From: Candidatus Gastranaerophilales bacterium
GTDB lineage: Bacteria > Cyanobacteriota > Vampirovibrionia > Gastranaerophilales > Gastranaerophilaceae
DNA: 64,000 bases
Assembly: GCA_944324345.1 (NCBI GenBank)
Contig: CALUVT010000001.1
Coordinates: forward strand, 186,001-250,000
Direction: 5' to 3'
Every line of letters begins with the position of its first letter. The stretch's first letter is position 1. The notes below the pieces were generated by a model. That model ran no database searches. It was not told where the DNA came from and worked only from the letters and a program-made list of their open reading frames with translations. The position numbers and the translations under genes were made by a program. Below are positions 1 to 64,000 of this stretch, one piece after another.

Positions 1-126
1 AATTTCGTAATCGGTATTACAAATTCCTGCCAGCGTTACACGTACAAGTGCTTCTCCTTTTTGCGGAACAGGTTTTTTATAATCGTTAACTAACTTTAAT
101 CCTTCATCAAATACTACAGCCTTCAT
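1..126 (-). CDS. Zinc-type (MDR) alcohol dehydrogenase, N-terminal 42 residues only
   Basis: The reading frame begins at an ATG at 126 and runs off the left edge. A good Shine-Dalgarno (AAGGAG) precedes the ATG. The peptide starts MKAVVFDEGLKL and reaches GICNTDYEI, which matches the GroES-like N-terminal domain of zinc-dependent medium-chain dehydrogenases, where the Cys of the C(N/H/G)(T/S)D motif ligands the catalytic zinc. The substrate cannot be told from 42 residues. It is the last visible gene of a minus-strand run after tyrS, cysE and a small protein. Confidence 0.75.
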   Translation of the reverse strand, partial: MKAVVFDEGLKLVNDYKKPVPQKGEALVRVTLAGICNTDYEI

Positions 127-211
127 CCTTAATCTCCTTATAAAATAAATTTAGCATAAAAAAAAAGTACTATAAAGAATTTTGTTAGAAATATTTGGAA
201 GTTTAAAAAAA

Positions 212-415
212 TTATGAACCTTCGGCAACTACTGTTGCGATTAATTCTCCGTAGCTGTTCATAGAGCCGTCTGTTTCTTCAACTACGTAGCTATAACCTT
301 CTTTGCCTTTTATCGCTTTTTCGGCTTTTTCTAATGCTTCATCATAATCTTTAGTTTCTGCAACCAGAGTTTTTGAAAATTCTGAACGATCTTTTAATGT
401 ATAGATATGGTACAT
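212..415 (-). CDS. Small hypothetical protein (67 aa)
   Basis: A 67-residue soluble, acidic protein with no signal peptide or membrane segment. It starts at an ATG preceded by AAGGAGG, so it is very likely translated. It lies 14 bp downstream of cysE on the same strand and probably shares its transcript. I do not recognise a family. The sequence predicts a short alpha/beta fold: a basic N-terminal strand, a Lys/Glu-rich helix (about residues 24-37) and a strand containing YSYVVEE. Confidence 0.7.
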   Translation of the reverse strand: MYHIYTLKDRSEFSKTLVAETKDYDEALEKAEKAIKGKEGYSYVVEETDGSMNSYGELIATVVAEGS

Positions 416-429
416 TTTTGCAACCTCCT

Positions 430-1086
430 TTATTTATTTAATTTTTCAATTTTTTCTTTTAATTCTATTACTTCGTATTTTAATCTGTTAAGCTCACATT
501 TCACCGGATCGGGGATTCTGTTGTGCATTAGAACACCGTTTTTGTCTTTAATTTTTCTATGAACAACTCTGCCTGGAACCCCTATAACTGTTGAATATTC
601 AGGGACATCATCAACTACAACAGAGCCTGCGCCGACCCTGACATAATCGCCTAAAGTTATGTTTCCCAAAACTTTTGCTCCGGCTCCGACGATTACTCCA
701 TTCCCAAGTGTTGGATGTCGTTTGCCGTGTTCTTTCCCGGTGCCGCCCAATGTAACCTGCTGATATATCAAAACGTCATCGCCAATTATGGTTGTAGCCC
801 CTATTACAACACCCTCTCCGTGGTCTATGAAAAATCTTCTGCCGATTTTAGCGGCAGGATGAATTTCAATACCTGTGATAATCCTTGTTATATAAGATAT
901 AATTCTTGGGATAAGCGGAATGTGCCACTTGTAGAGCCTATGTGCAAATCTGTATGCTATAAGTGCGTGAAGACCGGGGTAACACAATATAACTTCAAGT
1001 AAATTTTCGGCAGCAGGGTCTTTATCGTAGATTACCTGTATGTCTTCTTTTACTTTTGTTATTCCGCGTTTAATTATTTTAAACAT
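430..1086 (-). CDS. cysE: Serine O-acetyltransferase CysE
   Basis: Acetylates L-serine with acetyl-CoA to O-acetylserine, the first step of cysteine synthesis. The 218-residue length fits the short (Bacillus-type) CysE. An N-terminal helical region is followed by left-handed beta-helix hexapeptide repeats from about residue 75, including the active-site segment IDHGEGVVIG, the QQVTLGGTGK loop, and a C-terminal IGVPGRVV cap. A charged coiled helix ends the protein. It lies 49 bp after tyrS in the same direction. No cysK is adjacent. Confidence 0.93.
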   Translation of the reverse strand: MFKIIKRGITKVKEDIQVIYDKDPAAENLLEVILCYPGLHALIAYRFAHRLYKWHIPLIPRIISYITRIITGIEIHPAAKIGRRFFIDHGEGVVIGATTIIGDDVLIYQQVTLGGTGKEHGKRHPTLGNGVIVGAGAKVLGNITLGDYVRVGAGSVVVDDVPEYSTVIGVPGRVVHRKIKDKNGVLMHNRIPDPVKCELNRLKYEVIELKEKIEKLNK

Positions 1087-1135
1087 TGTAATTTTAACCT
1101 ATATTAAAAATCCTTTTTTGAAATCGGAGGCCAAA

Positions 1136-2356
1136 TTAGATTAATTTAGCGAACTTTCTCTTACCTGCCTGTAATATTACGCTTTCGTTAAAGTTAAATA
1201 CATAGGCTGTATCGGTAATTTTTTCACCGTCGACTTTCACCCCTCCGCCTTGGATTAGGCGTTTTGCTTCACCTTTGCTTGCGGTAAAATTCAGTTCAAC
1301 CAATACATCAAGTACTGACTTTCCGTTCATTCCGGAAACTTCTTCGATATTATCCGGAATACCTTTATTCGAGACGACGTTTATGAAGGCATCTTGAGCT
1401 CTTTTAGCCCCCTGTTCTCCGTGGTATTCGGATGTAATTGTATATGCAAGTTTCATTTTTATATCACGCGGATTGACTGAATTGTCAGCGATTTGTTTGT
1501 CAATTGTTTCAAGTTCTTCTTTTGTGACGTCAGTCAGAAGGCTGAAATATCTTGATATCATATTGTCAGGAATACTCATTAATTTCCCAAACATATCAAC
1601 TTCACTGTCTGTTAAAGATATACAATGTTCCGGATATGTTTTTGACATTTTAACAATGCCGTCTGTCCCTTCTAAAAGCGGTAAGAGCATTACAAGTTGA
1701 GGGTATTTCTTACCGTAAGCTGCTTGAATATCTCTTCCGAGAAGGGTGTTAAATCTCTGATCTGTTCCGCCAAGTTCTATGTCAGAATCTATTTCTACAG
1801 AATCGTATGCTTGCATTAAAGGGTAGAAAAATTCATGTATGGCGATTGGTTTACCTTCACTGTAACGTTTTGCAAAATCGTCTCTTGTCATCATTTGTGC
1901 AACCGTAACTTGTGATGCAAGTTTAAGAAGATCAGTAAATGTCATTTTATGAAGCCAATCAGCGTTATTGACAACTTCTGCCTCGGATACATCCAAGACT
2001 TTTGACATTTGATCAAAGTAAGATTTCGCATTCTCTTCCACTTGTTCCTTTGTTAACGCAGGGCGAGTTTCGGATTTGCCTGATGGATCTCCAACCATAG
2101 CTGTTGCACCACCAACAATCAACACAATTTTGTGACCAAGATTTTGAAATTCTTTCAATTTCCTCATTACAACGGTATGACCAAGGTGAAGGTCAGGTCT
2201 TGTCGGATCCATCCCCAATTTTATACGTAATGGCTTATTTGTATCATGTGAGTGTTGTAATTTAGCTGCCAACTCTTCTATTCCGCCAGGTAAAACTTCT
2301 GCATTACGCGTTAAATGTTTTGCCTGTTCAATAAATTCCTCTCTTAATTCTGACAT
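1136..2356 (-). CDS. tyrS: Tyrosyl-tRNA synthetase (TyrZ-like type)
   Basis: Charges tRNA-Tyr with tyrosine. The 406-residue protein shows the class I signature as HLGH within DPTRPDLHLGH, a KMSK signature (KMSKT) and a C-terminal S4 RNA-binding domain (about residues 340-406, with GGGVKVDGEKI). KMSK rather than KFGKT and the DPTRPDLHLGH form are those of the second bacterial TyrRS group (TyrZ-like). The ATG at 2356 has a GGAGAT ribosome site. It is first of a probable tyrS-cysE-small protein-dehydrogenase run. Confidence 0.95.
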   Translation of the reverse strand: MSELREEFIEQAKHLTRNAEVLPGGIEELAAKLQHSHDTNKPLRIKLGMDPTRPDLHLGHTVVMRKLKEFQNLGHKIVLIVGGATAMVGDPSGKSETRPALTKEQVEENAKSYFDQMSKVLDVSEAEVVNNADWLHKMTFTDLLKLASQVTVAQMMTRDDFAKRYSEGKPIAIHEFFYPLMQAYDSVEIDSDIELGGTDQRFNTLLGRDIQAAYGKKYPQLVMLLPLLEGTDGIVKMSKTYPEHCISLTDSEVDMFGKLMSIPDNMISRYFSLLTDVTKEELETIDKQIADNSVNPRDIKMKLAYTITSEYHGEQGAKRAQDAFINVVSNKGIPDNIEEVSGMNGKSVLDVLVELNFTASKGEAKRLIQGGGVKVDGEKITDTAYVFNFNESVILQAGKRKFAKLI

Positions 2357-2440
2357 AAATTATTATCTCCAATATTATTAACTTTCGTAAAATTATTATA
2401 ACATGAGCAAAAAATTTTTTTACGGGTTTTACAAAGTTAT

Positions 2441-2995
2441 ATGGACAAGATAAATAATATAAGTTTTACAGGAATACGAAATATCGGCAACGTGAAATTT
2501 GCCAGAAAAAGCCCCTACGGAAAGGCTATATCAAATAATCTTTCGATGGTTTTGAGTGATGATTATAACGGAAAAGATTTAGATGAATTTTTAAATATAC
2601 TCAAAAAAATGCCGAAAACAGAACTTAGTTTAATAAATTCGCAAGGGAAAAATGTTCTTAATCTTGAATCAACTCAAGTCGCAGGTTCTAAGTGGATTTT
2701 TGTCAACGGGTATCCGCTCAAAATGGATGATGCTCATTTGCCTATGTATACATATTTAGCAAAATTGAGTAAAAAAATTGCAGGCATGACTGACAAAGAA
2801 ATGGTTGTTAATCAAACTTATAAGGATTATGCAGCAGATGAAATTCTAATTTATAAGAGTAAGGTTTCTGAAAAGATTGGAGAAGATAATTTTAGAAAAT
2901 CTCTTGACTCTTATTTTGATCGTGGAAGAGTTCGGGCTGCCGCAAAAGAATTTAATGATTTTATTCAAAAAATGATGAAAGATTATTTTTCTTAA
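2441..2995 (+). CDS. Hypothetical protein with N-terminal ISFTG motif
   Basis: 184 residues, soluble, rich in Lys and Asp; no recognised domain. The N-terminus reads MDKINNISFTGIRNIGNVKF, a short [IV][SN]F[TKN]G motif that also opens two other unrelated small proteins in this window (24218-24619 and 31933-32346). No clear Shine-Dalgarno precedes the ATG, so the start is less certain. It diverges from tyrS and ends in a strong bidirectional hairpin. Function unknown. Confidence 0.7.
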   Translation: MDKINNISFTGIRNIGNVKFARKSPYGKAISNNLSMVLSDDYNGKDLDEFLNILKKMPKTELSLINSQGKNVLNLESTQVAGSKWIFVNGYPLKMDDAHLPMYTYLAKLSKKIAGMTDKEMVVNQTYKDYAADEILIYKSKVSEKIGEDNFRKSLDSYFDRGRVRAAAKEFNDFIQKMMKDYFS

Positions 2996-3000
2996 AAATA

Positions 3001-3032
3001 AAAAGACCGATAAGATAAATTATCGGTCTTTT
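3001..3032. terminator. Bidirectional intrinsic terminator
   Basis: A perfect 13-bp stem, AAAAGACCGATAA (3001-3013) with TTATCGGTCTTTT (3020-3032), closes a 6-nt loop. The A and T tracts at the two ends allow it to stop transcription of the plus-strand hypothetical gene and of the minus-strand tail-fibre pair, which meet here. Confidence 0.88.
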
Positions 3033-3037
3033 CAGGT

Positions 3038-3448
3038 TTATTCGGTAACTGCACTTAACTCTTCTCTTAATTGTATTACTTTTTGATTGTAATATTCAAG
3101 CCAAGTTGTGTTTTCATCTTTTAGTGAAGGTTCTGCAAGGGCTCTTATCCGCTTTTTGTCTATTTCTTCAAGTTCATTTTGAATTTCAGCGGCTTTTATT
3201 GCATTTTCTATTTTAAGCTGTTTAACTTTTGCTTCTTCTTCACTTAGTTTTATCCACTTGTTGTTTTCTTTTGAATATTCTTTTTTATCGACTGCGAGTA
3301 CTTTGTTGTCATAGTGGATAATTATTTTACCTTTACTTTGTTCATTTAAGAGATTTTTCCAATATTCATCTGTGATTTCGATTGCATTTTCAAAATTTTC
3401 TTCATAAAATCCGTAGTCGAGATTATTTTTTGTACCGTAGTATTTCAT
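3038..3448 (-). CDS. Tail fibre assembly (Tfa)-like protein
   Basis: A 136-residue protein. I chose the ATG at 3448 (MKYYGTK) over an upstream codon because AGAGGAGG sits directly in front of it. The middle, with EITDEYWKNLLNEQSKGK and IIHYDNK, matches the recurrent E-x-Y-x-x-LL-x-x-Q-x-x-G-K pattern of phage tail fibre assembly chaperones (lambda Tfa/gpK-like, Caudo_TAP family). A charged helical C-terminus follows. It starts 10 nt after the stop of the tail-fibre gene upstream, the usual order of fibre then chaperone. Similarity is by motif only, so the family call is moderate. Confidence 0.66.
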   Translation of the reverse strand: MKYYGTKNNLDYGFYEENFENAIEITDEYWKNLLNEQSKGKIIIHYDNKVLAVDKKEYSKENNKWIKLSEEEAKVKQLKIENAIKAAEIQNELEEIDKKRIRALAEPSLKDENTTWLEYYNQKVIQLREELSAVTE

Positions 3449-3458
3449 TTTTCCTCCT

Positions 3459-4136
3459 CTAATATCCGATAACAATCCAGTTCATACTGTGAAACAAGCC
3501 TAAACTTCCTATATCAAAACCTGTTAGTGATTGATTGCTTATACCGGTATCACTTCTTGTAAGACTTTCTGACCAGCCGTCTTTACAAAAAACAGGGCAA
3601 GCAAATGTGGTGTAGGCCAGCGGATATGTTATTTCAGAAGCAGTTTCTGCACCCCATTGGATTATGATTCCGTTTGGCAATTTTAAGTATCCGGGGTTTT
3701 CTATATCGCTTAAACCAAGAGCTGAATACCAAGTGCCCCAAGTAGAGTTTGTATAATCTCTTGTGTATATTTCAGGGTTTTCTCCGTCACAGTACCAAAT
3801 TTGCTTGATTGTTGATTCTGTATCTCCTGTAACAACAAGCATTCCGGATGTCCCTTTGGGAATGTTAACCGGAGTGTACAACGATGAAAATATATATGTT
3901 CCTTTTGTTGTATAATCATCTAAATCAGTGTCTGCACTGGTAATTGTGTGTTCATTGATTAATTCCGTTTTGTCAGCTTTTGTTGAAAGTGTAGTATTAA
4001 TATCTGAAATGTCTTCAGTGCAAATTGATTTGTTCGCATCGATTTTATCAGCCAGAGCAATAAAATTTGCATTAACTTCACTTGCTTTGGCCTTGGTGCC
4101 CGGGATGAAAGAATACGGTATCATCGAATTAGTCAT
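3459..4136 (-). CDS. Phage-type tail fibre / receptor-binding protein
   Basis: 225 residues. The N-terminus has the PYSFIPGTKAKASEVNANF segment common at the start of short phage tail proteins. A short coiled region with STKADKTEL follows, then a knob-like module (about residues 75-140, with TKGTYIF, IWYC and WGTWYSALG) resembling pyocin-knob domains. The C-terminus (about 150-225, with LPNGIIIQWG, and WIVIGY at the very end) resembles the Gp53-like fibre tip domain. RBS is AAGGGAA. No capsid, portal, terminase, tape-measure or integrase gene lies nearby, so this is an orphan fibre/chaperone pair between housekeeping genes. Confidence 0.8.
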   Translation of the reverse strand: MTNSMIPYSFIPGTKAKASEVNANFIALADKIDANKSICTEDISDINTTLSTKADKTELINEHTITSADTDLDDYTTKGTYIFSSLYTPVNIPKGTSGMLVVTGDTESTIKQIWYCDGENPEIYTRDYTNSTWGTWYSALGLSDIENPGYLKLPNGIIIQWGAETASEITYPLAYTTFACPVFCKDGWSESLTRSDTGISNQSLTGFDIGSLGLFHSMNWIVIGY

Positions 4137-4197
4137 AAGTTCCCTTTCTGGCTAATTTAATGAAAGATGTATATTTAAAAAGGCGTTTGAATAACTA

Positions 4198-4206
4198 ATT
4201 ATAACA
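4198..4206 (-). promoter_or_regulatory. Extended -10 promoter for the tail-fibre pair
   Basis: Read on the minus strand this is TGTTATAAT, a perfect extended -10 (TG-N-TATAAT). It places a start of transcription near 4191, about 55 nt before the fibre start codon. The cassette therefore has its own promoter as well as its own terminator. Confidence 0.6.
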
Positions 4207-4211
4207 TACGT

Positions 4212-4241
4212 TTGCAAAATCCGTCAATCTTGTGGTAATAT
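4212..4241 (+). promoter_or_regulatory. Promoter for acpS, probably giving a leaderless mRNA
   Basis: TTGCAA (4212-4217), an 18-nt spacer, then TG-G-TAATAT with the hexamer at 4236-4241. Transcription would begin about 6-7 nt later, at or next to the ATG at 4248. No Shine-Dalgarno lies in front of that ATG, consistent with a leaderless message. Confidence 0.5.
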
Positions 4242-4247
4242 TTTCCT

Positions 4248-4592
4248 ATGGCAGTTGGTGTTGATATCGAAGACATTTCAAGGTTTAAAGATAAATCAGA
4301 AGATTTTATTAATCGGGTTTTTACTCAATTAGAGAGGGAATATTGTTATAGGTTTTCAAAACCCGAGAGTCATTTCGCGGCAAGATTTTGTGCTAAAGAG
4401 GCTGTAATTAAGGCTTTGACCGCATTGGATGTTAAGGGAATTCAATTTGATGAAATTGAAATATTTCATAACGAAAACAAGTGTCCACAGGTGAGAATTT
4501 TAAAAGATTTGGGTAAAAACTACAAATTTCAATTGAGCTTGTCACATGATAGAACAAAGGCTATAGCATTTGTTACGGTTGAAGAACAATAG
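4248..4592 (+). CDS. acpS: Holo-[acyl-carrier-protein] synthase AcpS
   Basis: Transfers 4'-phosphopantetheine from CoA to apo-acyl carrier protein. At 114 residues it has the usual AcpS length. The magnesium-binding motifs are present: GVDIEDI near the N-terminus and FCAKEAVIKAL about 50 residues later; LSLSHD lies in the C-terminal strand region. It has no Shine-Dalgarno and a -10 element just upstream. Its last 20 bp overlap the convergent pheA. Confidence 0.93.
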   Translation: MAVGVDIEDISRFKDKSEDFINRVFTQLEREYCYRFSKPESHFAARFCAKEAVIKALTALDVKGIQFDEIEIFHNENKCPQVRILKDLGKNYKFQLSLSHDRTKAIAFVTVEEQ

Positions 4593-5445
4593 CTTTACTT
4601 TTTTTATATGAGCCCAAAAATCTCATAAAAGTTATTTTTTCTTTTATTTGTGTAATTGTGTCCATAATTTTAGGATTGCGAATATGCCCATCAAAATTCA
4701 CTATAAATATATAATCTCCAAAATTATTTTTTGAAGGTCTTGATGCGATGTACGAAAGATTTATATTATTTTGCATAAATATTTCCAGGATACTCAATAG
4801 TGCTCCGGGTTTGTTTTCTGTTGAAAATGCTATTGATGTTTTGTCATTCCCCGTTTCTTCGGTTTCAAAGTCGCCTATCAGAATAAACCTTGTTTGATTT
4901 GTTTTATCGTCATTTATATTTTCTTTTAAAATGTTTAGATTGTATGTTTCTGCAGTTTTTTTACTTCCGATTGAGGCGTATGTAAGATTATAATTTTGCA
5001 AACTTCTGGCAGCTTCTGCAGTGCTTGGTGCTTCTATTATATTAACATTAAAAGGCATTTCGTTGTGTATGAAGTTTTGGCATTGAGCAAGAGCCTGTGG
5101 GTGTGAAATTAGGCCAGTGATTGAATAAAATTCGGTGGTGCGGGCCAATAGACAATGATTTATGGGCATATAATATTCTGCCAAAATTTTTATATTTGGA
5201 TTTTTAGTTTGCATTAAGTTATCTAACGACTCTCTTACGGTTCCTTCAATCGAATTTTCTACCGCCAAAACTCCCAGTGTATCAGGGTTATTGTCAACAT
5301 ATTCAACAACTTGTCTTATTGTTGTTAAAGGAGTTGGGTAAGCGTTTATGTTAAATTTGTCACAAAAATGATCTTTTGCCATTTCTGTAAATGATGCTTG
5401 AGGCCCCAAATATGCAATTGATTTTACTGTTTCAAAATTTAACAT
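4573..5445 (-). CDS. pheA: Prephenate dehydratase with ACT domain
   Basis: Converts prephenate to phenylpyruvate in phenylalanine synthesis. The 290-residue protein is the monofunctional form, without chorismate mutase. The catalytic domain shows YLGPQASFTE, AVENSIEGTVRESLD, ISHPQALAQC and the TRF motif (NQTRFILIG). The C-terminal ACT domain (about 205-285) carries NKPGALLSIL, where Phe normally binds for feedback control. The usual ESRP motif reads ASRP here (YIASRPSK), so feedback sensitivity may differ. It converges on and overlaps acpS. Confidence 0.93.
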   Translation of the reverse strand: MLNFETVKSIAYLGPQASFTEMAKDHFCDKFNINAYPTPLTTIRQVVEYVDNNPDTLGVLAVENSIEGTVRESLDNLMQTKNPNIKILAEYYMPINHCLLARTTEFYSITGLISHPQALAQCQNFIHNEMPFNVNIIEAPSTAEAARSLQNYNLTYASIGSKKTAETYNLNILKENINDDKTNQTRFILIGDFETEETGNDKTSIAFSTENKPGALLSILEIFMQNNINLSYIASRPSKNNFGDYIFIVNFDGHIRNPKIMDTITQIKEKITFMRFLGSYKKSKAIVLQP

Positions 5446-5505
5446 TTGCGATTAATCCTTATTTCTAATATGATTATTATATCAAATAGGAAATGTTGAG
5501 GCAAT

Positions 5506-6876
5506 ATGGATAGTATAAAGTTTGGAACTGACGGCTGGAGAGCTGTTGTAGGAAAAGATTTTAACAGCGAAAATGTTGAAAGAGTTACGAAGGCAATAGG
5601 CAAGTATGTATTTGATAATTTTGGGCTGCATAAACAAATAATTATTGGTTTTGACCCGAGAAATAAGGCGGAGGAATTTGCCTTACAAACTGCTAATCAG
5701 CTTGCGGGATACGGTTTTAATATTCTACTGAGTGATAAAGTTCTTCCAACGCCTATTCTTGCTTATAGTGCGAAGCATTTAAATGCTTGTGCTGTCATGT
5801 TTACGGCTTCACACAATCCGCCTGAATATTTGGGGATAAAGTTTATTCCTGACTATGCAGGGCCTGCAACTTCACAAATAACAGATGAACTTATGATTAA
5901 TTTATACGTGCCGTTTCACGAAGTGGGTAAGGGAACTGTTCAAAGGTATAATTTTAAGCCTGATTATTTTAAGCATATAGAAAAAATTATTGATTTTGAA
6001 AAAATTAAAAAGTTAGATAAAAATATTATTTTTGATGGACTTTATGCTGCAAGTATCGGTTATTTTGATAAGCTTTTGGATATTCACGGAATAAAATATG
6101 AAAGTTTACATATGTTCCATGATGTCAATTTCGGTGGTGGAATGCCCGAGCCTAAACCAAAATATTTGAAGGAACTTATTGAAAAAGTTAAACAGACTTC
6201 TAATTCTGTTGGTTTTGCAAATGACGGAGATTCTGATAGGTTTGGGGTAATTAATGAAAACGGAGAGTATGTTTCACCAAATGAAATTATTGCGATTCTT
6301 TTAATTCATTTGATAAAAAATAAAGGATTTAAAGGTCCTCTTGTAAAGACTGTCGGAGCAAGCTCTTTGTTGAATGAAGTTGCGGAAAAACTTAATGTTG
6401 AAGTAATTGAAACTGCTGTTGGGTTTAAGCATGTAGGTGAGGCGATGCGTAAGTATAATCCTATTATTGGCGGTGAAGAATCCGGCGGTTTAAGTATTCA
6501 GGGACATATTCCGGAAAAGGACGGAATCCTTGCAAATCTTTTAATCCTGGAGGTAATGGCCTTTGAAAACAAATCGCTTGTTGAGTTACAAAGGTCTTTG
6601 TATGATTTTGTAGGGTGCAAGTTTTATAATGATAGAATTGATAAACGATTAGAAAATTTTGATGAAATAAGCAAAATCCTTGAAGAATATAAAAATAAAA
6701 ATTCTGTTGGGGATTTTAAGGTTAAAGACATCAATACAAAAGATGGTGTGAAATTATACTTTGACGATGGTAAAAGCTGGATGCTTGTCAGACCAAGCGG
6801 AACAGAGCCGCTTTTGAGAATTTATTTTGAAAGCGACAGTTTGGAAAAGTTAAATGAACTTAAAAAAACTATCTAA
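5506..6876 (+). CDS. Phosphoglucomutase/phosphomannomutase family enzyme
   Basis: A 456-residue alpha-D-phosphohexomutase that moves phosphate between C1 and C6 of hexose phosphates. All four signature sites are visible: KFGTDGWRA at the N-terminus, the phosphoserine loop TASHNPP, the metal-binding loop DGDSDRFG, the sugar-binding GGEESGG, and the phosphate-binding RPSGTEPLLRIY in domain 4. Choice between glucose, mannose and glucosamine substrates cannot be made from motifs. RBS GAGG precedes ATG. The last 8 bp overlap the convergent zinc-ribbon gene. Confidence 0.9.
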   Translation: MDSIKFGTDGWRAVVGKDFNSENVERVTKAIGKYVFDNFGLHKQIIIGFDPRNKAEEFALQTANQLAGYGFNILLSDKVLPTPILAYSAKHLNACAVMFTASHNPPEYLGIKFIPDYAGPATSQITDELMINLYVPFHEVGKGTVQRYNFKPDYFKHIEKIIDFEKIKKLDKNIIFDGLYAASIGYFDKLLDIHGIKYESLHMFHDVNFGGGMPEPKPKYLKELIEKVKQTSNSVGFANDGDSDRFGVINENGEYVSPNEIIAILLIHLIKNKGFKGPLVKTVGASSLLNEVAEKLNVEVIETAVGFKHVGEAMRKYNPIIGGEESGGLSIQGHIPEKDGILANLLILEVMAFENKSLVELQRSLYDFVGCKFYNDRIDKRLENFDEISKILEEYKNKNSVGDFKVKDINTKDGVKLYFDDGKSWMLVRPSGTEPLLRIYFESDSLEKLNELKKTI

Positions 6877-7393
6877 AAAATCTGGGATTTACCGTGCAGT
6901 TTCTTGTTAATATGTCAACAATTTTTGAAAAGGACTTAATACGGTTTTCTTCATCTATCGCATCTTTGCAAAATTTATGTAAATCAATATTTTGGCTTTG
7001 ATTTATTTGCGGTTTTGGTTTGTTTTTACCTTTTGATATATGTTCTTGAATTTTTTCAAACTCGTTATTGTCCAGAAAAACTCCGCCGCAGTTGTAACAA
7101 GTATCTATTTGTATTCCAAAAGACTTTGTTTTAACCATTGGAGTTCCGCATGAAGGGCATATTCTTGTCTGAGATTCATCTACAGGCATAAAATTTTTGT
7201 CTCTTTTTTGCTGTTTTATTTCTAAAATTCCTTCATTACCATAACTGCATTGCTGGAGTTCTTTACAATCGAAGAATATACCGCCGCAATTATTTGAGCA
7301 AACATCAACGTTTATACCTTTTTCATTAATAAAAATCTTTGTCATTTCGCAACCGCAAGCAGGGCAAGCGAGCGTTTTATCTGTGTCTGTCAT
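6869..7393 (-). CDS. Double TFIIB-type zinc-ribbon protein (copy 1)
   Basis: 174 residues with two zinc ribbons of the zf-TFIIB type. The first is CPACGCEM...CSNNCGGIFFD (about residues 10-48), the second CPSCGTPM...CYNCGGVFLD (about 79-118). A Lys/Gln-rich linker and a helical C-terminus follow. Such ribbons probably hold structural zinc; the function is unknown. It follows a clear paralogue by 16 bp and is probably cotranscribed with it. An AAGGAA ribosome site precedes the ATG. Confidence 0.82.
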   Translation of the reverse strand: MTDTDKTLACPACGCEMTKIFINEKGINVDVCSNNCGGIFFDCKELQQCSYGNEGILEIKQQKRDKNFMPVDESQTRICPSCGTPMVKTKSFGIQIDTCYNCGGVFLDNNEFEKIQEHISKGKNKPKPQINQSQNIDLHKFCKDAIDEENRIKSFSKIVDILTRNCTVNPRFFR

Positions 7394-7409
7394 TTTTATT
7401 CCTTACTTT

Positions 7410-7922
7410 TTAAAAAAACAATCTATCCAAAAATTTTAAAAATTTTGAACGCTGTGTATGATTTATTGTATTTTGTATTTCCAGTTGATCAATTTTGAGT
7501 CCTACTTCGTTATATGTATCTGCTAATAAGGCTTGGCGTCTATCTTGTTCCGTGGGGAACTCTTCTCGCATTTTCGTTAATTCTCCGTGATCAAAAAATT
7601 TTGATCCGCAATTGTAGCACTCATCTATAATGATATTTCCCTTTGTACTGACGGAGTTTTTGACCATCGGAGTGTTACATAAAGGGCAAATTCTTGTTTG
7701 AGCTTCATCTGTTTTTTTGAAATTTTTACCTTCGATTGCCTGTTTTAATTCATCAATGCTTTCGGAATTCTCGTCAAATTTTTTTAATTCTCGATTATCA
7801 AAAAATATTCCGCCACACCCGTTGAGGCAAACATCAATATTTGCAGCACCTTCACTCATAAATATTTTTGTCATCTCTTCTTTACAGGCAGGACAGTTAA
7901 TTGTTTTTATTGTATCAGACAT
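7410..7922 (-). CDS. Double TFIIB-type zinc-ribbon protein (copy 2)
   Basis: 170 residues, a tandem paralogue of the next gene downstream. The ribbons are CPACKEEM...CLNGCGGIFFD and CPLCNTPM...CYNCGSKFFD. The second ribbon has GSKFFD where the family usually has GGVWLD. The shared segments TKIF and DEAQTRICP show recent duplication, while the C-termini diverge (this copy ends FLKFLDRLFF). Function unknown. Confidence 0.82.
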   Translation of the reverse strand: MSDTIKTINCPACKEEMTKIFMSEGAANIDVCLNGCGGIFFDNRELKKFDENSESIDELKQAIEGKNFKKTDEAQTRICPLCNTPMVKNSVSTKGNIIIDECYNCGSKFFDHGELTKMREEFPTEQDRRQALLADTYNEVGLKIDQLEIQNTINHTQRSKFLKFLDRLFF

Positions 7923-7952
7923 ATTTACCTTTCTTTTTTACTGTTGTAGTGA

Positions 7953-8001
7953 AAACGCAAAGATATTTGTATTCTCTGGTGAATTTAATATCTTTGCGTT
8001 T
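7953..8001. repeat. Perfect 15-bp inverted repeat (stem-loop)
   Basis: AAACGCAAAGATATT (7953-7967) and AATATCTTTGCGTTT (7987-8001) are perfect complements around a 19-nt loop. The element lies just after the minus-strand M48-like gene and before the zinc-ribbon pair. It may be a terminator or an mRNA processing/stability hairpin; the following T run on the minus strand is only four bases, so termination is not certain. Confidence 0.7.
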
Positions 8002-8018
8002 CAAGTTTAATAATACAA

Positions 8019-8855
8019 TTATTTTGTTTCGGCACTCTCTGCCAGATTTTTCAAAATAGTGTAAGAAGCATCCCAGCCGTTTAGACCGCCTGTAGCTTTA
8101 TATTTTGCTATCTGTTTTGCTCTTTCTTTTTTTAATTTTGCTTGTTCTTTTTCCCATTTTGAAAGTTTTTTGCTGTCTGAATTTCTTTCATCAAGGGTAG
8201 GCTGAATGTATGCCAAAAAGTTTCTGTATTCCTGACAATTGTAGCCAGCCTTTACTTTAGACGGGTAATTGTATGCCAGATAGTCGTATATGTACATTGT
8301 TCTTTTAAAGTTGTTTGGCTGACCTTTTAAAAGATCGAGTGTGCTGCCGGGCATTTTCCCAAGCACTACAATCATTGCAAGAGGGTTATACCCTGCCTGT
8401 ATCATCAAATCCACACCTGTAATATCTGCAGCCATTTGATCTTTTTCTGACATGTTATTTAATGTTAGTTCATTTGCGATTAATGCTGTATTTTCAAGAC
8501 TTGTATCGACAAAACTCCCTGCGATAGCTGATGTTAAGTTTGATACTAATTTTTTCTTAGAAGCATTTGCGTTTATAAGTGCTCCGACTTCTTGAGAAAT
8601 TACAGCTGCAACTTCATTATCATTGCCTGTGTATTGAAGATTATTTTTGCTTACATAAAGTTCATTATTGGCATTGGAAGTACTGTTTCCGACTTCTGTT
8701 TCCGTAACAACAAATGTTGTGTTTGACGGCAGGCTGTTTTTACTCAGAACCTGTTTACCAACAGTCGGAACTCTGTCCACTGCACTCCAGGTTGCTGATA
8801 GTGCAGGAGTCATTAAAGATGCGGCTAAAAATAACGATAAAATTAATTTTTTCAT
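8019..8855 (-). CDS. Secreted M48-like protein lacking the HExxH motif
   Basis: 278 residues with a signal peptide (MKKLILSLFLAASLMTPALSA). The middle follows the layout of M48 family metallopeptidases (BepA/YfgC, LoiP-like): NEVAAVISQEVGALINANA aligns with the usual (E)xAAVLAHELGHVxxxH, and MAADITGVDLMIQAGYNPLAM aligns with the ExxAD..G...AGY.P segment. Both catalytic histidines of HExxH are replaced (S-Q-E-V-G-A). This looks like a pseudo-peptidase kept in the periplasm, possibly as a chaperone or scaffold. RBS AAGGGG. The C-terminal 60 residues are Lys/Ala-rich. Confidence 0.72.
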   Translation of the reverse strand: MKKLILSLFLAASLMTPALSATWSAVDRVPTVGKQVLSKNSLPSNTTFVVTETEVGNSTSNANNELYVSKNNLQYTGNDNEVAAVISQEVGALINANASKKKLVSNLTSAIAGSFVDTSLENTALIANELTLNNMSEKDQMAADITGVDLMIQAGYNPLAMIVVLGKMPGSTLDLLKGQPNNFKRTMYIYDYLAYNYPSKVKAGYNCQEYRNFLAYIQPTLDERNSDSKKLSKWEKEQAKLKKERAKQIAKYKATGGLNGWDASYTILKNLAESAETK

Positions 8856-8879
8856 ACTTTTCCCCTTACTTTTTTACTC

Positions 8880-9569
8880 TTAATCTACAAATCGGTATTT
8901 AATCAGTGCAATTATAGCATGAATACCGTCTTTCCAAGTAATTTTTTTGCCTTCTGCAAACTCTCTTCCATAGTAGGAAATAGGTAGTTCATATAATCTT
9001 GCTCCTCGTTTTAAAACCTTTGCAGTAATTTCGGGTTCAAAATCAAATCTGTTAGACTTAATCTCAATTCCCTTAATAAACTCTGCTTTAAAAGCTTTAT
9101 AACAAGTTTCCATATCTGTCAATGTTGAGCCATATAATATGTTGGTCAACAGTGACAAGAACTTGTTCCCCAATAAATGGTGGAACATGAATGATCTTGA
9201 AGGCTTACTTCCGGTTAATCTCGAGCCGTAGCAAACATCAGCCTTACCATCTATTATGAGTTTAATTAAAGGCTCATAATCAACCGGATCATATTCCAAA
9301 TCCGCGTCTTGAATTATAATTATATCCCCTGTAGCCTCTTTGAACCCTGTTCTCAGTGCTGCTCCTTTGCCCTGATTGTGTTCGTGGTATAAGACTTTAT
9401 ATGGATATTGAGCGTACAAATCTCTTGTTCCGTCGGTTGAGTAGTCGTCAATAATTATTATTTCTTTCTCAAGACCACAAAAATTTGCATCTTCAACCTT
9501 TTTTAATATTTTATCAAGAGTTGCAACCTCGTTATACACCGGAATGAGTATTGTGACTTTATTCATCAT
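8880..9569 (-). CDS. Family 2 glycosyltransferase (DPM1-like)
   Basis: 229 residues, a GT-A fold inverting transferase. It shows VTILIPVYNEVATL at the N-terminus, the nucleotide-binding IIDDYSTDGT, and the DxD-type region IQDADLEYDP. The later segment GSRLTGSKPSR...DMETCYKAF with FDFEPEIT is typical of polyprenyl-phosphate mannose/glucose synthase-like members. No transmembrane helices are present, so it is a soluble or peripheral member. The acceptor is not determined. It lies 24 bp upstream of the M48-like gene. Confidence 0.88.
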   Translation of the reverse strand: MMNKVTILIPVYNEVATLDKILKKVEDANFCGLEKEIIIIDDYSTDGTRDLYAQYPYKVLYHEHNQGKGAALRTGFKEATGDIIIIQDADLEYDPVDYEPLIKLIIDGKADVCYGSRLTGSKPSRSFMFHHLLGNKFLSLLTNILYGSTLTDMETCYKAFKAEFIKGIEIKSNRFDFEPEITAKVLKRGARLYELPISYYGREFAEGKKITWKDGIHAIIALIKYRFVD

Positions 9570-9588
9570 TAACCTTCTGTAAAAACAT

Positions 9589-9617
9589 TTGTAATATTCT
9601 TAAAAATATTGTACAAT
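9589..9617 (+). promoter_or_regulatory. Sigma-70-type promoter for the HD-GYP operon
   Basis: TTGTAA (9589-9594), a 17-nt spacer and TACAAT (9612-9617) form a plausible housekeeping promoter 48 bp before the ATG at 9665. It would drive the run of plus-strand signalling genes that follows. Confidence 0.5.
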
Positions 9618-9664
9618 AAAAACATAGAGTTGTAAATTGTTATAAAAGTTAATGGATTAAGAAA

Positions 9665-11380
9665 ATGATTGAGTGCGGTAAAGAAATTTTAAGGAAAGGT
9701 TTATCTCTTTTAGAAGACAAAAATTACGATGAGGCTTTAAAAGTTTTTACGGAAGCCAAGAATTTATACAGTGAACAAAAATCTGATGTTGGTATTTCAA
9801 TAGCATTGAGCTTTTTGGGGATGACGGAATATCTCCTTAACAAGTCTAATTATAACGAAGCTTTAAAAATGCTTGCGGATGCTGATTATATGGCTCAATA
9901 TTCAAAAAATGCTACAGCCAAGCTTATTAACGAATTTGCCAGAGGCGATGTTTATTTTGGAGAAGGACTTAATGATGTAGCATTAATGCATTTTAATAAT
10001 GCAAAAAATATTTCAATAAGAAACGGTGATGAATTATCTGTTATGGGTTATGTATTGACCAGAATAAAGCAGATAAAAAGCGGCCTTGATTTTTCAACCC
10101 CTATAAAAAGTGATCCGCTTGTTTCTCTGGTAAAAATAGGACGTTCAATTTCTGCTGTTACTGATATTGATGTTTTACTGAGGGTTATAGCTGAAGAAAC
10201 GCGTATTGCCATTCAGGCTGACAGGTGTACGGTTTTTTTACTTGATAAAGAGAAGAATGAACTTTGGAGTAAGGTAGCTCTGGGGATGGACAGTAAAGAA
10301 ATCAGATTCCCTGCGGATAAAGGTCTTGCGGGTTATGTGGTTAAAACAGGTGAGCCTCTTAATATTCCGGATGCATATAATGATCCGAGATTTAATCCGG
10401 ATGTTGATAAGGAAACCGGATACAAAACTGAAACCATATTGTGTCTTCCTATAAAAAATAACAACAAGGAGATTATAGGGGCATTCCAGGTTCTTAATAA
10501 AAAAGGCGGTGTATTTACTAAAGTCGATGAGGATTTACTTGTCGCAATCGGTGGAAGTGCTTCTATTGCTTTGGAAAATGCTCAGCTATTTGAACAGCAA
10601 AAAGAACTTTACAAGGAACAAAAAGAACTTTTCGAAAGTTTTATAAATACTCTGGCAGCATCAATAGATGCTCGTGACAAAATCACAGCAGGGCATTCAA
10701 GCAGAGTTAAGCTATATTCAATGCTTCTGGTAGATGAACTTGGATGTGATGACAAGTTCAAAGAGCTTGTTGAACGTGCCGCAATACTTCACGATATAGG
10801 AAAAATCGGGATAAGAGACACTGTTTTGCAAAAAGAAGGTAAACTTACCCCCGAAGAATATAAACACATACAAGAACATGTTCAGATAACTCATAACATT
10901 TTAGAAAAAATCTATATGTCAGATGATTTTAAAATGATAACTGAAATCGCCTGTTCACACCACGAAAAATATGATGGAACAGGATATTACAGACATTTGA
11001 AAGGAGAAGAAATTCCATATGGCGGAAGGATTCTCGCTGTTGCGGATGTCTTTGATGCGATAACGTCTCGCAGACACTACCGTGATAAGATGCCGATACA
11101 AAATGTTATAGATATTCTTCTTGAAGGTAAAAATAAACACTTTGACGGTAATTTGGTCGATGTCTTTTTGAAGATACCTGCGGATAAAATAATTAAAGTA
11201 TTTTTAACGGAAAATCATCACTGTTTCAAAGAAGAGGATAAAGAAACTCTAAGCCATTATAATCTTAAAGATATTCACGACTTTATAGTGAACGAAAATG
11301 TTAATGATAACCAAAAACATATTGCAGAATTATTTAATTTCTATTATTCTGGGAATGTAACAGACAGTGAGGGTACCTAA
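9665..11380 (+). CDS. TPR-GAF-HD-GYP signalling protein (c-di-GMP phosphodiesterase-like)
   Basis: 571 residues. The N-terminal 130 residues form TPR-like helical repeats (KNYDEALKVFTEA, SNYNEALKMLADA). A GAF domain follows (about 170-310, with ADRCTVFLLDKE and GLAGYVVKTGEPLNIPDAY), then an HD-GYP domain (about 330-500). The HD metal site is present (HDIGKIG), as is HHEKYDG; the family GYP reads GYY here. HD-GYP enzymes degrade cyclic di-GMP, so this one could be active, though the GYP change may alter partner binding. No membrane segment. It is first in a run with a TPR protein and two response regulators. Confidence 0.88.
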   Translation: MIECGKEILRKGLSLLEDKNYDEALKVFTEAKNLYSEQKSDVGISIALSFLGMTEYLLNKSNYNEALKMLADADYMAQYSKNATAKLINEFARGDVYFGEGLNDVALMHFNNAKNISIRNGDELSVMGYVLTRIKQIKSGLDFSTPIKSDPLVSLVKIGRSISAVTDIDVLLRVIAEETRIAIQADRCTVFLLDKEKNELWSKVALGMDSKEIRFPADKGLAGYVVKTGEPLNIPDAYNDPRFNPDVDKETGYKTETILCLPIKNNNKEIIGAFQVLNKKGGVFTKVDEDLLVAIGGSASIALENAQLFEQQKELYKEQKELFESFINTLAASIDARDKITAGHSSRVKLYSMLLVDELGCDDKFKELVERAAILHDIGKIGIRDTVLQKEGKLTPEEYKHIQEHVQITHNILEKIYMSDDFKMITEIACSHHEKYDGTGYYRHLKGEEIPYGGRILAVADVFDAITSRRHYRDKMPIQNVIDILLEGKNKHFDGNLVDVFLKIPADKIIKVFLTENHHCFKEEDKETLSHYNLKDIHDFIVNENVNDNQKHIAELFNFYYSGNVTDSEGT

Positions 11381-11387
11381 TTAATTG

Positions 11388-12920
11388 ATGCGTAAGTTTT
11401 TATTAGTTTCAATAATGACAATGTTTGCTGTTTCACCTGCCTTATCAAGCGGGTTTGACAGTATAAAACCTGCGAATCCTTTTGAGGAAAACTCTGCACC
11501 CGTTAATACTATTGCATTGCCTGTTAAGAAAGCTACTTTGACACATAATAGTGTTCATAATCAGTATGTTATAGCATTTGATCGTTTTATGCAGAGTAAT
11601 GTAAAGTCTGCATATAAAAATTTTAAAGTGCTAATAGAAACGATGGAACCGAATGATTACGGCTATATGCAGATGGCTGAAAAAATGGCTGATATAGGCT
11701 TTTTTAATCTTTCGGAAATGGCCGCATCCAAAATAGATGACAAAATACTTTCAGACTTTTTAATAGACGACATAAAAACATACTACTATCCGTCTAAAAA
11801 ACTCAAACCAGATGATGAAATGTATTTGGGAGAGGTTTTTTCAAACATCATTTATAATGACCAAAGTCGTGAAGCGACATCAGAGCTTATAAAAAATACA
11901 ACTCTTCTTTCAGAATCTGATTACGCAAATTATGTAGTTGCACTCGGGTATTTGAAGTCAAACAATATAGCAAATGCGGATATGTATATTGACGAAGCTA
12001 TAAAGAAAAATCCGCAAAATATAAATTACAAAAAGTTGAAGGCAGAAATTTTATCCCAAAGTAAGAAGCCTAAAAATGCTTTGAAAATGGTTGCTTACTT
12101 AAAATCCCAAAAATTCTATACGACAGATTTTATAAATAAAGCAAATTCACTTGAACAGTACGTATTATATAAATCGGAAAAAGACTATGCCGAAAAAATG
12201 TACCATTTGGGGTATTACTATTACTATGAAGGAGAACTTTCAAAATCTGTCAGATCTCTTCAAGGGGCACTTACATCCAAGAAAAAACATAACAAACTTG
12301 TATACGCAATTATGTCTCGTGTATATCTTGATATGCAGGATTTTGAAAAGGCACAGGATAGTGCTCTGAAAGCATTAAAAATAGATGGAAATAATTCTAC
12401 CGCATTAATAGTTTTAGGAGATTTGAGCTATAGAAATCGGGATTATAAAGAGGCTTTAAAATATTATAAAGATGCAGAGTCTAACGACAAAAATTCTTGG
12501 GTTTGTCCTGTAAAAATCGCACAAACGTATGAACAGCTGGGCAAACAAAAAAAAGCAATGGAAATATATGAAAGAGTTTTGAAGACATTTTCAGATTCAT
12601 ATGTAGCATACTACAAGGTTGCACTAAAGGATAAGTCAAAAGAACTTGCATATTTGAAAAAAGCAATAGCCATAAACATGAATTATAAAGATGCTTGGAT
12701 AGATTTGGGTCGTATTGCGATAGAAAATCACAATTTCGTCAGTGCAAACAAGTATCTTGGTATTGCCAATTATATTGACGAAAATGATTTTAGATATTAT
12801 TATTATCAAGGGTTGATTGCAAAAAATCAGGGGATGAAACAGGATGCCATGCAGTATTTTAAAAAATCCCTTAAACTCAATCCTGAATATCAGCCGGCAA
12901 AAGAGGAACTAAGCTTATGA
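11388..12920 (+). CDS. Secreted TPR-repeat protein
   Basis: 510 residues from the ATG at 11388; a TTG immediately before it is an alternative. A signal peptide (MRKFLLVSIMTMFAVSPALSS) sends it to the periplasm or envelope. The C-terminal half (about 260-510) holds at least six TPR units, for example LVYAIMSRVYLDMQDFEKAQ and ALKYYKDAESNDKN. TPR proteins act as protein-binding scaffolds; the partner is unknown. It starts 8 bp after the HD-GYP gene and overlaps the next response regulator by 4 bp, so the three are translationally linked. Confidence 0.82.
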   Translation: MRKFLLVSIMTMFAVSPALSSGFDSIKPANPFEENSAPVNTIALPVKKATLTHNSVHNQYVIAFDRFMQSNVKSAYKNFKVLIETMEPNDYGYMQMAEKMADIGFFNLSEMAASKIDDKILSDFLIDDIKTYYYPSKKLKPDDEMYLGEVFSNIIYNDQSREATSELIKNTTLLSESDYANYVVALGYLKSNNIANADMYIDEAIKKNPQNINYKKLKAEILSQSKKPKNALKMVAYLKSQKFYTTDFINKANSLEQYVLYKSEKDYAEKMYHLGYYYYYEGELSKSVRSLQGALTSKKKHNKLVYAIMSRVYLDMQDFEKAQDSALKALKIDGNNSTALIVLGDLSYRNRDYKEALKYYKDAESNDKNSWVCPVKIAQTYEQLGKQKKAMEIYERVLKTFSDSYVAYYKVALKDKSKELAYLKKAIAINMNYKDAWIDLGRIAIENHNFVSANKYLGIANYIDENDFRYYYYQGLIAKNQGMKQDAMQYFKKSLKLNPEYQPAKEELSL

Positions 12921-13564
12921 AGAAAAATATATTGATAGTAGAAGATCATGAACTTACAAGGTTTGGACTCAAAACGACATTTGAAAATGTCGATTATGTT
13001 GAGAATATTTTTGAAGCTGATTCCGCTGAAGCTGCGATAGATATTTTTAACAAAAACAACATTGATATCATAATTATGGACTTGGGTCTTCCAAATATGA
13101 ACGGTATAGAAGCGACAAAACAGATTCGTTCATCAAATAAAGATGTAAAAATTGTTATACTTACGTCTCATAATGATGAAAAAGAAGTATTGAACAGCTT
13201 AAAAGCCGGTGCTAATGCTTATTGTTCAAAGGAAATTAATCCTCAAAGACTTGTTCAGGTTGTTCAATCAGTTGCAGATGGTGCTGCCTGGTTTGACCCC
13301 AGTATTGCACACATTGTTTTAAAGGCGAGTGCAAATTCTCCATCTTATGATACGGAAAGTAACAGAAAAAATTATGATCTTACCTCACGTGAGGCTCAGA
13401 TATTGAAACTTATGACAGAAGGTTACAGCAATATGGAAATTGCACAAATACTTGTTATAAGCATAAATACAACTAAAGCCCATGTCGCAAATATATTACA
13501 AAAGTTAGAAGTTGATGATAGACTTCAAGCAGCTCTTAAAGCTCTTAAAAATAAAATAGTCTGA
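12917..13564 (+). CDS. Response regulator, REC plus LuxR-type HTH (NarL/FixJ family)
   Basis: 215 residues. The receiver domain has the acidic pair ED (residues 9-10), the phospho-acceptor D55 (IIIMDLGLPN), the switch Thr (VILTS) and a Lys in YCSKEI. The C-terminal LuxR helix-turn-helix is clear (LTSREAQILKLMTEGYSNME, then INTTKAHVANILQKL). It is probably a phosphorylation-dependent transcription factor. No histidine kinase lies nearby. The start ATG overlaps the upstream stop (ATGA). Confidence 0.92.
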   Translation: MKKNILIVEDHELTRFGLKTTFENVDYVENIFEADSAEAAIDIFNKNNIDIIIMDLGLPNMNGIEATKQIRSSNKDVKIVILTSHNDEKEVLNSLKAGANAYCSKEINPQRLVQVVQSVADGAAWFDPSIAHIVLKASANSPSYDTESNRKNYDLTSREAQILKLMTEGYSNMEIAQILVISINTTKAHVANILQKLEVDDRLQAALKALKNKIV

Positions 13565-13586
13565 TTAACTAAAAAGGATAAAATAA

Positions 13587-14198
13587 ATGTCTGAATTGAC
13601 AAAAGTTTTATTGGTTGATGACAATTCTAAATATTTAAAAGATGCCCTTCCTTTTTACGGATATGAGGTTGTAACAGCTTCTGACGGCTTGCAGGCGTTG
13701 AAGTTGCTTTCAAAAAATAACAAATTTGACATTGTTCTTCTTGATGTTATGATGCCTAATATGGACGGATGGGAAACTTTAAAAGTAATTCGTTCGTCTG
13801 AAAATACAAAAGATCTTCCTGTTATAATGCTAACAGCCGTAAATGAAGATCAAAAAATGGTTTCCGGTTTAAAGATCGGAGCAGATGATTACATTGTCAA
13901 ACCCTTTATTTTACCCAACCTTTTGGCTAGAATGGAAGCTGTTTTAAGACGTTCCCAAAGATTTGTAAAACCCGTTGAAGCCTCTACAACAAACGTATCT
14001 GTCGACGTTTTAACATCAAAAGAAAAAGAAGTGTTACAAATGATATCAAAAGGGGCAAGTAATAAACAGATAGCAGATAAGATGTTTGTAAAAGAGGTTA
14101 CGATAAAGACTCATTTGAACAGTATTTTTAAAAAATTAAAGGTAGCAAACAGAACTCAGGCGGTTCTTGTTGCTATGCAGACAGATTTAGTAAAGTAA
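13587..14198 (+). CDS. Response regulator, REC plus LuxR-type HTH
   Basis: 203 residues. The receiver domain shows DD (11-12), phospho-acceptor D53 (IVLLDVMMPNMDG), the switch Thr (IMLTA) and the conserved Lys (YIVKPF), so it looks fully phosphorylatable. The receiver is OmpR-like in sequence, but the output is a LuxR-type helix-turn-helix (LTSKEKEVLQMISKGASNKQ, VTIKTHLNSIFKKL). It lies 22 bp after the other regulator. A cognate kinase is not in the window. Confidence 0.92.
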   Translation: MSELTKVLLVDDNSKYLKDALPFYGYEVVTASDGLQALKLLSKNNKFDIVLLDVMMPNMDGWETLKVIRSSENTKDLPVIMLTAVNEDQKMVSGLKIGADDYIVKPFILPNLLARMEAVLRRSQRFVKPVEASTTNVSVDVLTSKEKEVLQMISKGASNKQIADKMFVKEVTIKTHLNSIFKKLKVANRTQAVLVAMQTDLVK

Positions 14199-14225
14199 TA
14201 GAAATATAAGGAGAACTAATAAATC

Positions 14226-14759
14226 ATGATAGATTATACTAAGGAAGAATTAATTGAATTATTGAGAAAAAACCCCGAAAAATTTAATGAATGGAAAGCA
14301 GAACAGGATGAGGTTGATCTTTCAGAAGTTGATTTTTCCGGTGTTAATCTTTCAGAAATAGATTTTTCAGACGCTGATTTGAATTCAAGTTCTTTTGCTG
14401 ATTGTAATTTGTCACTTGTAAATTTTACAAATACAGATTTGACATCGGTAGATTTTACCCGTGCAAGAGTATTGGAATGTGATTTTACTGATTCTCTTTT
14501 AACAGGTGCAGATTGCAGTTATGCATCTATGACTTATTGTAATTTTTCTGATTCTGATATGGCAGGATGTATATTATCTGAGACTGATTTAAGTAATTCA
14601 GATCTTTCAGCCAGTAAAAATTTAAACTCAAGCAGATTTGATGATGATACTGTTTGGCCTGATGATGATATGCTTCCGGAAGACTTTGACGGAACAGGCC
14701 ATAAAGATTTGTCAGCTCTGCAAGATGATGAAGACGATATGGTTTCTTCTGATTGGTAA
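14226..14759 (+). CDS. Pentapeptide-repeat protein with acidic C-terminus
   Basis: 177 residues. Residues about 30-135 are pentapeptide repeats, A(D/N)Lxx-like with Phe/Leu at the centre (VDFSG VNLSE IDFSD ADLNS ... VNFTN TDLTS VDFTR), which fold into a right-handed square beta-helix. Unusually many repeats carry Asp and Ser, making the helix acidic. The last 45 residues are Asp-rich and probably disordered. Such acidic helices can mimic DNA (as in MfpA/Qnr), but that is only a possibility here. RBS AAGGAG; 27 bp after the response regulator. Confidence 0.82.
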   Translation: MIDYTKEELIELLRKNPEKFNEWKAEQDEVDLSEVDFSGVNLSEIDFSDADLNSSSFADCNLSLVNFTNTDLTSVDFTRARVLECDFTDSLLTGADCSYASMTYCNFSDSDMAGCILSETDLSNSDLSASKNLNSSRFDDDTVWPDDDMLPEDFDGTGHKDLSALQDDEDDMVSSDW

Positions 14760-15130
14760 ACAATTTTGTTGTATAATAATTCATTTTACTCAAAGGTGGT
14801 ACAATTTGACTGGCAATTGAGGTGTTGCCCGTGTTGGTTCTCTTCATTCTAAAAAAGCCATTATGTTGAAATGTTAAACCTTTACCAAAAGGGAATAATG
14901 ACACCAGAACTTTTGTACATTGTCAAATCCTTCAAGTACTGATGTGTATTTAGGCTATGGTTATACGGGTATGCTTTGATGAACAAAAATCCCGATGGTG
15001 ATGGAGATTACTGGCATGATTTTTTGAAATTATAACAGTTATCGTATAGTGTTAAATTTTATCTGAAATCTTGACTAGCTTATTTCAGCACGTACAATAA
15101 TCTTGTATATAACCGAAGGGAGTATAGAAA
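14760..15130 (+). other. 371-bp intergenic region with promoter-like element, hairpins and coding-like remnants
   Basis: No intact gene. TATAAT at 14772-14777 could start transcription near 14784. Local stems include GGCAA/TTGCC (14812-14816 with 14825-14829), CCTTT/AAAGG, CATTAT/ATAATG and ATTTGAC/GTCAAAT pairings that nest, as in a structured RNA. Separately, short open frames in shifting registers resemble a decayed gene: one reads GYGYTGML then stops, and a frame one base away continues MNKNPDGDGDYWHDF to a stop near 15035. Whether this is a small RNA, a pseudogene or both cannot be settled by eye. Confidence 0.5.
15063..15098 (+). promoter_or_regulatory. Promoter with overlapping inverted repeat for the NifU-like/GGGtGRT operon
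   Basis: TTGACT (15071-15076), a 16-nt spacer and TACAAT (15093-15098) make a good promoter 33 bp before the ATG. The perfect inverted repeat CTGAAAT (15063-15069) / ATTTCAG (15082-15088) straddles the -35 box, so it may be an operator for a repressor. Confidence 0.58.
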
Positions 15131-15835
15131 ATGTTGGATCGTATACAACTTACACACGAAGTAGAAGAAATGTGCTGCGTAAAACGCGGTGTAAAAGGTG
15201 AACCTGCTCCAATCCCTCAAGAAGGTGAATGGACAAAGGTTAAAAAAATCGAAGAAGTTTCTGGTTTGACTCACGGCTGTGGATGCTGTGCACCTCAACA
15301 AGGAACTTGTAAATTAACTCTTAATGTTAAAAACGGTATCATTCAAGAAGCTTTGGTTGAAACTCTTGGATGTTCAGGTATGACTCACTCAGCTGCTATG
15401 GCTGCTGAAATTTTACCGGGAAAAACAATTTTGGAAGCATTAAATACTGACCTTGTATGTGACGCTATTAACGTTGCTATGAGAGAATTGTTCTTGCAAA
15501 TAGTTTATGGTAGAACTCAGACAGCTTTCTCTGAAGGTGGTTTACCTGTTGGTGCAGGACTTGAAGATTTAGGTAAAGGTCTTCGTTCTCAAGTAGGTAC
15601 AATCTTCTCAACTAAACAAAAAGGTCCAAGATATTTGGAAGTTGCTGAAGGATACGTTCTTGAATTAGGTTTGGACAAAAATGACGAAATTATCGGTTAC
15701 AAATTTGTTCACCTTGGAAAATTCATGGATGCAGTTAAAAAAGGTGTTGATCCAAAAGAAGCTTTGGAAAAATTCACCGGTACTTACGGAAGATTTGCTG
15801 AAGCTGTTAAGAAAATTGACCCTAGAGTTGAGTAA
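15131..15835 (+). CDS. NifU-like iron-sulfur cluster assembly scaffold protein
   Basis: 234 residues with a NifU-N-like region. Clustered cysteines occur at GCGCCAPQQGTC (about residues 48-59) and LGCSGMTH (about 83-90), the latter in the C-G/S-x-M/T-x-S context of NifU/IscU scaffolds, followed by EILPGKTILEALN as in the family (IKGKTLEEA). The remaining 100 residues are specific to this subfamily. RBS GAAGGGAG. It is followed 50 bp later by a GGGtGRT-family gene, a pairing I know from other anaerobes. Strongly biased codons suggest high expression. Confidence 0.8.
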   Translation: MLDRIQLTHEVEEMCCVKRGVKGEPAPIPQEGEWTKVKKIEEVSGLTHGCGCCAPQQGTCKLTLNVKNGIIQEALVETLGCSGMTHSAAMAAEILPGKTILEALNTDLVCDAINVAMRELFLQIVYGRTQTAFSEGGLPVGAGLEDLGKGLRSQVGTIFSTKQKGPRYLEVAEGYVLELGLDKNDEIIGYKFVHLGKFMDAVKKGVDPKEALEKFTGTYGRFAEAVKKIDPRVE

Positions 15836-15885
15836 TTGACAGCAGGTTTAGTAATTAAGAAAATTAAGATTAAGAGGAAAATAAA

Positions 15886-16890
15886 ATGACAGTAAAATTT
15901 GAAGGACAAGACAGACGTCAAGCAAAATTGAACAAAGTTTTACCTGAATATGGCTTCAAATCTTTAGAAGAGGCTCGTGAACTTTGTTTATCAAAGGGCA
16001 TTGATGTTGATGCAATTGTTAAAGGAATTCAGCCTATTGCATTTGAAAATGCTGTATGGGCATATACTTTAGGTGCTGCTATTGCACTTAAGAAAGAAGC
16101 TAAAGATGCTGCAGAAGCAGCAAGTCTTATTGGAGAAGGCTTACAAGCATTTTGTGTTCCGGGTTCTGTTGGTGACACTAGAAAAGTAGGTTTGGGACAC
16201 GGTAACTTAGCTGCAATGCTTTTAAGAGAAGAAACTCAATGTTTCTGTTTCTTAGCAGGCCACGAATCATTTGCGGCAGCTGAAGGTGCTATAGGTATCG
16301 CAAGAAATGCTAACAAAGTCAGAAAAAATCCTTTAAGAGTTATCTTGAATGGTTTAGGTAAAGACGCTGCTTACGTAATCTCAAGAATAAACGGTTTTAC
16401 ATCAGTTGAAACTAAATATGATTACAAAACAGGTGAATTGAAAATTGTTAAAGAACAACCATTCTCAGATGGCGAAAGAGCAAAAGTAAAATGCTACGGT
16501 GCTGATGATGTATCTGAAGGTGTTGCAATCATGATTCATGAAGGCGTTGATGTATCAATTACCGGTAACTCAACTAACCCAACTCGTTTCCAACACCCTG
16601 TAGCTGGTACTTACAAAAAATGGTGCTGGGAAAACGGTAGAAAATACTTCTCAGTAGCATCAGGCGGTGGTACAGGTAGAACTCTTCACCCTGATAACGT
16701 TGCAGCAGGCCCTGCATCTTACGGTATGACAGATACTATGGGTAGAATGCACGGTGATGCTCAGTTTGCAGGTTCATCTTCTGTTCCTGCTCACGTTGAA
16801 ATGATGGGTATTATCGGTATGGGTAACAACCCGATGGTAGGTGCTACAGTTGCTGTTGCAGTTGCTGTTGCAGGTGCTTTAAACAAATAA
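15886..16890 (+). CDS. GGGtGRT family protein (function unknown)
   Basis: 334 residues. The family-naming motif is present (SGGGTGRTLHPDN, about residues 257-269), with GHGNLAAMLLREE, FCFLAGHESFAAAEGA and a Gly/Ala/Val-rich C-terminus. No signal peptide. The family is conserved in anaerobic bacteria, usually beside a NifU-like scaffold as here, but has no established activity to my knowledge. RBS AAGAGGAAA. A strong terminator follows. The link to Fe-S metabolism is inferred from the neighbour. Confidence 0.87.
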   Translation: MTVKFEGQDRRQAKLNKVLPEYGFKSLEEARELCLSKGIDVDAIVKGIQPIAFENAVWAYTLGAAIALKKEAKDAAEAASLIGEGLQAFCVPGSVGDTRKVGLGHGNLAAMLLREETQCFCFLAGHESFAAAEGAIGIARNANKVRKNPLRVILNGLGKDAAYVISRINGFTSVETKYDYKTGELKIVKEQPFSDGERAKVKCYGADDVSEGVAIMIHEGVDVSITGNSTNPTRFQHPVAGTYKKWCWENGRKYFSVASGGGTGRTLHPDNVAAGPASYGMTDTMGRMHGDAQFAGSSSVPAHVEMMGIIGMGNNPMVGATVAVAVAVAGALNK

Positions 16891-16912
16891 TAATAATTTT
16901 GTTTTAGAAAAT

Positions 16913-16947
16913 AAAAAAAGCCCTCTATATTTAGAGGGCTTTTTTTT
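16913..16947. terminator. Bidirectional intrinsic terminator
   Basis: AGCCCTCTA (16919-16927) pairs with TAGAGGGCT (16932-16940) around a 4-nt loop, flanked by an A run and a T run. It ends the GGGtGRT operon and, on the other strand, overlaps the stop codon of the His-rich gene. Confidence 0.92.
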
Positions 16948-17263
16948 ATAAGTTTTGAATTGCTCTTTCAAGGGCTTCGGTTTCTGTAATTCCGTTTTCT
17001 GATGCGTATGTTTTTAGTTTATTAATCAATTCTTCATTTAGTCTTCTGTTAAAAGGAATTTTGGGATTTTCGCATTTTCTGCCCGCTCCTTCTCGTTTTC
17101 CGCCCCATTGACCTTTGCCCTGACATCCGCCTCCATGGCAATTGTGACCTTCTTCCTTGTTATGACAGTGGTGCCCTTCTCCGTGTCCATGGCAGTTATG
17201 TTCACCGTGTCCGCAATTGTGTCCTTCATGATTACAATGATGTTCGTGATTACATTCGTGCAT
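16946..17263 (-). CDS. His/Cys-rich metal-binding protein with ribbon-helix-helix-like C-terminus
   Basis: 105 residues in two parts. Residues 1-50 are extremely rich in His, Cys, Gly and Glu (HEGHNCGHGEHNCHGHGEG-type repeats), suited to binding Ni, Cu, Zn or Co. Residues 52-105 hold a basic GKREGAGRK segment, then RLNEELINKLKTYASENGIT and EALERAIQNL, which resembles a CopG/Arc ribbon-helix-helix DNA-binding unit. This could be a metal-responsive repressor or a metal store. It has a consensus promoter and an AGGAGG ribosome site. Confidence 0.72.
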   Translation of the reverse strand: MHECNHEHHCNHEGHNCGHGEHNCHGHGEGHHCHNKEEGHNCHGGGCQGKGQWGGKREGAGRKCENPKIPFNRRLNEELINKLKTYASENGITETEALERAIQNL

Positions 17264-17284
17264 AATTTTAACCTCCTGATTAAA

Positions 17285-17313
17285 ATTATAACTCTATTAC
17301 TTGATTTTGTCAA
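17285..17313 (-). promoter_or_regulatory. Consensus sigma-70 promoter for the His-rich gene
   Basis: On the minus strand TTGACA (17308-17313), exactly 17 nt, then TATAAT (17285-17290). Both hexamers are perfect. The predicted start of transcription is only about 15 nt before the ATG. An ACTTGA/TCAAGT inverted repeat (17299-17304 and 17321-17326) flanks the -35 box and might be an operator. Confidence 0.82.
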
Positions 17314-17376
17314 TACATTTTCAAGTTGTGATATTTTGCGTGCTTTTAAAGAGAACGATGTTGGTTTTATTATGAT

Positions 17377-20337
17377 TTATAGTTTAATATAATTTATTCT
17401 GCAAAATGAGGTTAGAACACCTTTAGCTTTTTGAAGTTCGCTGTATAAGTATCTGTTTTCAGTTGTTCTTATAAGACTTTCGGCTTGTTTATACATTTTT
17501 TCTGCAGCTTGGAGATATTCTAATTGCTGTGGAGATTTGATTAGCCCAATTTCTTGAAAATAACTGCCATAAAGAATATATAATCTTGATAAAAGATCAT
17601 TCATATTATATTTTTTTGCTATAAACATTGCATTCTCGATATTAATCTTAGCAGTTTCAAAATCTGAAAGTGTCATACAGCATTTAGCAATAGTCATTTT
17701 AAATAGTACTGTAAATATGTAGTTATCAATCTTTGGATTTTGAGCAACTTCCAGAGCTTGCTCAGCTATTTCAAGAGCATTTTTAGGACCTTCTGTAACC
17801 AGAGTTGCTTCAGAAATCAAATACCAGGTTAGCAATGCTCCCAGTGCCATTTTTTCTTTTGCGAAATATGCTATTTGGTCGTTATAAATCTCCATTGCTT
17901 GTTTGGCGTTGTCATTATCTTTTAAGAATTTGCCCAACAAAGTTTTTAGAATATTTTTAGTAAAATTATCCCCGTTATTATTTGCAAAAGTCACTACTTG
18001 GAAGAGATCTTCCTGAATACCGTTGTATTTTTTGCGTAGGAAATTATTTATTATATTAATAAAGTTCCAATGAATAATTGTCTCATTGTCCATGATATTT
18101 TCACGATATGATTTCAAAACTTCTTCAAGCATTTGTTCTGAAGACTTATAGTTTCCTTTTACTGTGTTTGCGAGTGCAAGTGCCAATTTACACTTGCAAA
18201 CAAACAATTCATCTTGAATTTGGTTCCTTTCGATAATATCAAACAATATCGTCAAAATTTCAAACGCTCTGTCGTTACCTTGGATTGCAAGAGCATTGGC
18301 AAGAATAAGATACGTTTTAAGCCAAGTTTCGTAAATGAATGGCATTTGCGGGCTTTTTAAATTCTTTTTTTGAGCAAAATAATTGTCTAGTACCGGCATA
18401 ATTTCTGTATCAATCATGTTGATAATCTGCCCACAGTTGCCAATATTTAGAAGAGCATTGAGTTTTGTGCATTTCAATAATGCAATTTCAAGTCTGTTTT
18501 CCGGTTTTGCTTTTTTTAACACTGCATCGACACATTCAACTTCTCCAAAATAATTTCCTGTTTTTCGACAGCAAGAAGACATATAAGCTAAAAGTTCAAT
18601 TTCTTTCGGGCTGTCACCCACGGCTTGTGCATTAGAGATTGCATCTGGGAGATATTCTATTGCTTCTGTAGGATTTGAATTTGCAAGAAGTTTACCTAAA
18701 CGCTCAGAAATGTTGTATCGGATTTTTAAAGTCGCACTTTCATCAAGTTCATTAATCAATGCCATTGACTGTTTTTGGGAAATGGCATACAAATTCAGAT
18801 CGCCTATGTATGCTGCAAGTTTTGTATTTTTTGTCCATATTTCGAGTGCAAGGCGTGGTTGTTTTAAGTTTTGTGCAATTACACCGAGAATTGCATTGGA
18901 ATTTAGAGTAAATCCTGCAAAATATTCAAGGATTTTTTTGTTAATTTTTTCGTAGTTATCGCTGTTTTTAGAAATTGTTAAAACCGTTTCCCATAGTGTA
19001 AGGGAACTGAACTCACAATAAATGTCATTTATGTGGTTTATGTAATCCATTTTTTTTAAATAAATGAGGATATCTCTGAAAGTCGTTTCGTCAATTTCAA
19101 AAATTTCTCTAACGAGGTTCATGTTGATTTTATCACCTATTATGGATGAGCCTATAAGGACGGTATAGGCGATAGGATTAAGTTTTTCAAGAATTTTGAG
19201 CCTATGTTCTAAAAGGCCTTTGAAAGTTGTTGAAACTTCAAACTCTTGACCGCACAATTGACAGTCAAAGCAGAGGCTCAATATGTGGTTGATATAAGAA
19301 GGATTCCCTCCGCTGATTTTATAAATTTCTTCAAGCTCGGCTTTGTTTAGTTGTGGAAATCCATCAAATTTTTTATTTTTTTGCTCAACAAGCATCTTCA
19401 TCTGTTGGAATTCCAGTGGAGAAATTCCGACATCAAGGTAAAAATTTTCTTTTTCATTTTCAGGGAAATAAAAATATCCCTTTGCAGGTTTGGTTTCATT
19501 ATAAATAAGAAGCAGTTTTAGTTTATTCCAAATGTTTTCTTTTTTAATATACCTGCTTATAAATTCGTAAGAAAAACCATCTATAAAATCAAAATTGTCT
19601 ATTACAAATACGAACTTATTAATACCTGTGATTCTGTCAAATATTTTATTTAAAAATTCAAATGTCTTGTTTTTAGCGGCAACTATGTTTTCAAACTTAC
19701 CTTCCTGAACAGGGTAGAGGAAATTTAAAAGGTCAAATATTTCGTTATTGCTGATATTTGGAAATTCATTCTTAAAATATTGTGAAGCATTTTTCTTAAA
19801 ATCAAGATTATTTATGCAAAAGTTTGGCAAATTAAAAATATTCAGCAAAATATCTTGTATTAATCCACCCGGGGTAATTTGTGTAATTGGAGTACATTTG
19901 CCGTACAGCCAGGATATATTTTCATCTTTCAAACTTTGCATTACGGCTTTTAATACAAGACTTTTACCTAAACCTTTTTCTCCACTGAGCGAGAGAATTT
20001 TTTTATTTTTGGAAAGCAATCCCTTTACAAGAATATTTTTTGCACTTTGCTGTGAAACGGATTTTGCATTGTGTTCGAATTTTACTTTCTTATCAGAGGG
20101 GATATCGGTTTGGGCAAAATCGTAACCGCATTTTCTACATTTTGTAGCATTCGGCAGGTTGACACTTTTACAATTTTGACAAAGTTTTAAAATTTCTCTG
20201 CCGCAGTTTTTACACTTTAAATCAAATAATGAATTAACTGTGTTACAGTGTTTGCAAATTAATCCTGTACGAGCCTTACAATAAGGGCATTTTAACGCAT
20301 TGTCAGGAATGCTTTTTTTACATATGGGACATTTCAT
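17377..20337 (-). CDS. Zinc-ribbon / P-loop ATPase / TPR protein (STAND-like)
   Basis: 986 residues. Residues 3-70 hold three paired CxxC zinc ribbons (CPIC/CPYC, CKHC/CKNC, CQNC/CRKC). An AAA/STAND-type ATPase follows: Walker A GEKGLGKS (119-126) and a Walker B-like FVFVIDNFDF. The C-terminal 550 residues are helical repeats of TPR type. The layout matches adenylate-cyclase-associated or MalT-like signalling ATPases without the output domain, so it probably senses or scaffolds. It starts 4 bp after the sigma-factor gene upstream, suggesting one operon. Role unknown. Confidence 0.82.
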   Translation of the reverse strand: MKCPICKKSIPDNALKCPYCKARTGLICKHCNTVNSLFDLKCKNCGREILKLCQNCKSVNLPNATKCRKCGYDFAQTDIPSDKKVKFEHNAKSVSQQSAKNILVKGLLSKNKKILSLSGEKGLGKSLVLKAVMQSLKDENISWLYGKCTPITQITPGGLIQDILLNIFNLPNFCINNLDFKKNASQYFKNEFPNISNNEIFDLLNFLYPVQEGKFENIVAAKNKTFEFLNKIFDRITGINKFVFVIDNFDFIDGFSYEFISRYIKKENIWNKLKLLLIYNETKPAKGYFYFPENEKENFYLDVGISPLEFQQMKMLVEQKNKKFDGFPQLNKAELEEIYKISGGNPSYINHILSLCFDCQLCGQEFEVSTTFKGLLEHRLKILEKLNPIAYTVLIGSSIIGDKINMNLVREIFEIDETTFRDILIYLKKMDYINHINDIYCEFSSLTLWETVLTISKNSDNYEKINKKILEYFAGFTLNSNAILGVIAQNLKQPRLALEIWTKNTKLAAYIGDLNLYAISQKQSMALINELDESATLKIRYNISERLGKLLANSNPTEAIEYLPDAISNAQAVGDSPKEIELLAYMSSCCRKTGNYFGEVECVDAVLKKAKPENRLEIALLKCTKLNALLNIGNCGQIINMIDTEIMPVLDNYFAQKKNLKSPQMPFIYETWLKTYLILANALAIQGNDRAFEILTILFDIIERNQIQDELFVCKCKLALALANTVKGNYKSSEQMLEEVLKSYRENIMDNETIIHWNFINIINNFLRKKYNGIQEDLFQVVTFANNNGDNFTKNILKTLLGKFLKDNDNAKQAMEIYNDQIAYFAKEKMALGALLTWYLISEATLVTEGPKNALEIAEQALEVAQNPKIDNYIFTVLFKMTIAKCCMTLSDFETAKINIENAMFIAKKYNMNDLLSRLYILYGSYFQEIGLIKSPQQLEYLQAAEKMYKQAESLIRTTENRYLYSELQKAKGVLTSFCRINYIKL

Positions 20338-20341
20338 TTTA

Positions 20342-20917
20342 CTAATCCTGGTTGAATGCTTGTTTTACTTTATCCAATAGTCTAAATAATCGTTTAGAAA
20401 CTTCGGATTGAGAAAGGTTTAGCTCGCCTGCAATTTCATTTTGAGTCATACCTTTTTCGTATCTGAGATAGTATAACCTGTAGTAATCTTTTTGCGGATC
20501 TTCTTCATCAATCTTGTTTACAGAATCAACTATTTTTTGCAGGATATCTTTTTTAATTACAATATCTTCGGGTGTTTCTTGAATTTCTACAGGCCCGTAG
20601 CTGATCTGTATCTTTGAGTAATCCGGAACTGTTTCTGTGACGGAAGATTCCAAAGGAACTTCATTAGTAGACATATAACCGCTTCTTGTTCTTCTTAGTC
20701 TGCCTTCACTTTTCAAAACGTTCAAGATAGATGTTGTTACAATTTTTCTTAAATAAGCTTCTAACGTTTCGTTGGAGGTGACAGTATTAACTATCAGAAA
20801 AGAGCGTTTGCAAGTCTCGTTAAAAAAATCATCATACAAGTCTTCGTTATTAACGAATTTTCTATCACTTCTTATGATTTTTTCTATTAAATCTAACTTA
20901 TCCTGAGCTAATTCCAC
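20342..20917 (-). CDS. Sigma-70 family RNA polymerase sigma factor
   Basis: 191 residues. Region 2-like helices include LEAYLRKIVTTSILNVLKSE, and region 4 is clear near the C-terminus: YYRLYYLRYEKGMTQNEIAG then LNLSQSEVSKRLFRLLDKV, a helix-turn-helix for the -35 element. A long acidic linker joins the two, and size and layout are those of ECF-like or short alternative sigma factors. No anti-sigma factor is recognisable, but the neighbour upstream is a membrane-spanning protein and the one downstream a zinc-ribbon ATPase; either could control it. Target promoters are unknown. Confidence 0.82.
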   Translation of the reverse strand: MELAQDKLDLIEKIIRSDRKFVNNEDLYDDFFNETCKRSFLIVNTVTSNETLEAYLRKIVTTSILNVLKSEGRLRRTRSGYMSTNEVPLESSVTETVPDYSKIQISYGPVEIQETPEDIVIKKDILQKIVDSVNKIDEEDPQKDYYRLYYLRYEKGMTQNEIAGELNLSQSEVSKRLFRLLDKVKQAFNQD

Positions 20918-20954
20918 TTCACAGTTTCCTTGTTCTTACCACATTATAGCATAA

Positions 20955-23900
20955 TTAAAAATATATGATAAGATTCAAATTGAAATCAGGCGTGTTTATC
21001 TCATTGCTAGGGGGTTTCACGACATTTAGCGTATCTTTAACAGATTGTAACACAATATTATCTATTTCCGTAGAACCACTGCTGGAAATAATTTTGGCAT
21101 CCTGGACATTACCGTCTTTACTTAGTTTTAAGCCTACCTTAACCTGATTTGAATAAGCATACTCAGTTGCAAGCAACAAGTCTGCCGATAGAGATAATTT
21201 TATACTTTTACCGGCCGTTTTTAGGTAATTTTGGATTTTAGGGCTATAGGAAAGAACATCAGGAACATCCCACACCAGTCTTTTTACATCCAGATAAGAT
21301 TCTGATGAAATAGGTTTTTTGTTAGTTATAGTAGTGTTTTTCAGCTCTTTTACCTGTTGTTTTGTTTTTTGAACTTTTTTCACTTGGTTGGTATCTATAG
21401 ATGGAGCATTTGTTTCCAGAATATTTTCTTCTCCGGATTGTTTATTTTTTGGAATGTTAACAATTTCAGATGATACCGGAACGTTGGATTCAATATCAGA
21501 TGTTGCGTCTGATTTGGGTTTTAAGAGGACAAGAGCTGATGCCCCAGCAAAAATAGTTATTAAAGCTGCTGCCGTAATAAGTGTTTTTTTGTCTGGAGCT
21601 TTTTTCTCTCGTAAAAATGCTGCCCCGGGTACTTGATGCTCGACAGATTGGGGGATTTCTCTTGTAAAGTCGGCTGTGTCTATTTCATCCAATTCTGTGT
21701 CAGAAACCGGATCGGTATCGTTAAATAGAACTCCGAGTTTATCATCTTCTAAATTGGAATCGTCTTTTGTATCATCACTGTTTTCGGCAATGTTCAGTAA
21801 ATCATCAATACTCGTATCTATTGTATCTTGTGAGCTTTCAGGTAATTCTTCAACTGTTTGTTCTTCACTATCTGAAGAATTTAGATCTTCTGTTTGAGAA
21901 GAAGACAAAATAGTATCTGAAGAGTTGATGATTGAATCTATATCCGGAATATCTTCTAATTCTTTTTCATCTTCTGATGCGTTATTAGAGTCAGGGATTT
22001 CAATGTTAGTATTATCTTCCGTATTGGTATTAACGGGTATATCCTCATTGTTATCGGATGTGCTATCGGACTCATTTGAGAAGTCTTCCGGTAATTGATT
22101 TTCTACTTCATTGTTATTAGTTTTTTCTTCCTTTGTTCCGAGTAAATCATCAATTTGTGATAGGAGTTCATCTGACGAAATTTCATCTGCATTTTGATTT
22201 TCGCTTGTTTCAATATCTTCAAGCCCTAATTCATCAATATTTATGCTGTTTAGATTTTCTTCCGACATATTTTCTAGTAGGTTTTTTCCGAAAGTTGAGT
22301 TTCCATCAGCAGGTTGATCTTCGTAAGAATTAGATGTATCTGTTTCAGATGATTGATTATTATTTGTTTCTACAATACTTTGTTCATCTGTATCAGATTC
22401 TTCATTTGTTCCTTCATCGTAAGGAATTTCATCAAGTGTTTCGAGCGGGTTTTCGGAAGTTGTATCTGTAATTGAATCCATTGCAGTGCTTGTAACATCT
22501 ATATCGGAATTTTCAGGTAATTGTATATCATCTTGATCAATTTGAAGATTTTCAAGTTGAATTGCAGAATCGTCAAGTTGCAATGACTCATCGAGATTTA
22601 TGTCAGTATTTGGTATATCAAGATTATTTATGTCTAAATCAGGATTATTTTCGATTTCTCCATTTGCAACAATATCTGTGTTTTCATTAGATGTGTCAAC
22701 ATTTTCATCTGTCAAAGAGGAGTCAAAATCTTCAAGAGAAATTGTTTCTTCCCCAACATTATCCGATTGCTCCGGCAAAGTATTTGCAATATCAATATCA
22801 TCTAGTGAAATTTTATTGTCAATTTCATCGATGTAATCCGGGGTTAGTTGTTCAGCAGGGTTTTCTATACCGTCAAATGATATAATTTCTTCGTTGAAAT
22901 TTTCATTGTTTTCAGATTGAATTTTATCAAATTCGGAGGTGTCAATATCATCAAAAGTAATAGTTTGTGCATCTGTAGCATTATCAGTTAAAATATCTTT
23001 GGTTACATTCAAATCCGGATTGTCTAAACTAATCACATTTTCTTCATTGGTTTCGTCGATGTTGTTAATAGGATTTTCTTCTGTGGAATTTTCATTTTCG
23101 AATGTGTTTTCAAGTTCATTATTCTCTGAAAATTCAAGAGAGGTTTCATCATTCATATCAGTGTTATCTGAATGTACATCATCCAGGTTCAAACCGTCAA
23201 AATCTGAAAGAGTTTCAAATTCAAGGTTATCAAAATTTTCTATGCTGTCGAAGGTTTCGACATTTTCCGTTTGAGAAAGTTCTTCAGGTTCAATTTCAAA
23301 ACTACTGTCATTTTCTTTTTTATCTGTATCAATTTCTTTTTTAATTATTTGCGGATCAGTCATTGCTTTATAAGAAAGAGTTTCAAAGTTTTCATATTCA
23401 ATGAATTTGTCCCTAAGTTCCGCACTTTTTGTAAGTTGTTTAATCAAATATTGTTTTTCATTTTCAGAAATGTCATTATCTGCCATTGCCATGATAATTC
23501 TTTCTGAATTTTCAATATCTTGTTCGGTAGTTCCTGAAGTTGTGTTGCCCTGAAAATCCTTAATATATCTTACTAAATCGGAGATTGGGTTTAATTTTTC
23601 CTTTTCGATAAAGTAATAGTCAGCATTTTGATTATTTTTGTTAATTAATCTCGGTTCAAAAAAGCCCAAAAATTTTACGTAAGAAAAATCCTTTGCAAGG
23701 TTTAGAACAAGATATATATCCGGAACAAGATTTAAATTAAAATGTGATTTTGGGATAAAAATTATATTTTCATCAAAGATTACTCTTACGTCAATATGAA
23801 TGTTAGGGAGCATAATATCAGAAATATCAACTTCTTCAAGAATTTTTTTGATTGAGTGAATATTATATATCCCTGACACATCAATATTTTCAGAAGCTAA

Positions 23901-24044
23901 ATATTTTATGGCTAATTCAGCACCTAATGCATTAATGTATGCTCGATTTTTAACGTTCTTATCAGCAAAAGAATTTGCAGCAGCACTAGCATCCAGTTTA
24001 TCTTGATTGTCAATATAAATTATAGTATCTTGTTGAAAACCCAT
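20955..24044 (-). CDS. Large acidic single-span membrane protein with TonB-like C-terminus
   Basis: 1029 residues from the ATG at 24044, chosen because GAGGAG lies 7 nt before it. Residues 1-200 form a globular domain, possibly distantly like cyanobacterial DUF1822 (weak inference). Residues about 210-790 are a very acidic Asp/Glu/Asn/Ser low-complexity region, likely disordered. A single transmembrane helix follows (about 817-841, LITAAALITIFAGASALVLL). The C-terminus (about 940-1029, with VGLKLSKDGNVQDAKIISSS and DNIVLQSVKDT) is TonB-C-like. It probably spans the inner membrane with the acidic part in the cytoplasm. It precedes the sigma-factor gene by 37 bp. Confidence 0.72.
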   Translation of the reverse strand: MGFQQDTIIYIDNQDKLDASAAANSFADKNVKNRAYINALGAELAIKYLASENIDVSGIYNIHSIKKILEEVDISDIMLPNIHIDVRVIFDENIIFIPKSHFNLNLVPDIYLVLNLAKDFSYVKFLGFFEPRLINKNNQNADYYFIEKEKLNPISDLVRYIKDFQGNTTSGTTEQDIENSERIIMAMADNDISENEKQYLIKQLTKSAELRDKFIEYENFETLSYKAMTDPQIIKKEIDTDKKENDSSFEIEPEELSQTENVETFDSIENFDNLEFETLSDFDGLNLDDVHSDNTDMNDETSLEFSENNELENTFENENSTEENPINNIDETNEENVISLDNPDLNVTKDILTDNATDAQTITFDDIDTSEFDKIQSENNENFNEEIISFDGIENPAEQLTPDYIDEIDNKISLDDIDIANTLPEQSDNVGEETISLEDFDSSLTDENVDTSNENTDIVANGEIENNPDLDINNLDIPNTDINLDESLQLDDSAIQLENLQIDQDDIQLPENSDIDVTSTAMDSITDTTSENPLETLDEIPYDEGTNEESDTDEQSIVETNNNQSSETDTSNSYEDQPADGNSTFGKNLLENMSEENLNSINIDELGLEDIETSENQNADEISSDELLSQIDDLLGTKEEKTNNNEVENQLPEDFSNESDSTSDNNEDIPVNTNTEDNTNIEIPDSNNASEDEKELEDIPDIDSIINSSDTILSSSQTEDLNSSDSEEQTVEELPESSQDTIDTSIDDLLNIAENSDDTKDDSNLEDDKLGVLFNDTDPVSDTELDEIDTADFTREIPQSVEHQVPGAAFLREKKAPDKKTLITAAALITIFAGASALVLLKPKSDATSDIESNVPVSSEIVNIPKNKQSGEENILETNAPSIDTNQVKKVQKTKQQVKELKNTTITNKKPISSESYLDVKRLVWDVPDVLSYSPKIQNYLKTAGKSIKLSLSADLLLATEYAYSNQVKVGLKLSKDGNVQDAKIISSSGSTEIDNIVLQSVKDTLNVVKPPSNEINTPDFNLNLIIYF

Positions 24045-24217
24045 CAATATTTCTCCTCTTCTATCTAATAAGATGACACTTAAAAAAAAAATATTCCAAT
24101 TTTTATGTAAACTTTTGTAACAAATATTGAAAAAAGAAATTATTTTAGTCAAAATAAATATATCAGTCGTTTTAAATAAGGCATAAGTAAAAAGTGTGTT
24201 TTAAAAGGAGGTTTCTC

Positions 24218-24619
24218 ATGATAAGTGCTGTTTCAGGTGTAAGTTTTAAAGGTGAAGGTGCCGTAAGTGGTGCAGATTTAATCAATGCTCCCGGCAAATT
24301 TTCTTCAGCTCCCGCATCTTTGGATGCTCCCGCAGATTCTTTTGAAAGTAAAGGTAAAGAGAAAAAAGGCCATGCAGGCACAGTAATGGGTTCAATTGTA
24401 GGGCTGTTGGCTCTGGCTTATGTAGCTCTAGGTTTGGCTGTTGGTAAGGGTAAACTTAAAAAAGTTGAAGCTCCTGAAGGCATGATGCAAAAAGTTCAAA
24501 ACTTCTTCCACAAAATTGGAGAAAGTGCTGAAGGTTTGTGGAACAAAGTTTTTAAGAAAAAACCTGAAGTTCCTTCTGAAATAGAAATCCCAACTGATAT
24601 AGCAGAGGCTATAGTCTAG
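24218..24619 (+). CDS. Small membrane protein with N-terminal VSFKG motif
   Basis: 133 residues from the ATG at 24218, which has AAAAGGAGG in front. The N-terminus is MISAVSGVSFKGEGAVSG, carrying the same [IV][SN]F[TKN]G motif as two other small proteins in this window. An Ala/Ser/Pro-rich stretch follows, then one hydrophobic segment (about 53-75, MGSIVGLLALAYVALGLAVG), and a Lys/Glu-rich tail. No family is recognised. It diverges from the acidic membrane protein and ends at a terminator. Confidence 0.75.
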   Translation: MISAVSGVSFKGEGAVSGADLINAPGKFSSAPASLDAPADSFESKGKEKKGHAGTVMGSIVGLLALAYVALGLAVGKGKLKKVEAPEGMMQKVQNFFHKIGESAEGLWNKVFKKKPEVPSEIEIPTDIAEAIV

Positions 24620-24642
24620 TTGCAAAGATGTATAAATTAGAA

Positions 24643-24668
24643 AAATCCGCGAAAGCGGATTTTTTTTT
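24643..24668 (+). terminator. Intrinsic terminator
   Basis: AAATCCGC (24643-24650), a GAAA tetraloop and GCGGATTT (24655-24662) followed by a run of T. It ends the small membrane protein gene; hemW converges from the other side. Confidence 0.92.
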
Positions 24669-24679
24669 GTTAAAAATTT

Positions 24680-25768
24680 TTACTCTAAAAATTCCGCAAG
24701 GATAAAATTACTGACAAGAATCCCTTCGTTTGTAAGTGTAAAACCTGCATTAGTTTCTTTTAGATACTCATAAGAAAGGTATTTATTCAAGGTTTTTGAG
24801 TACTTTTTACAAAAATCAATATTAAATTTTTTGTTTATTTTTTCGACATTTATTCCTTCAGATTTTCTAAATCCCAGAAAAATTTCTTCCTCCAATTGTT
24901 CTTGTGTTGTCACTTTGTGGGTGTTTTTATGTGAGTATGGATTTTTTATGTATTCTTTTATGTTTGATGTGTTGTAATACCTTACACCATTTTCATATCC
25001 GTGGGCTCCAACTCCAAAGCCATAGTAATCATTGTTATTCCAGTAGTTTAGATTGTGTTTGGATTCGAAATCTGGAATTGCAAAGTTACTTATTTCGTAA
25101 TGTTTAAAACCGTTGTATGTTAATATTTCAATCGCTTTTAAATACATTTCGGCTTGAACTTCATCATCGGGAAGATTTTGAGGTTTGTTTTTGTAAAAGA
25201 AGCTTCCTTGTTCGATTTTTAATCCGTATAATGAAATGTGTTGAATATTTAAGTCGACAGCTTGTTTTAGATCTTGCTCAAATAATTCAATTGTTTGTTC
25301 CGGTAAACCGTAAATAAAATCAAGACTTATGTTTTTAAAACCTGATTTTTTCGCTATTTTTACCGCATTTTTAATGTCATTTGAATTATGTCTTCTCCCG
25401 ATCTGTTGTAAAATTTTGTCATTGAAAGTTTGGCAACCAAAACTCAACCTATTTACGCCAATTTCTTTCAATTTTTCCAGATACTCAAATGTGATGTTTT
25501 CGGGGTTAAGTTCTGCTGTTATTTCCGTGGAATCAGATAAATTAAAAAGTTTAATAATTTCTGAAAACTCCTCAGAAGTCAGCAATGAAGGTGTTCCGCC
25601 TCCAAAATAAAGTGTGTTCAGTTTTTCGTGTTTGTAAGAATTCTTGATTCCCTCCATTAGTGCAGAAAGGTAATCTTTTTTAAAATTTAAGTTACAAAAT
25701 GATATAAATGAACAGTATTTACATTTGGATTTACAAAAAGGTATGTGTATGTAAACGTTTTTTGTCAT
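24680..25768 (-). CDS. hemW: HemW-like radical SAM protein
   Basis: 362 residues. The radical SAM cluster motif is HIPFCKSKCKYCSF (C-x3-C-x2-C) with an extra Cys-context typical of the HemW/HemN group, and GGGTPSLL follows. Later motifs NRLSFGCQTF, GLPEQTIELF and YEISNFAIP are family-typical, and the C-terminal HemN domain is present. HemW is a heme chaperone rather than a coproporphyrinogen oxidase; the length (under 400 residues) supports HemW. It is a single gene, minus strand. Confidence 0.9.
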   Translation of the reverse strand: MTKNVYIHIPFCKSKCKYCSFISFCNLNFKKDYLSALMEGIKNSYKHEKLNTLYFGGGTPSLLTSEEFSEIIKLFNLSDSTEITAELNPENITFEYLEKLKEIGVNRLSFGCQTFNDKILQQIGRRHNSNDIKNAVKIAKKSGFKNISLDFIYGLPEQTIELFEQDLKQAVDLNIQHISLYGLKIEQGSFFYKNKPQNLPDDEVQAEMYLKAIEILTYNGFKHYEISNFAIPDFESKHNLNYWNNNDYYGFGVGAHGYENGVRYYNTSNIKEYIKNPYSHKNTHKVTTQEQLEEEIFLGFRKSEGINVEKINKKFNIDFCKKYSKTLNKYLSYEYLKETNAGFTLTNEGILVSNFILAEFLE

Positions 25769-25865
25769 AAGTTTATATTATTATAAATAATATTTGATTT
25801 ACAGTTGCAAAATTAGATAAAAATGGTTTATAATGGTTATTATACCAAACATAAAGGGAGTAATT

Positions 25866-27752
25866 ATGGAAAAGATTGTTAATAAATGTAAAGTCGGGGG
25901 GGGGGCGTTTCAAAGCACTCTTAATGGAGGTTTATTAAATAAGAATTTTTATCAGACATCTCGTTTGGGTTTTACCCTAGCGGAAATGATGGTAGTCATG
26001 TTGATACTAAGTATCATAATGGCAGCAATGGCTCCAGTTATGACAACAAGAAACAAACTAGATCAATCGGCTCCTTGGTCTTGGGCAACTAATGGATCAG
26101 ATGCATATTATGGTTTGGGTGATGCTCAAGTTGCTATGATAGGTCAAGAAGAGGTAAAGCCGACAGATGATGGGGCAAGATTAATAATCAATTCTCCATC
26201 TAGTCTCAATCATATATTGTTTAAAAACGGTGATACAACTAATGGCCGTTTAAATATGTCCAATAGCAATGTTTTTTTAGGTAGTACTGCTACAGGACAA
26301 ACAATAGGTTCATATTCTACAGGATTGGGGCGTAATATAGGCCCAAGCGGTCCTGGTTCTGTATCTGTAGGTTATAACAGTTCAGCCAATGGTAGAAGTT
26401 CTGTATCTGTTGGTCATGCTAATAAATCAACAGTAGACTACACACTTGCCAGTGGTTACAGTAACACTGTATCAGGTTTATATTCAATAGGTTTAGGTAT
26501 AGGAAATACTGTAAGTGGTCAGGATTCTATCGTATTAGGTCGTAGTAATACTGTAAGTACTAATAATTCAATTGGTATAGGCTTGGGAGTAACATCTGCA
26601 GATAATAGTATAGCAATAGGAAATTCGTCTGATGCATCAGGCGATAGTTCAATTGCAATAGGTAATAATGCACAGTCTGATTTAAGCAGTAGTGGAGGTT
26701 ATGGAGCAATAGCAATTGGAATTAATGCAACTGCTTCTGGGGAATCTTCATTTGAAGGGTATTCTGCAGTGGCAATTGGGGCCAATTCCGCTGCTGAAGG
26801 CTATGGGGCAATAGCTATTGGAGATCGTGCTACATCCAATGATTCTGCTATAGCGATAGGTCAGGGGGCTGTTGCTGAAGGAGATTCAGCAATAGCAATT
26901 GGAAATATCGTTTTTGGTAATTTAGGGAGTGTTGATTCTTTTACTACAGAGGCATCGGCAGATTATGCAATAGCTATTGGATTGGGTGCAAAAGCTCGGA
27001 GAGAAAATAACATTGCTATAGGTGTAGAGGCTTGCTCAAATACAAATAGTATGGATGTTGTTTGTATAGGAAATAGCTCAGGCCCAATTTCGATTACTGA
27101 TCCTCTGGCTAATCAAAGCAATATGATGTTTTTGGGAAGAGGATCGACTACAGTTTATATACCCGGGAATTTAGTTGTAGAGGGTGATGTAATATTAGGG
27201 CGTAATGGAAGGGCTCGAGTAACTGCAAGAGCAGTAGATACAAAACGTGGTGATGGTCACATCTCTAATGGGGAGACTGCCACTAGAATGGGTATCTTTA
27301 AAAGTGAAGATTTTAATGGAGAGGATGATAATTTAGATGAGTGGACTTCCGGAAGAACAAACTATAAAGATTTCTTTAATTTTTGGTTATCCGATCGTCG
27401 ATTAAAATATGTAGGCAGCGAAAGTACATCAGGTCTTGATAAAATTCGTCAGTTGAAAGTTTTCAATTACACGTTCAAAAAAGACGAAAAGAAAGTTCCG
27501 CATGTAGGTGTTATAGCTCAAGATTTGCAAAAGGTATTCCCTAATGCAGTGAAAAAAGGTGTAGACGGATTTTTGACAATTCGTATGGAAGATATGTTCT
27601 ATGCAATGATAAATGCTATTAAAGAACTTGATTCTAAGATAAGTACTCTTGAAAAAGAAAACAAAGAGTTAAAAGCAGCTTTAAAACAGCTTCAAGAAAA
27701 CAATAAAAAACAAGAGGCACGTTTAAAAGCTCTTGAAGCAAAAATTAAATAA
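25866..27752 (+). CDS. Prepilin-led surface protein with YadA-like head repeats and S74 intramolecular chaperone
   Basis: 628 residues from the ATG at 25866 (AAGGGAG in front). A long 35-residue leader ends in a prepilin site, G35 before FTLAEMMVVMLILS, with Glu at +5 of the mature protein. Residues about 160-400 are roughly fourteen short YadA/trimeric-adhesin head repeats (SIAIGNxAxAxGxxS type). The end (509-628) is a Peptidase_S74 intramolecular chaperone: SDRRLK provides the Ser/Lys self-cleavage site, and a C-terminal coiled coil follows. No YadA membrane anchor is present. The protein is probably a trimeric, pilus-secreted adhesin. A G10 tract lies in the leader. Confidence 0.87.
   Translation: MEKIVNKCKVGGGAFQSTLNGGLLNKNFYQTSRLGFTLAEMMVVMLILSIIMAAMAPVMTTRNKLDQSAPWSWATNGSDAYYGLGDAQVAMIGQEEVKPTDDGARLIINSPSSLNHILFKNGDTTNGRLNMSNSNVFLGSTATGQTIGSYSTGLGRNIGPSGPGSVSVGYNSSANGRSSVSVGHANKSTVDYTLASGYSNTVSGLYSIGLGIGNTVSGQDSIVLGRSNTVSTNNSIGIGLGVTSADNSIAIGNSSDASGDSSIAIGNNAQSDLSSSGGYGAIAIGINATASGESSFEGYSAVAIGANSAAEGYGAIAIGDRATSNDSAIAIGQGAVAEGDSAIAIGNIVFGNLGSVDSFTTEASADYAIAIGLGAKARRENNIAIGVEACSNTNSMDVVCIGNSSGPISITDPLANQSNMMFLGRGSTTVYIPGNLVVEGDVILGRNGRARVTARAVDTKRGDGHISNGETATRMGIFKSEDFNGEDDNLDEWTSGRTNYKDFFNFWLSDRRLKYVGSESTSGLDKIRQLKVFNYTFKKDEKKVPHVGVIAQDLQKVFPNAVKKGVDGFLTIRMEDMFYAMINAIKELDSKISTLEKENKELKAALKQLQENNKKQEARLKALEAKIK
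25896..25905 (+). repeat. Poly-G tract (G10) within the leader of the prepilin-led gene
   Basis: Ten consecutive G in an AT-rich genome, in codons 11-14 of the gene that starts at 25866. Loss or gain of one G shifts the frame before the prepilin cleavage site, so the tract could switch the gene on and off by slipped-strand mispairing. In the sequence as given the frame is open (ON). Confidence 0.85.
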
Positions 27753-27779
27753 TAATTTTATCTAAAAAAGATAAACTTA

Positions 27780-27838
27780 CCGCTATGCGGTTTTGTTTAT
27801 TCTTTCATTCCTTCCCGCATTAATTGCGGGTTTTTTTT
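27780..27838 (+). terminator. Tandem terminator hairpins after the prepilin-led gene
   Basis: A first hairpin, CCGC/GCGG (27780-27783 with 27787-27790), is extended by ATAAAC/GTTTAT pairing. A second, CCCGCA (27814-27819) with TGCGGG (27825-27830), is followed by eight T (27831-27838) and is a strong terminator. The rest of this gap up to 27962 holds no other feature I can support. Confidence 0.87.
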
Positions 27839-27962
27839 GTTTAATTTTTGATTTTTTTCAAATATCCATTAAATGATTGATGTGCACTGTTAGTAAATAG
27901 TTTATTGTATTTATGGGGAAAGCTCTTTATTACAGACTTAAACAAGGGATAGCAGATTAAAC

Positions 27963-29150
27963 ATGATTAATCAAAAAATCAACTCAATAGATTATAAAGA
28001 ACTGTATTCACAGTATAACTGGTTTGCGAAAACATATCCGCCAGTAATACAGGCTGCTTGTGATGAGTTTTTTCTCCCGGGATTTAAGTTTATTTTAGCC
28101 GGAATCAGTAAAAATATTAATACTTTAATGGATAAAGATGCTTATTTTGTAACTAAAATCCGTATAGACAAACTTCATGACATGTTTTTTAGAACATCTG
28201 AAAGAGCTGTTGGAATTATACTTGACAAAATTCTGGGTAAACCAAATTCCAAATTTAACTTGAACAAGTTAACAGATCTGGAAGCTAAAATAATAACAGC
28301 ATTTAATGATTACATGTTTAATATGACTTCTCAATTTCTTTCCCCTCCCCCGCCAACCTTGAAAAGAACCAATTTTGATGTCGTGCATTTGAATTTTTTG
28401 ATAAAGGATATTGAGAAAAATGAGACTGCAAAGTTTATAATAACTTTGCCTGAGGTTCTTCTAAACCCTGAAACAGTAGTTTCCCAAGGTGATAAATTTG
28501 ATTATGGAGATTTTTCGACAAGTGTTATTGATGTTTCTGTAAAAGTAGGAAGCACAAGATTTAAGCTAATAGATGTAAAAAATATTGAAGTAGATGATAT
28601 TGTTGTTTTTGATAACAGTGATATCAACAAAATGGTTATAAAATTTAAGGATTATGAAAAAGAAATAAATTTGAACCCGAATTTAGGACTGGTTATACCG
28701 GTGGAAGACGAAGGAGGAAGTGATAATATGGCAGGAGAAAGTACTAATCTTTGGGATAGTATTGAAGTCGAGATGAGTGCACAATTTGATACGGTAAAAA
28801 TTACCTTAGGTGAACTTAAAAAAATAGAAGAAGGATTAGTAGTTGATCTCACTTCTATATATGATAATAAAGTTACTTTGAGTGTAGAAAACAAGCCTAT
28901 AGCAAAGGGTGAGCTGGTAATTGTTAATGACAGATACGGTGTAAAAATTGAAGAGGTTATTGCACAAACAAATTCAAATGACAGCAAAGAACTACAGCCA
29001 GCTCAGCAGGATAATTTTGATGATGAATTTAAGCCTTTTGATGAAAATGATTCCGAAACGCAAATGCCTCAGGCAACAGAAGGAAATAACAATAATGAAG
29101 AGGATGAATTCGATTACAGTGATTTTGAATTAGAGGATGAAGATATTTAG
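27963..29150 (+). CDS. FliM/FliN-like flagellar switch protein with two SpoA domains
   Basis: 395 residues. The N-terminal 130 residues are helical and resemble the middle of FliM (LTDLEAKIITAFNDYMF). Two SpoA (surface presentation/FliMN) domains follow: about 175-245 (VIDVSVKVGSTRFKLIDVKN) and about 262-340 (VKITLGELKKIEEGLVVDL, then NKPIAKGELVIVNDRYGVKI). The last 55 residues are acidic and disordered. Proteins of this kind build the flagellar C-ring and bind FliG or export proteins. It heads a cluster with fliO, fliP, fliQ and fliR. A FliM-FliN fusion or a YscQ-like protein are alternatives. Confidence 0.8.
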   Translation: MINQKINSIDYKELYSQYNWFAKTYPPVIQAACDEFFLPGFKFILAGISKNINTLMDKDAYFVTKIRIDKLHDMFFRTSERAVGIILDKILGKPNSKFNLNKLTDLEAKIITAFNDYMFNMTSQFLSPPPPTLKRTNFDVVHLNFLIKDIEKNETAKFIITLPEVLLNPETVVSQGDKFDYGDFSTSVIDVSVKVGSTRFKLIDVKNIEVDDIVVFDNSDINKMVIKFKDYEKEINLNPNLGLVIPVEDEGGSDNMAGESTNLWDSIEVEMSAQFDTVKITLGELKKIEEGLVVDLTSIYDNKVTLSVENKPIAKGELVIVNDRYGVKIEEVIAQTNSNDSKELQPAQQDNFDDEFKPFDENDSETQMPQATEGNNNNEEDEFDYSDFELEDEDI

Positions 29151-29175
29151 AAATTTCTAAACAGGGGATAGAAAA

Positions 29176-29547
29176 ATGAGCGGATACTTATTAAATTTTA
29201 TAGTATATACAGCGGCAATGGTCGGGGTTATTTTTCTGGCTGTTTTTGTATACAAAAAATTTTCTTATATCAGTGTTTCAAAATCTAAATTTTTGGATAT
29301 AGAAGATTGCATAAGTCTGGGTCCAAGAAAAAATTTATATGTAGTTCGTGCAGGCAGGGAGCATTTTTTAGTTGCTTCTGATATAGACAAAACTTCACTA
29401 ATATCAAAACTCGATATAAGCGATCAAGGAGTCCAAACTCCAGTTTTGGAAAATTCTCAAAGTGTTGATGATATTCCTTCGATTGTGAACATAAACAGGG
29501 CAAGTCAACCAAGAAAAGTTTTTAAAAACTTAATGGATAAATTATAA
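29176..29547 (+). CDS. fliO: Flagellar biosynthesis protein FliO
   Basis: 123 residues with one N-terminal transmembrane helix (about 5-27) and a cytoplasmic tail with DIEDCISLGPRKNLYVVRAGREHFLV, the conserved FliO pattern (LG.KK.L.lV..g...LLVG). FliO helps FliP assemble into the export gate. It lies 25 bp after the switch protein and 15 bp before fliP. RBS AGGGGA. Confidence 0.85.
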   Translation: MSGYLLNFIVYTAAMVGVIFLAVFVYKKFSYISVSKSKFLDIEDCISLGPRKNLYVVRAGREHFLVASDIDKTSLISKLDISDQGVQTPVLENSQSVDDIPSIVNINRASQPRKVFKNLMDKL

Positions 29548-29562
29548 AAAAGGAAAATTATA

Positions 29563-30204
29563 ATGGATACGATTATAAAAGATATGAATCCGGTACTACA
29601 GATGTTAATATTGATGACGGTTTTTTCATTATTACCGTTAGTATTTTGCTGTATGACAAGCTTTTTACGTTTTGTAATAGTTTTTTCAATGTTAAAAACA
29701 GCTTTGGGGACTCAGCAGGTTCCGCCTTCAATTGTAATTGTTGGTTTAGCAATGATATTAACATTTTATACAATGGGTTCTACTTTCCAAAAAATGTATG
29801 ATCTTGGATCTGTCCCTTATCATAAAAATCAAAACATAATAGAGGCGATTAATGAAGGTTCAAAGCCGCTAAAAGAATTTATGATGAAGCAAACCAGAGA
29901 AAGTGATTTAGCATTTTTTGTGGAAATGTCAAAAGGTACGGCCCCGAAAAGTCCTGATGAGATTACGGTATGGCAGGTTGCACCGGCTTTTATAATAAGT
30001 GAATTAAAAACGTCTTTTGAAATCGGTTTTATAATATTTGTACCGTTTATTGTTTTGGATTTGGTTGTGGCTAACATACTTTTGGCATTAGGTATGTTTA
30101 TGTTATCTCCAACGATTATATCCCTTCCGTTTAAGTTGTTAATATTCATTGCCGTTGATGGATGGGCATTAATTGTTCAGGGGCTTGTGACAAGTTATAA
30201 CTGA
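29563..30204 (+). CDS. fliP: Flagellar export gate protein FliP
   Basis: 213 residues, an integral membrane protein of the type III export gate. The family signature is present: SFLRFVIVFSMLKTALGTQQVPPSIVIVGLA near the N-terminus and FIISELKTSFEIGFIIFVPF later, plus a hydrophobic C-terminus. It is about 30 residues shorter than typical FliP and lacks the usual cleaved N-terminal signal, beginning directly before the first membrane helix. RBS AAAGGAAAA. Confidence 0.95.
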   Translation: MDTIIKDMNPVLQMLILMTVFSLLPLVFCCMTSFLRFVIVFSMLKTALGTQQVPPSIVIVGLAMILTFYTMGSTFQKMYDLGSVPYHKNQNIIEAINEGSKPLKEFMMKQTRESDLAFFVEMSKGTAPKSPDEITVWQVAPAFIISELKTSFEIGFIIFVPFIVLDLVVANILLALGMFMLSPTIISLPFKLLIFIAVDGWALIVQGLVTSYN

Positions 30205-30313
30205 CGTTGATTATGAATATGATTGATAAAATCTGTTAGAAAATACAAGTAATAAAGAGGATTGCAAGGATAAGGCGAGTTTTTTACCAAACTTTGCAGA
30301 AAGGATAGAAAAA

Positions 30314-30802
30314 ATGGAAGTTTTAATTGAATATTTAGCAAAAGGTTTTCTTTTAATGCTTGCAATTTCTATGCCTTGTGTTCTTGTCGCTGCAGGTATA
30401 GGTTTGGTTGTCGGGATATTGCAGGCAGTTACTCAGGTTCAGGAACAGACTATTGCCGCTGCCCCAAAAATCTTGGGTGTATTTTTGGTTATTATAATTG
30501 GCGGGATTGGATTTATTAATATGCTGAGAGGCTTTGTTACAGAAGGTTTTGCAATGGCCTTTAATCTTGTCTCAAAAAATGATGCTTATGTTTTACCTGC
30601 TGATTATTACAAGTATACCTCTCCTTTTGAACATGAAATGTCAGATAGATTCAAAAACCAGCCATCAATAAATGAATTAATGAAAAATCCGGGTAAGGTT
30701 CCATATATTAATAATCAGCAGAAGACAAAGTATTTGCCAAGTCCTCAAACTCCTATGCCAAAACCTGATTTTGTAGAAACTAATACAATCCTTGGAAGGT
30801 AG
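30314..30802 (+). CDS. fliQ: Flagellar export gate protein FliQ with a C-terminal extension
   Basis: 162 residues. The first 90 match FliQ: two transmembrane helices separated by the QAVTQVQEQTIAAAPKIL loop typical of the family. FliQ is normally about 89 residues; here a further 70 residues, polar and Pro/Lys/Asn-rich with no known domain, follow. This tail would lie in the cytoplasm or periplasm depending on topology. A 109-bp gap precedes the gene with an AAGGAT ribosome site. Confidence 0.92.
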   Translation: MEVLIEYLAKGFLLMLAISMPCVLVAAGIGLVVGILQAVTQVQEQTIAAAPKILGVFLVIIIGGIGFINMLRGFVTEGFAMAFNLVSKNDAYVLPADYYKYTSPFEHEMSDRFKNQPSINELMKNPGKVPYINNQQKTKYLPSPQTPMPKPDFVETNTILGR

Positions 30803-30806
30803 GGAA

Positions 30807-31148
30807 GTGAATAAATTTTTCTTATCAGCTCTTATAATGTGTACAACTCTTCAGGCTTATGCTTTTGAGGATTATATTATAACGAGTGATAAACCCGTAA
30901 AATCTGTTTATTCTTCAAATTCTTCCGTAGTTTCTGTTACTCCTTTTTTCACTATAGATAATGCTAAGAATATTATTTTAGCAAAAGCATTAAATTCTGG
31001 TAGGGCTGTGGTTATAATAAAAACAGAAGATGGGGAACAGGCTGTAAATGTTAAAGTCAGCAAAGATAAAACAGTTCTCTCCCAAGAGGATGGGCTTTCA
31101 TATTTCAAACTTGATATTCCTGATGATTTGCCAAGGGAGGAAAAGTAG
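30807..31148 (+). CDS. Small secreted protein resembling secretin N-terminal/pilus-assembly domain
   Basis: 113 residues from a GTG at 30807, with GGAAGG 7 nt in front; an in-frame TTG at 30792 is an alternative. A signal peptide (VNKFFLSALIMCTTLQAYA) is followed by a single all-beta domain with SGRAVVIIKTEDGEQAVNVKV, like the N-terminal domain of pilus secretins (CpaC/RcpA type). Standard flagellar clusters do not carry such a gene between fliQ and fliR. It is probably periplasmic; function unknown. Confidence 0.65.
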   Translation: MNKFFLSALIMCTTLQAYAFEDYIITSDKPVKSVYSSNSSVVSVTPFFTIDNAKNIILAKALNSGRAVVIIKTEDGEQAVNVKVSKDKTVLSQEDGLSYFKLDIPDDLPREEK

Positions 31149-31928
31149 TTGGATCAGATTATTACAGAGTTGATGAAGATGTTTCCGATGCTGAATGCCT
31201 ATCTTGCTGCAGGGATTTTTATATTTGCAAGGTTTTTGGGATTTTTTAGAATGGCTCCTGTATTTAACCGCAAAGAAATTCCCGGGATGGTTAAATTAAG
31301 CCTTGCATTAATCTTGTCTATTGTATTGACTTGTGTTGTAAAACCTGATGTGACAATAATTAAGGAATCTTTTGTTCTTTCTATTGTTTTAAATATGGTG
31401 GTTGGAGCAATGCTAGGTTATGTTGCACAATTAATACTATTGGCGATAGATGCAGGCGGTGATATGGTAAATATGCAGATGGGACTTTCTTCTGCAATGG
31501 TTTTGGATCCTACAACATCTTCGCAAGTTTCAATTGTCGGAAAGTGTTTTTCATTTCTCGGACTTTTGATATTTATTCAGTTAGGCGGAATTTATTGGAT
31601 ATTGCATGCTTTTATGAGAAGTTTTGAGATATTTCCGCTTGATGCGACTGTTATACCGTTAGCAAAACTTGTTAATCTTGATTATATGGTCGAATTATCT
31701 TCAAATGTATTGTTTATGGGACTTCAAATTGCATCCCCGATATTGCTTGCAACTTTGGGGCAGGATATAATTCTTGGGGTTATCTCGAAAACGGCACCAC
31801 AAGTTAACGTTTTCCAGTTAAGCTTTCTTTTCAAGCCTGTTTTGGGAGCAGCTATAATGGTTTGGATTCTACCAATGCTTGTAAATATCATTTCTGATTA
31901 CTTTTTATCATTTGCTCATATTATCTAA
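31149..31928 (+). CDS. fliR: Flagellar export gate protein FliR
   Basis: 259 residues with about six transmembrane helices. The start is a TTG at 31149 directly after the preceding stop, with GGGAGG 9 nt before it. Family features are FARFLGFFRMAPVFNRKEIP, LSLALILSIVLT, the MQMGLSSAMVLDP loop, and ILATLGQDIILGVISKTAPQ near the end. FliR closes the FliP5Q4R1 export gate. flhB and flhA do not follow, so the locus is split from the rest of the export apparatus. Confidence 0.93.
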   Translation: MDQIITELMKMFPMLNAYLAAGIFIFARFLGFFRMAPVFNRKEIPGMVKLSLALILSIVLTCVVKPDVTIIKESFVLSIVLNMVVGAMLGYVAQLILLAIDAGGDMVNMQMGLSSAMVLDPTTSSQVSIVGKCFSFLGLLIFIQLGGIYWILHAFMRSFEIFPLDATVIPLAKLVNLDYMVELSSNVLFMGLQIASPILLATLGQDIILGVISKTAPQVNVFQLSFLFKPVLGAAIMVWILPMLVNIISDYFLSFAHII

Positions 31929-31932
31929 AAGA

Positions 31933-32346
31933 CTAAATATCGAAATCTTTTTTTGTAACTGTGGTAAAGTTATTTATAAAATCTTCGACATTTGACAAGT
32001 AGCTGATTTCTTCCAACAGATCTTCTGTGACTGCAGCTGAGACTTGTTCTTTATTGTGATAATTTGACATATCAAGTGCGGCTTCGGATACTCCTTCAAA
32101 TATCGTTTTAGCCTTGTTACAGAATAGGTTTGGTAAAGATTTTATTTTGCACTTGTAGCCGTATTCAAGAACGTCACCAAAAGATTCATGAACTTTTTTA
32201 CTATATTGAGAAATAAAAACATCGTTATATTCTGTGAGCTTTTGAATCGCAGGACATTCTTTGAAAGCTTGTTGAACCTGGGGTGAAACTTTTTTAAAAT
32301 ATAAACCATTAAAATTTATTGGGTTTTGAGTTTTTTGAATTTTCAT
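31933..32346 (-). CDS. Hypothetical protein with N-terminal INFNG motif
   Basis: 137 residues, soluble, Lys- and Glu-rich, no known domain. The N-terminus reads MKIQKTQNPINFNGLYFKKV, the third example in this window of a small protein opening with [IV][SN]F[TKN]G. The body is predicted helical (FKECPAIQKLTEYNDVFISQ). It is convergent with fliR, ending 4 bp away. RBS AAAGGAAAT. Function unknown. Confidence 0.72.
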   Translation of the reverse strand: MKIQKTQNPINFNGLYFKKVSPQVQQAFKECPAIQKLTEYNDVFISQYSKKVHESFGDVLEYGYKCKIKSLPNLFCNKAKTIFEGVSEAALDMSNYHNKEQVSAAVTEDLLEEISYLSNVEDFINNFTTVTKKDFDI

Positions 32347-32463
32347 ACATAATTTCCTTTTTCCAAATGTATATTAAACAAGTACAAAAAATTTTTTGCT
32401 ATTTTTTTTCAGAAAATTAATAAAATTTTATTTAACTATTGAGCAAAATTTAGAGTTTTCAAA

Positions 32464-33600
32464 TTATAAATTTTTAGATTTTGTATTGTCCAGATTTAAA
32501 TTTTTTACAAAATCTCCTATAGCAAAAGCATCTACAGTGCCGATAACAATTTCAAAATCAGGAACTTCTTCTTGAAGTTCATCTTTCATATGGGCAAGAA
32601 GTCCCGGTATAATAATTTTTTTATTCTTAACCTTATTTGCAAAATCAAATTTCTTGAGGGTGTCAGCAACAATTTTTGCAGTGAATTTTTCTGCTGACCA
32701 AGCCGTTAATACACTCATTCCTTCAGCAGGGATTACAATTAAATACGATGGAACAGAAAGACTCTCTAACTCGTTTGCAACTGCAAAAAATGTTAGAGCA
32801 AAATTTGTGGTCATAAATATGAGTGAATTTTCATCAGGGTTATTAAATTCATAAATTTTTGATTCTACCTGTAAAGGTTTTTGAGGATCTGTGAAAATAT
32901 TTTGTCTCAAAGTCATCAAAGATGTTATAAGATTTTCATCGAAATCTTCAAAAACAAGCATGTTTGCATATTTGCACAAATAATAGCTCGCCTTTGCACA
33001 AAGTGATTTTAAATCTTCTGTGTGTCTAAAGTAAACATAGACAGGATCAGAATAATTTTCATCTTTTTCGAGAATAGCCTTACGTCGTATTTTAACGAGT
33101 TCTTTTGAAGTGTTTTCAAAGTTTTCGTCTGTTATTTTTATAAGGGGAAGATTTTGAAAATCTTCGTAGCTTATGGCTCCTTCTATATTTCCGTTTTTTG
33201 TTATAATGAAGTCAATTTTTAATTTTTCGTTAACCCTTGTAATTTCAAAGTTTGTAACTCTTTCAAACTTCTCTTTCCAATCGGGTTTTGCCATATCAAT
33301 TACAATTGCAAGTGCTGTTTTATTTATAAAAGTTTTTTCGTGTCTGTAAAGGACATTTTCTCCGCCGACTTTTACTCCCAAAATTTCTACAGTTTTTTGC
33401 GGTTGTTTTGAACTTTGGAAGTATATTTCCTCCAATTCTTTCGGAATATAAGGACACTTGTCAACATTTGTCTGATGCTTAGCAAGTTTTAAGGCAAAAG
33501 CCATACAGGTCGGAAAGCCGCATTGTTTACAGTTTGTATGTTCAAGTTTTTTTGCTGCCGGTAAATATTTAAAAATTTGCAGTCCTGAAAGTTCCGTCAT
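32464..33600 (-). CDS. CdhE/AcsC-like corrinoid iron-sulfur protein, reduced form
   Basis: 378 residues. The N-terminus (C24, C27, C32, C49) has the C-x2-C-x4-C-x16-C Fe4S4 motif of the gamma subunit of acetyl-CoA decarbonylase/synthase, followed by GGENVLYRHEKTF. The C-terminal part carries TLRQNIFTDPQKP, MTTNFALTFFAVANELE and GMSVLTAWSAEKF, the corrinoid-binding domain pattern. The normal protein is about 440 residues with a complete TIM barrel between the two; much of that barrel is missing here. It overlaps the CdhD-like gene by 4 bp. No CO dehydrogenase or methyltransferase gene is in the window. Confidence 0.82.
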   Translation of the reverse strand: MTELSGLQIFKYLPAAKKLEHTNCKQCGFPTCMAFALKLAKHQTNVDKCPYIPKELEEIYFQSSKQPQKTVEILGVKVGGENVLYRHEKTFINKTALAIVIDMAKPDWKEKFERVTNFEITRVNEKLKIDFIITKNGNIEGAISYEDFQNLPLIKITDENFENTSKELVKIRRKAILEKDENYSDPVYVYFRHTEDLKSLCAKASYYLCKYANMLVFEDFDENLITSLMTLRQNIFTDPQKPLQVESKIYEFNNPDENSLIFMTTNFALTFFAVANELESLSVPSYLIVIPAEGMSVLTAWSAEKFTAKIVADTLKKFDFANKVKNKKIIIPGLLAHMKDELQEEVPDFEIVIGTVDAFAIGDFVKNLNLDNTKSKNL

Positions 33601-34262
33601 CTAAGCTCCTTTAAAGTTTCTAATACTTCAGGTTTGGTAAGAACAATATAATCAGCTCCTGCAGCTTTTACACCCATAGCAGATGAAATCTCAAGAAAAA
33701 GTCCCAACCCTTCGTCTCTGGCTTCTTTAGTTTTGGCTGTTTCTTCCGCTGCAAAAGAAATTAGGGGCATATTAAGGTACTTATCGTTAGATTGCCCTTC
33801 AAGCTTAATCTTTTCCATAATGCTATAGCCATATTCAAATCCGTATCCTAAACCGCCAATATCACTGTCTATGATTATTTTGTCAAGTGAAAGCCCCTCA
33901 TCGGATGTTAAAATGTTCATCTCCTTTGCAAGATTTATATCTATAGGAGTTCTTATGACAAGTTTGTGCCCACCTTTTATCACAGATGGCAAAACAGCTT
34001 TGTAAGTATTTTCGTTTACGTAAGCTATTATGCTTTCCCTATCAAGTATTTCGATAAATTCCGGAAGTAAATCCTTGTCTTTGGAATCATCACTGCTGCA
34101 TCTGAGCATTATCGGTTTTTTTATACGGGGAAGAAGCCTTTTTAAAATTTCTTTATCGGCTTCTTCTTCAATTTTTAAACCTATTATATCGTAATTTTTA
34201 TCAAGAATTTCCTCTGCATTTTTAAGAGGAGCTTCTAATATATATTTAACCTTGTCTTTCAC
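33597..34262 (-). CDS. CdhD/AcsD-like TIM-barrel protein
   Basis: 221 residues starting at a GTG at 34262, overlapping the ftsH stop by 17 bp. Motifs [39 protein letters not shown] and [19 protein letters not shown] match the delta subunit of acetyl-CoA decarbonylase/synthase, a partial TIM barrel. It is shorter than the usual 300-plus residues. Together with the following CdhE-like protein it may form a reduced corrinoid methyl carrier, but no pathway partner is present here, so the reaction is unknown. Confidence 0.78.
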
Positions 34263-36144
34263 TTTCCACTCTGTTCATAATTTCATCAAATTCTGCTGAG
34301 TCAAGAGTTTCTTTATCAAGCAATTCTTTAGAAATTGCCTCAAGCATATCTCTGTTATCGCTCAAAATCTTTTTGGCATCTTCGTACTTTTCATCAACAA
34401 TACGTTTCATTTCCTCATCAATTTCGAATGCAACCTGCTCCGAATAATCTCTTTGATGTCCGAAATCTCTACCCATAAAGACATTTTCTTGGTTTTTACC
34501 GTATGCCATATTTCCTAATCTGTCTGACATACCCCAAGCCGTAACCATTTTTCTTGCGATGTTTGTTACGTTAATAAGATCTTGAGAAGCTCCTGTGCTA
34601 ACTCTGTCTTTGCCGTATATGATTTCCTCTGCAGCTCTTCCGCCCAATGAAACAGTTATCTGTGCAAGAAGTTTTGCTTTATTTGTGTGGACTTTCTCAT
34701 CTTTTGGCTTAGTCCAAGTAACCCCAAGTGCCCAGCCGCGAGGAATTATTGAAACTTTGTGCAGCTCGTCTGCATCCTTTAAAAGTCTTGCAATAAGTGC
34801 ATGACCGACTTCATGGTAGGATGTAAGTTCTTTATCTTCATCAGTCATTACTCTGCTTTTCTTTTCTATACCTGCGATTACTCTGTCTATTGAATTATCA
34901 ATATCTTCCATTGAAATTTTGTCTTTGTTGTTTCTTGCCGCAAGAAGTGCTGCTTCATTAAGAAGGTTTTGCAAGTCTGCACCGGTAAAACCTGGGGTAC
35001 GTTTTGCAAGAGTTTTTAAATCCACTCCTTCATCAAGCTGTTTGTTTTTTGAGTGAACTTTTAAAATTTCCTCTCTGCCTCTTACATCAGGAGAATTTAT
35101 ATAAATCTGTCTGTCAAATCTTCCAGGTCTTAAAAGAGCGTTATCAAGAATATCAGGTCTGTTGGTTGCAGCAATTACTATAATATTTGTATTTTCGTCG
35201 AAACCGTCCATTTCAACCAACAACTGGTTAAGTGTCTGTTCTCTCTCGTCGTGTCCGCCGCCCATTCCGGCTCCTCTTTGACGTCCTACGGCATCAATTT
35301 CATCTATAAAAATAATACAAGGCTGATGTTTTTTTGCTTGATCAAACAAATCTCTTACACGGCTTGCACCAACACCTACAAACATTTCGACAAAGTCAGA
35401 ACCGCTTATTGAAAAGAACGGAACTCCGGCTTCACCGGCTACGGCTTTTGCCATTAATGTCTTACCGGTTCCGGGAGGGCCTACAAGAAGTACCCCTTTA
35501 GGGATTTTTGCTCCAAGTTTTATGTATTTGTCACCGTTTTTCAGAAAATCTACTATTTCTTCAAGTTCTTTTTTCTCTTCATCTATACCTGCAACATCTT
35601 TAAATGTTGTTTTAACCTTACTATCAAGAAGCATTTTTGCTTTACTTTTCCCAAAAGACATAGCCTGAGAGCCGCCTGCTTGAATACTTTTTGCCATAAC
35701 AGCAAGAAAAACCAAGAACAATATTGGAAGTAATAAATAACTTAAAATATTTCCTAAAGTCTTAGATGAATCAGAGGCTCTTGTTATTTGTACTTCTGCG
35801 TTTGAAGAATCAAGCCTTTTCATCAAATCCGGATCAAATGTCGGAGTTAATACTTTATATTTTAAAGCAGGAGCCTTTTCCGTCGTAAAACCAAAAGGGT
35901 TGTCCATAGCAGGAGCTGGTGTTTTTGATGCTTCCTGTTTTGGCTGGTCTTTAGGTATCGCATATAAAAAATCATCTGCTTTTTCAATTTTTGTAAATTC
36001 GTTGTTATCAAGTCTTTCCAAAAAATTTGAATATGAAATTTCAGTTACTTTTGTAGCCGGGCTTGATAAAAATACCGATGATACGAAAAGCAGAACAACG
36101 ATTGCTAGTACTATATACATCCCCGCAGATTGACTTTTATTCAT
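34246..36144 (-). CDS. ftsH: ATP-dependent zinc metalloprotease FtsH
   Basis: 632 residues from the ATG at 36144 (AGAGAGG in front). Two N-terminal transmembrane helices bracket a periplasmic domain (about 8-30 and 145-165), then the AAA+ ATPase with Walker A GPPGTGKT, Walker B IIFIDEID and the arginine-finger region [20 protein letters not shown]. The M41 zinc protease has SYHEVGHAL (HEVGH) and a later Glu/Asp ligand. FtsH degrades membrane and regulatory proteins. It heads an operon with the CdhD- and CdhE-like genes. Confidence 0.97.
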
Positions 36145-36283
36145 TAAATACCTCTCTTTTATCAATAAATTTTAACTTCTTTATTATAACTCAAAATTAC
36201 AAAAATTGTTAACTTTGTAAATAAAAATAAGATTTTTGAAATACCTGTGAAAAAAATTTTTTTATTTATATAGAGAGGGCGAC

Positions 36284-36460
36284 ATGGTAAAAATAATTAA
36301 TTTAGATTTAATAAGAGAGAAGATTAACAAATTTGATTCACTGGCAAATGTTGATATGACAAAACCTGACAGTATATTCCCGCAAAAAAGCGATGATGTT
36401 TCCGATAAGATGAAGAAATTTTTTGAAGTTGCGGACGGAAACCCCGATTGGAATGTCTGA
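36284..36460 (+). CDS. Small hypothetical protein (58 aa)
   Basis: A short open frame, 58 residues (MVKIINLDLIREKINKFD...GNPDWNV), with a good ribosome site GAGAGGG 6 nt before the ATG. The protein is polar and predicted helical without a signal peptide. It lies in the 320-bp interval between divergent ftsH and the convergent exbD genes and ends 2 bp before the exbD stop. Codon use and ribosome site favour a real gene; function unknown. Confidence 0.6.
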   Translation: MVKIINLDLIREKINKFDSLANVDMTKPDSIFPQKSDDVSDKMKKFFEVADGNPDWNV

Positions 36461-36462
36461 TG

Positions 36463-36855
36463 TTAAATTTGGTCGACTGATATACTTGTAACCCCAGAGT
36501 TCCTTGCACTGTCCATAACTCTAACCATTGCACCGTGAGAAGAATCCGCATCTGTTTTTATTAACAAGCCGTCTGGATAATTCTTTGATTCGGATGCAAT
36601 AGCTGATTCCAATTCATTACTTTGGATTTCGTTACCGTCAAGGTAGAATTTATCATCTGCAGAAATCATTATTGTCATAATTTTTGTTTCTTTATTTTGG
36701 ACTTGTTCTTGAGCAACATTTTCAGGTACTGTAAGATTTAGTCCCTGCTGATCTAGCATTGGAGCTATTACCATCATTATGATTAACAGTACAAGGAAAA
36801 TATCTGTTAAAGGTGTTATATTTATTTCATTAAATGTATCACGATTTCTGCTCAT
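36463..36855 (-). CDS. exbD: ExbD/TolR-family biopolymer transport protein (copy 2)
   Basis: 130 residues. One N-terminal transmembrane helix (about 17-37) carries the essential Asp in PLTDIFLVLLIIMMV, preceded by NEINITP; the periplasmic domain follows. With ExbB it uses the proton gradient to energise TonB. It is the last of four genes (tonB-exbB-exbD-exbD) and paralogous to the gene just upstream. RBS AAGGAATA. Confidence 0.92.
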   Translation of the reverse strand: MSRNRDTFNEINITPLTDIFLVLLIIMMVIAPMLDQQGLNLTVPENVAQEQVQNKETKIMTIMISADDKFYLDGNEIQSNELESAIASESKNYPDGLLIKTDADSSHGAMVRVMDSARNSGVTSISVDQI

Positions 36856-36875
36856 TATTTATTCCTTTTTTTACA

Positions 36876-37331
36876 TTAAGTAGCCGGCAGTTCTTTTTTC
36901 TTTAGTTCTTTTTGTTCTTTTTTACTTAGTGGTTCGCCTGCTACAATAAGTTTTTTGTATTCAGCGTCTTGAGCGGCATTCATTATTTCCATAATTTTTG
37001 CACTTCTTACTTTTTCGTCGGCTTTTACAACTAATTCAGGTTTTTCCAATTGGGGTTTTAAGTTTGCCAATTCGTTTGCCAAATTGTCTTCCGTTATAGG
37101 ATTGCCGTTCAGGTACATTTTACCTTCTTTGGTTACAGATACGGTTGCATTTTTCTGTTCTATTGAAATTCCGCTGTTAATCTCAGGGATAGTTATGGAA
37201 CTGTCTGTTGATTGGAAGGTTGGAGCTACAACCATCATTATAATTAACAGCACCAGAAAAATGTCTGTTAAAGGTGTTATATTTATTTCTGTAAACAGGG
37301 CTTCTTTACCCTTATTAGTTTTCATCGCCAT
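36876..37331 (-). CDS. exbD: ExbD/TolR-family biopolymer transport protein (copy 1)
   Basis: 151 residues with the same TEINITPLTDIFLVLLIIMMV helix and essential Asp. The C-terminus is longer and lysine-rich (LSKKEQKELKKKEL). Two ExbD copies beside one ExbB probably form a mixed complex or serve different stoichiometries. Two Met codons (37331 and 37325) are possible starts; the ribosome site is weak, so the exact start is uncertain by two residues. Confidence 0.9.
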   Translation of the reverse strand: MAMKTNKGKEALFTEINITPLTDIFLVLLIIMMVVAPTFQSTDSSITIPEINSGISIEQKNATVSVTKEGKMYLNGNPITEDNLANELANLKPQLEKPELVVKADEKVRSAKIMEIMNAAQDAEYKKLIVAGEPLSKKEQKELKKKELPAT

Positions 37332-37411
37332 TTTTTTACTTAATTTACGAAGTCTATAAATCTTCTATAGATAATCTTCGCAATTCCCTTTCTTTCTTAG
37401 TTTGCAATTAT

Positions 37412-38062
37412 TTAAGATAATGAGATATTTGCATTTGATGGTGTAGTTGATTCATCTGTTGAGTCTACAAAGCTTAAGAATAACAACTTAATCAACTGAA
37501 AATCATCTTCATAGCGTTTAACGATTGACTGGAATGAGTTGTAAAAAATTACTGCAACAATAGCAACTCCAAGACCGAAGGCTGTGGCAATCAGAGCTGA
37601 AGCAATACCTGAAGCTACTGCGGCAGATTGATTTCCTTGAGCTGCCAAATCTTGGAATGTAAAAAGAATTCTCACAACAGTACCAAACAAACCTAAGAAC
37701 GGAGCAACACCGCCAATTGTACCTAAAATTGTCAAATGACTTTCAAGTTTTCTTGATGCAAGTGAAGCTGCAATGTCAAATGAACGGGAAAAACCGTTTT
37801 TCTGTTCAGAAAAAATTCTAACTGCTTCTTCTGTAACTTCTCCGATTACTCCACCGCATTGAACAGCCAAATTTTGAGCACCGTCAAGGTTATTTTTTAC
37901 AAGTTCTTTTTGTAATCTTGGAATAAATAATACAACATCTCTTTTATTTTTCTTGTAAAAAGAAAATCTGTTGATTACAACTCCCACAACAAGAATTGAG
38001 CATACCAAAATCGGTAGCAATACCGGCCAATCCATCTTAATTGAGTTTAATAGTAGTTCCAT
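37412..38062 (-). CDS. exbB: ExbB/TolQ-family proton channel protein
   Basis: 216 residues with three transmembrane helices: about 12-30, and the paired helices around GGVAPFLGLFGTVVRILFTF and GIASALIATAFGLGVAIVAVIFYN. The conserved Thr/Pro channel residues of the MotA/TolQ/ExbB family are present in the last two helices. It pairs with the two ExbD proteins and TonB encoded next to it. RBS AGAGGAT. Confidence 0.93.
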   Translation of the reverse strand: MELLLNSIKMDWPVLLPILVCSILVVGVVINRFSFYKKNKRDVVLFIPRLQKELVKNNLDGAQNLAVQCGGVIGEVTEEAVRIFSEQKNGFSRSFDIAASLASRKLESHLTILGTIGGVAPFLGLFGTVVRILFTFQDLAAQGNQSAAVASGIASALIATAFGLGVAIVAVIFYNSFQSIVKRYEDDFQLIKLLFLSFVDSTDESTTPSNANISLS

Positions 38063-38108
38063 AGTTTTATCCTCTTTTTTGTATTATGTGTTACGTTTAA
38101 ATTTTTTT

Positions 38109-39290
38109 TTAGTATCCTGATGCTCCAAATACGTTGTAATCGAATGTAAATTGAATATCAATACTTTGTCCTTTGTATTCTGCCGGTAGCGGTCTGAAAG
38201 GAGCTGTTGCCTGAACCGCATTTATAGCGGCTTTATCGGCATTTGGAAGCCCTGAAGATTTGAATACACTGCAGGAAAGAAGTCTTCCGTCTTTAGCAAT
38301 TTTGAAAAGCAATACAACTCGTTTGCTTTCATTTCCTTTCGGCGGATCCCAATTCATCTTAATACGTCTTTGAAGTTCTCTCATATATGGGCCGAAATCA
38401 GGTTCTCTGATTGCATCAATCCCCGGTCTTCCATTTGGGTTTCCTGGGCCAGGATTTCCTACTCCTCCTGTTCCTCCGCCTCCACCTTTGGCGAGCTTCG
38501 TTCCTGAACCTCCTGTAGGAGCTAATGATGGCCCTGGAGCGTATTTACCACTGCCAGTAGATGTAGAACCACCTGAACCTCCACCTTTTGCGGATGTTCC
38601 GGAACCGCTTATAGGCCCTGTTGTGTATCTGCCTGAACCAGTTCCTCCTGTAGGCACAGGAACATTAAATGCTGACGAAGGTTTCTGTACCGGACGAGGA
38701 GTTGATGGCGGTTTTATAGAAGGACGTGCCGTCGGAGGTGCAGGTTTTGCTTGTTCAACTTTTTGCGGGCCAGAAGATGTCTGTTGAGTAGACTTTTTCG
38801 GTGCAGTAGGTTGCTGCTGCGTCATTTGTTTTACAATTTTTTGTAATGGATTTTGTGATGCAGCAGGTTTTGAAGCTGATTGTTTAGCGGGTTTAGATGC
38901 CTGTTTTGGTGCACCCGGAGAAGGAGAAGGCATTGAAACCTTTCGTGTCGGGTCATGATGCCCGCCTGCACGAGAATTTATATCTGCACGATATGGTGTG
39001 TTTTTGTTAATAAGAGTTTCTTCTCTATCCACAAGTACAAATTCAATATCGTTTACTTTGGGTTTTGGTTTTTCAAAGATTGTAAATGTAATTCCCATCA
39101 ATGCGAGTATAAATACAATCAACCAACTTACACCGGCAACTGTCGGGTGAAGAATTGCCGAAATTATAATTGATTTTTTCAAGCTTATTTCTTCATCGTC
39201 CTTCAAAACAGCTGGAGGTGTATAACCTGTATTTCCCTCAAGTTCATCATCTTCTATGTAATTGTCTATGTATTTTCCTAATAAGGACAT
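38109..39290 (-). CDS. tonB: TonB-family energy transducer
   Basis: 393 residues. A cytoplasmic N-terminus is followed by one transmembrane helix (about 38-72), a Pro/Ser/Lys-rich and then Gly-rich periplasmic linker (about 110-295, GGGSGGSTSTGSG-type), and a TonB C-terminal domain (about 300-393, YMRELQRRIKMNWDPPKG, CSVFKSSGLPNADKAAINAV). It transmits energy to outer-membrane receptors. It is the first of the tonB-exbB-exbD-exbD operon. No TonB-dependent receptor is in the window. RBS GGGGAGAG. Confidence 0.92.
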   Translation of the reverse strand: MSLLGKYIDNYIEDDELEGNTGYTPPAVLKDDEEISLKKSIIISAILHPTVAGVSWLIVFILALMGITFTIFEKPKPKVNDIEFVLVDREETLINKNTPYRADINSRAGGHHDPTRKVSMPSPSPGAPKQASKPAKQSASKPAASQNPLQKIVKQMTQQQPTAPKKSTQQTSSGPQKVEQAKPAPPTARPSIKPPSTPRPVQKPSSAFNVPVPTGGTGSGRYTTGPISGSGTSAKGGGSGGSTSTGSGKYAPGPSLAPTGGSGTKLAKGGGGGTGGVGNPGPGNPNGRPGIDAIREPDFGPYMRELQRRIKMNWDPPKGNESKRVVLLFKIAKDGRLLSCSVFKSSGLPNADKAAINAVQATAPFRPLPAEYKGQSIDIQFTFDYNVFGASGY

Positions 39291-39360
39291 TCTCTCCCCT
39301 TAAAAATTCTGTCTGATTAATTCTATTTTAAAACAAAAATAAAATTATCACCCAGTTTAC

Positions 39361-40104
39361 TTAGTAATTTGTATTAAACATTGACGGATTAACAGTAATA
39401 GGCTGGGTAAGAATTAGTTGAATTGCCGAATTCGCAGGGATTTCAACATCATTTCCTTTATCCCAAATTGATTTGACGAGTCCGCCGCCTGCACCTACTG
39501 CTGTTGCAAGAGCAGTACCTTTACCGATATCTCCTCCGGCAAGCGGTGAAATTATTACGCCTGCTAATGCTCCGGCTCCTGCTCCAACGGCTAAATCTTT
39601 ACCGTAATCTTTTGCTACATCCATTTTTGTTCCGCCGACTAAAACTCCTGTATTATCATTCGTTTTTATTACAGCAGAAATAGGAATTTGCACCCCGTAA
39701 GGTGTAACTATTTGTGTAAATCTGATTAATAGTTTGCCGTTAAGACTTCCGTGTTTTGCCTTTGAAACTTCTAAAACGGTTCCAGTAACAGAGCTTCCGG
39801 CAGGTGCGATTAAGCTGCCGTTATAGTAAAAATCAGAACCTAAAGCAATTGATACATTTTGTCCGGTTGTCATGTTCGCAGAATTTAAAGGTGTTGTAAC
39901 AACTGCCTGAAAACTTTGTCCGGCAGGAACTGTCACAACTCTTCCCTTAAGAGTTTGATTCCCGCTTAGAGTTTGTGTAGGATAAAAATTCTGATCAAAA
40001 TTTGGTGCGGGAGAACTGTTTCCGTAGTTGTAATTTGGTGCTGCAATTGTCATACAAGCAGACAAACCAATTGCAGATATGAGCATTATGATTTTTTTGT
40101 TCAT
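39361..40104 (-). CDS. Exported beta-barrel-core protein with glycine-zipper segment
   Basis: 247 residues from the ATG at 40104 (AGAGGAAAA in front). The N-terminal signal ends LSACMTIAAP: LSAC fits a lipobox, but cleavage after AAP is also possible. A beta domain follows (about 60-165) with VPAGQSFQAVVTTPLNSA, DFYYNGSLIAPAGSSVTGTV and IVTPYGVQIPISAV, reminiscent of the VirB10/TrbI C-terminal barrel (weak inference). A Gly/Ala-rich stretch (GAGAGALAGVIISPLAGG) may insert in membrane. A related gene lies just upstream. Confidence 0.62.
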   Translation of the reverse strand: MNKKIIMLISAIGLSACMTIAAPNYNYGNSSPAPNFDQNFYPTQTLSGNQTLKGRVVTVPAGQSFQAVVTTPLNSANMTTGQNVSIALGSDFYYNGSLIAPAGSSVTGTVLEVSKAKHGSLNGKLLIRFTQIVTPYGVQIPISAVIKTNDNTGVLVGGTKMDVAKDYGKDLAVGAGAGALAGVIISPLAGGDIGKGTALATAVGAGGGLVKSIWDKGNDVEIPANSAIQLILTQPITVNPSMFNTNY

Positions 40105-40169
40105 ATTAATTTTTCCTCTTTTATTTATATTATTAATAAGTACCATTTTATTTTACCTGCGAATTAAAG

Positions 40170-40754
40170 TCAATTTGTTAAGGTATGGGTAATCATCGCT
40201 TTGTCTGTTAGAACTATAATTTCATTAGAACCTGTTTCAATTGTTGTGTGCGTTCCCATTTTTCTTACATTACCGGGTCTTATTTGCAGTGTTGTTTTTT
40301 TTACTCTGCTTTGACGGTGTGCAATTCTTGAAAATTTTTCTGGCGGTGTTAGTTCTCCTCCGAATAAATTATCATTTGAAGTATATAAATAACCCCTTAT
40401 AGGTACTTCATAACCATCTTTGTATATCATTTTTGTTATTTTAATTTTCATAGCCGCATTTGTGCCGACAACGGGAGCGTTAATTTTTTCTATGTATCCG
40501 TAAAATTCAGTACCTCTTGGGACAATGTTTGTATCATGCAGGTACATATCATTTGTTGCGATAAATTTGACCTTATAACCTTCAGAGCAATATTGGGTTG
40601 AAATTTCTTGGGTGTTAATTACCGGAATAAAAGTTCCTGCAGGGACTTCTATTGCATCATAGTCTCTTATATCAAGTTGGACATCTGGCAATTCCATGGC
40701 TTGAATATTTCCGGTAAAAAAAAGTAATCCCAAAATGGTTAGTAATTTTTTCAT
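40170..40754 (-). CDS. Exported protein paralogous to the next gene
   Basis: 194 residues with a signal peptide (MKKLLTILGLLFFTGNIQA). The mature domain repeats the pattern of the downstream gene: VPAGTFIPVINTQEIST, DMYLHDTNIVPRGTEFYGYI and YKDGYEVPIRGYL. It lacks the Gly/Ala-rich C-terminus. Both are probably periplasmic. The family is unnamed to me; VirB10/TrbI-like barrel is the closest resemblance and is not certain. Confidence 0.62.
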   Translation of the reverse strand: MKKLLTILGLLFFTGNIQAMELPDVQLDIRDYDAIEVPAGTFIPVINTQEISTQYCSEGYKVKFIATNDMYLHDTNIVPRGTEFYGYIEKINAPVVGTNAAMKIKITKMIYKDGYEVPIRGYLYTSNDNLFGGELTPPEKFSRIAHRQSRVKKTTLQIRPGNVRKMGTHTTIETGSNEIIVLTDKAMITHTLTN

Positions 40755-40917
40755 AATTTATATTATAACAGTTTTTTCTGCATTATCAATAGAACGCATT
40801 TAATTAAGTTTTTGTTCATTTTTTTTGTAACAAATGTAAAAAAAATGAGTTCTTAAGCAATTTCATTGGATAAAAATACTTTATATAAATGTAGTGTAGT
40901 TTAAAAGGTGAATTATA

Positions 40918-41529
40918 GTGTTTAGTCCTGTAGCATCATGTATATTTGCTTGTAGAAATGTCGACAAAACCCAAAATGGTGATGTCGGTAGAAGTACTGT
41001 TGCTATAGGTCAAGCTGCAGGTTTGGTTCAGGAAGTTTCAAAGTATGATGGAATGGTTGCAAACACTGCAAGAAGTGCATTAAGCGTATTTTCTGATTTA
41101 GCAAAAGAACATAAGGCTTTTGAATATGCAGGTAAAGCCGTAAAATTCGCGGCAGAAAATGTTAATCCCCTAATATGTGCCTCAGGGGTCTTAAAAACCG
41201 CTATGTCTGATGATAAGGTAGAAACAGGTGTTACTGAAATCGCAGCATTATCTGCAATGTTTGCAGGAGAGGGAATGATTAAGAATAATTACGACAGAAT
41301 AGCAAATTCTGCTTCCGTTAAGAATTATGTTAAGGATTTGTCAAAAACAAAATGGATAAAACCGTTAGTTAAATACCTTGAGAAAGCTAAATTAACGGGA
41401 AAAGCCTCAGCTATTGTGAAAGGTTTGACTTTTGTTGCAGGTTCTATGACTTCTTATTCAATAGGGCAAACACTTGGGAAAGATGTTGCAGGAAGAGTTA
41501 AATCAAATATGGAGGCTTTCAAAGCATAA
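40918..41529 (+). CDS. Hypothetical protein (203 aa, Ala/Val/Lys-rich)
   Basis: 203 residues starting at a GTG with AAAGGTG 7 nt upstream. It is helical and rich in Ala, Val, Lys and Gly, with moderately hydrophobic segments (INPLICASGVLKTAM-like region; KGLTFVAGSMTSYSIG). No family is recognised. The upstream region shares TTTTGTAACAAAT at about the same distance from the start as the 24218-24619 gene. Function unknown. Confidence 0.7.
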   Translation: MFSPVASCIFACRNVDKTQNGDVGRSTVAIGQAAGLVQEVSKYDGMVANTARSALSVFSDLAKEHKAFEYAGKAVKFAAENVNPLICASGVLKTAMSDDKVETGVTEIAALSAMFAGEGMIKNNYDRIANSASVKNYVKDLSKTKWIKPLVKYLEKAKLTGKASAIVKGLTFVAGSMTSYSIGQTLGKDVAGRVKSNMEAFKA

Positions 41530-41569
41530 AAAATCAATCACATGATTTAAACATTTTTATCTAAACATG

Positions 41570-41578
41570 TGTTATAAT
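41570..41578 (+). promoter_or_regulatory. Extended -10 promoter (TGTTATAAT) for the SpoIID-like gene
   Basis: TG-T-TATAAT with the hexamer at 41573-41578. Transcription would begin at about 41585, exactly where the in-frame GTG start of the next gene lies. This suggests a leaderless transcript and rules against the ATG at 41567. Confidence 0.62.
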
Positions 41579-41584
41579 CAAATA

Positions 41585-42457
41585 GTGAAGAAGGTTATAA
41601 CATTATTTTCAATTTTGATTTTTAATTTGATTTTTATAAATCCTTGTTATGCAATCAAAATAGGATTACAGACCGGGGTTGATTCTACTGCTGTGGGAAC
41701 ATCAATAAACGGAAAAATTATTGATGCTAACACGAATCAAACTATCTGTGATTTGGATGCAATGAAGGGTTATGTTATAAAACCTTACAATAATTTTATG
41801 GCAATACTTTACAACGGTACTTATTACAAAATTAATTCTGATAATATCGTTGTAAGAACTTTTGATAAAGGATTTGTAAGTGCGAAAGGTAAATGGTACC
41901 GCGGTCTTATAATGATACAAAACAAAAACGGAAAATTGACTGTAATTAATAATGTTCCGTTAGAAGATTATATAAAAGGGGTTGTTCCTGCCGAGATGCC
42001 GTCGAGTTGGGAGCCTGAAGCTCATAAAGCACAGGCTATTGCCGCAAGAAGTTATGCACTTGCAAATTTGGGTAAACGTTCTCAGTATGGTTATGATTTG
42101 AAGGACACTCCCGAAGATCAGGCATATAATGGAGCTTCAGCAGAAACAGCCGGTACAAATGATGCTGTTGAACAAACAGCAGGTATCGTTTTGACATACA
42201 ACATGAAAGTGATAAATGCATACTATTCGGCTTCTGCAGGTGGGCAGACAAGTGCAAATAATTGGGGAAGTTCTCTGCCTTATTTAAGGTCAGTTCCTTC
42301 ATTTGACGATAATGTCAAGAAAAACGGCCACGGTGTTGGCATGTCTCAGCATGGTGCAAATAATCTCGCAAAACAAGGATATAATGCGTATCAAATTTTA
42401 CAGTATTTTTACAAAGATGTGAAGTTTGCCAAAGTAAATGAAGATTCTTACAATTAA
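41585..42457 (+). CDS. SpoIID/LytB-domain protein
   Basis: 290 residues from the GTG at 41585; an ATG at 41567 lies within the promoter. A signal or anchor helix (VITLFSILIFNLIFINPCYA) is followed by the SpoIID domain: LEDYIKGVVPAEMPSSW (with the catalytic Glu), AHKAQAIAARSYAL, and GHGVGMSQHGAN at the end. SpoIID proteins are lytic transglycosylases acting on glycan strands without stem peptides. The segment between YLRSVPS and GHGVGMSQ is shorter than usual. Confidence 0.87.
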   Translation: MKKVITLFSILIFNLIFINPCYAIKIGLQTGVDSTAVGTSINGKIIDANTNQTICDLDAMKGYVIKPYNNFMAILYNGTYYKINSDNIVVRTFDKGFVSAKGKWYRGLIMIQNKNGKLTVINNVPLEDYIKGVVPAEMPSSWEPEAHKAQAIAARSYALANLGKRSQYGYDLKDTPEDQAYNGASAETAGTNDAVEQTAGIVLTYNMKVINAYYSASAGGQTSANNWGSSLPYLRSVPSFDDNVKKNGHGVGMSQHGANNLAKQGYNAYQILQYFYKDVKFAKVNEDSYN

Positions 42458-42549
42458 CTAAAACCTTCTCATCACGGTAATCTTACATCTTCTCATTCCC
42501 TAAAATCCAATGTATATTTAAAGGATATAAATTTTTTTTGTAAAAACAC

Positions 42550-42577
42550 TTGCCAAATTTAAATAAAATGCTATAAT
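42550..42577 (+). promoter_or_regulatory. Sigma-70-type promoter for the HU gene
   Basis: TTGCCA (42550-42555), a 16-nt spacer and TATAAT (42572-42577). The message then has a leader of about 70 nt with an AAAAGGAGG ribosome site before the ATG at 42655. Confidence 0.7.
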
Positions 42578-42654
42578 AAATCTGTCGATGTAAAAAGCAT
42601 GCGGAGAGAGAATGGTTTCAATTACTGTATGCGTAAGGTAAAAGGAGGTTCATA

Positions 42655-42927
42655 ATGAACAAAGAAGAATTAGTAAAAGAAGTATCAAAGAAAGCAAAAG
42701 TTTCTCAAAAAGCTACTGCAGATATTATTGCTGCAACATTAGAAACTATCGAAAAAACTGTATCTAAAGGTAAAAAAGTAACTTTAGTAGGTTTCGGAAC
42801 ATTCGAACCACGTAAAAGAGCAGCTAGAACTGGTAGAAACCCTCAAACAGGTGCTCCTTTGAAAATCGCTGCAAAAACAGTTCCTGCTTTCTCAGCTGGT
42901 AAAAAATTCAAAGAAATGGTAAAATAG
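42655..42927 (+). CDS. hup: DNA-binding protein HU
   Basis: 90 residues, the standard HU length. The signature GFGTFEPRKRAARTGRNPQT spans the DNA-binding arm, followed by KIAAKTVPAFSAGKKFKEMV. It is a histone-like nucleoid protein. Strongly biased codons and a strong ribosome site indicate high expression. The stop lies inside a perfect 16-bp palindrome. Confidence 0.97.
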   Translation: MNKEELVKEVSKKAKVSQKATADIIAATLETIEKTVSKGKKVTLVGFGTFEPRKRAARTGRNPQTGAPLKIAAKTVPAFSAGKKFKEMVK

Positions 42928-42992
42928 GAGTTTAAACTCCTCCCAATAGGGAATTTGAAAAACAGGGTTTTTTATTAAAACCCTGTTTTTTT
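42926..42992 (+). terminator. Palindrome and intrinsic terminator after HU
   Basis: AGGAGTTTAAACTCCT (42926-42941) is a perfect palindrome at the HU stop. The terminator proper has AAACAGGGTTTT (42960-42971) with AAAACCCTGTTT (42977-42988) and a T run. It may serve both HU and the convergent rsmD. Confidence 0.9.
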
Positions 42993-42998
42993 GTGACT

Positions 42999-43514
42999 TT
43001 ATTTCCCCAAAAAGCTAATATATTTATCACCGTATTTTTTTTGTTTAATTAATTTGTACCCTGAAAAATCCACCGGTACTACATGTTCAAGTATAATCAG
43101 GTTGCTGGAAATATTTTTAACCGCATTCAGGCTTTGTTCGTAAATCTCTGAAAAATACGGAGGATCTATATATATGACGTCAAATTTGTCGGTTAAATTC
43201 TTTGTAATTTTAAGACTGTCGCCAATTATAAGTTTAGGGTGAGGGTCAAACTTTTTAAAATTGGATTTTATTATCGGGAGAACTTTAGGGTGCTTTTCTA
43301 TGGCACAGGCGTGTAAAAAATTTCTGGAAAGAGCTTCAAGTCCCATAATTCCCGAACCCGCATACATATCTAAAAAGGAGCTTTTTTCAAAGTCAATCAT
43401 AGATTGCAGCGTATTAAAAATGCCCATTCTAACCTTTGAAAGTGTTGGACGTGTGATATTTTCATCCGGAGCTAAGATTTTTTGTCCTTTAAATTTACCT
43501 GCCGTAATTATCAT
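42999..43514 (-). CDS. rsmD: 16S rRNA (guanine966-N2)-methyltransferase RsmD
   Basis: 171 residues from the ATG at 43514, where MIITAGKFKGQKI matches the family N-terminus. The SAM-binding motif is FLDMYAGSGIMGLEAL and the catalytic motif is IYIDPPY (N/D-PPY). TRPTLSKVRMGIFNTL is family-typical. No Shine-Dalgarno is present; TAAAAT 7 nt before the ATG could be a -10 element, giving a leaderless message. Confidence 0.9.
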   Translation of the reverse strand: MIITAGKFKGQKILAPDENITRPTLSKVRMGIFNTLQSMIDFEKSSFLDMYAGSGIMGLEALSRNFLHACAIEKHPKVLPIIKSNFKKFDPHPKLIIGDSLKITKNLTDKFDVIYIDPPYFSEIYEQSLNAVKNISSNLIILEHVVPVDFSGYKLIKQKKYGDKYISFLGK

Positions 43515-43582
43515 ATTAACTATTTTACAATGAATAAAATTTGGTGTATAGTTTAGTTGTAAAGATTTTTTGGGTGGTTGCA

Positions 43583-44890
43583 ATGGACAGAGAAGAAAAT
43601 AAAGTTGATGTTATAGTTGTTGGTGGAGGCCCGGCAGGGATTTCGTGTGCTGTAACTGTTGCAAGGGCAGGTAAAAAAGTAGTTTTGATAGAACGAGGCA
43701 AGTTCTGTGGCAGTAAAAATGTTTTCGGCGGTGCTATATATGCACAACCGACAAGGGAAATTTTTCCTGATTTTGAGAAAAATGCTCCTCTGGAGAGAAA
43801 AACCGTTGAGCATAAGTACGCATTACTAGGACAAGATGATGCTACGGTTATTTCTTACAAGAAAAAACATGAAGATGCAGTAAGTTATTCTGTCGTGAGA
43901 GGGAAATTCGACAGATGGATGGCTGAAGAGGCTGAAAAAGAAGGAGTTATTCTTGTTGAGGAAACGGTTGTTAAGGATTTGATAGTAAAAGATGGTTGTG
44001 TAGTTGGTGTTAGAACCGAGCTGGAAGATTATTACTGTGATATTACGGTGTTAGCTGACGGGGTTAATTCTCTATTGGCAAAACAGATTGGACTTCGCAG
44101 TGATTTAAAACCGCAGGATGTTGCTTTAAGCGTAAAAGAGGTTATAAAACTTTCCCCTGAAGTTATAAATGAAAGGTTTCATTTAAATTCTGATGAAGGA
44201 TGTATTTATGAGATTTTTGGCGGGCCTATGCTTGGGATGTTAGGTCTGGGATTTATGTATACCAATAAAGAATCTGTAAGTATAGGTCTTGGGATTACTT
44301 TGAGTGAGCTTATAGAAAACGGATTAAGGCCTTATGAACTTTTGGATAAAATGAAACAGCACCCTGAGATTGCTCCATTAATTAAGGATGGTGAACTTGT
44401 TGAGTATTCCGCACATTTAATTCCTGAAGGAGGATTTAAAAAGGTCCCTGTAGTGTTTGGTGCAGGAGTAATGGTTTGTGGTGATGCTGCAATGTTTGTA
44501 AACAATCTTCACTGGGAAGGTACAAATTTAGCTATGATTTCAGGGAAACTTGCCGGTGAAACTGCTGTCATTGCTTTAGGAAGGAGAGATTTTTCCGAAC
44601 ATGCCTTGTCAAAATATCAGCAAGAACTTGAAGATTCTTTTATAATGAAGGATTTGAGAACTTATAAAGATTTGATGAGCGGTATTGGAGAGAGAGCTTC
44701 AGAATTTTTGGGATATTATCCGGAGAAGATAAATTCGTTTTTTGAAATGTTTACATCGGTTGATAGTGTTCCGAAGCGAGAAAAATATCGAAGCTTTATT
44801 AAGGCTTTTTTGAGTGAACGAAAGTTGTCTGAATTGTTCAAGGATTTTTGGTCTGTAGTCAAATTGTTGTGGAGTATCTTGATAAAATGA
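43583..44890 (+). CDS. fixC: FixC-like electron-transfer flavoprotein:quinone oxidoreductase
   Basis: 435 residues from the ATG at 43583. The FAD-binding motif is VIVVGGGPAGISCAVTVARA, with the GR2-type RGKFCGSKNVFGGAIY and a later GDAAMFVNNLHWEGTNLAMISG. FixC accepts electrons from the flavoprotein FixAB and delivers them to quinone. A C-terminal hydrophobic segment (FWSVVKLLWSILIK) may anchor it. It overlaps fixX by 4 bp. The fixAB genes are not in the window. Confidence 0.9.
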   Translation: MDREENKVDVIVVGGGPAGISCAVTVARAGKKVVLIERGKFCGSKNVFGGAIYAQPTREIFPDFEKNAPLERKTVEHKYALLGQDDATVISYKKKHEDAVSYSVVRGKFDRWMAEEAEKEGVILVEETVVKDLIVKDGCVVGVRTELEDYYCDITVLADGVNSLLAKQIGLRSDLKPQDVALSVKEVIKLSPEVINERFHLNSDEGCIYEIFGGPMLGMLGLGFMYTNKESVSIGLGITLSELIENGLRPYELLDKMKQHPEIAPLIKDGELVEYSAHLIPEGGFKKVPVVFGAGVMVCGDAAMFVNNLHWEGTNLAMISGKLAGETAVIALGRRDFSEHALSKYQQELEDSFIMKDLRTYKDLMSGIGERASEFLGYYPEKINSFFEMFTSVDSVPKREKYRSFIKAFLSERKLSELFKDFWSVVKLLWSILIK

Positions 44891-45165
44891 GTGATTTAGA
44901 AGATAAATTATATACCGTAAAATATTCGCCCGATACAGTTTCACATCTTCAGCCCGTTCAGGAGTGTTGTAGAGTTTGCGAATCTAAAATTTGTACAATT
45001 ATTTGTCCTGCAAAGGTTTATGAGTGGGATGAAAGAAATAACAAATTGATTGTTAACTTTGAAAACTGTCTTGAATGCGGTGCTTGCAGGATTGCATGTG
45101 AGAGTTCTTCTCTTGGGTGGGAATACCCAAAAGGAAACAAGGGTGTTACTTTCAAACAGGGTTAG
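44887..45165 (+). CDS. fixX: FixX-like ferredoxin
   Basis: 92 residues from the ATG at 44887, overlapping the fixC stop. The motif CCRVCESKICTIICPAKVY and CLECGACRIACES provide iron-sulfur ligands, and the end GWEYPKGNKGVTFKQG is the FixX signature. It passes electrons with FixC in the Fix/Etf bifurcating or quinone-reducing complex. Confidence 0.92.
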   Translation: MSDLEDKLYTVKYSPDTVSHLQPVQECCRVCESKICTIICPAKVYEWDERNNKLIVNFENCLECGACRIACESSSLGWEYPKGNKGVTFKQG

Positions 45166-45231
45166 TCGTGACGGGCAAATTTAATAGGAATATTACAAAA
45201 TTATTGTGAAAAGTTTTTTATAATAATTTTC

Positions 45232-45260
45232 TTGACATATTTTGCAAATACCTTCATAAT
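45232..45260 (+). promoter_or_regulatory. Sigma-70-type promoter for the duplicated-repeat gene
   Basis: TTGACA (45232-45237), a 17-nt spacer and CATAAT (45255-45260), about 28 nt before the ATG at 45288. The ribosome site is GAGGGGGAGG. Confidence 0.72.
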
Positions 45261-45287
45261 AGGAATACATAAAGAGGGGGAGGCATT

Positions 45288-45677
45288 ATGAAAGAAGAAT
45301 ATACAAATCAGCACAGACGCTGGTATGATAAAGATCCTGTTTTGTCACAGGCAGTACAGACTCTTGAACGATCTGACGATGAAACGCAAATTAAAATTGC
45401 TTTAAATCTGATTAAAATAATCATTGAACACAATATTGAAAATGAAAAGTTTGAAGCTGTAGAAGACATAATAAATGCCGTAGGTTCGGGACTTGATGAT
45501 AACAGAAAGGGCCGTTGGTATGATATAGATTCTACGCTTAAGACTGCTATGACTATGTTAAGGAATTGCCCTGAAAAAACTCAGCACATAATAGCCAAAG
45601 AGATGGCAAAAATGGTTGTCGACAGAATTAAACAAGATGAGGATATGGACGATAACGAAGATTCTTCAGATATGTAA
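45288..45677 (+). CDS. Hypothetical protein with internal duplication (RWYDxD repeats)
   Basis: 129 residues in two related halves. RRWYDKDPVLSQAVQTLERS (about 9-28) and GRWYDIDSTLKTAMTMLRNC (about 69-88) align, as do the following helical segments (TQIKIALNLIKIIIEHN, TQHIIAKEMAKMVVDRI). The tail is acidic. Soluble, no signal. No family is recognised. It has a strong promoter and ribosome site and its own transcript. Confidence 0.72.
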   Translation: MKEEYTNQHRRWYDKDPVLSQAVQTLERSDDETQIKIALNLIKIIIEHNIENEKFEAVEDIINAVGSGLDDNRKGRWYDIDSTLKTAMTMLRNCPEKTQHIIAKEMAKMVVDRIKQDEDMDDNEDSSDM

Positions 45678-45719
45678 TTTGTAAAAATACTTATATTTTT
45701 ATTTGTACAAATTTTGCAT

Positions 45720-46283
45720 TTATATTCTGACGGTGCGTAATACCATATAATATTTGTAGTCTCCCCAGTAGATAATTATGGATATGAAGTTGTTGTCTAA
45801 ATCTGTTGTTTCCAGGAACGTACTTGGAGCGGGCTTTCTTTGGGAGCTTCTTACATATTTCCCCACAAAATCCAAGAATTTGATATGAAATTTCTGTGAT
45901 GGGGTAAGTTTTTGTTTCGGCAAATTCTCTTCATAAAAACCCATTGGAACAATTTCTCTGTTGTATACAGGAATAATATATTTGACTTGTCCCTGTTCTT
46001 TAAATAAAACGTACCAATTCCCTTTATGTTCTCTTGGGGTTAAAAGATAATAGCCAGGTTCAATAGCAATATTTTTAAAATAAAGCGGTGATGTTAACCT
46101 GAAAAGAGGATATGGCGACCAGGATGTGTGTTGAATATCATAGATTTCACCCGGATCAATGTTGTGAATATAAGAAAAATCAGGAACTTCAAGCTCTCTG
46201 TAAATTTGCTCATAATCAACCGATTCTGCATTTACAAATGTAGCTGATAATGTTATGCACAAAAGCAGTAAAATCTTTTTCAT
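45720..46283 (-). CDS. Exported hypothetical protein (187 aa)
   Basis: 187 residues with a signal peptide (MKKILLLLCITLSATFVNA). The mature part is rich in Tyr and aromatic residues (PEYYLLTPREHK, YWGDYKYYMVLRTVRI) and predicted all-beta. No known family. It lies alone on the minus strand between two plus-strand genes. Probably periplasmic; function unknown. Confidence 0.68.
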   Translation of the reverse strand: MKKILLLLCITLSATFVNAESVDYEQIYRELEVPDFSYIHNIDPGEIYDIQHTSWSPYPLFRLTSPLYFKNIAIEPGYYLLTPREHKGNWYVLFKEQGQVKYIIPVYNREIVPMGFYEENLPKQKLTPSQKFHIKFLDFVGKYVRSSQRKPAPSTFLETTDLDNNFISIIIYWGDYKYYMVLRTVRI

Positions 46284-46446
46284 ACTCTTTATTTTAAGGA
46301 TAATGAGAAAAAAATCAAGTGTTTATAATTGTAAACTTATTATACTTATTATACCCATTTGGCTAATTTTTGTTGATAAAGGGTTTTATTCATGTTACGG
46401 TCATGAAGGTAAATTTTAAATGAGGAGTAAAGTAAAGAGGATAGAG

Positions 46447-47526
46447 ATGTTTACTAAAGAAAAATCAGTTGTTAAGCATGATTCAAGAAATAAAATGACA
46501 TTTGAAAGATTGAAATATTATAGACATTTGGGTGGTGGAGCATTGGAATGTATTGCAAGCAGGCTTTCTAAAACCCCTAAACCATTGTGTTTTTCTCTGA
46601 TGGTTACAAGTATGTGTAATTGTGATTGTGATTTTTGTTTCTGGAAGTCAAAAAAAGGTACTGATGATATGCCTACAGATGAGATTGTCAGACTATTAAC
46701 AGAAGCAGGACAAATTGGTTACATGGACAGTATCTTGTGGGGTGGTGAACCTCTTTTAAGGCAGGATTTTGCAGAAATTTGTAAAGCATCGCACGATGCT
46801 GGTTTGTATACTAAAATTGCAACAAACGGCTGGTACCTCGAAACAAATCCTGAATTTGCAAAATATACAGATTTGATGTTTGTGTCTTTGGATGCAATAG
46901 GCAAAGCTCATGATGATATTCGTCATATGCCGGGTATTTGTGACAAAGTTATGTCAGGTATTGAGTATCACAAAATCCATTCTCCAAAGATGAGAATTTA
47001 TGTATGCTGTACTGTTTCAACACAAACTGATTTTGAGCAAATAAAAGAAGTCGCCCAATATTGTAAGGATGCAGACATTTTGTTATATTTTACAGTTAAC
47101 AAAGCTGCATCTAGACCTGAAGAAGCTCAAAACGTAAAAGAAACAGAGCTTGAATTGGATCAGTTGTCTGAGATGTTTGTAAAAATTAAAGAATTGAAAA
47201 AACAAGGTTATCCTATCAGAAATTCATATTATTTTATGGATTATATAATTGCTAAAAAAACTTACTATGAATGTCATTGGCCAAGGATTGCAACTGTAAT
47301 TTATTCAAACGGTGAAATGCTTCGCTGCTATGACAGAAAACCGTTTATCAGTGTAAGAAACAGATCTTTAAAAGATGTGATTAAAGATCCGGTGTTTATC
47401 GATACGGTTAATAAATGCAAAGATTGCAAACTCGCTTGTGTCGGCAATTACGCTCTTGATGCATCAGGCTTATGGAAACTTGAATGGCCGGCTATTAAAT
47501 CTTTAATGGAGATAGCTATTACATAA
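46447..47526 (+). CDS. Radical SAM protein with SPASM-like C-terminus
   Basis: 359 residues from the ATG at 46447, which has AGAGG 6 nt before it; an ATG at 46420 is the alternative. The cluster motif is VTSMCNCDCDFCFWKS (C-x3-C-x2-C), followed by ILWGGEPLLRQDF. The C-terminus has four further cysteines (CYDRKP, CKDCKLAC) that could bind auxiliary Fe-S clusters, as in SPASM/Twitch enzymes. Such enzymes modify peptides or small molecules; the substrate is unknown. No peptide precursor is evident nearby. It precedes the polysaccharide export gene by 54 bp. Confidence 0.85.
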   Translation: MFTKEKSVVKHDSRNKMTFERLKYYRHLGGGALECIASRLSKTPKPLCFSLMVTSMCNCDCDFCFWKSKKGTDDMPTDEIVRLLTEAGQIGYMDSILWGGEPLLRQDFAEICKASHDAGLYTKIATNGWYLETNPEFAKYTDLMFVSLDAIGKAHDDIRHMPGICDKVMSGIEYHKIHSPKMRIYVCCTVSTQTDFEQIKEVAQYCKDADILLYFTVNKAASRPEEAQNVKETELELDQLSEMFVKIKELKKQGYPIRNSYYFMDYIIAKKTYYECHWPRIATVIYSNGEMLRCYDRKPFISVRNRSLKDVIKDPVFIDTVNKCKDCKLACVGNYALDASGLWKLEWPAIKSLMEIAIT

Positions 47527-47580
47527 ATTAAGTATTAAGAATACAAAGTTTGAGTACATTTTTAACTAAAAAGGGATTAT

Positions 47581-50109
47581 ATGAAAAAAATATTTGCTTT
47601 ACTGTTACTTACTGTTTTTTGTTTTGAACCTGCAGCTTTTGCGGTTGTAAACAATTCTAATTATCAATTGCAAAATCAACAGCAGTTAAATGCACAAGTG
47701 CAGACAAATCAAACACTCCAAAATTCGCAATCACAGTCTGCTTCCGCAAGATTAAAACAAGTGCAAAACGAAGAAATTGAGCTAAATACTAATGCTTTTA
47801 GCAACAATTATCAAACATCTTTAAATACAAATTCTCAATCAGTAATACTCAGTCCCATAGAGAAATTGTTTAACGGCAAAGAAAGTGAAGTTTCAGGTAA
47901 TCCCTTGGTGCAAGTAGGATATGATTTATTTACATCTACAACCTCTTCTGTTACCGGTACTACAGGCAAGTTCGATAACAATTATAAATTGAATATAGGT
48001 GAAAGAGTAAATGTATACTTGTACGGCGATTCAATGGATGTAATGGCTATATCAGGAGCAAATTTGCTAAATCCGACAACCAAAACCGAAGTTGATTCAA
48101 AAGGTTCAATATTTATTCAGGGTGTTGGGCTTGTAAAAGCCGAAAATCGTACAATTAGCGAGGTTGAAAACGAAGCAAACCGTTTGGCGTCTCAGAAATA
48201 TAAAAGCTTAAGGGTAAAATTGACAGTTGCATCAGGTCAGGAATTTTCCGTATTTGTATATGGTCAGGTAGCAAGACCAGGGAAAGTTCTTGTTGGCAAC
48301 AACTCATCTGTTATAGACGCATTAAATGCAGCAGGTGGCGTTAAAAAGACCGGAACTTTGAGAAATATAACTTATACATCAAATAATAAATCGAAATCTG
48401 TGGATTTGTATAAAGCATTATTTTTAGGTAATGACGACGGGATAATCTTACGTCCCAATGACAAAATTTTTGTTGACAAAATAGGAGATGTTGTTGCAAT
48501 TAAAAATGGTGTTACAGTTCCCGGGATTTATGAGATAAAAGAGGGAGAAAATCTTCAAAAAGTTGTATCATATGCAGGAGGTCTTCTTCCGGCAACTCAG
48601 GTGACGGAAGTTACTTTGACAGGGCTGGATGCAAGTTCAAATCAGAGAGTTGCTCAAAATATTTCATGGAATGATGCAAAAAATACAAAACTAAAAAGTG
48701 GTGATGCCGTAGAATTCAGAGAACTTTATAACATGGCAGAAAATGTCGTAACAATTCAAGGTAACGTAAAGCATCCAGCAACTTATGCTTATAAAGAAGG
48801 TATGAGATTATCTGATATTTTAAAAAGTGAGGATGAACTTTTAGAAGAAACATTTATTAATCAAGCTGTAATCAGAAGAATTTCCGGTAAAGACAATTCT
48901 ATTGAGACAATTCCTGTATTCTTAAAAGAATTTTTTGCAGGCATGAATGATCCTGTTTTACAACCAAAAGATGTTATCAATGTTTATAAAAACACAAATT
49001 CGATGTTTGTAGATGTATACGGGTGTATAAATATTCCGAAACATCTCACATATATTGATGGTATGACATTACACGACGTAATGACTGATATTCAATTTTT
49101 AGAGTCTGATGTTGATACAAATAATTCTGAAGAAACTAAAGAACCTGAAGTTTCGTACAAAGGCTCGGTTGAAAAAAATGATGTTCAACTTGCCGCAACA
49201 ACCGCAAATTCCAATAAACTTATTCCGGCAGAAAATGTTGCTGTCGAAATTACCAGTACAAGCGGACAAACTCAAGTTTACTATTTATACGATATTATGA
49301 TAAATTCTGATAGAATCAGAACAATTCAGATTATGCCTGATGATAAGATATTTTTCAGAACGTTACGCGGAAATGAAATTATGAAAACAGTAAAGGTTTC
49401 TGGATTTGTAAAAAAACCTGGAATATATACTTTTGTAGAAGGTAAAAGACTTGTTGATATGATTGAAATGGCAGGTGGCTTGACATCTGAAGCTGATTTA
49501 CGAGGAATTGTCTTTAAGAGAACAAATCTTCAGGGTAAACAAGTTGAACTTGCACACAAAAATAATGAACGAGATATAAAACTTATTGAAGGTCGTATGG
49601 CAAGTGCATATAAACCTACAGAAGGGGATCAAAAATCTAAAATGGAAATGCTTGAAATGTTGAAAGCTGATGATGTCAATATTGCGAATAAATATAATGG
49701 TCAGATAGCTTTAAATATTAAAAGTAATGATCTGGACAAAATAAGAGATTTGGATAATATAGAAGTTCAAGATGGGGATGATATTTATATTCCAAGAACA
49801 TCTAACCATGTAAGCGTTATAGGTGAAGTATATAACGAACAGTCTTTTGTCTTTAAAAAAGGAGCTAATGCAAAGTATTATATAAAAGAAGTTGGCGGAT
49901 ATACTCCAAATGCTAACAAGTTCAGGCTGTATAAAGTATCTGTTAACGGTCGTGCCGAAAAAATCTCTAACGGCAGCTCGATTGAACCTGGTGATACGAT
50001 TGTCGTTCCAAGAAGAATTGCAGGAAATGACTGGATTACACCTGTGTGTGATACTTTAAAAGGTATAGCATCAATTATTGTTATGGCATTTGCTATCAAC
50101 AAGTGGTAG
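47581..50109 (+). CDS. Polysaccharide export protein with multiple SLBB domains
   Basis: 842 residues with a signal peptide (MKKIFALLLLTVFCFEPAAFA) and no lipobox. A Gln/Asn-rich region is followed by the Poly_export domain (about 130-215, LNIGERVNVYLYG, DSKGSIFIQGVGLVKAEN) and at least five SLBB domains (for example VYGQVARPGKVLV, VKVSGFVKKPGIYTF, VSVIGEVYNEQSFVF). A C-terminal hydrophobic helix (IASIIVMAFAIN) ends the protein. It resembles Wza-type exporters, enlarged. A Wzc-like kinase is not in the window. Confidence 0.88.
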   Translation: MKKIFALLLLTVFCFEPAAFAVVNNSNYQLQNQQQLNAQVQTNQTLQNSQSQSASARLKQVQNEEIELNTNAFSNNYQTSLNTNSQSVILSPIEKLFNGKESEVSGNPLVQVGYDLFTSTTSSVTGTTGKFDNNYKLNIGERVNVYLYGDSMDVMAISGANLLNPTTKTEVDSKGSIFIQGVGLVKAENRTISEVENEANRLASQKYKSLRVKLTVASGQEFSVFVYGQVARPGKVLVGNNSSVIDALNAAGGVKKTGTLRNITYTSNNKSKSVDLYKALFLGNDDGIILRPNDKIFVDKIGDVVAIKNGVTVPGIYEIKEGENLQKVVSYAGGLLPATQVTEVTLTGLDASSNQRVAQNISWNDAKNTKLKSGDAVEFRELYNMAENVVTIQGNVKHPATYAYKEGMRLSDILKSEDELLEETFINQAVIRRISGKDNSIETIPVFLKEFFAGMNDPVLQPKDVINVYKNTNSMFVDVYGCINIPKHLTYIDGMTLHDVMTDIQFLESDVDTNNSEETKEPEVSYKGSVEKNDVQLAATTANSNKLIPAENVAVEITSTSGQTQVYYLYDIMINSDRIRTIQIMPDDKIFFRTLRGNEIMKTVKVSGFVKKPGIYTFVEGKRLVDMIEMAGGLTSEADLRGIVFKRTNLQGKQVELAHKNNERDIKLIEGRMASAYKPTEGDQKSKMEMLEMLKADDVNIANKYNGQIALNIKSNDLDKIRDLDNIEVQDGDDIYIPRTSNHVSVIGEVYNEQSFVFKKGANAKYYIKEVGGYTPNANKFRLYKVSVNGRAEKISNGSSIEPGDTIVVPRRIAGNDWITPVCDTLKGIASIIVMAFAINKW

Positions 50110-50965
50110 TATTAGAAAATATTTTAACTGATTTTGGGGTGATATTGATTTCAATATCACCTTTAAATTTTTGTTTTTCTCCGTCTATATGACCTGTTGT
50201 AATATCGTTTTTTATTTTGAAGTTTGATGTTTGAAAATACATAGCCTTAGAGTTCGTACTTTTTTTGTCAAATATAATTTGAAGAAATTCTGCAAAAAAC
50301 ATTATCGGATTTTTTACTTTCAAAATAAAAATATCTAAAAGCCCGTCATCTAATTCACATTTCTGAGAAATTGAAAATATGTTCCTAAACATGTTCCCTG
50401 CATTTGCCGCAATTATACAGGTCGCAACAATGGATAGCTTTTTATTATCATAAAATATTGTATAGTGTTTCTGTTTTAGTCTTAGAGCGAATAAAATTCC
50501 TGAAAGAAAATATGCAAAATACCCAAATTTGTTTTTAAAAGATTGCGGAGTCTTGCAGATAATGTCGCTGTCGTAGCCAAGACCGAGGCGAAGAGCGGAA
50601 TATTTATCATTAATTTTTAGAATATCTATATTTGATATTCTTCCATTTTCTATTATTTTAAGTGCTTTTTTCACGTTTGTCGGAATTTTTAACTTAGCTG
50701 CCAAAAGATTTGCTGTTCCCGAGGGGATTATTCCGATTGTTTTATCTTTGTTTAAAACATGTGGGAGTACTTTGTTTACTGTTCCGTCACCACCGATTAC
50801 AATAATTGTGTCAAAATTATCGAATGGTGTTTTTTCTATCTCATCTATTGCTATGCTTTTGAATTTCAACCTTTTTTCGAGCAAAAACTTTACCACAGCC
50901 TTTTTGTATTTTAGAGCCTGACGTCTTCCCGAGTTAGGATTGTTTATCAAAAGTACATTTTCCAT
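50096..50965 (-). CDS. Diacylglycerol kinase-like lipid kinase
   Basis: 289 residues. The DAG-kinase catalytic motif is IIVIGGDGTVNKVLPHVL, with NPNSGRR near the start and IIPSGTANLLAAKL following. It phosphorylates a lipid such as diacylglycerol or undecaprenol (DgkB/YegS/LCB5 family). The gene overlaps the end of the polysaccharide export gene by 14 bp (convergent) and diverges from the radical SAM/PAP2 pair. Confidence 0.88.
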   Translation of the reverse strand: MENVLLINNPNSGRRQALKYKKAVVKFLLEKRLKFKSIAIDEIEKTPFDNFDTIIVIGGDGTVNKVLPHVLNKDKTIGIIPSGTANLLAAKLKIPTNVKKALKIIENGRISNIDILKINDKYSALRLGLGYDSDIICKTPQSFKNKFGYFAYFLSGILFALRLKQKHYTIFYDNKKLSIVATCIIAANAGNMFRNIFSISQKCELDDGLLDIFILKVKNPIMFFAEFLQIIFDKKSTNSKAMYFQTSNFKIKNDITTGHIDGEKQKFKGDIEINITPKSVKIFSNTTTC

Positions 50966-51038
50966 AGCTTGATTATGGCATGCTTAATATAAGTTATCAA
51001 TAGGTATAGTTTTTTGAGAATAATTCTTATGTTTGGCT

Positions 51039-51044
51039 TATAAT
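51039..51044 (+). promoter_or_regulatory. -10 element for the radical SAM/PAP2 pair
   Basis: A perfect TATAAT 24 nt before the ATG at 51068. TTGAGA at 51014-51019 could be the -35 but the 19-nt spacer is long. The ribosome site AAGGAG follows. Confidence 0.4.
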
Positions 51045-51067
51045 AGGGGAAAAATAAGGAGTAAAAA

Positions 51068-52588
51068 ATGAGAGTAGAAAAGCAATCAACAGTTTGGCAG
51101 CCAAATTCAATGGGAAGGCTTGACAAACTTAAATTAAAGATAAATGACTTTGCAATAGATATGCTGTTGAATTATTTAGGTCATAACTTTAGCAAAGAAA
51201 AATTAATAAATTTAGCTAAGATATTTGAAAAAATATCCGGTTCAAAAGGTGGTATAAACCATGCAAGAAGAATGCAGTGGCTTTTCAAATCAGAACATCC
51301 GCATCTTCTTTGGTGGAAAAAGATTTTAACAGAACTTGACCCAAATTGCAGAAATAAATGGATTAAGAACTTTTTTGTAAATGGTTATTATGGCGATAAT
51401 TTAAGAAAACGAACTGAATTTAATGCTAAAAACGGCTTTTTCCCTCCAACAGTTCTTCTAGCAAGTATTACCAAACGTTGTAATTTTAATTGCAAAGGCT
51501 GCTGGGCTCATGAATACGATGTTAAAGAGGATTTGTCTAAGGAAAAATGGAGAGAAATATTTACTGAAGCCCGTGATGTAATGGGAATTCACATAATTCC
51601 TGTTGTCGGTGGTGAACCTTTTGCAAGAAAAGAATTTTTGGAATTAGCCGAAGAATTTAATGACTGTACATTTATAACATTTACAAACGGTTCATTGATT
51701 AACGAAAAGACTGTTGAAAAACTAAAGAAATTGGGTAATGTCCAGCCAATGTTTTCAATTGGCGGTTTAAAGGAAAATACAGATGCAATTCGTGGAGAAG
51801 GTTGTTTTGATATGGTTATGGAGAAAATGGATATGCTTAAGAAAGCCGGTATTTTCTTCGGTGCAAGTATTACAGCGACCAGTCAAAATTGTGATGAAGT
51901 AACTTCTGATGAATTTATGAAAATGCTTTCTGATAAAGGTGTTTTGTGGGCTTGGTTTTTCCATTATGTACCGGTTGGGGATAGTCCTGATGTTAGTATG
52001 GTTCCAAATGCTCAGCAACGTCAGCAGATTTTGAAGGCTGTTTATAATGCAAGAAATACACTTCCAATGATGACAGTCGATTTCTGGGGTGACGGACCTG
52101 AAATGATGGGATGTATAGCAGGCGGCAGACAATATATCCACGTTAACCCAAGAGGTGATGTTGAACCTTGTACATTTGTACACTTAGCAACACACAACCT
52201 CAAAGATTGTACATTAACAGAAGCCCTTGCATCACCATTTATGAGGGCAATTAGAGATGGTATTCCTTATGAAGATGGTAATATGCTCCGTCCATGTATG
52301 ATTGTAGACAGACCTGAAGTTTTGCGTAAATATTATGAACAATTTAAACCTTACGAAACTCATGAAAATGCTGCAGCTTATTTGACAAATCCTGAAATTA
52401 CATCAAAAATAGATAAGTATTCTGCTGATGTGAAAGAAATTTTGGATAAGGATTGGAGAGAAAATCTTTGGATGACAATATTCCCTCTGGAAGGTGAATA
52501 TTATGTAGATAGAGACCACTTCTGTTCAACAGAAAAACCGGTTAGAGAACACTCTTGCAGTGGAGATTGTGCTTGCTGCGGTAAATAA
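51068..52588 (+). CDS. Radical SAM protein with Cys-rich C-terminus
   Basis: 506 residues. Residues 1-120 are a helical N-terminal region. The radical SAM motif is ASITKRCNFNCKGCWAHEYD (C-x3-C-x2-C), followed by PVVGGEPFARKEF. Later cysteines (GCIAGGRQYIHVNPRGDVEPC and RPCMI) resemble a SPASM-like site, and the C-terminus ends CSGDCACCGK. The pairing with a PAP2 phosphatase 2 bp downstream and a lipid kinase beside it hints at a lipid or prenyl substrate, but this is inference. RBS AAGGAG. Confidence 0.85.
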   Translation: MRVEKQSTVWQPNSMGRLDKLKLKINDFAIDMLLNYLGHNFSKEKLINLAKIFEKISGSKGGINHARRMQWLFKSEHPHLLWWKKILTELDPNCRNKWIKNFFVNGYYGDNLRKRTEFNAKNGFFPPTVLLASITKRCNFNCKGCWAHEYDVKEDLSKEKWREIFTEARDVMGIHIIPVVGGEPFARKEFLELAEEFNDCTFITFTNGSLINEKTVEKLKKLGNVQPMFSIGGLKENTDAIRGEGCFDMVMEKMDMLKKAGIFFGASITATSQNCDEVTSDEFMKMLSDKGVLWAWFFHYVPVGDSPDVSMVPNAQQRQQILKAVYNARNTLPMMTVDFWGDGPEMMGCIAGGRQYIHVNPRGDVEPCTFVHLATHNLKDCTLTEALASPFMRAIRDGIPYEDGNMLRPCMIVDRPEVLRKYYEQFKPYETHENAAAYLTNPEITSKIDKYSADVKEILDKDWRENLWMTIFPLEGEYYVDRDHFCSTEKPVREHSCSGDCACCGK

Positions 52589-52590
52589 TT

Positions 52591-53181
52591 ATGAAAAAAA
52601 TATTTTCATTATTAATTTTATTTATAATACTTACTGTTTTAATAATCACCTGTCCCATAATAACTGAATGGGACAGGTGTATTATTATATTAATTCAGCA
52701 AAAACTCTCTTTTTTACCGCTTTGGCTTCCGATGTTACCTGATTGTATATTATATACCGCAATGATAACTTTGCCGCTGGTTGGTTTTGGTGTATTTTTT
52801 GTAAAGAAAAGATTTTGGAAAGATTTAATATTATTTTATTCTGTTCCGCTCGTTACATTTTTATTGAACTGCGTAATAAAACCTATAATACATCGTTCTC
52901 GTCCCCCTGTGGAACTACAGATAAGTGAAATACATCCGGAAAGTTTTAGTTATGTATCAAGTCATAGTCTTGTTACGATGTGTTTGTGGGGAATGGTTAT
53001 ATTTTATTTGAACAAGTATTGTAAAAATCGGATTTTGAAAAACGTTGGAGTAATTATTGCAATTTTATGGATACTATTTGTCGGATTAAGCAGGATATGG
53101 CTTGGAGTTCATAATCCTACTGATGTTTTGGGTGCATATATTTTAGGGGTATTTTTATTATGTATTTTTTGTAATGTTTAG
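52591..53181 (+). CDS. PAP2-family membrane phosphatase
   Basis: 196 residues with about five or six transmembrane helices. The three PAP2 phosphatase motifs are KPIIHRSRPP (K-x6-RP), SSHS (usually PSGH) and SRIWLGVHNPTDV (SR-x5-H-x3-D). It removes phosphate from lipids such as phosphatidate or undecaprenyl diphosphate. The gene starts 2 bp after the radical SAM gene, so the two are translationally coupled. A strong hairpin lies within its first 90 bases. Confidence 0.87.
   Translation: MKKIFSLLILFIILTVLIITCPIITEWDRCIIILIQQKLSFLPLWLPMLPDCILYTAMITLPLVGFGVFFVKKRFWKDLILFYSVPLVTFLLNCVIKPIIHRSRPPVELQISEIHPESFSYVSSHSLVTMCLWGMVIFYLNKYCKNRILKNVGVIIAILWILFVGLSRIWLGVHNPTDVLGAYILGVFLLCIFCNV
52647..52679 (+). 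repeat. Perfect 12-bp inverted repeat inside the PAP2 gene
   Basis: CACCTGTCCCAT (52647-52658) and ATGGGACAGGTG (52668-52679) are perfect complements with a 9-nt loop, GC-rich for this genome. It sits in codons 19-30 of the PAP2 reading frame, where an mRNA hairpin could slow translation or cap an upstream message. No T run follows, so it is not a simple terminator. Confidence 0.8.
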
Positions 53182-53228
53182 TTATAAAACTTAAATTCAA
53201 GTTTGTGACCACATTTAAAACTTCATGT

Positions 53229-53957
53229 TCAGGCATTCAATATTCTCTTGCTAAGTTCTTCAAGCCTTTTTTTATCAAATATATTTTTGTCGTTTTTATT
53301 TTTTAGCCATTCTATTTCAAATTCAAGAGCTTTAATTATTCCTTCTTTTTTAACAGGAGGTTCAAATATAACTTTTCGAGTTTCAATTCCTGAAATTTGT
53401 TGTTGTGGAATGTTTAGAATGTTATCAGGAGAAATTTTCCCGCCTATTATCAATTTTTTATTATATTTTTGTGTTATTAAAATAAGTTGATTTGTGATAT
53501 CACTAACTTTATTATCATTGACATCTATTTTTAGGGATTCTGCAAGATCTCCGCGACCAATCACAATCCCGTGTATGTATTCCATACATTTGTCTTGAAA
53601 AATTTTGTGGATATTTTCAAATGCACAAATAGTTTCGATATTGATGTATAATTTTGGTAAGAAATCTATATTCTTGTATATATTGTAAAAACTTGTTACA
53701 AACTTTTCCATTGCGTAGGGTGATTCTATCATTGGGGCTACAATGGTATCTGCTTTAATTTCTTTTGTCTCAATCAAACTTCTTATATCTCCGCAGCCTC
53801 CGATTTTGACAGATAGGTAAAGTCCAATTTCTTGAGATATTTTTCTAAGTTTACAGACATCTTCAAATGATGCACCCTCTGTTTCAAATTCAGCCTTTAA
53901 TCCGACTGCATTATAGTTTGTTTTTAAATCTGATAAATAGTTACGTAATTTGTCCAT
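53229..53957 (-). CDS. HpcH/HpaI aldolase-like protein
   Basis: 242 residues, a TIM-barrel protein of the HpcH/HpaI aldolase/citrate lyase beta group. Motifs include GLKAEFETEGA near the start, VAPMIESPYAMEKFV, LYINIETICAFENI and VIGRGDLAESL, in the family order of barrel strands and metal site (E and D). The natural substrate is unknown. Located singly on the minus strand before the exopolysaccharide operon. RBS AAAAAGAAATGG is weak. Confidence 0.72.
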   Translation of the reverse strand: MDKLRNYLSDLKTNYNAVGLKAEFETEGASFEDVCKLRKISQEIGLYLSVKIGGCGDIRSLIETKEIKADTIVAPMIESPYAMEKFVTSFYNIYKNIDFLPKLYINIETICAFENIHKIFQDKCMEYIHGIVIGRGDLAESLKIDVNDNKVSDITNQLILITQKYNKKLIIGGKISPDNILNIPQQQISGIETRKVIFEPPVKKEGIIKALEFEIEWLKNKNDKNIFDKKRLEELSKRILNA

Positions 53958-54065
53958 TTCTTTTTCTATTATTACAAAATAATTTTAAATTGTAAAATAT
54001 AGCTACATGGGTATATTTTTAATTTTTTTATTGTACTATTATATAATTATAAAGAGGAATTGCTG

Positions 54066-55433
54066 GTGAAATTATTATCCAAGTCAACGTTGATAATGTT
54101 TTTGTTTGACCTAATTATTTTTACGGTTTCAACAACTTTTTGGTACGCAGTTTTAATGTTACCATTGGAGTTTTTGGATATTACAGTTTTCTTGACTGTT
54201 TTATCAGGTGTAATGGTTTTGTTTTTGAAGGATAACTACAAAATTAGGGAGTTCAATACAACTTTAAAAAATTATTATCTGCTGTTTGAGGGGATTGTTT
54301 TTTCCCAGATACCTGCAGCTATTCTTCTTTTAATTTTTGTTCCAGGAGCTGGAGTATTTGAATTTATTCTTGCAAACCTTGTAACTGTATTTGTTATACT
54401 TAGAATATATAGAGTTCTGTTCCATTACTACCTTTTCAATATTAAAAGAACAAAACACGTTTTGATTATCGGTTCTGATAAAAATGCAAAACTTATTGCT
54501 GATGAAATTATTAATAAAAAAGCTTTAAAGATGAATGTAATAGGCTTTGTAAAAGATACAGAAGCTGAAGAGGTTCTTGATGAAGGCAATGTAAAAATAT
54601 TTGGATCAAATTCTGATTTAGGCCAAATTATCCGTGAGAATAAAATAGATATTGTAATTGTTGCCATAAAACGTCGAATGGAAGAAGCTCTTTTAACCAA
54701 TATGGTTGAAAATATTCCTAATAGTGTAAAAGTTTATAAAATGCCTGAATTCTACGAACTTGTCACCGGCAAATATTATGTTGATCGTATGTCTATAAAT
54801 TGGTTATTTTACGATTTTATGAACAAAAGATCTTTGGTTTACGATTTTTGCAAAAGAGTATTTGATATTATATCTGCTTTGATAATTTTAACAGTTACAA
54901 GTCCAATTCTTTTGTATATTGGTATTCGTGTAAAATTAACAGATGGGGGAGCTGCGATTTATACCCAAAACCGAGTAGGTAAGGGCGGGAAAATATTTAA
55001 GGCATATAAATTAAGAACGATGTATGCAAATGATTACGTCCCTCAAACCGGGAAAATTGAACATACAGAACCTCAAGACGATGATGAACGCGTAATTCCA
55101 TTTTGTAAGTTTGTCCGACGTGCGAGATTTGACGAAATTCCACAAATGATAAATATTTTACGCGGTGATATGTCCATAGTAGGTCCAAGAACAGAATGGG
55201 AAGATTTAGTAAAAATATATTCGAACGAAATCCCCTATTATGGATGTCGTCAATGGGTAAAGACCGGTTGGACCGGTTGGGCACAGATAAATCAAGGACA
55301 TTGTGTCTCAAACGATGATGTATCCGAGAAATTGCAATATGATTTATACTACTTAAAACATAGAAATATTATATGGGAACTTGGAATTTTAGTAAAAGCT
55401 GTCTTTTTAGCATTAGGGGGCAGGCATGGGTAA
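54066..55433 (+). CDS. Polyprenyl-phosphate sugar phosphotransferase (initiating enzyme)
   Basis: 455 residues from a GTG at 54066 with GAGGA 8 nt in front; a TTG at 54060 lies too near the ribosome site. Four or five N-terminal transmembrane helices precede a CoA-binding-like central domain (VLIIGSDKNAKLIADEI). The C-terminal bacterial sugar transferase domain (about 262-455) has KRVFDIISALIILTVTSPI, YKLRTMYAND, RRARFDEIPQMINILRGDMS and GPRTEW. It transfers a sugar-1-phosphate to undecaprenyl phosphate, starting the repeat unit. It is the first gene of the operon that runs to the right edge. Confidence 0.93.
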   Translation: MKLLSKSTLIMFLFDLIIFTVSTTFWYAVLMLPLEFLDITVFLTVLSGVMVLFLKDNYKIREFNTTLKNYYLLFEGIVFSQIPAAILLLIFVPGAGVFEFILANLVTVFVILRIYRVLFHYYLFNIKRTKHVLIIGSDKNAKLIADEIINKKALKMNVIGFVKDTEAEEVLDEGNVKIFGSNSDLGQIIRENKIDIVIVAIKRRMEEALLTNMVENIPNSVKVYKMPEFYELVTGKYYVDRMSINWLFYDFMNKRSLVYDFCKRVFDIISALIILTVTSPILLYIGIRVKLTDGGAAIYTQNRVGKGGKIFKAYKLRTMYANDYVPQTGKIEHTEPQDDDERVIPFCKFVRRARFDEIPQMINILRGDMSIVGPRTEWEDLVKIYSNEIPYYGCRQWVKTGWTGWAQINQGHCVSNDDVSEKLQYDLYYLKHRNIIWELGILVKAVFLALGGRHG

Positions 55434-56619
55434 AAGGATTTTATATTTAACTACAAGATTACCCTACCCAGTTGTTGGCGGGGATAGACTCAGAATGTAT
55501 AACATATTAAAGCAATTAAAGTTATTGGGATATGAAGTTACATTAATATCACTTGTTACTCAAGACGATGATATCAGAGGAGCAATGGAACATAATGAAT
55601 TTTATTCAAAACTTATAACAGTTCCATTTAACAGAAAAATGGCATACTTATATGCGGCTAAAGCTGTTTTTAATGATAAGCCATTTATTGTTGAATATTT
55701 TTATAGTAGAGAAATGCAAAAGGTGGTTGATAATTTACTTAAAAAAGAAAATTTTGATATTATTACGGGGTATATGATACGAATTGCACCTTATCTGGAA
55801 AAATATAAAGATGAAAACATTATTATCGACTTTGTAGATGCAGTTTCTATGATGTACCAAAGAAGGATAAAAAATGTTCAATCTTTGTGGGATAAATTTA
55901 AAATAGGAATAGAATATATAAAAGTTAAAAATTATGAAAAGAAATGCACAAAAATTTTTAAAATGCAAACAGTAATTTCCCAGACTGATAAAGATTATAT
56001 AGAAAAATTTGTCAAAAAATCAAATATAAAAATTGTAGGTAACGGTGTAGATACAGAATATTATAAGCCTGTTGATTACCTAAAAGAAAATAAAATATGT
56101 TTTGTAGGCTCAATGCAATATATTCCGAATTCAGAAGCAGCAATATATTTTGCAACAAAAGTTTTTCCATTGGTTAAAAAAAGTATACCTGATGCAAAAT
56201 TCAAGATAATTGGAGCGAATCCAAGAAAAGACTTATTTGAAGCAGTAAAAGGAGTGGAAGGTGTTGAAATAACGGGTAAAGTTGATGATGTGAGAGAGTA
56301 CATGAAAGATTGCAAGGTATCGGTTTGTCCTGTAAAAATAGCTGGTGGAATTCAAAATAAAATTTTAGAAGCTATGGCTATGGGTATTCCTGTTTTGACA
56401 ACACCAGAGGGAGCTGAAGGTATTGGAGTAAGCGAAGAGGTTTTAGAGGTTGTAAATTCGGATGAAGAATATGCTCGTAAAGTTATAGAATTGATAAAAA
56501 ATGAACAAAAGAGTTGTGAGATCTCCAAAAAATCTCGAGATTTTGTTGTTGATAATTTTTCCTGGACAAAAGTTGGTGATAAATTGGATGAATTAATAAA
56601 AGAGGATTTTAATGTATAG
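55426..56619 (+). CDS. Family 4 glycosyltransferase (GT-B fold)
   Basis: 397 residues. N-terminal LYLTTRLPYPVVGGDRLRMYN is typical of the Stp1-like sugar transferase group, and the C-terminal GT1 domain has VGSMQYIPNSEAA, FKIIGANP and CPVKIAGGIQNKILEAMAMG, where the E-x7-E-like nucleotide-binding loop lies. It extends the repeat unit. It overlaps the preceding gene by 8 bp and the next by 8 bp. Donor sugar unknown. Confidence 0.9.
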   Translation: MGKRILYLTTRLPYPVVGGDRLRMYNILKQLKLLGYEVTLISLVTQDDDIRGAMEHNEFYSKLITVPFNRKMAYLYAAKAVFNDKPFIVEYFYSREMQKVVDNLLKKENFDIITGYMIRIAPYLEKYKDENIIIDFVDAVSMMYQRRIKNVQSLWDKFKIGIEYIKVKNYEKKCTKIFKMQTVISQTDKDYIEKFVKKSNIKIVGNGVDTEYYKPVDYLKENKICFVGSMQYIPNSEAAIYFATKVFPLVKKSIPDAKFKIIGANPRKDLFEAVKGVEGVEITGKVDDVREYMKDCKVSVCPVKIAGGIQNKILEAMAMGIPVLTTPEGAEGIGVSEEVLEVVNSDEEYARKVIELIKNEQKSCEISKKSRDFVVDNFSWTKVGDKLDELIKEDFNV

Positions 56620-57718
56620 AATTGGTATAGACGTATACTCAGCACTACATAATCCAAGAGGTATGGGAATTTATGCAATTAATTTTATTAAAGAGTTAGC
56701 TAAATATGATAAAGAAAATGAGTATATTTTATATGGTGATGTTGTTGATGAAAACAATATATTCCCAAAGCAATCTAACTTTGTGTATAAAAAATTGAAT
56801 GCAAAAGGTTTATTTCACTATGAACAATTTATATTACCCAAAGAGTGTGAAAAAGATAAAATAAATATTTTGCATTCTCCTGCGAACACTTCTCCAATAT
56901 TTTTAGATAAAAATATAAAACGATTTATTACTCAACATGATATAATATTTTTAAAAAAAGAAATCCCCTTACCAAATAATAAAAAGCAATTATTAGGAAG
57001 AATTTACTACACTTTATGTGCCATTTTAAACATTCCCAGAGCAGATAAAATATTTACAGTTTCTGAGTTTTCTAAAAGAGATATAATTAAAACGTTCCAT
57101 ATAAATAGTGATAAGTTTGTATTAACCCCAAATGGGCATGAACATTTTGACATTTCAAATGCAACAGACTTTAATATTCTGAAAGGGAAATATAATATAC
57201 CAGATTCATATTATTTTACACTTGGAGGAGAAGCACCTTCAAAAAATACTGAAATGTTATTGAAAGTATTCTCTAAGGACAATAGTAATTCATTAGTTGT
57301 TGCAGGCATAAAACAATTAGAAAAAAGCCTTTTATATAATAAATATAAAGATTTTATGAATATAAAATTTGTCCCATATATTGAACAAGCAGATTTAGTT
57401 GGAATTTACAAAAATGCAAAAGCGTTTATTTTTCCATCCATTTATGAAGGTTTTGGAATTCCATTATTAGAGGCTATGAAATGTAATTGTCCAATATTAT
57501 GTTCCAATGCAACTTGTTTACCTGAAATAGCCGGTGATGCTGCATTATATTTTGATCCAACGGACATGAGTTCTATTTTAGATCGAATAAATTATATAGA
57601 AAATAATAATTTTATAAAAAAAGAACTTATTCAAAAAGGGATTAAAAGTTTAAATAAATTTAGTTGGATAAGGACTGCAAATATAATTTGTGAGGTGTAC
57701 AATAGAAATGACTCCTAA
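56612..57718 (+). CDS. Family 4 glycosyltransferase (GT-B fold)
   Basis: 368 residues. N-terminal IDVYSALHNPRGMGIYAINFI and the C-terminal FIFPSIYEGFGIPLLEAMKC (the conserved E-G-F-G-x-P-x-x-E motif) with CSNATCLPEIAGDAALYFDP are those of the mannosyltransferase-like GT4 group. RBS GAGG 5 nt before the ATG. Adjacent genes overlap, consistent with one operon. Confidence 0.93.
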   Translation: MYRIGIDVYSALHNPRGMGIYAINFIKELAKYDKENEYILYGDVVDENNIFPKQSNFVYKKLNAKGLFHYEQFILPKECEKDKINILHSPANTSPIFLDKNIKRFITQHDIIFLKKEIPLPNNKKQLLGRIYYTLCAILNIPRADKIFTVSEFSKRDIIKTFHINSDKFVLTPNGHEHFDISNATDFNILKGKYNIPDSYYFTLGGEAPSKNTEMLLKVFSKDNSNSLVVAGIKQLEKSLLYNKYKDFMNIKFVPYIEQADLVGIYKNAKAFIFPSIYEGFGIPLLEAMKCNCPILCSNATCLPEIAGDAALYFDPTDMSSILDRINYIENNNFIKKELIQKGIKSLNKFSWIRTANIICEVYNRNDS

Positions 57719-59054
57719 TATAATCAATACAACAATAATTTTGATTATAAATTTATTGATAGTGTTATATTCTTTGTTGTTAAATAAAAAAATATTTAAA
57801 AGTTATGCATACATATCTTTGCCTTTTTTATTTAATCTCTTTTTTGTCTTTTTTTATGTTGGAATATATGCATATGTTATTTATTCCGGTAATACTTATA
57901 AATATTTTTGTTTTACTAAGGATTTTACCTATCCTTGGAAGGCAATTGTATTCTTTACTCTCTGCAATTTGGCTTATAATATAGGTGGAACATTAATATT
58001 AGCTAAAAAGAAAAAGTATTCAATTCATAAGTTTGTTTTAAAATACATAAGAGTTTATAATGTTAGTCAATTGAAACGAATAGCATTATTAATTTTCTCT
58101 ATTGGTTTTATCTCCAAATTGTTGTATTTTACTATGTTAGGTCATGGAAATTTATTTTTTTATATTCAAAATTATTTTAAAATACAAGTGGAAAGTGTTG
58201 GAAAGGGTGTTGGATTTGAACTTTATTTGAGATTTTTATTTTCCTTAATAATCCTTGGAGCAACTATTCTTTTTTCATATACATTGATTACAAGAAAAAG
58301 TATTATTTTAACTTCAAGTGTTATATTTCTGACAATATTATCGAATTTTGAAAGTAGATTATCAATATTGGCATTTATGTTACAACTTATAATTCTATCA
58401 TGCTTTTATTCTAAAAGGATAAGAAATAAGATTCCTTATTATTTTCTTATATATATATTACCTTTATTTTTTGTAATTATAATTGGGTTGGGATTATTTA
58501 GAGATTCTACAAACAATAAAATATATCAAAACTTGGATTTGGTATATTTTGCATTGGGTAACATTCATAATTCTAGAGCCTTAAGTGATGGTCTGGAATT
58601 AGACTCAAAATATGACAAAAAATACTATGGAGCAACAATTGTTGCTCCGATTTTATTTAAATCAATTCCTAGAAAAATTTGGCCAAATAAACCTCTTAAT
58701 GCTGCTGCTATATATACAGAAACCGTCTCTCCAGGGATATTGCAACAAGGGTTTGCATTTGCTCCAGGTTTAGTGTATGAATCATATATTAATTTTGGAT
58801 ATTTGGGTTCATTTATTTATTTTTTATTAATAGGATATTTTATATATTTTATACAAATTATATTGCTGAAAGAATTTTTTATTAACAGATTTAATGTCTT
58901 TTTCCCTATTATTATGTCATTTATGTCATCTAAGGTTTTATATTTAAGAGGGGAAGATGTTACTTTAATTTTTGTTTATAGTAGTTTTTTTATGATTAAT
59001 TATTTTTTACTATTTGGCAGATTTAAAATAAAAAGTATTAGAGGGGACATATGA
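57708..59054 (+). CDS. Wzy-like O-antigen/polysaccharide polymerase
   Basis: 448 residues from the ATG at 57708; a GTG at 57690 is possible but has no ribosome site. About ten to twelve transmembrane helices with a large loop containing YYGATIVAPILFKSIPRKIW. Wzy polymerases link repeat units in the periplasm and are identified mainly by topology and context; the position between glycosyltransferases and a Wzx-like flippase supports the call. Confidence 0.8.
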   Translation: MTPNIINTTIILIINLLIVLYSLLLNKKIFKSYAYISLPFLFNLFFVFFYVGIYAYVIYSGNTYKYFCFTKDFTYPWKAIVFFTLCNLAYNIGGTLILAKKKKYSIHKFVLKYIRVYNVSQLKRIALLIFSIGFISKLLYFTMLGHGNLFFYIQNYFKIQVESVGKGVGFELYLRFLFSLIILGATILFSYTLITRKSIILTSSVIFLTILSNFESRLSILAFMLQLIILSCFYSKRIRNKIPYYFLIYILPLFFVIIIGLGLFRDSTNNKIYQNLDLVYFALGNIHNSRALSDGLELDSKYDKKYYGATIVAPILFKSIPRKIWPNKPLNAAAIYTETVSPGILQQGFAFAPGLVYESYINFGYLGSFIYFLLIGYFIYFIQIILLKEFFINRFNVFFPIIMSFMSSKVLYLRGEDVTLIFVYSSFFMINYFLLFGRFKIKSIRGDI

Positions 59055-59932
59055 ATAAAGATGTATCGCTAATATTTGTAAATTATAAAACGAAATATTT
59101 AACTATAAATGCAATACATTCTGTTATTGAAAAAACTCAAGGAATAAATTTTGAAATTTTTGTTGTTGATAATAATTCTCAGGATGGTTCAATTGAAGCA
59201 ATTGAAAAAGAATTTCCGAATATTGATATTATCAAAAGCCCTGTTAATGCTGGATTTGGAGCTGCAAATAATTTAGCCATTAAACAAGCTAAAGGGAAAT
59301 ATATCTTTTGTCTTAATACTGATACTTTGTTAATTAATAATGCAATAAAAATAATGTATGATTATATGGAAAAAGAAGAGAATAATAATGTAGCAGTTTG
59401 TGGAGCTGCATTATACAATTTTGAAGGTAAGGCTTGTATTTGTGGAGGCAATCTCCCTTCCATATACGATATTTTATGGAAATTTGGCTTAAGAACTTTA
59501 TTAAAAAAACAGTACAAAAAATATTGTATAGGATTAACAGCAGATAATTATAATAATTATGAAAATATCGGTTATGTAACAGGAGCAGATATATTCTTTA
59601 GAAAATCTGTTTTAGATGAAGTTGGCTTATTTGACGAAAAATTTTTTATGTATTTTGAAGAGACAGATTTATGTAAAAGAATAAGAGATAAAGGATACGA
59701 TATAAAATTAGTAAAAGATGCAAAAATTATACATTTGGAAGGACAATCTAACAAAAATACTCTTCAAAAAAAGGAAATATCAAAACGAAGTGAATTTTAT
59801 TACTTTAGAAAACATCACCCAAATCAAATATGGTTAGTAAAAATTCTTTATGTTATTTTGTATTTCATAGATTGGATAATTTTGAAAAATAACGATAGTA
59901 GACATTTATTAAAAGAGGTAATTATATTATGA
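59051..59932 (+). CDS. Family 2 glycosyltransferase (rhamnosyltransferase-like)
   Basis: 293 residues. GT2 features are VSLIFVNYKTKYLTINAI, VVDNNSQDGS and CLNTDTLL, followed by VTGADIFFRKSVLDEVGLFD and FMYFEETDLCKRI, which matches the WcaA/rhamnosyltransferase branch. RBS GAGGGGAC; ATGA overlap with the preceding stop. Acceptor unknown. Confidence 0.92.
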   Translation: MNKDVSLIFVNYKTKYLTINAIHSVIEKTQGINFEIFVVDNNSQDGSIEAIEKEFPNIDIIKSPVNAGFGAANNLAIKQAKGKYIFCLNTDTLLINNAIKIMYDYMEKEENNNVAVCGAALYNFEGKACICGGNLPSIYDILWKFGLRTLLKKQYKKYCIGLTADNYNNYENIGYVTGADIFFRKSVLDEVGLFDEKFFMYFEETDLCKRIRDKGYDIKLVKDAKIIHLEGQSNKNTLQKKEISKRSEFYYFRKHHPNQIWLVKILYVILYFIDWIILKNNDSRHLLKEVIIL

Positions 59933-61101
59933 AAAAAGTTATATTATTAGGGGCTGTTTCAAAGGAAAACAATAATAGAGGGTGCCAAGCTTTAACAATA
60001 GGAGCTTTAAATTTAATATGCAAAAATCATCATGATGTTGATTCTATTATAATTGTTACTCCAGGAAATAAAAAAACTCAAGAAGATGTAATTAATATAG
60101 GGGGGAAAGATGTAAAAATAATTAATCAGTTTTGCAATAAGTTTGATTATTACAATTTTCTACTAGAAAGTATTAATTACAGAATCTTGAAAAAAACAAA
60201 AAATAATTTTATCAAATCATTTTCAAATGCGAGTTTAATTTATTCAATTAATTTGGGGGATGGTTTTACTGATATATATGGGATGAAAAGATTATTAATG
60301 ATTTTTATTGAGGCGTTTTTAGTTAATGTTACCAAGAAAAAAATAATATTTTTACCTCAGACTATTGGCCCATTCAATACATTTTGGGGTAAAATTTTGT
60401 CCAAATATATACTCAAAAATACAAACAAAGTTTTTGTTCGTGATAAAAAAGCAAATAAATATCTTGAATCTATTGGAGTTGATTATGAAGAGGCTTTTGA
60501 TTTGTCGGTTTATATGCCTCCAGAACCTGTTGATTGTGTGATTGAACCAAATACAGTTGGGATTAATATAAGTGGACTTCTCCATTTTAAAACAGATTTA
60601 AAAGATGCTGATGGATTTGAAAATTATGATTTATTACTCGTGAATTTAATAAAAGAATTAATAAAACTAAATTATAAAATACTTTTAATTCCGCATACAT
60701 ACAACGCTGAAAATCCTGAATGTGCAGATGATTTAACAGCTATTAAAGAAATAGCTGCACAGATTGGTTCTGAATCTATCAGTATAATTGATAAAAATTA
60801 TACTGCACCACAATTAAAATATATTATTTCAAAATGTGATTTTTTCATAGGATCAAGAATGCACTCAAATTTTGCGGCACTATCAACTTCAACTCCTGTA
60901 GTTGGACTTGGTTATAGTTATAAATTCCAAGGTGGTTTTGAAATGTTTGGAATTCCTGAATGTGCCTTATTAGTGAAAAATATCGAAAAGAATGATATCC
61001 CAGAAATAATTAGTAATATTATTAATTTATTAAGCAATAAAGATAAAATTAAACAAAAACTAGAGATGGTAAATGAGAAGAAAGAGAATTTAATTATATA
61101 A
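59929..61101 (+). CDS. Polysaccharide pyruvyl transferase family protein
   Basis: 390 residues of the PS_pyruv_trans family. Features include LLGAVSKENNNRGCQALTIGALN near the start, the NLGDGFTDIYG region, IFLPQTIGPF, and CDFFIGSRMHSNFAALSTST with VVGLGYSYKFQG near the end. It adds a pyruvate ketal to a sugar from phosphoenolpyruvate, putting negative charge on the polymer. Overlaps the upstream gene by 4 bp. Confidence 0.88.
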   Translation: MKKVILLGAVSKENNNRGCQALTIGALNLICKNHHDVDSIIIVTPGNKKTQEDVINIGGKDVKIINQFCNKFDYYNFLLESINYRILKKTKNNFIKSFSNASLIYSINLGDGFTDIYGMKRLLMIFIEAFLVNVTKKKIIFLPQTIGPFNTFWGKILSKYILKNTNKVFVRDKKANKYLESIGVDYEEAFDLSVYMPPEPVDCVIEPNTVGINISGLLHFKTDLKDADGFENYDLLLVNLIKELIKLNYKILLIPHTYNAENPECADDLTAIKEIAAQIGSESISIIDKNYTAPQLKYIISKCDFFIGSRMHSNFAALSTSTPVVGLGYSYKFQGGFEMFGIPECALLVKNIEKNDIPEIISNIINLLSNKDKIKQKLEMVNEKKENLII

Positions 61102-61103
61102 AA

Positions 61104-62330
61104 ATGAATAAGATTTCTAAATTTATTACGAATAATCTATATGCTTTTTCCCTTTATACAAGACAAATTGCGGGAACTATTGTTCTATTTGTTATTGCAC
61201 ATTATCTTTCAGTCTATGATTATGGTTTGTTTACCAGTTACAAAAGTATTATTACATTCTGTTTTATGCTGGCTAATATGGAATATGCAAATTATATTTT
61301 GGTTTCCTCGAAAGTTAATATTCATGAAGTTAAATTGAAGATTGCATTATTTTTGCTTAATGCGATTATGATAGCTTTTTGTATAATATTCTTTTCATTA
61401 TTCTGTAAACTGGATAATCATTTGTTATTTACGTTAATAGTTATAAGAACGTTTTTTGATAGTGTATTTTTCGCATTGATTCTTCCATTTTTTCAGGCAG
61501 CGAAAAAATTTAATACTATTGCAATTATAAATATAATATACTCTGTGTGCATCTCCATTATAGCTATTATTTCGTATATTTTTAAATTGTCTCTCATAAA
61601 ATTTTTATTATTGAATATATGTTTAGGGTTTATTAATTTCTTCCAATGCTCATATTATGCAAAAATTAATTATGTATTGGCTATAAATAATATAAAAAGA
61701 TTTGTGAAAATGTTGGATAAAAGTATATTTGGTTATATTGGTTCAACTGTTTCAAACTATTTATACGCAGAGACATCATCTTTGTATGTTGCAACTTTTT
61801 TACCCAAAGAACAAGCGGCACTATATTTTTCTGCAGGAACAATTGCAATGATTGTGGGGCTTTTATCAGCGGCACAAACTCAAAAAATGTTGCCTGAGTT
61901 AATTAAATCAGATACAAAAAAAACAATAGAAGTTATAAAAAGGAATTTAATTACTGTTGGAGGGTTGCTATTAATTGTTTTATTATTTCTTCTCGTCTTT
62001 GGGAAATTAGTTTTAAAACTTTTATATGGTCAAGATTATTATGTAAATGCTTATCCGATATTAATAATGTATTTTATAGCGAATATATTTATTGCAAATG
62101 GTGCTATATTTGGGGTATACTTAACAGCAATAGATCAGCAATACATAAAAATAAAAATGAAGGTAGAAACAACTATAATAACAATTTTAGGGTTAATAAT
62201 ATTGCATAAATATGCAATATATGGTGCAGTTATTGCATTACTAATTTCAAGTATTTATGTTTCGGCACGTTTTACTTTTGTTAGTTTGAAATTTATTAGG
62301 CAAGGAGAAGTGAATGAAAAACAATTTTAA
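61104..62330 (+). CDS. Wzx-like polysaccharide flippase
   Basis: 408 residues with about twelve transmembrane helices. The N-terminal RQIAGTIVLFVIAHYLSVYD and the later FGYIGSTVSNYLYAETSSLY and LYFSAGTIAMIVGLLSAAQT match the MOP-superfamily O-antigen flippases. It moves the lipid-linked repeat unit across the membrane to Wzy. The ribosome site is weak; it begins 2 bp after the preceding stop. Confidence 0.87.
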   Translation: MNKISKFITNNLYAFSLYTRQIAGTIVLFVIAHYLSVYDYGLFTSYKSIITFCFMLANMEYANYILVSSKVNIHEVKLKIALFLLNAIMIAFCIIFFSLFCKLDNHLLFTLIVIRTFFDSVFFALILPFFQAAKKFNTIAIINIIYSVCISIIAIISYIFKLSLIKFLLLNICLGFINFFQCSYYAKINYVLAINNIKRFVKMLDKSIFGYIGSTVSNYLYAETSSLYVATFLPKEQAALYFSAGTIAMIVGLLSAAQTQKMLPELIKSDTKKTIEVIKRNLITVGGLLLIVLLFLLVFGKLVLKLLYGQDYYVNAYPILIMYFIANIFIANGAIFGVYLTAIDQQYIKIKMKVETTIITILGLIILHKYAIYGAVIALLISSIYVSARFTFVSLKFIRQGEVNEKQF

Positions 62331-63993
62331 TACAGTACATTATTTGATAGCTTTACTGAAAGCTTATGGTATAAAAAATATAGTTTCAAGTCCTGGGACT
62401 CAAAATTCTTTTTTCAATGCTACTGTTCAAGAAGATAAGGATTTTAGATGTTTTTCTGTAATAGATGAAAGGAGTGCTGCGTATGTTGCAACAGGAATAT
62501 CATTTGAGACTAAACAACCTACGGTTATTACCTGTACAGGTGCTACAGCTGCAAGAAATTATATGTCTGCTCTAACAGAGGCATATTATAGGAGAGTTCC
62601 TATAATTGCGATAACTTTCTTTGATATTAATTGTAATAAATTTAATTTATCTCCACAGTATACCGATAGGAGTGTTAGTCAAAATGATATTAAGTACTTG
62701 TCCGTGGAACTACCTATGATAAATACTATGATTGAAGAAATTAATTGCGTTACTTTTATCAATGCAGCACTTTCACAAGCATTTTATTTAAATAAACCTG
62801 TTCATATAAATTGTCCTGCCAATTTAGATTTTGGCAATTTGAGAAAGGATTTACCAATAAATATTTGGAAAACTGATTACTATTCAAAAGATTTTGATGA
62901 TGTTGTTAAAGAGCTAGAAAATACTGATTTTGCAGTTTTTATTGGTTCACATGAGAGATTTTCAAAGGAGGAAGAAATCGCTATTTCTGAATTTGCAGAA
63001 AGTTGGAATATTCCAGTATTTTGTGATCACACATCACAGTATCATGGAAGTAATAAAATTTTGATCTCTAAAGCTTTTGCAATGGTAAGAAATTTGAGAA
63101 ACAAACCTAAACTGTTAATTGATATTGGGAAAATTTCTGGAGAATATATTTATACAAATGTGTTTAAGGAGGCAAGGGTTTGGCGAGTCTCAAGTGATGG
63201 CATTTATGCTGGTCGTTCAAGTCGACCTTTAACTAAGATATTTGCTTGTACGGAAAAGTATTTCTTTGAAAAATTAAAGAATACTAAATGCAAAAAGTCG
63301 GACTATTATACAAAAATTGAAGAAAGTATTAAGAATATAAAATATCCTGAGCTTCCTTTATGTACAGCTTTGGTATGTCAAAATCTAGCAAAATTTATGC
63401 CTAAAAATTCATCATTACACCTAGCTATACTAAATTCTTTAAGAAACATGAATTTCTTTGATTTAGATTCAAGTATAAGTGTAAATTGTAATGTTGGCGG
63501 ATTTGGTATAGATGGAGCTGTTTCTACTCTCGTTGGGCAGTCGCTTGTAAATCCGGATAAAAAATGTTTTGGCGTAATAGGTGATTTAGCATTTTTTTAT
63601 GATATGAATGCCATTGGTCAAAGGGAAATAAAAAATAATCTTAGAATTATTATTGTGAATAATCATAAAGGGATTGAAATGAGGCTGAACTCGGAGTTGG
63701 AAAAATATGTAAGTGACAAATCTGATATCCTAATTACGGCAGGAGGACATAACAATGGCGGAGCTATGGGATGGGCAAAATCTTGTGGCTTTGAATATTT
63801 ACAGGCAAAAACAACAGATGAGTTTGTGAATCAAATCGATTCTTTTTGCAATGGTTCTTTTGATAAACCTGTTTTATTTGAGGTGTTCACAAGTACAAAA
63901 GATGAACAAGATGGTTTACATTTAATGTGGAAGTATAATAGAGATAAGTTTGAAGAAGGTTTAATAAAATGTTATAAAACTGTGGTAAAATAG
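62314..63993 (+). CDS. MenD-like thiamine diphosphate enzyme
   Basis: 559 residues with an AAGGAG ribosome site; it overlaps wzx by 17 bp. The N-terminal TPP domain has SSPGTQNS and IDERSAAYVATG (the catalytic Glu position of the family), and the C-terminal domain has GVIGDLAFFYDMNAIGQREI and VNNHKG (the GDx...NN TPP/Mg site, in the MenD form). It is closest to MenD by motif, but lies in a polysaccharide operon with no other menaquinone gene. It may make a branched or decarboxylated sugar precursor; substrate unknown. Confidence 0.82.
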   Translation: MKNNFNTVHYLIALLKAYGIKNIVSSPGTQNSFFNATVQEDKDFRCFSVIDERSAAYVATGISFETKQPTVITCTGATAARNYMSALTEAYYRRVPIIAITFFDINCNKFNLSPQYTDRSVSQNDIKYLSVELPMINTMIEEINCVTFINAALSQAFYLNKPVHINCPANLDFGNLRKDLPINIWKTDYYSKDFDDVVKELENTDFAVFIGSHERFSKEEEIAISEFAESWNIPVFCDHTSQYHGSNKILISKAFAMVRNLRNKPKLLIDIGKISGEYIYTNVFKEARVWRVSSDGIYAGRSSRPLTKIFACTEKYFFEKLKNTKCKKSDYYTKIEESIKNIKYPELPLCTALVCQNLAKFMPKNSSLHLAILNSLRNMNFFDLDSSISVNCNVGGFGIDGAVSTLVGQSLVNPDKKCFGVIGDLAFFYDMNAIGQREIKNNLRIIIVNNHKGIEMRLNSELEKYVSDKSDILITAGGHNNGGAMGWAKSCGFEYLQAKTTDEFVNQIDSFCNGSFDKPVLFEVFTSTKDEQDGLHLMWKYNRDKFEEGLIKCYKTVVK

Positions 63994-64000
63994 GAAATGA

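Follow-up and report, generated by a model that had tools for sequence, protein, structure and literature searches.

The window analysed here, a 64-kb stretch of DNA from a Gastranaerophilales bacterium, a gut-dwelling relative of the cyanobacteria, carries on its plus strand an open reading frame for a 628-residue protein, the parts and flanking signals of which are listed in Table 1. Beyond the gene lies a flagellar cluster (27963-31928), comprising a FliN/FliM-like SpoA protein, FliO, FliP, a FliQ-like open reading frame assigned by eye, and FliR; on its other side, the minus strand encodes a large acidic protein of low complexity whose C-terminus is TonB-like (20955-24152). A link to the adjoining flagellar genes was considered and dropped, as terminator-like hairpins intervene and a paralogue of the prepilin gene sits elsewhere.

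Table 1. Coordinates of features at the prepilin locus, numbered from the first base of the window
Feature	Position	Strand	Remark
Promoter-like site TTGCAA-18-TATAAT	25805..25834	+	Weak: number of such sites in the region not above shuffled expectation
CDS of S74/YadA-head modular prepilin, 628 aa	25866..27752	+	GGAG ribosome site immediately upstream
Leader peptide, predicted cut after G35	25866..25970	+	Unrelated in paralogue
G10 homopolymer within leader	25896..25905	+	+1 or -1 puts prepilin out of frame
Pilin N-terminal helix FTLAEMMVVMLILSIIMAAMAP (E5, P22)	25971..26036	+	
Mature N-terminal module	25971..26270	+	12 of 99 codons differ from paralogue
YadA-type head repeats, residues ~145-395	26298..27050	+	
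Fibre neck and predicted new tip, residues 396-508	27051..27389	+	Unrelated between paralogues
S74 intramolecular chaperone, S509/K514 dyad	27390..27632	+	Paralogue near-identity starts exactly at Ser509 codon
C-terminal helix, coiled-coil-like, residues 574-627	27585..27746	+	
Two terminator-like hairpins between prepilin gene and fli genes	27779..27830	+	

Domain content and predicted fold

The three modules that an earlier note had read from the letters of this DNA all exceed their Pfam cut-offs, namely (i) N_methyl at residues 34-55 (26.1 bits against a cut-off of 21.2); (ii) YadA_head (89.6 bits against 25, with seven significant stretches); and (iii) Peptidase_S74 at residues 509-563 (57.9 bits against 22). 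The GFxxxE prepilin domain TIGR02532 of NCBIfam likewise exceeds its cut-off. The N-terminus has the makeup of a class III signal, with a polar leader that ends in Gly, a Glu at +5, a hydrophobic stretch of about 20 residues, and the N_methyl profile, and G35 stands before FTLAE just as the note had placed it. The same is true of SDRRLK at residues 509-514, which supplies the SDxxxK dyad of the C-terminal S74 domain. Its figure of about 14 head repeats sits well with a loose pattern, which counts 15, and less well with Pfam, which scores seven stretches. The protein combines an N-terminal IPR012902 motif with a domain lacking pilus specificity, which is the definition of a modular pilin, and it also bears the YadA-type head of type Vc adhesins. 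Moreover, no YadA_anchor occurs among its Pfam matches, as the note had observed, and the C-terminus is made up of S74 and a helix; identification as a trimeric autotransporter was therefore rejected.

Sequence relatives of solved structure include the heads of YadA (1p9h, 1.6e-7) and BpaC, a phage tail fibre that matches residues 498-596, and the ICA domain of MyRF, which matches residues 519-603. An AlphaFold model of the monomer (mean pLDDT 57, with much of the head region at ~70-92) shows a helix at residues 38-54, a β head, and the C-terminal helix at 574-627, and its nearest folds are the heads of the trimeric autotransporters BpaC, CbpF, BoaA, and YadA. The S74 part is not confidently modelled, which might be explained by the prediction of an obligate trimer as a monomer. 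After the pilin helix, no globular pilin β-sheet domain was recognised, the low-confidence model showing only the short helix at 38-54.

S74 prepilins and the paralogue mosaic

The genome (1.76 Mb in 5 contigs) encodes exactly two S74 proteins, to which its YadA_head matches are confined. The second, at L043:6840-8717, has the same three parts, and directly 3′ of it (L043:8751-10451) lies a pair of MotA/ExbB-like and OmpA/MotB-like genes. S74 matches were found in 72 of the 146 genomes of the family, at 1-12 per genome, and in 99 of the 192 genomes of the order. A prepilin N-terminus begins 72 of the 73 complete S74 reading frames within the order (70 by pattern, and L165 and L166 by eye); the sample consists mostly of best profile matches, with prepilins called by pattern, and these fractions are approximate. 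In all, 74 complete frames were fetched, and the two that are not prepilins are a short frame in L087 and L167, which comes from outside the order. The residue preceding the predicted cut is Ala in 50 S74 prepilins and Gly in 21; Glu+5 is fixed in every matched start, as the search pattern demands, and Pro22 is present in 69 of 71. The SDxxxK motif is kept in 82 of 83 S74 reading frames, the remaining one having SNxxxK. Since YadA-type repeats are numerous in the host's genus and few in several other genera, the pilin helix and S74 are the constant parts and the middle is the variable one. The search across genomes that the earlier note had called for returned a paralogue in the same genome and scores of relatives; the architecture is not a product of chance, because these share it, and judged by their sequences it is typical of S74 proteins in Gastranaerophilales rather than the oddity of one gene.

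In PHROGs, the head and S74 parts match phage tail fibres, proteins in which S74 is common; T4-like fibres are about 41% identical over 84 residues, and the gene might on this ground be a captured or decaying tail-fibre gene with no role at the cell surface. We consider this highly improbable: no phage genes were recognised adjoining the gene, which also led us to reject a prophage origin, and the near-universal prepilin start, the conserved catalytic motif, and the recurrence of S74 genes in about half of the family's genomes all speak against decay or capture.

Comparison of the two paralogues revealed abrupt steps in DNA identity. The leaders are 52% identical, against 49% for shuffled sequence, and identity is 100% over the 90 bases that open the mature protein; it is 50% over the 45 bases leading up to Ser509 (56% when shuffled), 96-99% within S74, and 52% after it. 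The steps coincide with the prepilin cut (52% to 100%) and with the Ser509 codon (50% to 96%), and two multi-copy relatives show the same steps in softer form. Among the 81 S74 codons there are only three synonymous changes and one non-synonymous change, which argues for recent homogenisation of the ends or swapping of the middles, and on the same count selection alone was rejected as the source of the S74 likeness. On the predicted maturation, the variable part is the one that would stay exposed, and the alike part would be removed after folding.

Poly-G tracts in prepilin leaders

The leader contains a feature absent from the earlier note, a G10 tract that is the only G/C run of seven or more in the window (33% GC). 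It lies within the reading frame and exceeds the threshold of at least nine used for poly-G tracts (PMC5953494), and a change of one base in either direction loses the frame. A search of the whole genome gave 103 overlapping 9-G matches, representing about 50 separate tracts, against an estimated ~0.3 expected under an independent-base model at this GC content. Among the 68 N_methyl matches in the genome, a G10-11 or C10 tract precedes the mature start by 34-137 bases in 44, and each of these 44 keeps an unbroken prepilin frame reaching back across the tract. Upstream of each tract, usually 21-30 bases away and with conserved flanks, are a ribosome site and a start codon, and in every one of the 44 genes these are joined to the prepilin at one tract length, whereas shuffled flanks gave a mean of 0.3 genes and a maximum of 2. 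The joining length is 11 in 40 genes, 10 in two, and 12 in two. At their present lengths, most tract-bearing prepilin genes are OFF, one base out of frame. Four have a ribosome site and are ON, namely the gene described here (G10), C2:443154 (C10), and C2:476678 and C2:101082 (both G11); two more (C3:247039 and C3:27429) have an ATG in frame but lack a ribosome site. The leaders of C2:101082 (G11, ON) and C2:34777 (G10, OFF) are nearly alike within this one genome. Three further tracts (L233, L234, and L236) precede prepilins that the Pfam search did not catch, and that of L234 is G11 and ON. Other tract-bearing prepilin loci include C1:442280 and C2:210150; a further G10 tract lies at C3:52088, within L235 (C3:51100-53100).

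The pattern extends to relatives. At least 146 prepilin N-termini occur in the 2.2-Mb genome of one of them, G171 (MAG BRZ_EH bin71), and of 30 examined there, 22 have tracts, 21 OFF and one ON. While homopolymer assembly error is a caveat, G171, whose contig names are SPAdes-style, repeats the same tract pattern. Poly-G tracts are present in 126 of the 146 family genomes, counted wherever in the genome they lie, and ten S74 prepilins of relatives have a tract of length 10 or 11 near the leader, four of them ON. The C10 elements (e.g., at C1:467256, C1:536193, and C3:241884) look like the G10 element TTC-G10-CAATTCTAAGCTT inserted the other way round, and this DNA element may therefore be functional in either orientation.

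By analogy with Neisseria pilC (in-frame G9-20; PMC5953494) and with Campylobacter (PMC8355987), in both of which tracts of G9-G11 in the reading frame switch genes ON and OFF by frameshift, slipped-strand phase variation would be the simplest switch mechanism. The clustering of tract lengths at 10 counts against a phase switch. Nearly all tracts have a length of exactly 10, and most genes would come into frame with just one more base, as would be expected if RNA polymerase or the ribosome slipped on a fixed G10 to yield a fixed in-frame fraction of product. We hold such programmed slippage to be unlikely, as a tract of 10 already puts the gene described here and C2:443154 in frame, and tracts of 11 occur in some genes; further, mutation bias alone holds Campylobacter tracts at G9-G10 (PMC8355987), and a bias of that kind could explain the uniform length here. 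The G10 run in the leader probably acts as a phase switch that turns the gene on and off, as do the tracts in 40 or more further pilin genes of this genome, and being OFF at 10 would leave most members of the repertoire silent.

Pathogenic Neisseria have ~15-19 poly-G tracts per genome with mixed functions (PMC5953494), in contrast to the ~50 found here, nearly all of which lie in prepilin leaders; tract-bearing genes here outnumber those tracts, which bears on surface variation in the gut. From its sequence, the pilin repertoire, with the trimeric adhesin included, looks unusually large and phase-variable. On balance, we think there is a fair probability that gut Gastranaerophilales maintain a very large contingency repertoire of pilins (68 here), for the most part controlled by one G10/C10 element in the leader and with most members OFF at a time, and that this repertoire includes phage-fibre-like trimeric adhesins that are matured by a self-cleaving S74 chaperone and whose tips paralogues exchange at the cleavage site. 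The predictions about the switch can be tested in existing gut metagenomic reads without culture.

Proposed assembly and comparison with known systems

Omp85 proteins, a single PilQ-type secretin, and a PilB-like ATPase and PilC-like platform grouped with the secretin at one locus are present in the genome, from which we take the host to be diderm and to possess a type IV pilus or a related machine; pilA, B, C, T, and D have been reported for a termite relative (PMC5877343). The earlier note's picture of a trimeric adhesin on a pilus-like anchor is strengthened by E5, P22, the SDxxxK dyad, this locus, and the outer membrane, while trimerisation, cleavage, and display on a pilus are the parts that we infer. 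We somewhat favour the view that the gene product is a phase-variable trimeric modular minor pilin acting as an adhesin, which would be made as follows: (i) G10 keeps the ATG at 25866 in frame through the tract (ON), and slippage by one G would turn the gene OFF; (ii) the class III signal would insert the prepilin in the inner membrane, leaving its body on the periplasmic side, and prepilin peptidase would cut after G35; (iii) the C-terminal S74 chaperone would gather three chains, the YadA-type head and neck folding as a trimeric β structure; (iv) a correct trimer would activate Ser509/Lys514, removing the chaperone and exposing the fibre tip, with the N-terminal base anchored; and (v) the pilus machine would take up the three pilin helices, probably at the tip as for CofB and TcpB, and the fibre would exit via the PilQ-type secretin and attach to surfaces of the host or of microbes.

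Uptake into a filament is unproven, as the stretch that follows the helix bears no likeness to a globular pilin domain. This short post-helix region, together with the hindrance that bulky fibres could pose to packing within a filament body, would suit a trimer that stays outside the pilus, its three class III helices serving only as inner-membrane anchors and its head lying in the periplasm or reaching through the wall. That arrangement strikes us as possible but doubtful. E5, which filament assembly requires, is kept in all prepilin starts matched; with an outer membrane in the way, an adhesin anchored only in the inner membrane would have little chance of meeting its ligand; the genome has a secretin and PilB/PilC; and ordinary prepilins have the same switch element. 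For the minor-pilin reading, CofB and TcpB offer a precedent, being likewise large minor pilins that form homotrimers and are thought to sit at the pilus tip (PMC8179133, PMC10191384). Their trimers are built by their own β domains, however, and they have neither an S74 chaperone nor a YadA-type head.

Trimeric autotransporters (type Vc) have their membrane anchor at the C-terminus and their tip at the N-terminus. The head repeats of YadA and BpaC are like those of the 628-residue protein in sequence and fold, but it has no C-terminal barrel anchor of their kind and its polarity is reversed, with the N-terminus as base; going by domain order, the fibre would be oriented like a phage tail fibre, with a YadA-like head mounted the other way round.

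The combination, which the earlier note did not know as described, is in part on record: the prepilin-S74 pair (IPR012902-IPR030392) is listed by Raynaud et al. (2021) among the most frequent modular pilins, without a YadA head and with S74 read as a peptidase (PMC8179133). The modular pilins PilB and PilC of Streptococcus sanguinis likewise join a short pilin N-terminus to a foreign functional module, but the excerpted text of that paper mentions none of the YadA heads, trimer chaperoning, or poly-G switch seen or proposed here. Excerpts on the S74 group of Bdellovibrio MAT proteins (PMC10769870) describe phage-like trimeric fibres with SDxxxK, a self-cleaved chaperone, variable C-terminal tips, and many paralogues, and Bd3182 self-cleaves at the SDxxxK serine S782. 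By the description in those excerpts, these proteins are set apart by a signal peptide followed immediately by a conserved, β-rich N-terminal domain of ~130 residues, and no prepilin anchor or phase switch is reported there, unlike here. In the open-licence literature, we found no paper combining Peptidase_S74 with prepilin; none combining trimeric autotransporter, type IV pilin, and S74; and none joining Gastranaerophil- with phase vari-. As far as these searches reach, what is new is (i) the three-module form with a YadA head, and the reading of S74 as a pilin trimer chaperone; (ii) the near-exclusive prepilin context of S74 in Gastranaerophilales; and (iii) the steps in paralogue identity at the two predicted cleavage sites, along with a poly-G leader switch that the prepilin genes have in common. 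If true, the scheme would correct the peptidase reading of prepilin-S74 proteins and would join pilin presentation, phage-style folding and chaperone removal, and poly-G phase variation in one gut-bacterial surface system.

In L073-L081 (genera g7 and g25) and L164-L166, two or three different S74 prepilins adjoin one another, often head to tail and nearly overlapping, and at least three S74 copies occur in nearly all g7 genomes searched and in five of five from g25. Neighbouring S74 prepilins of different kinds could form hetero-trimers.
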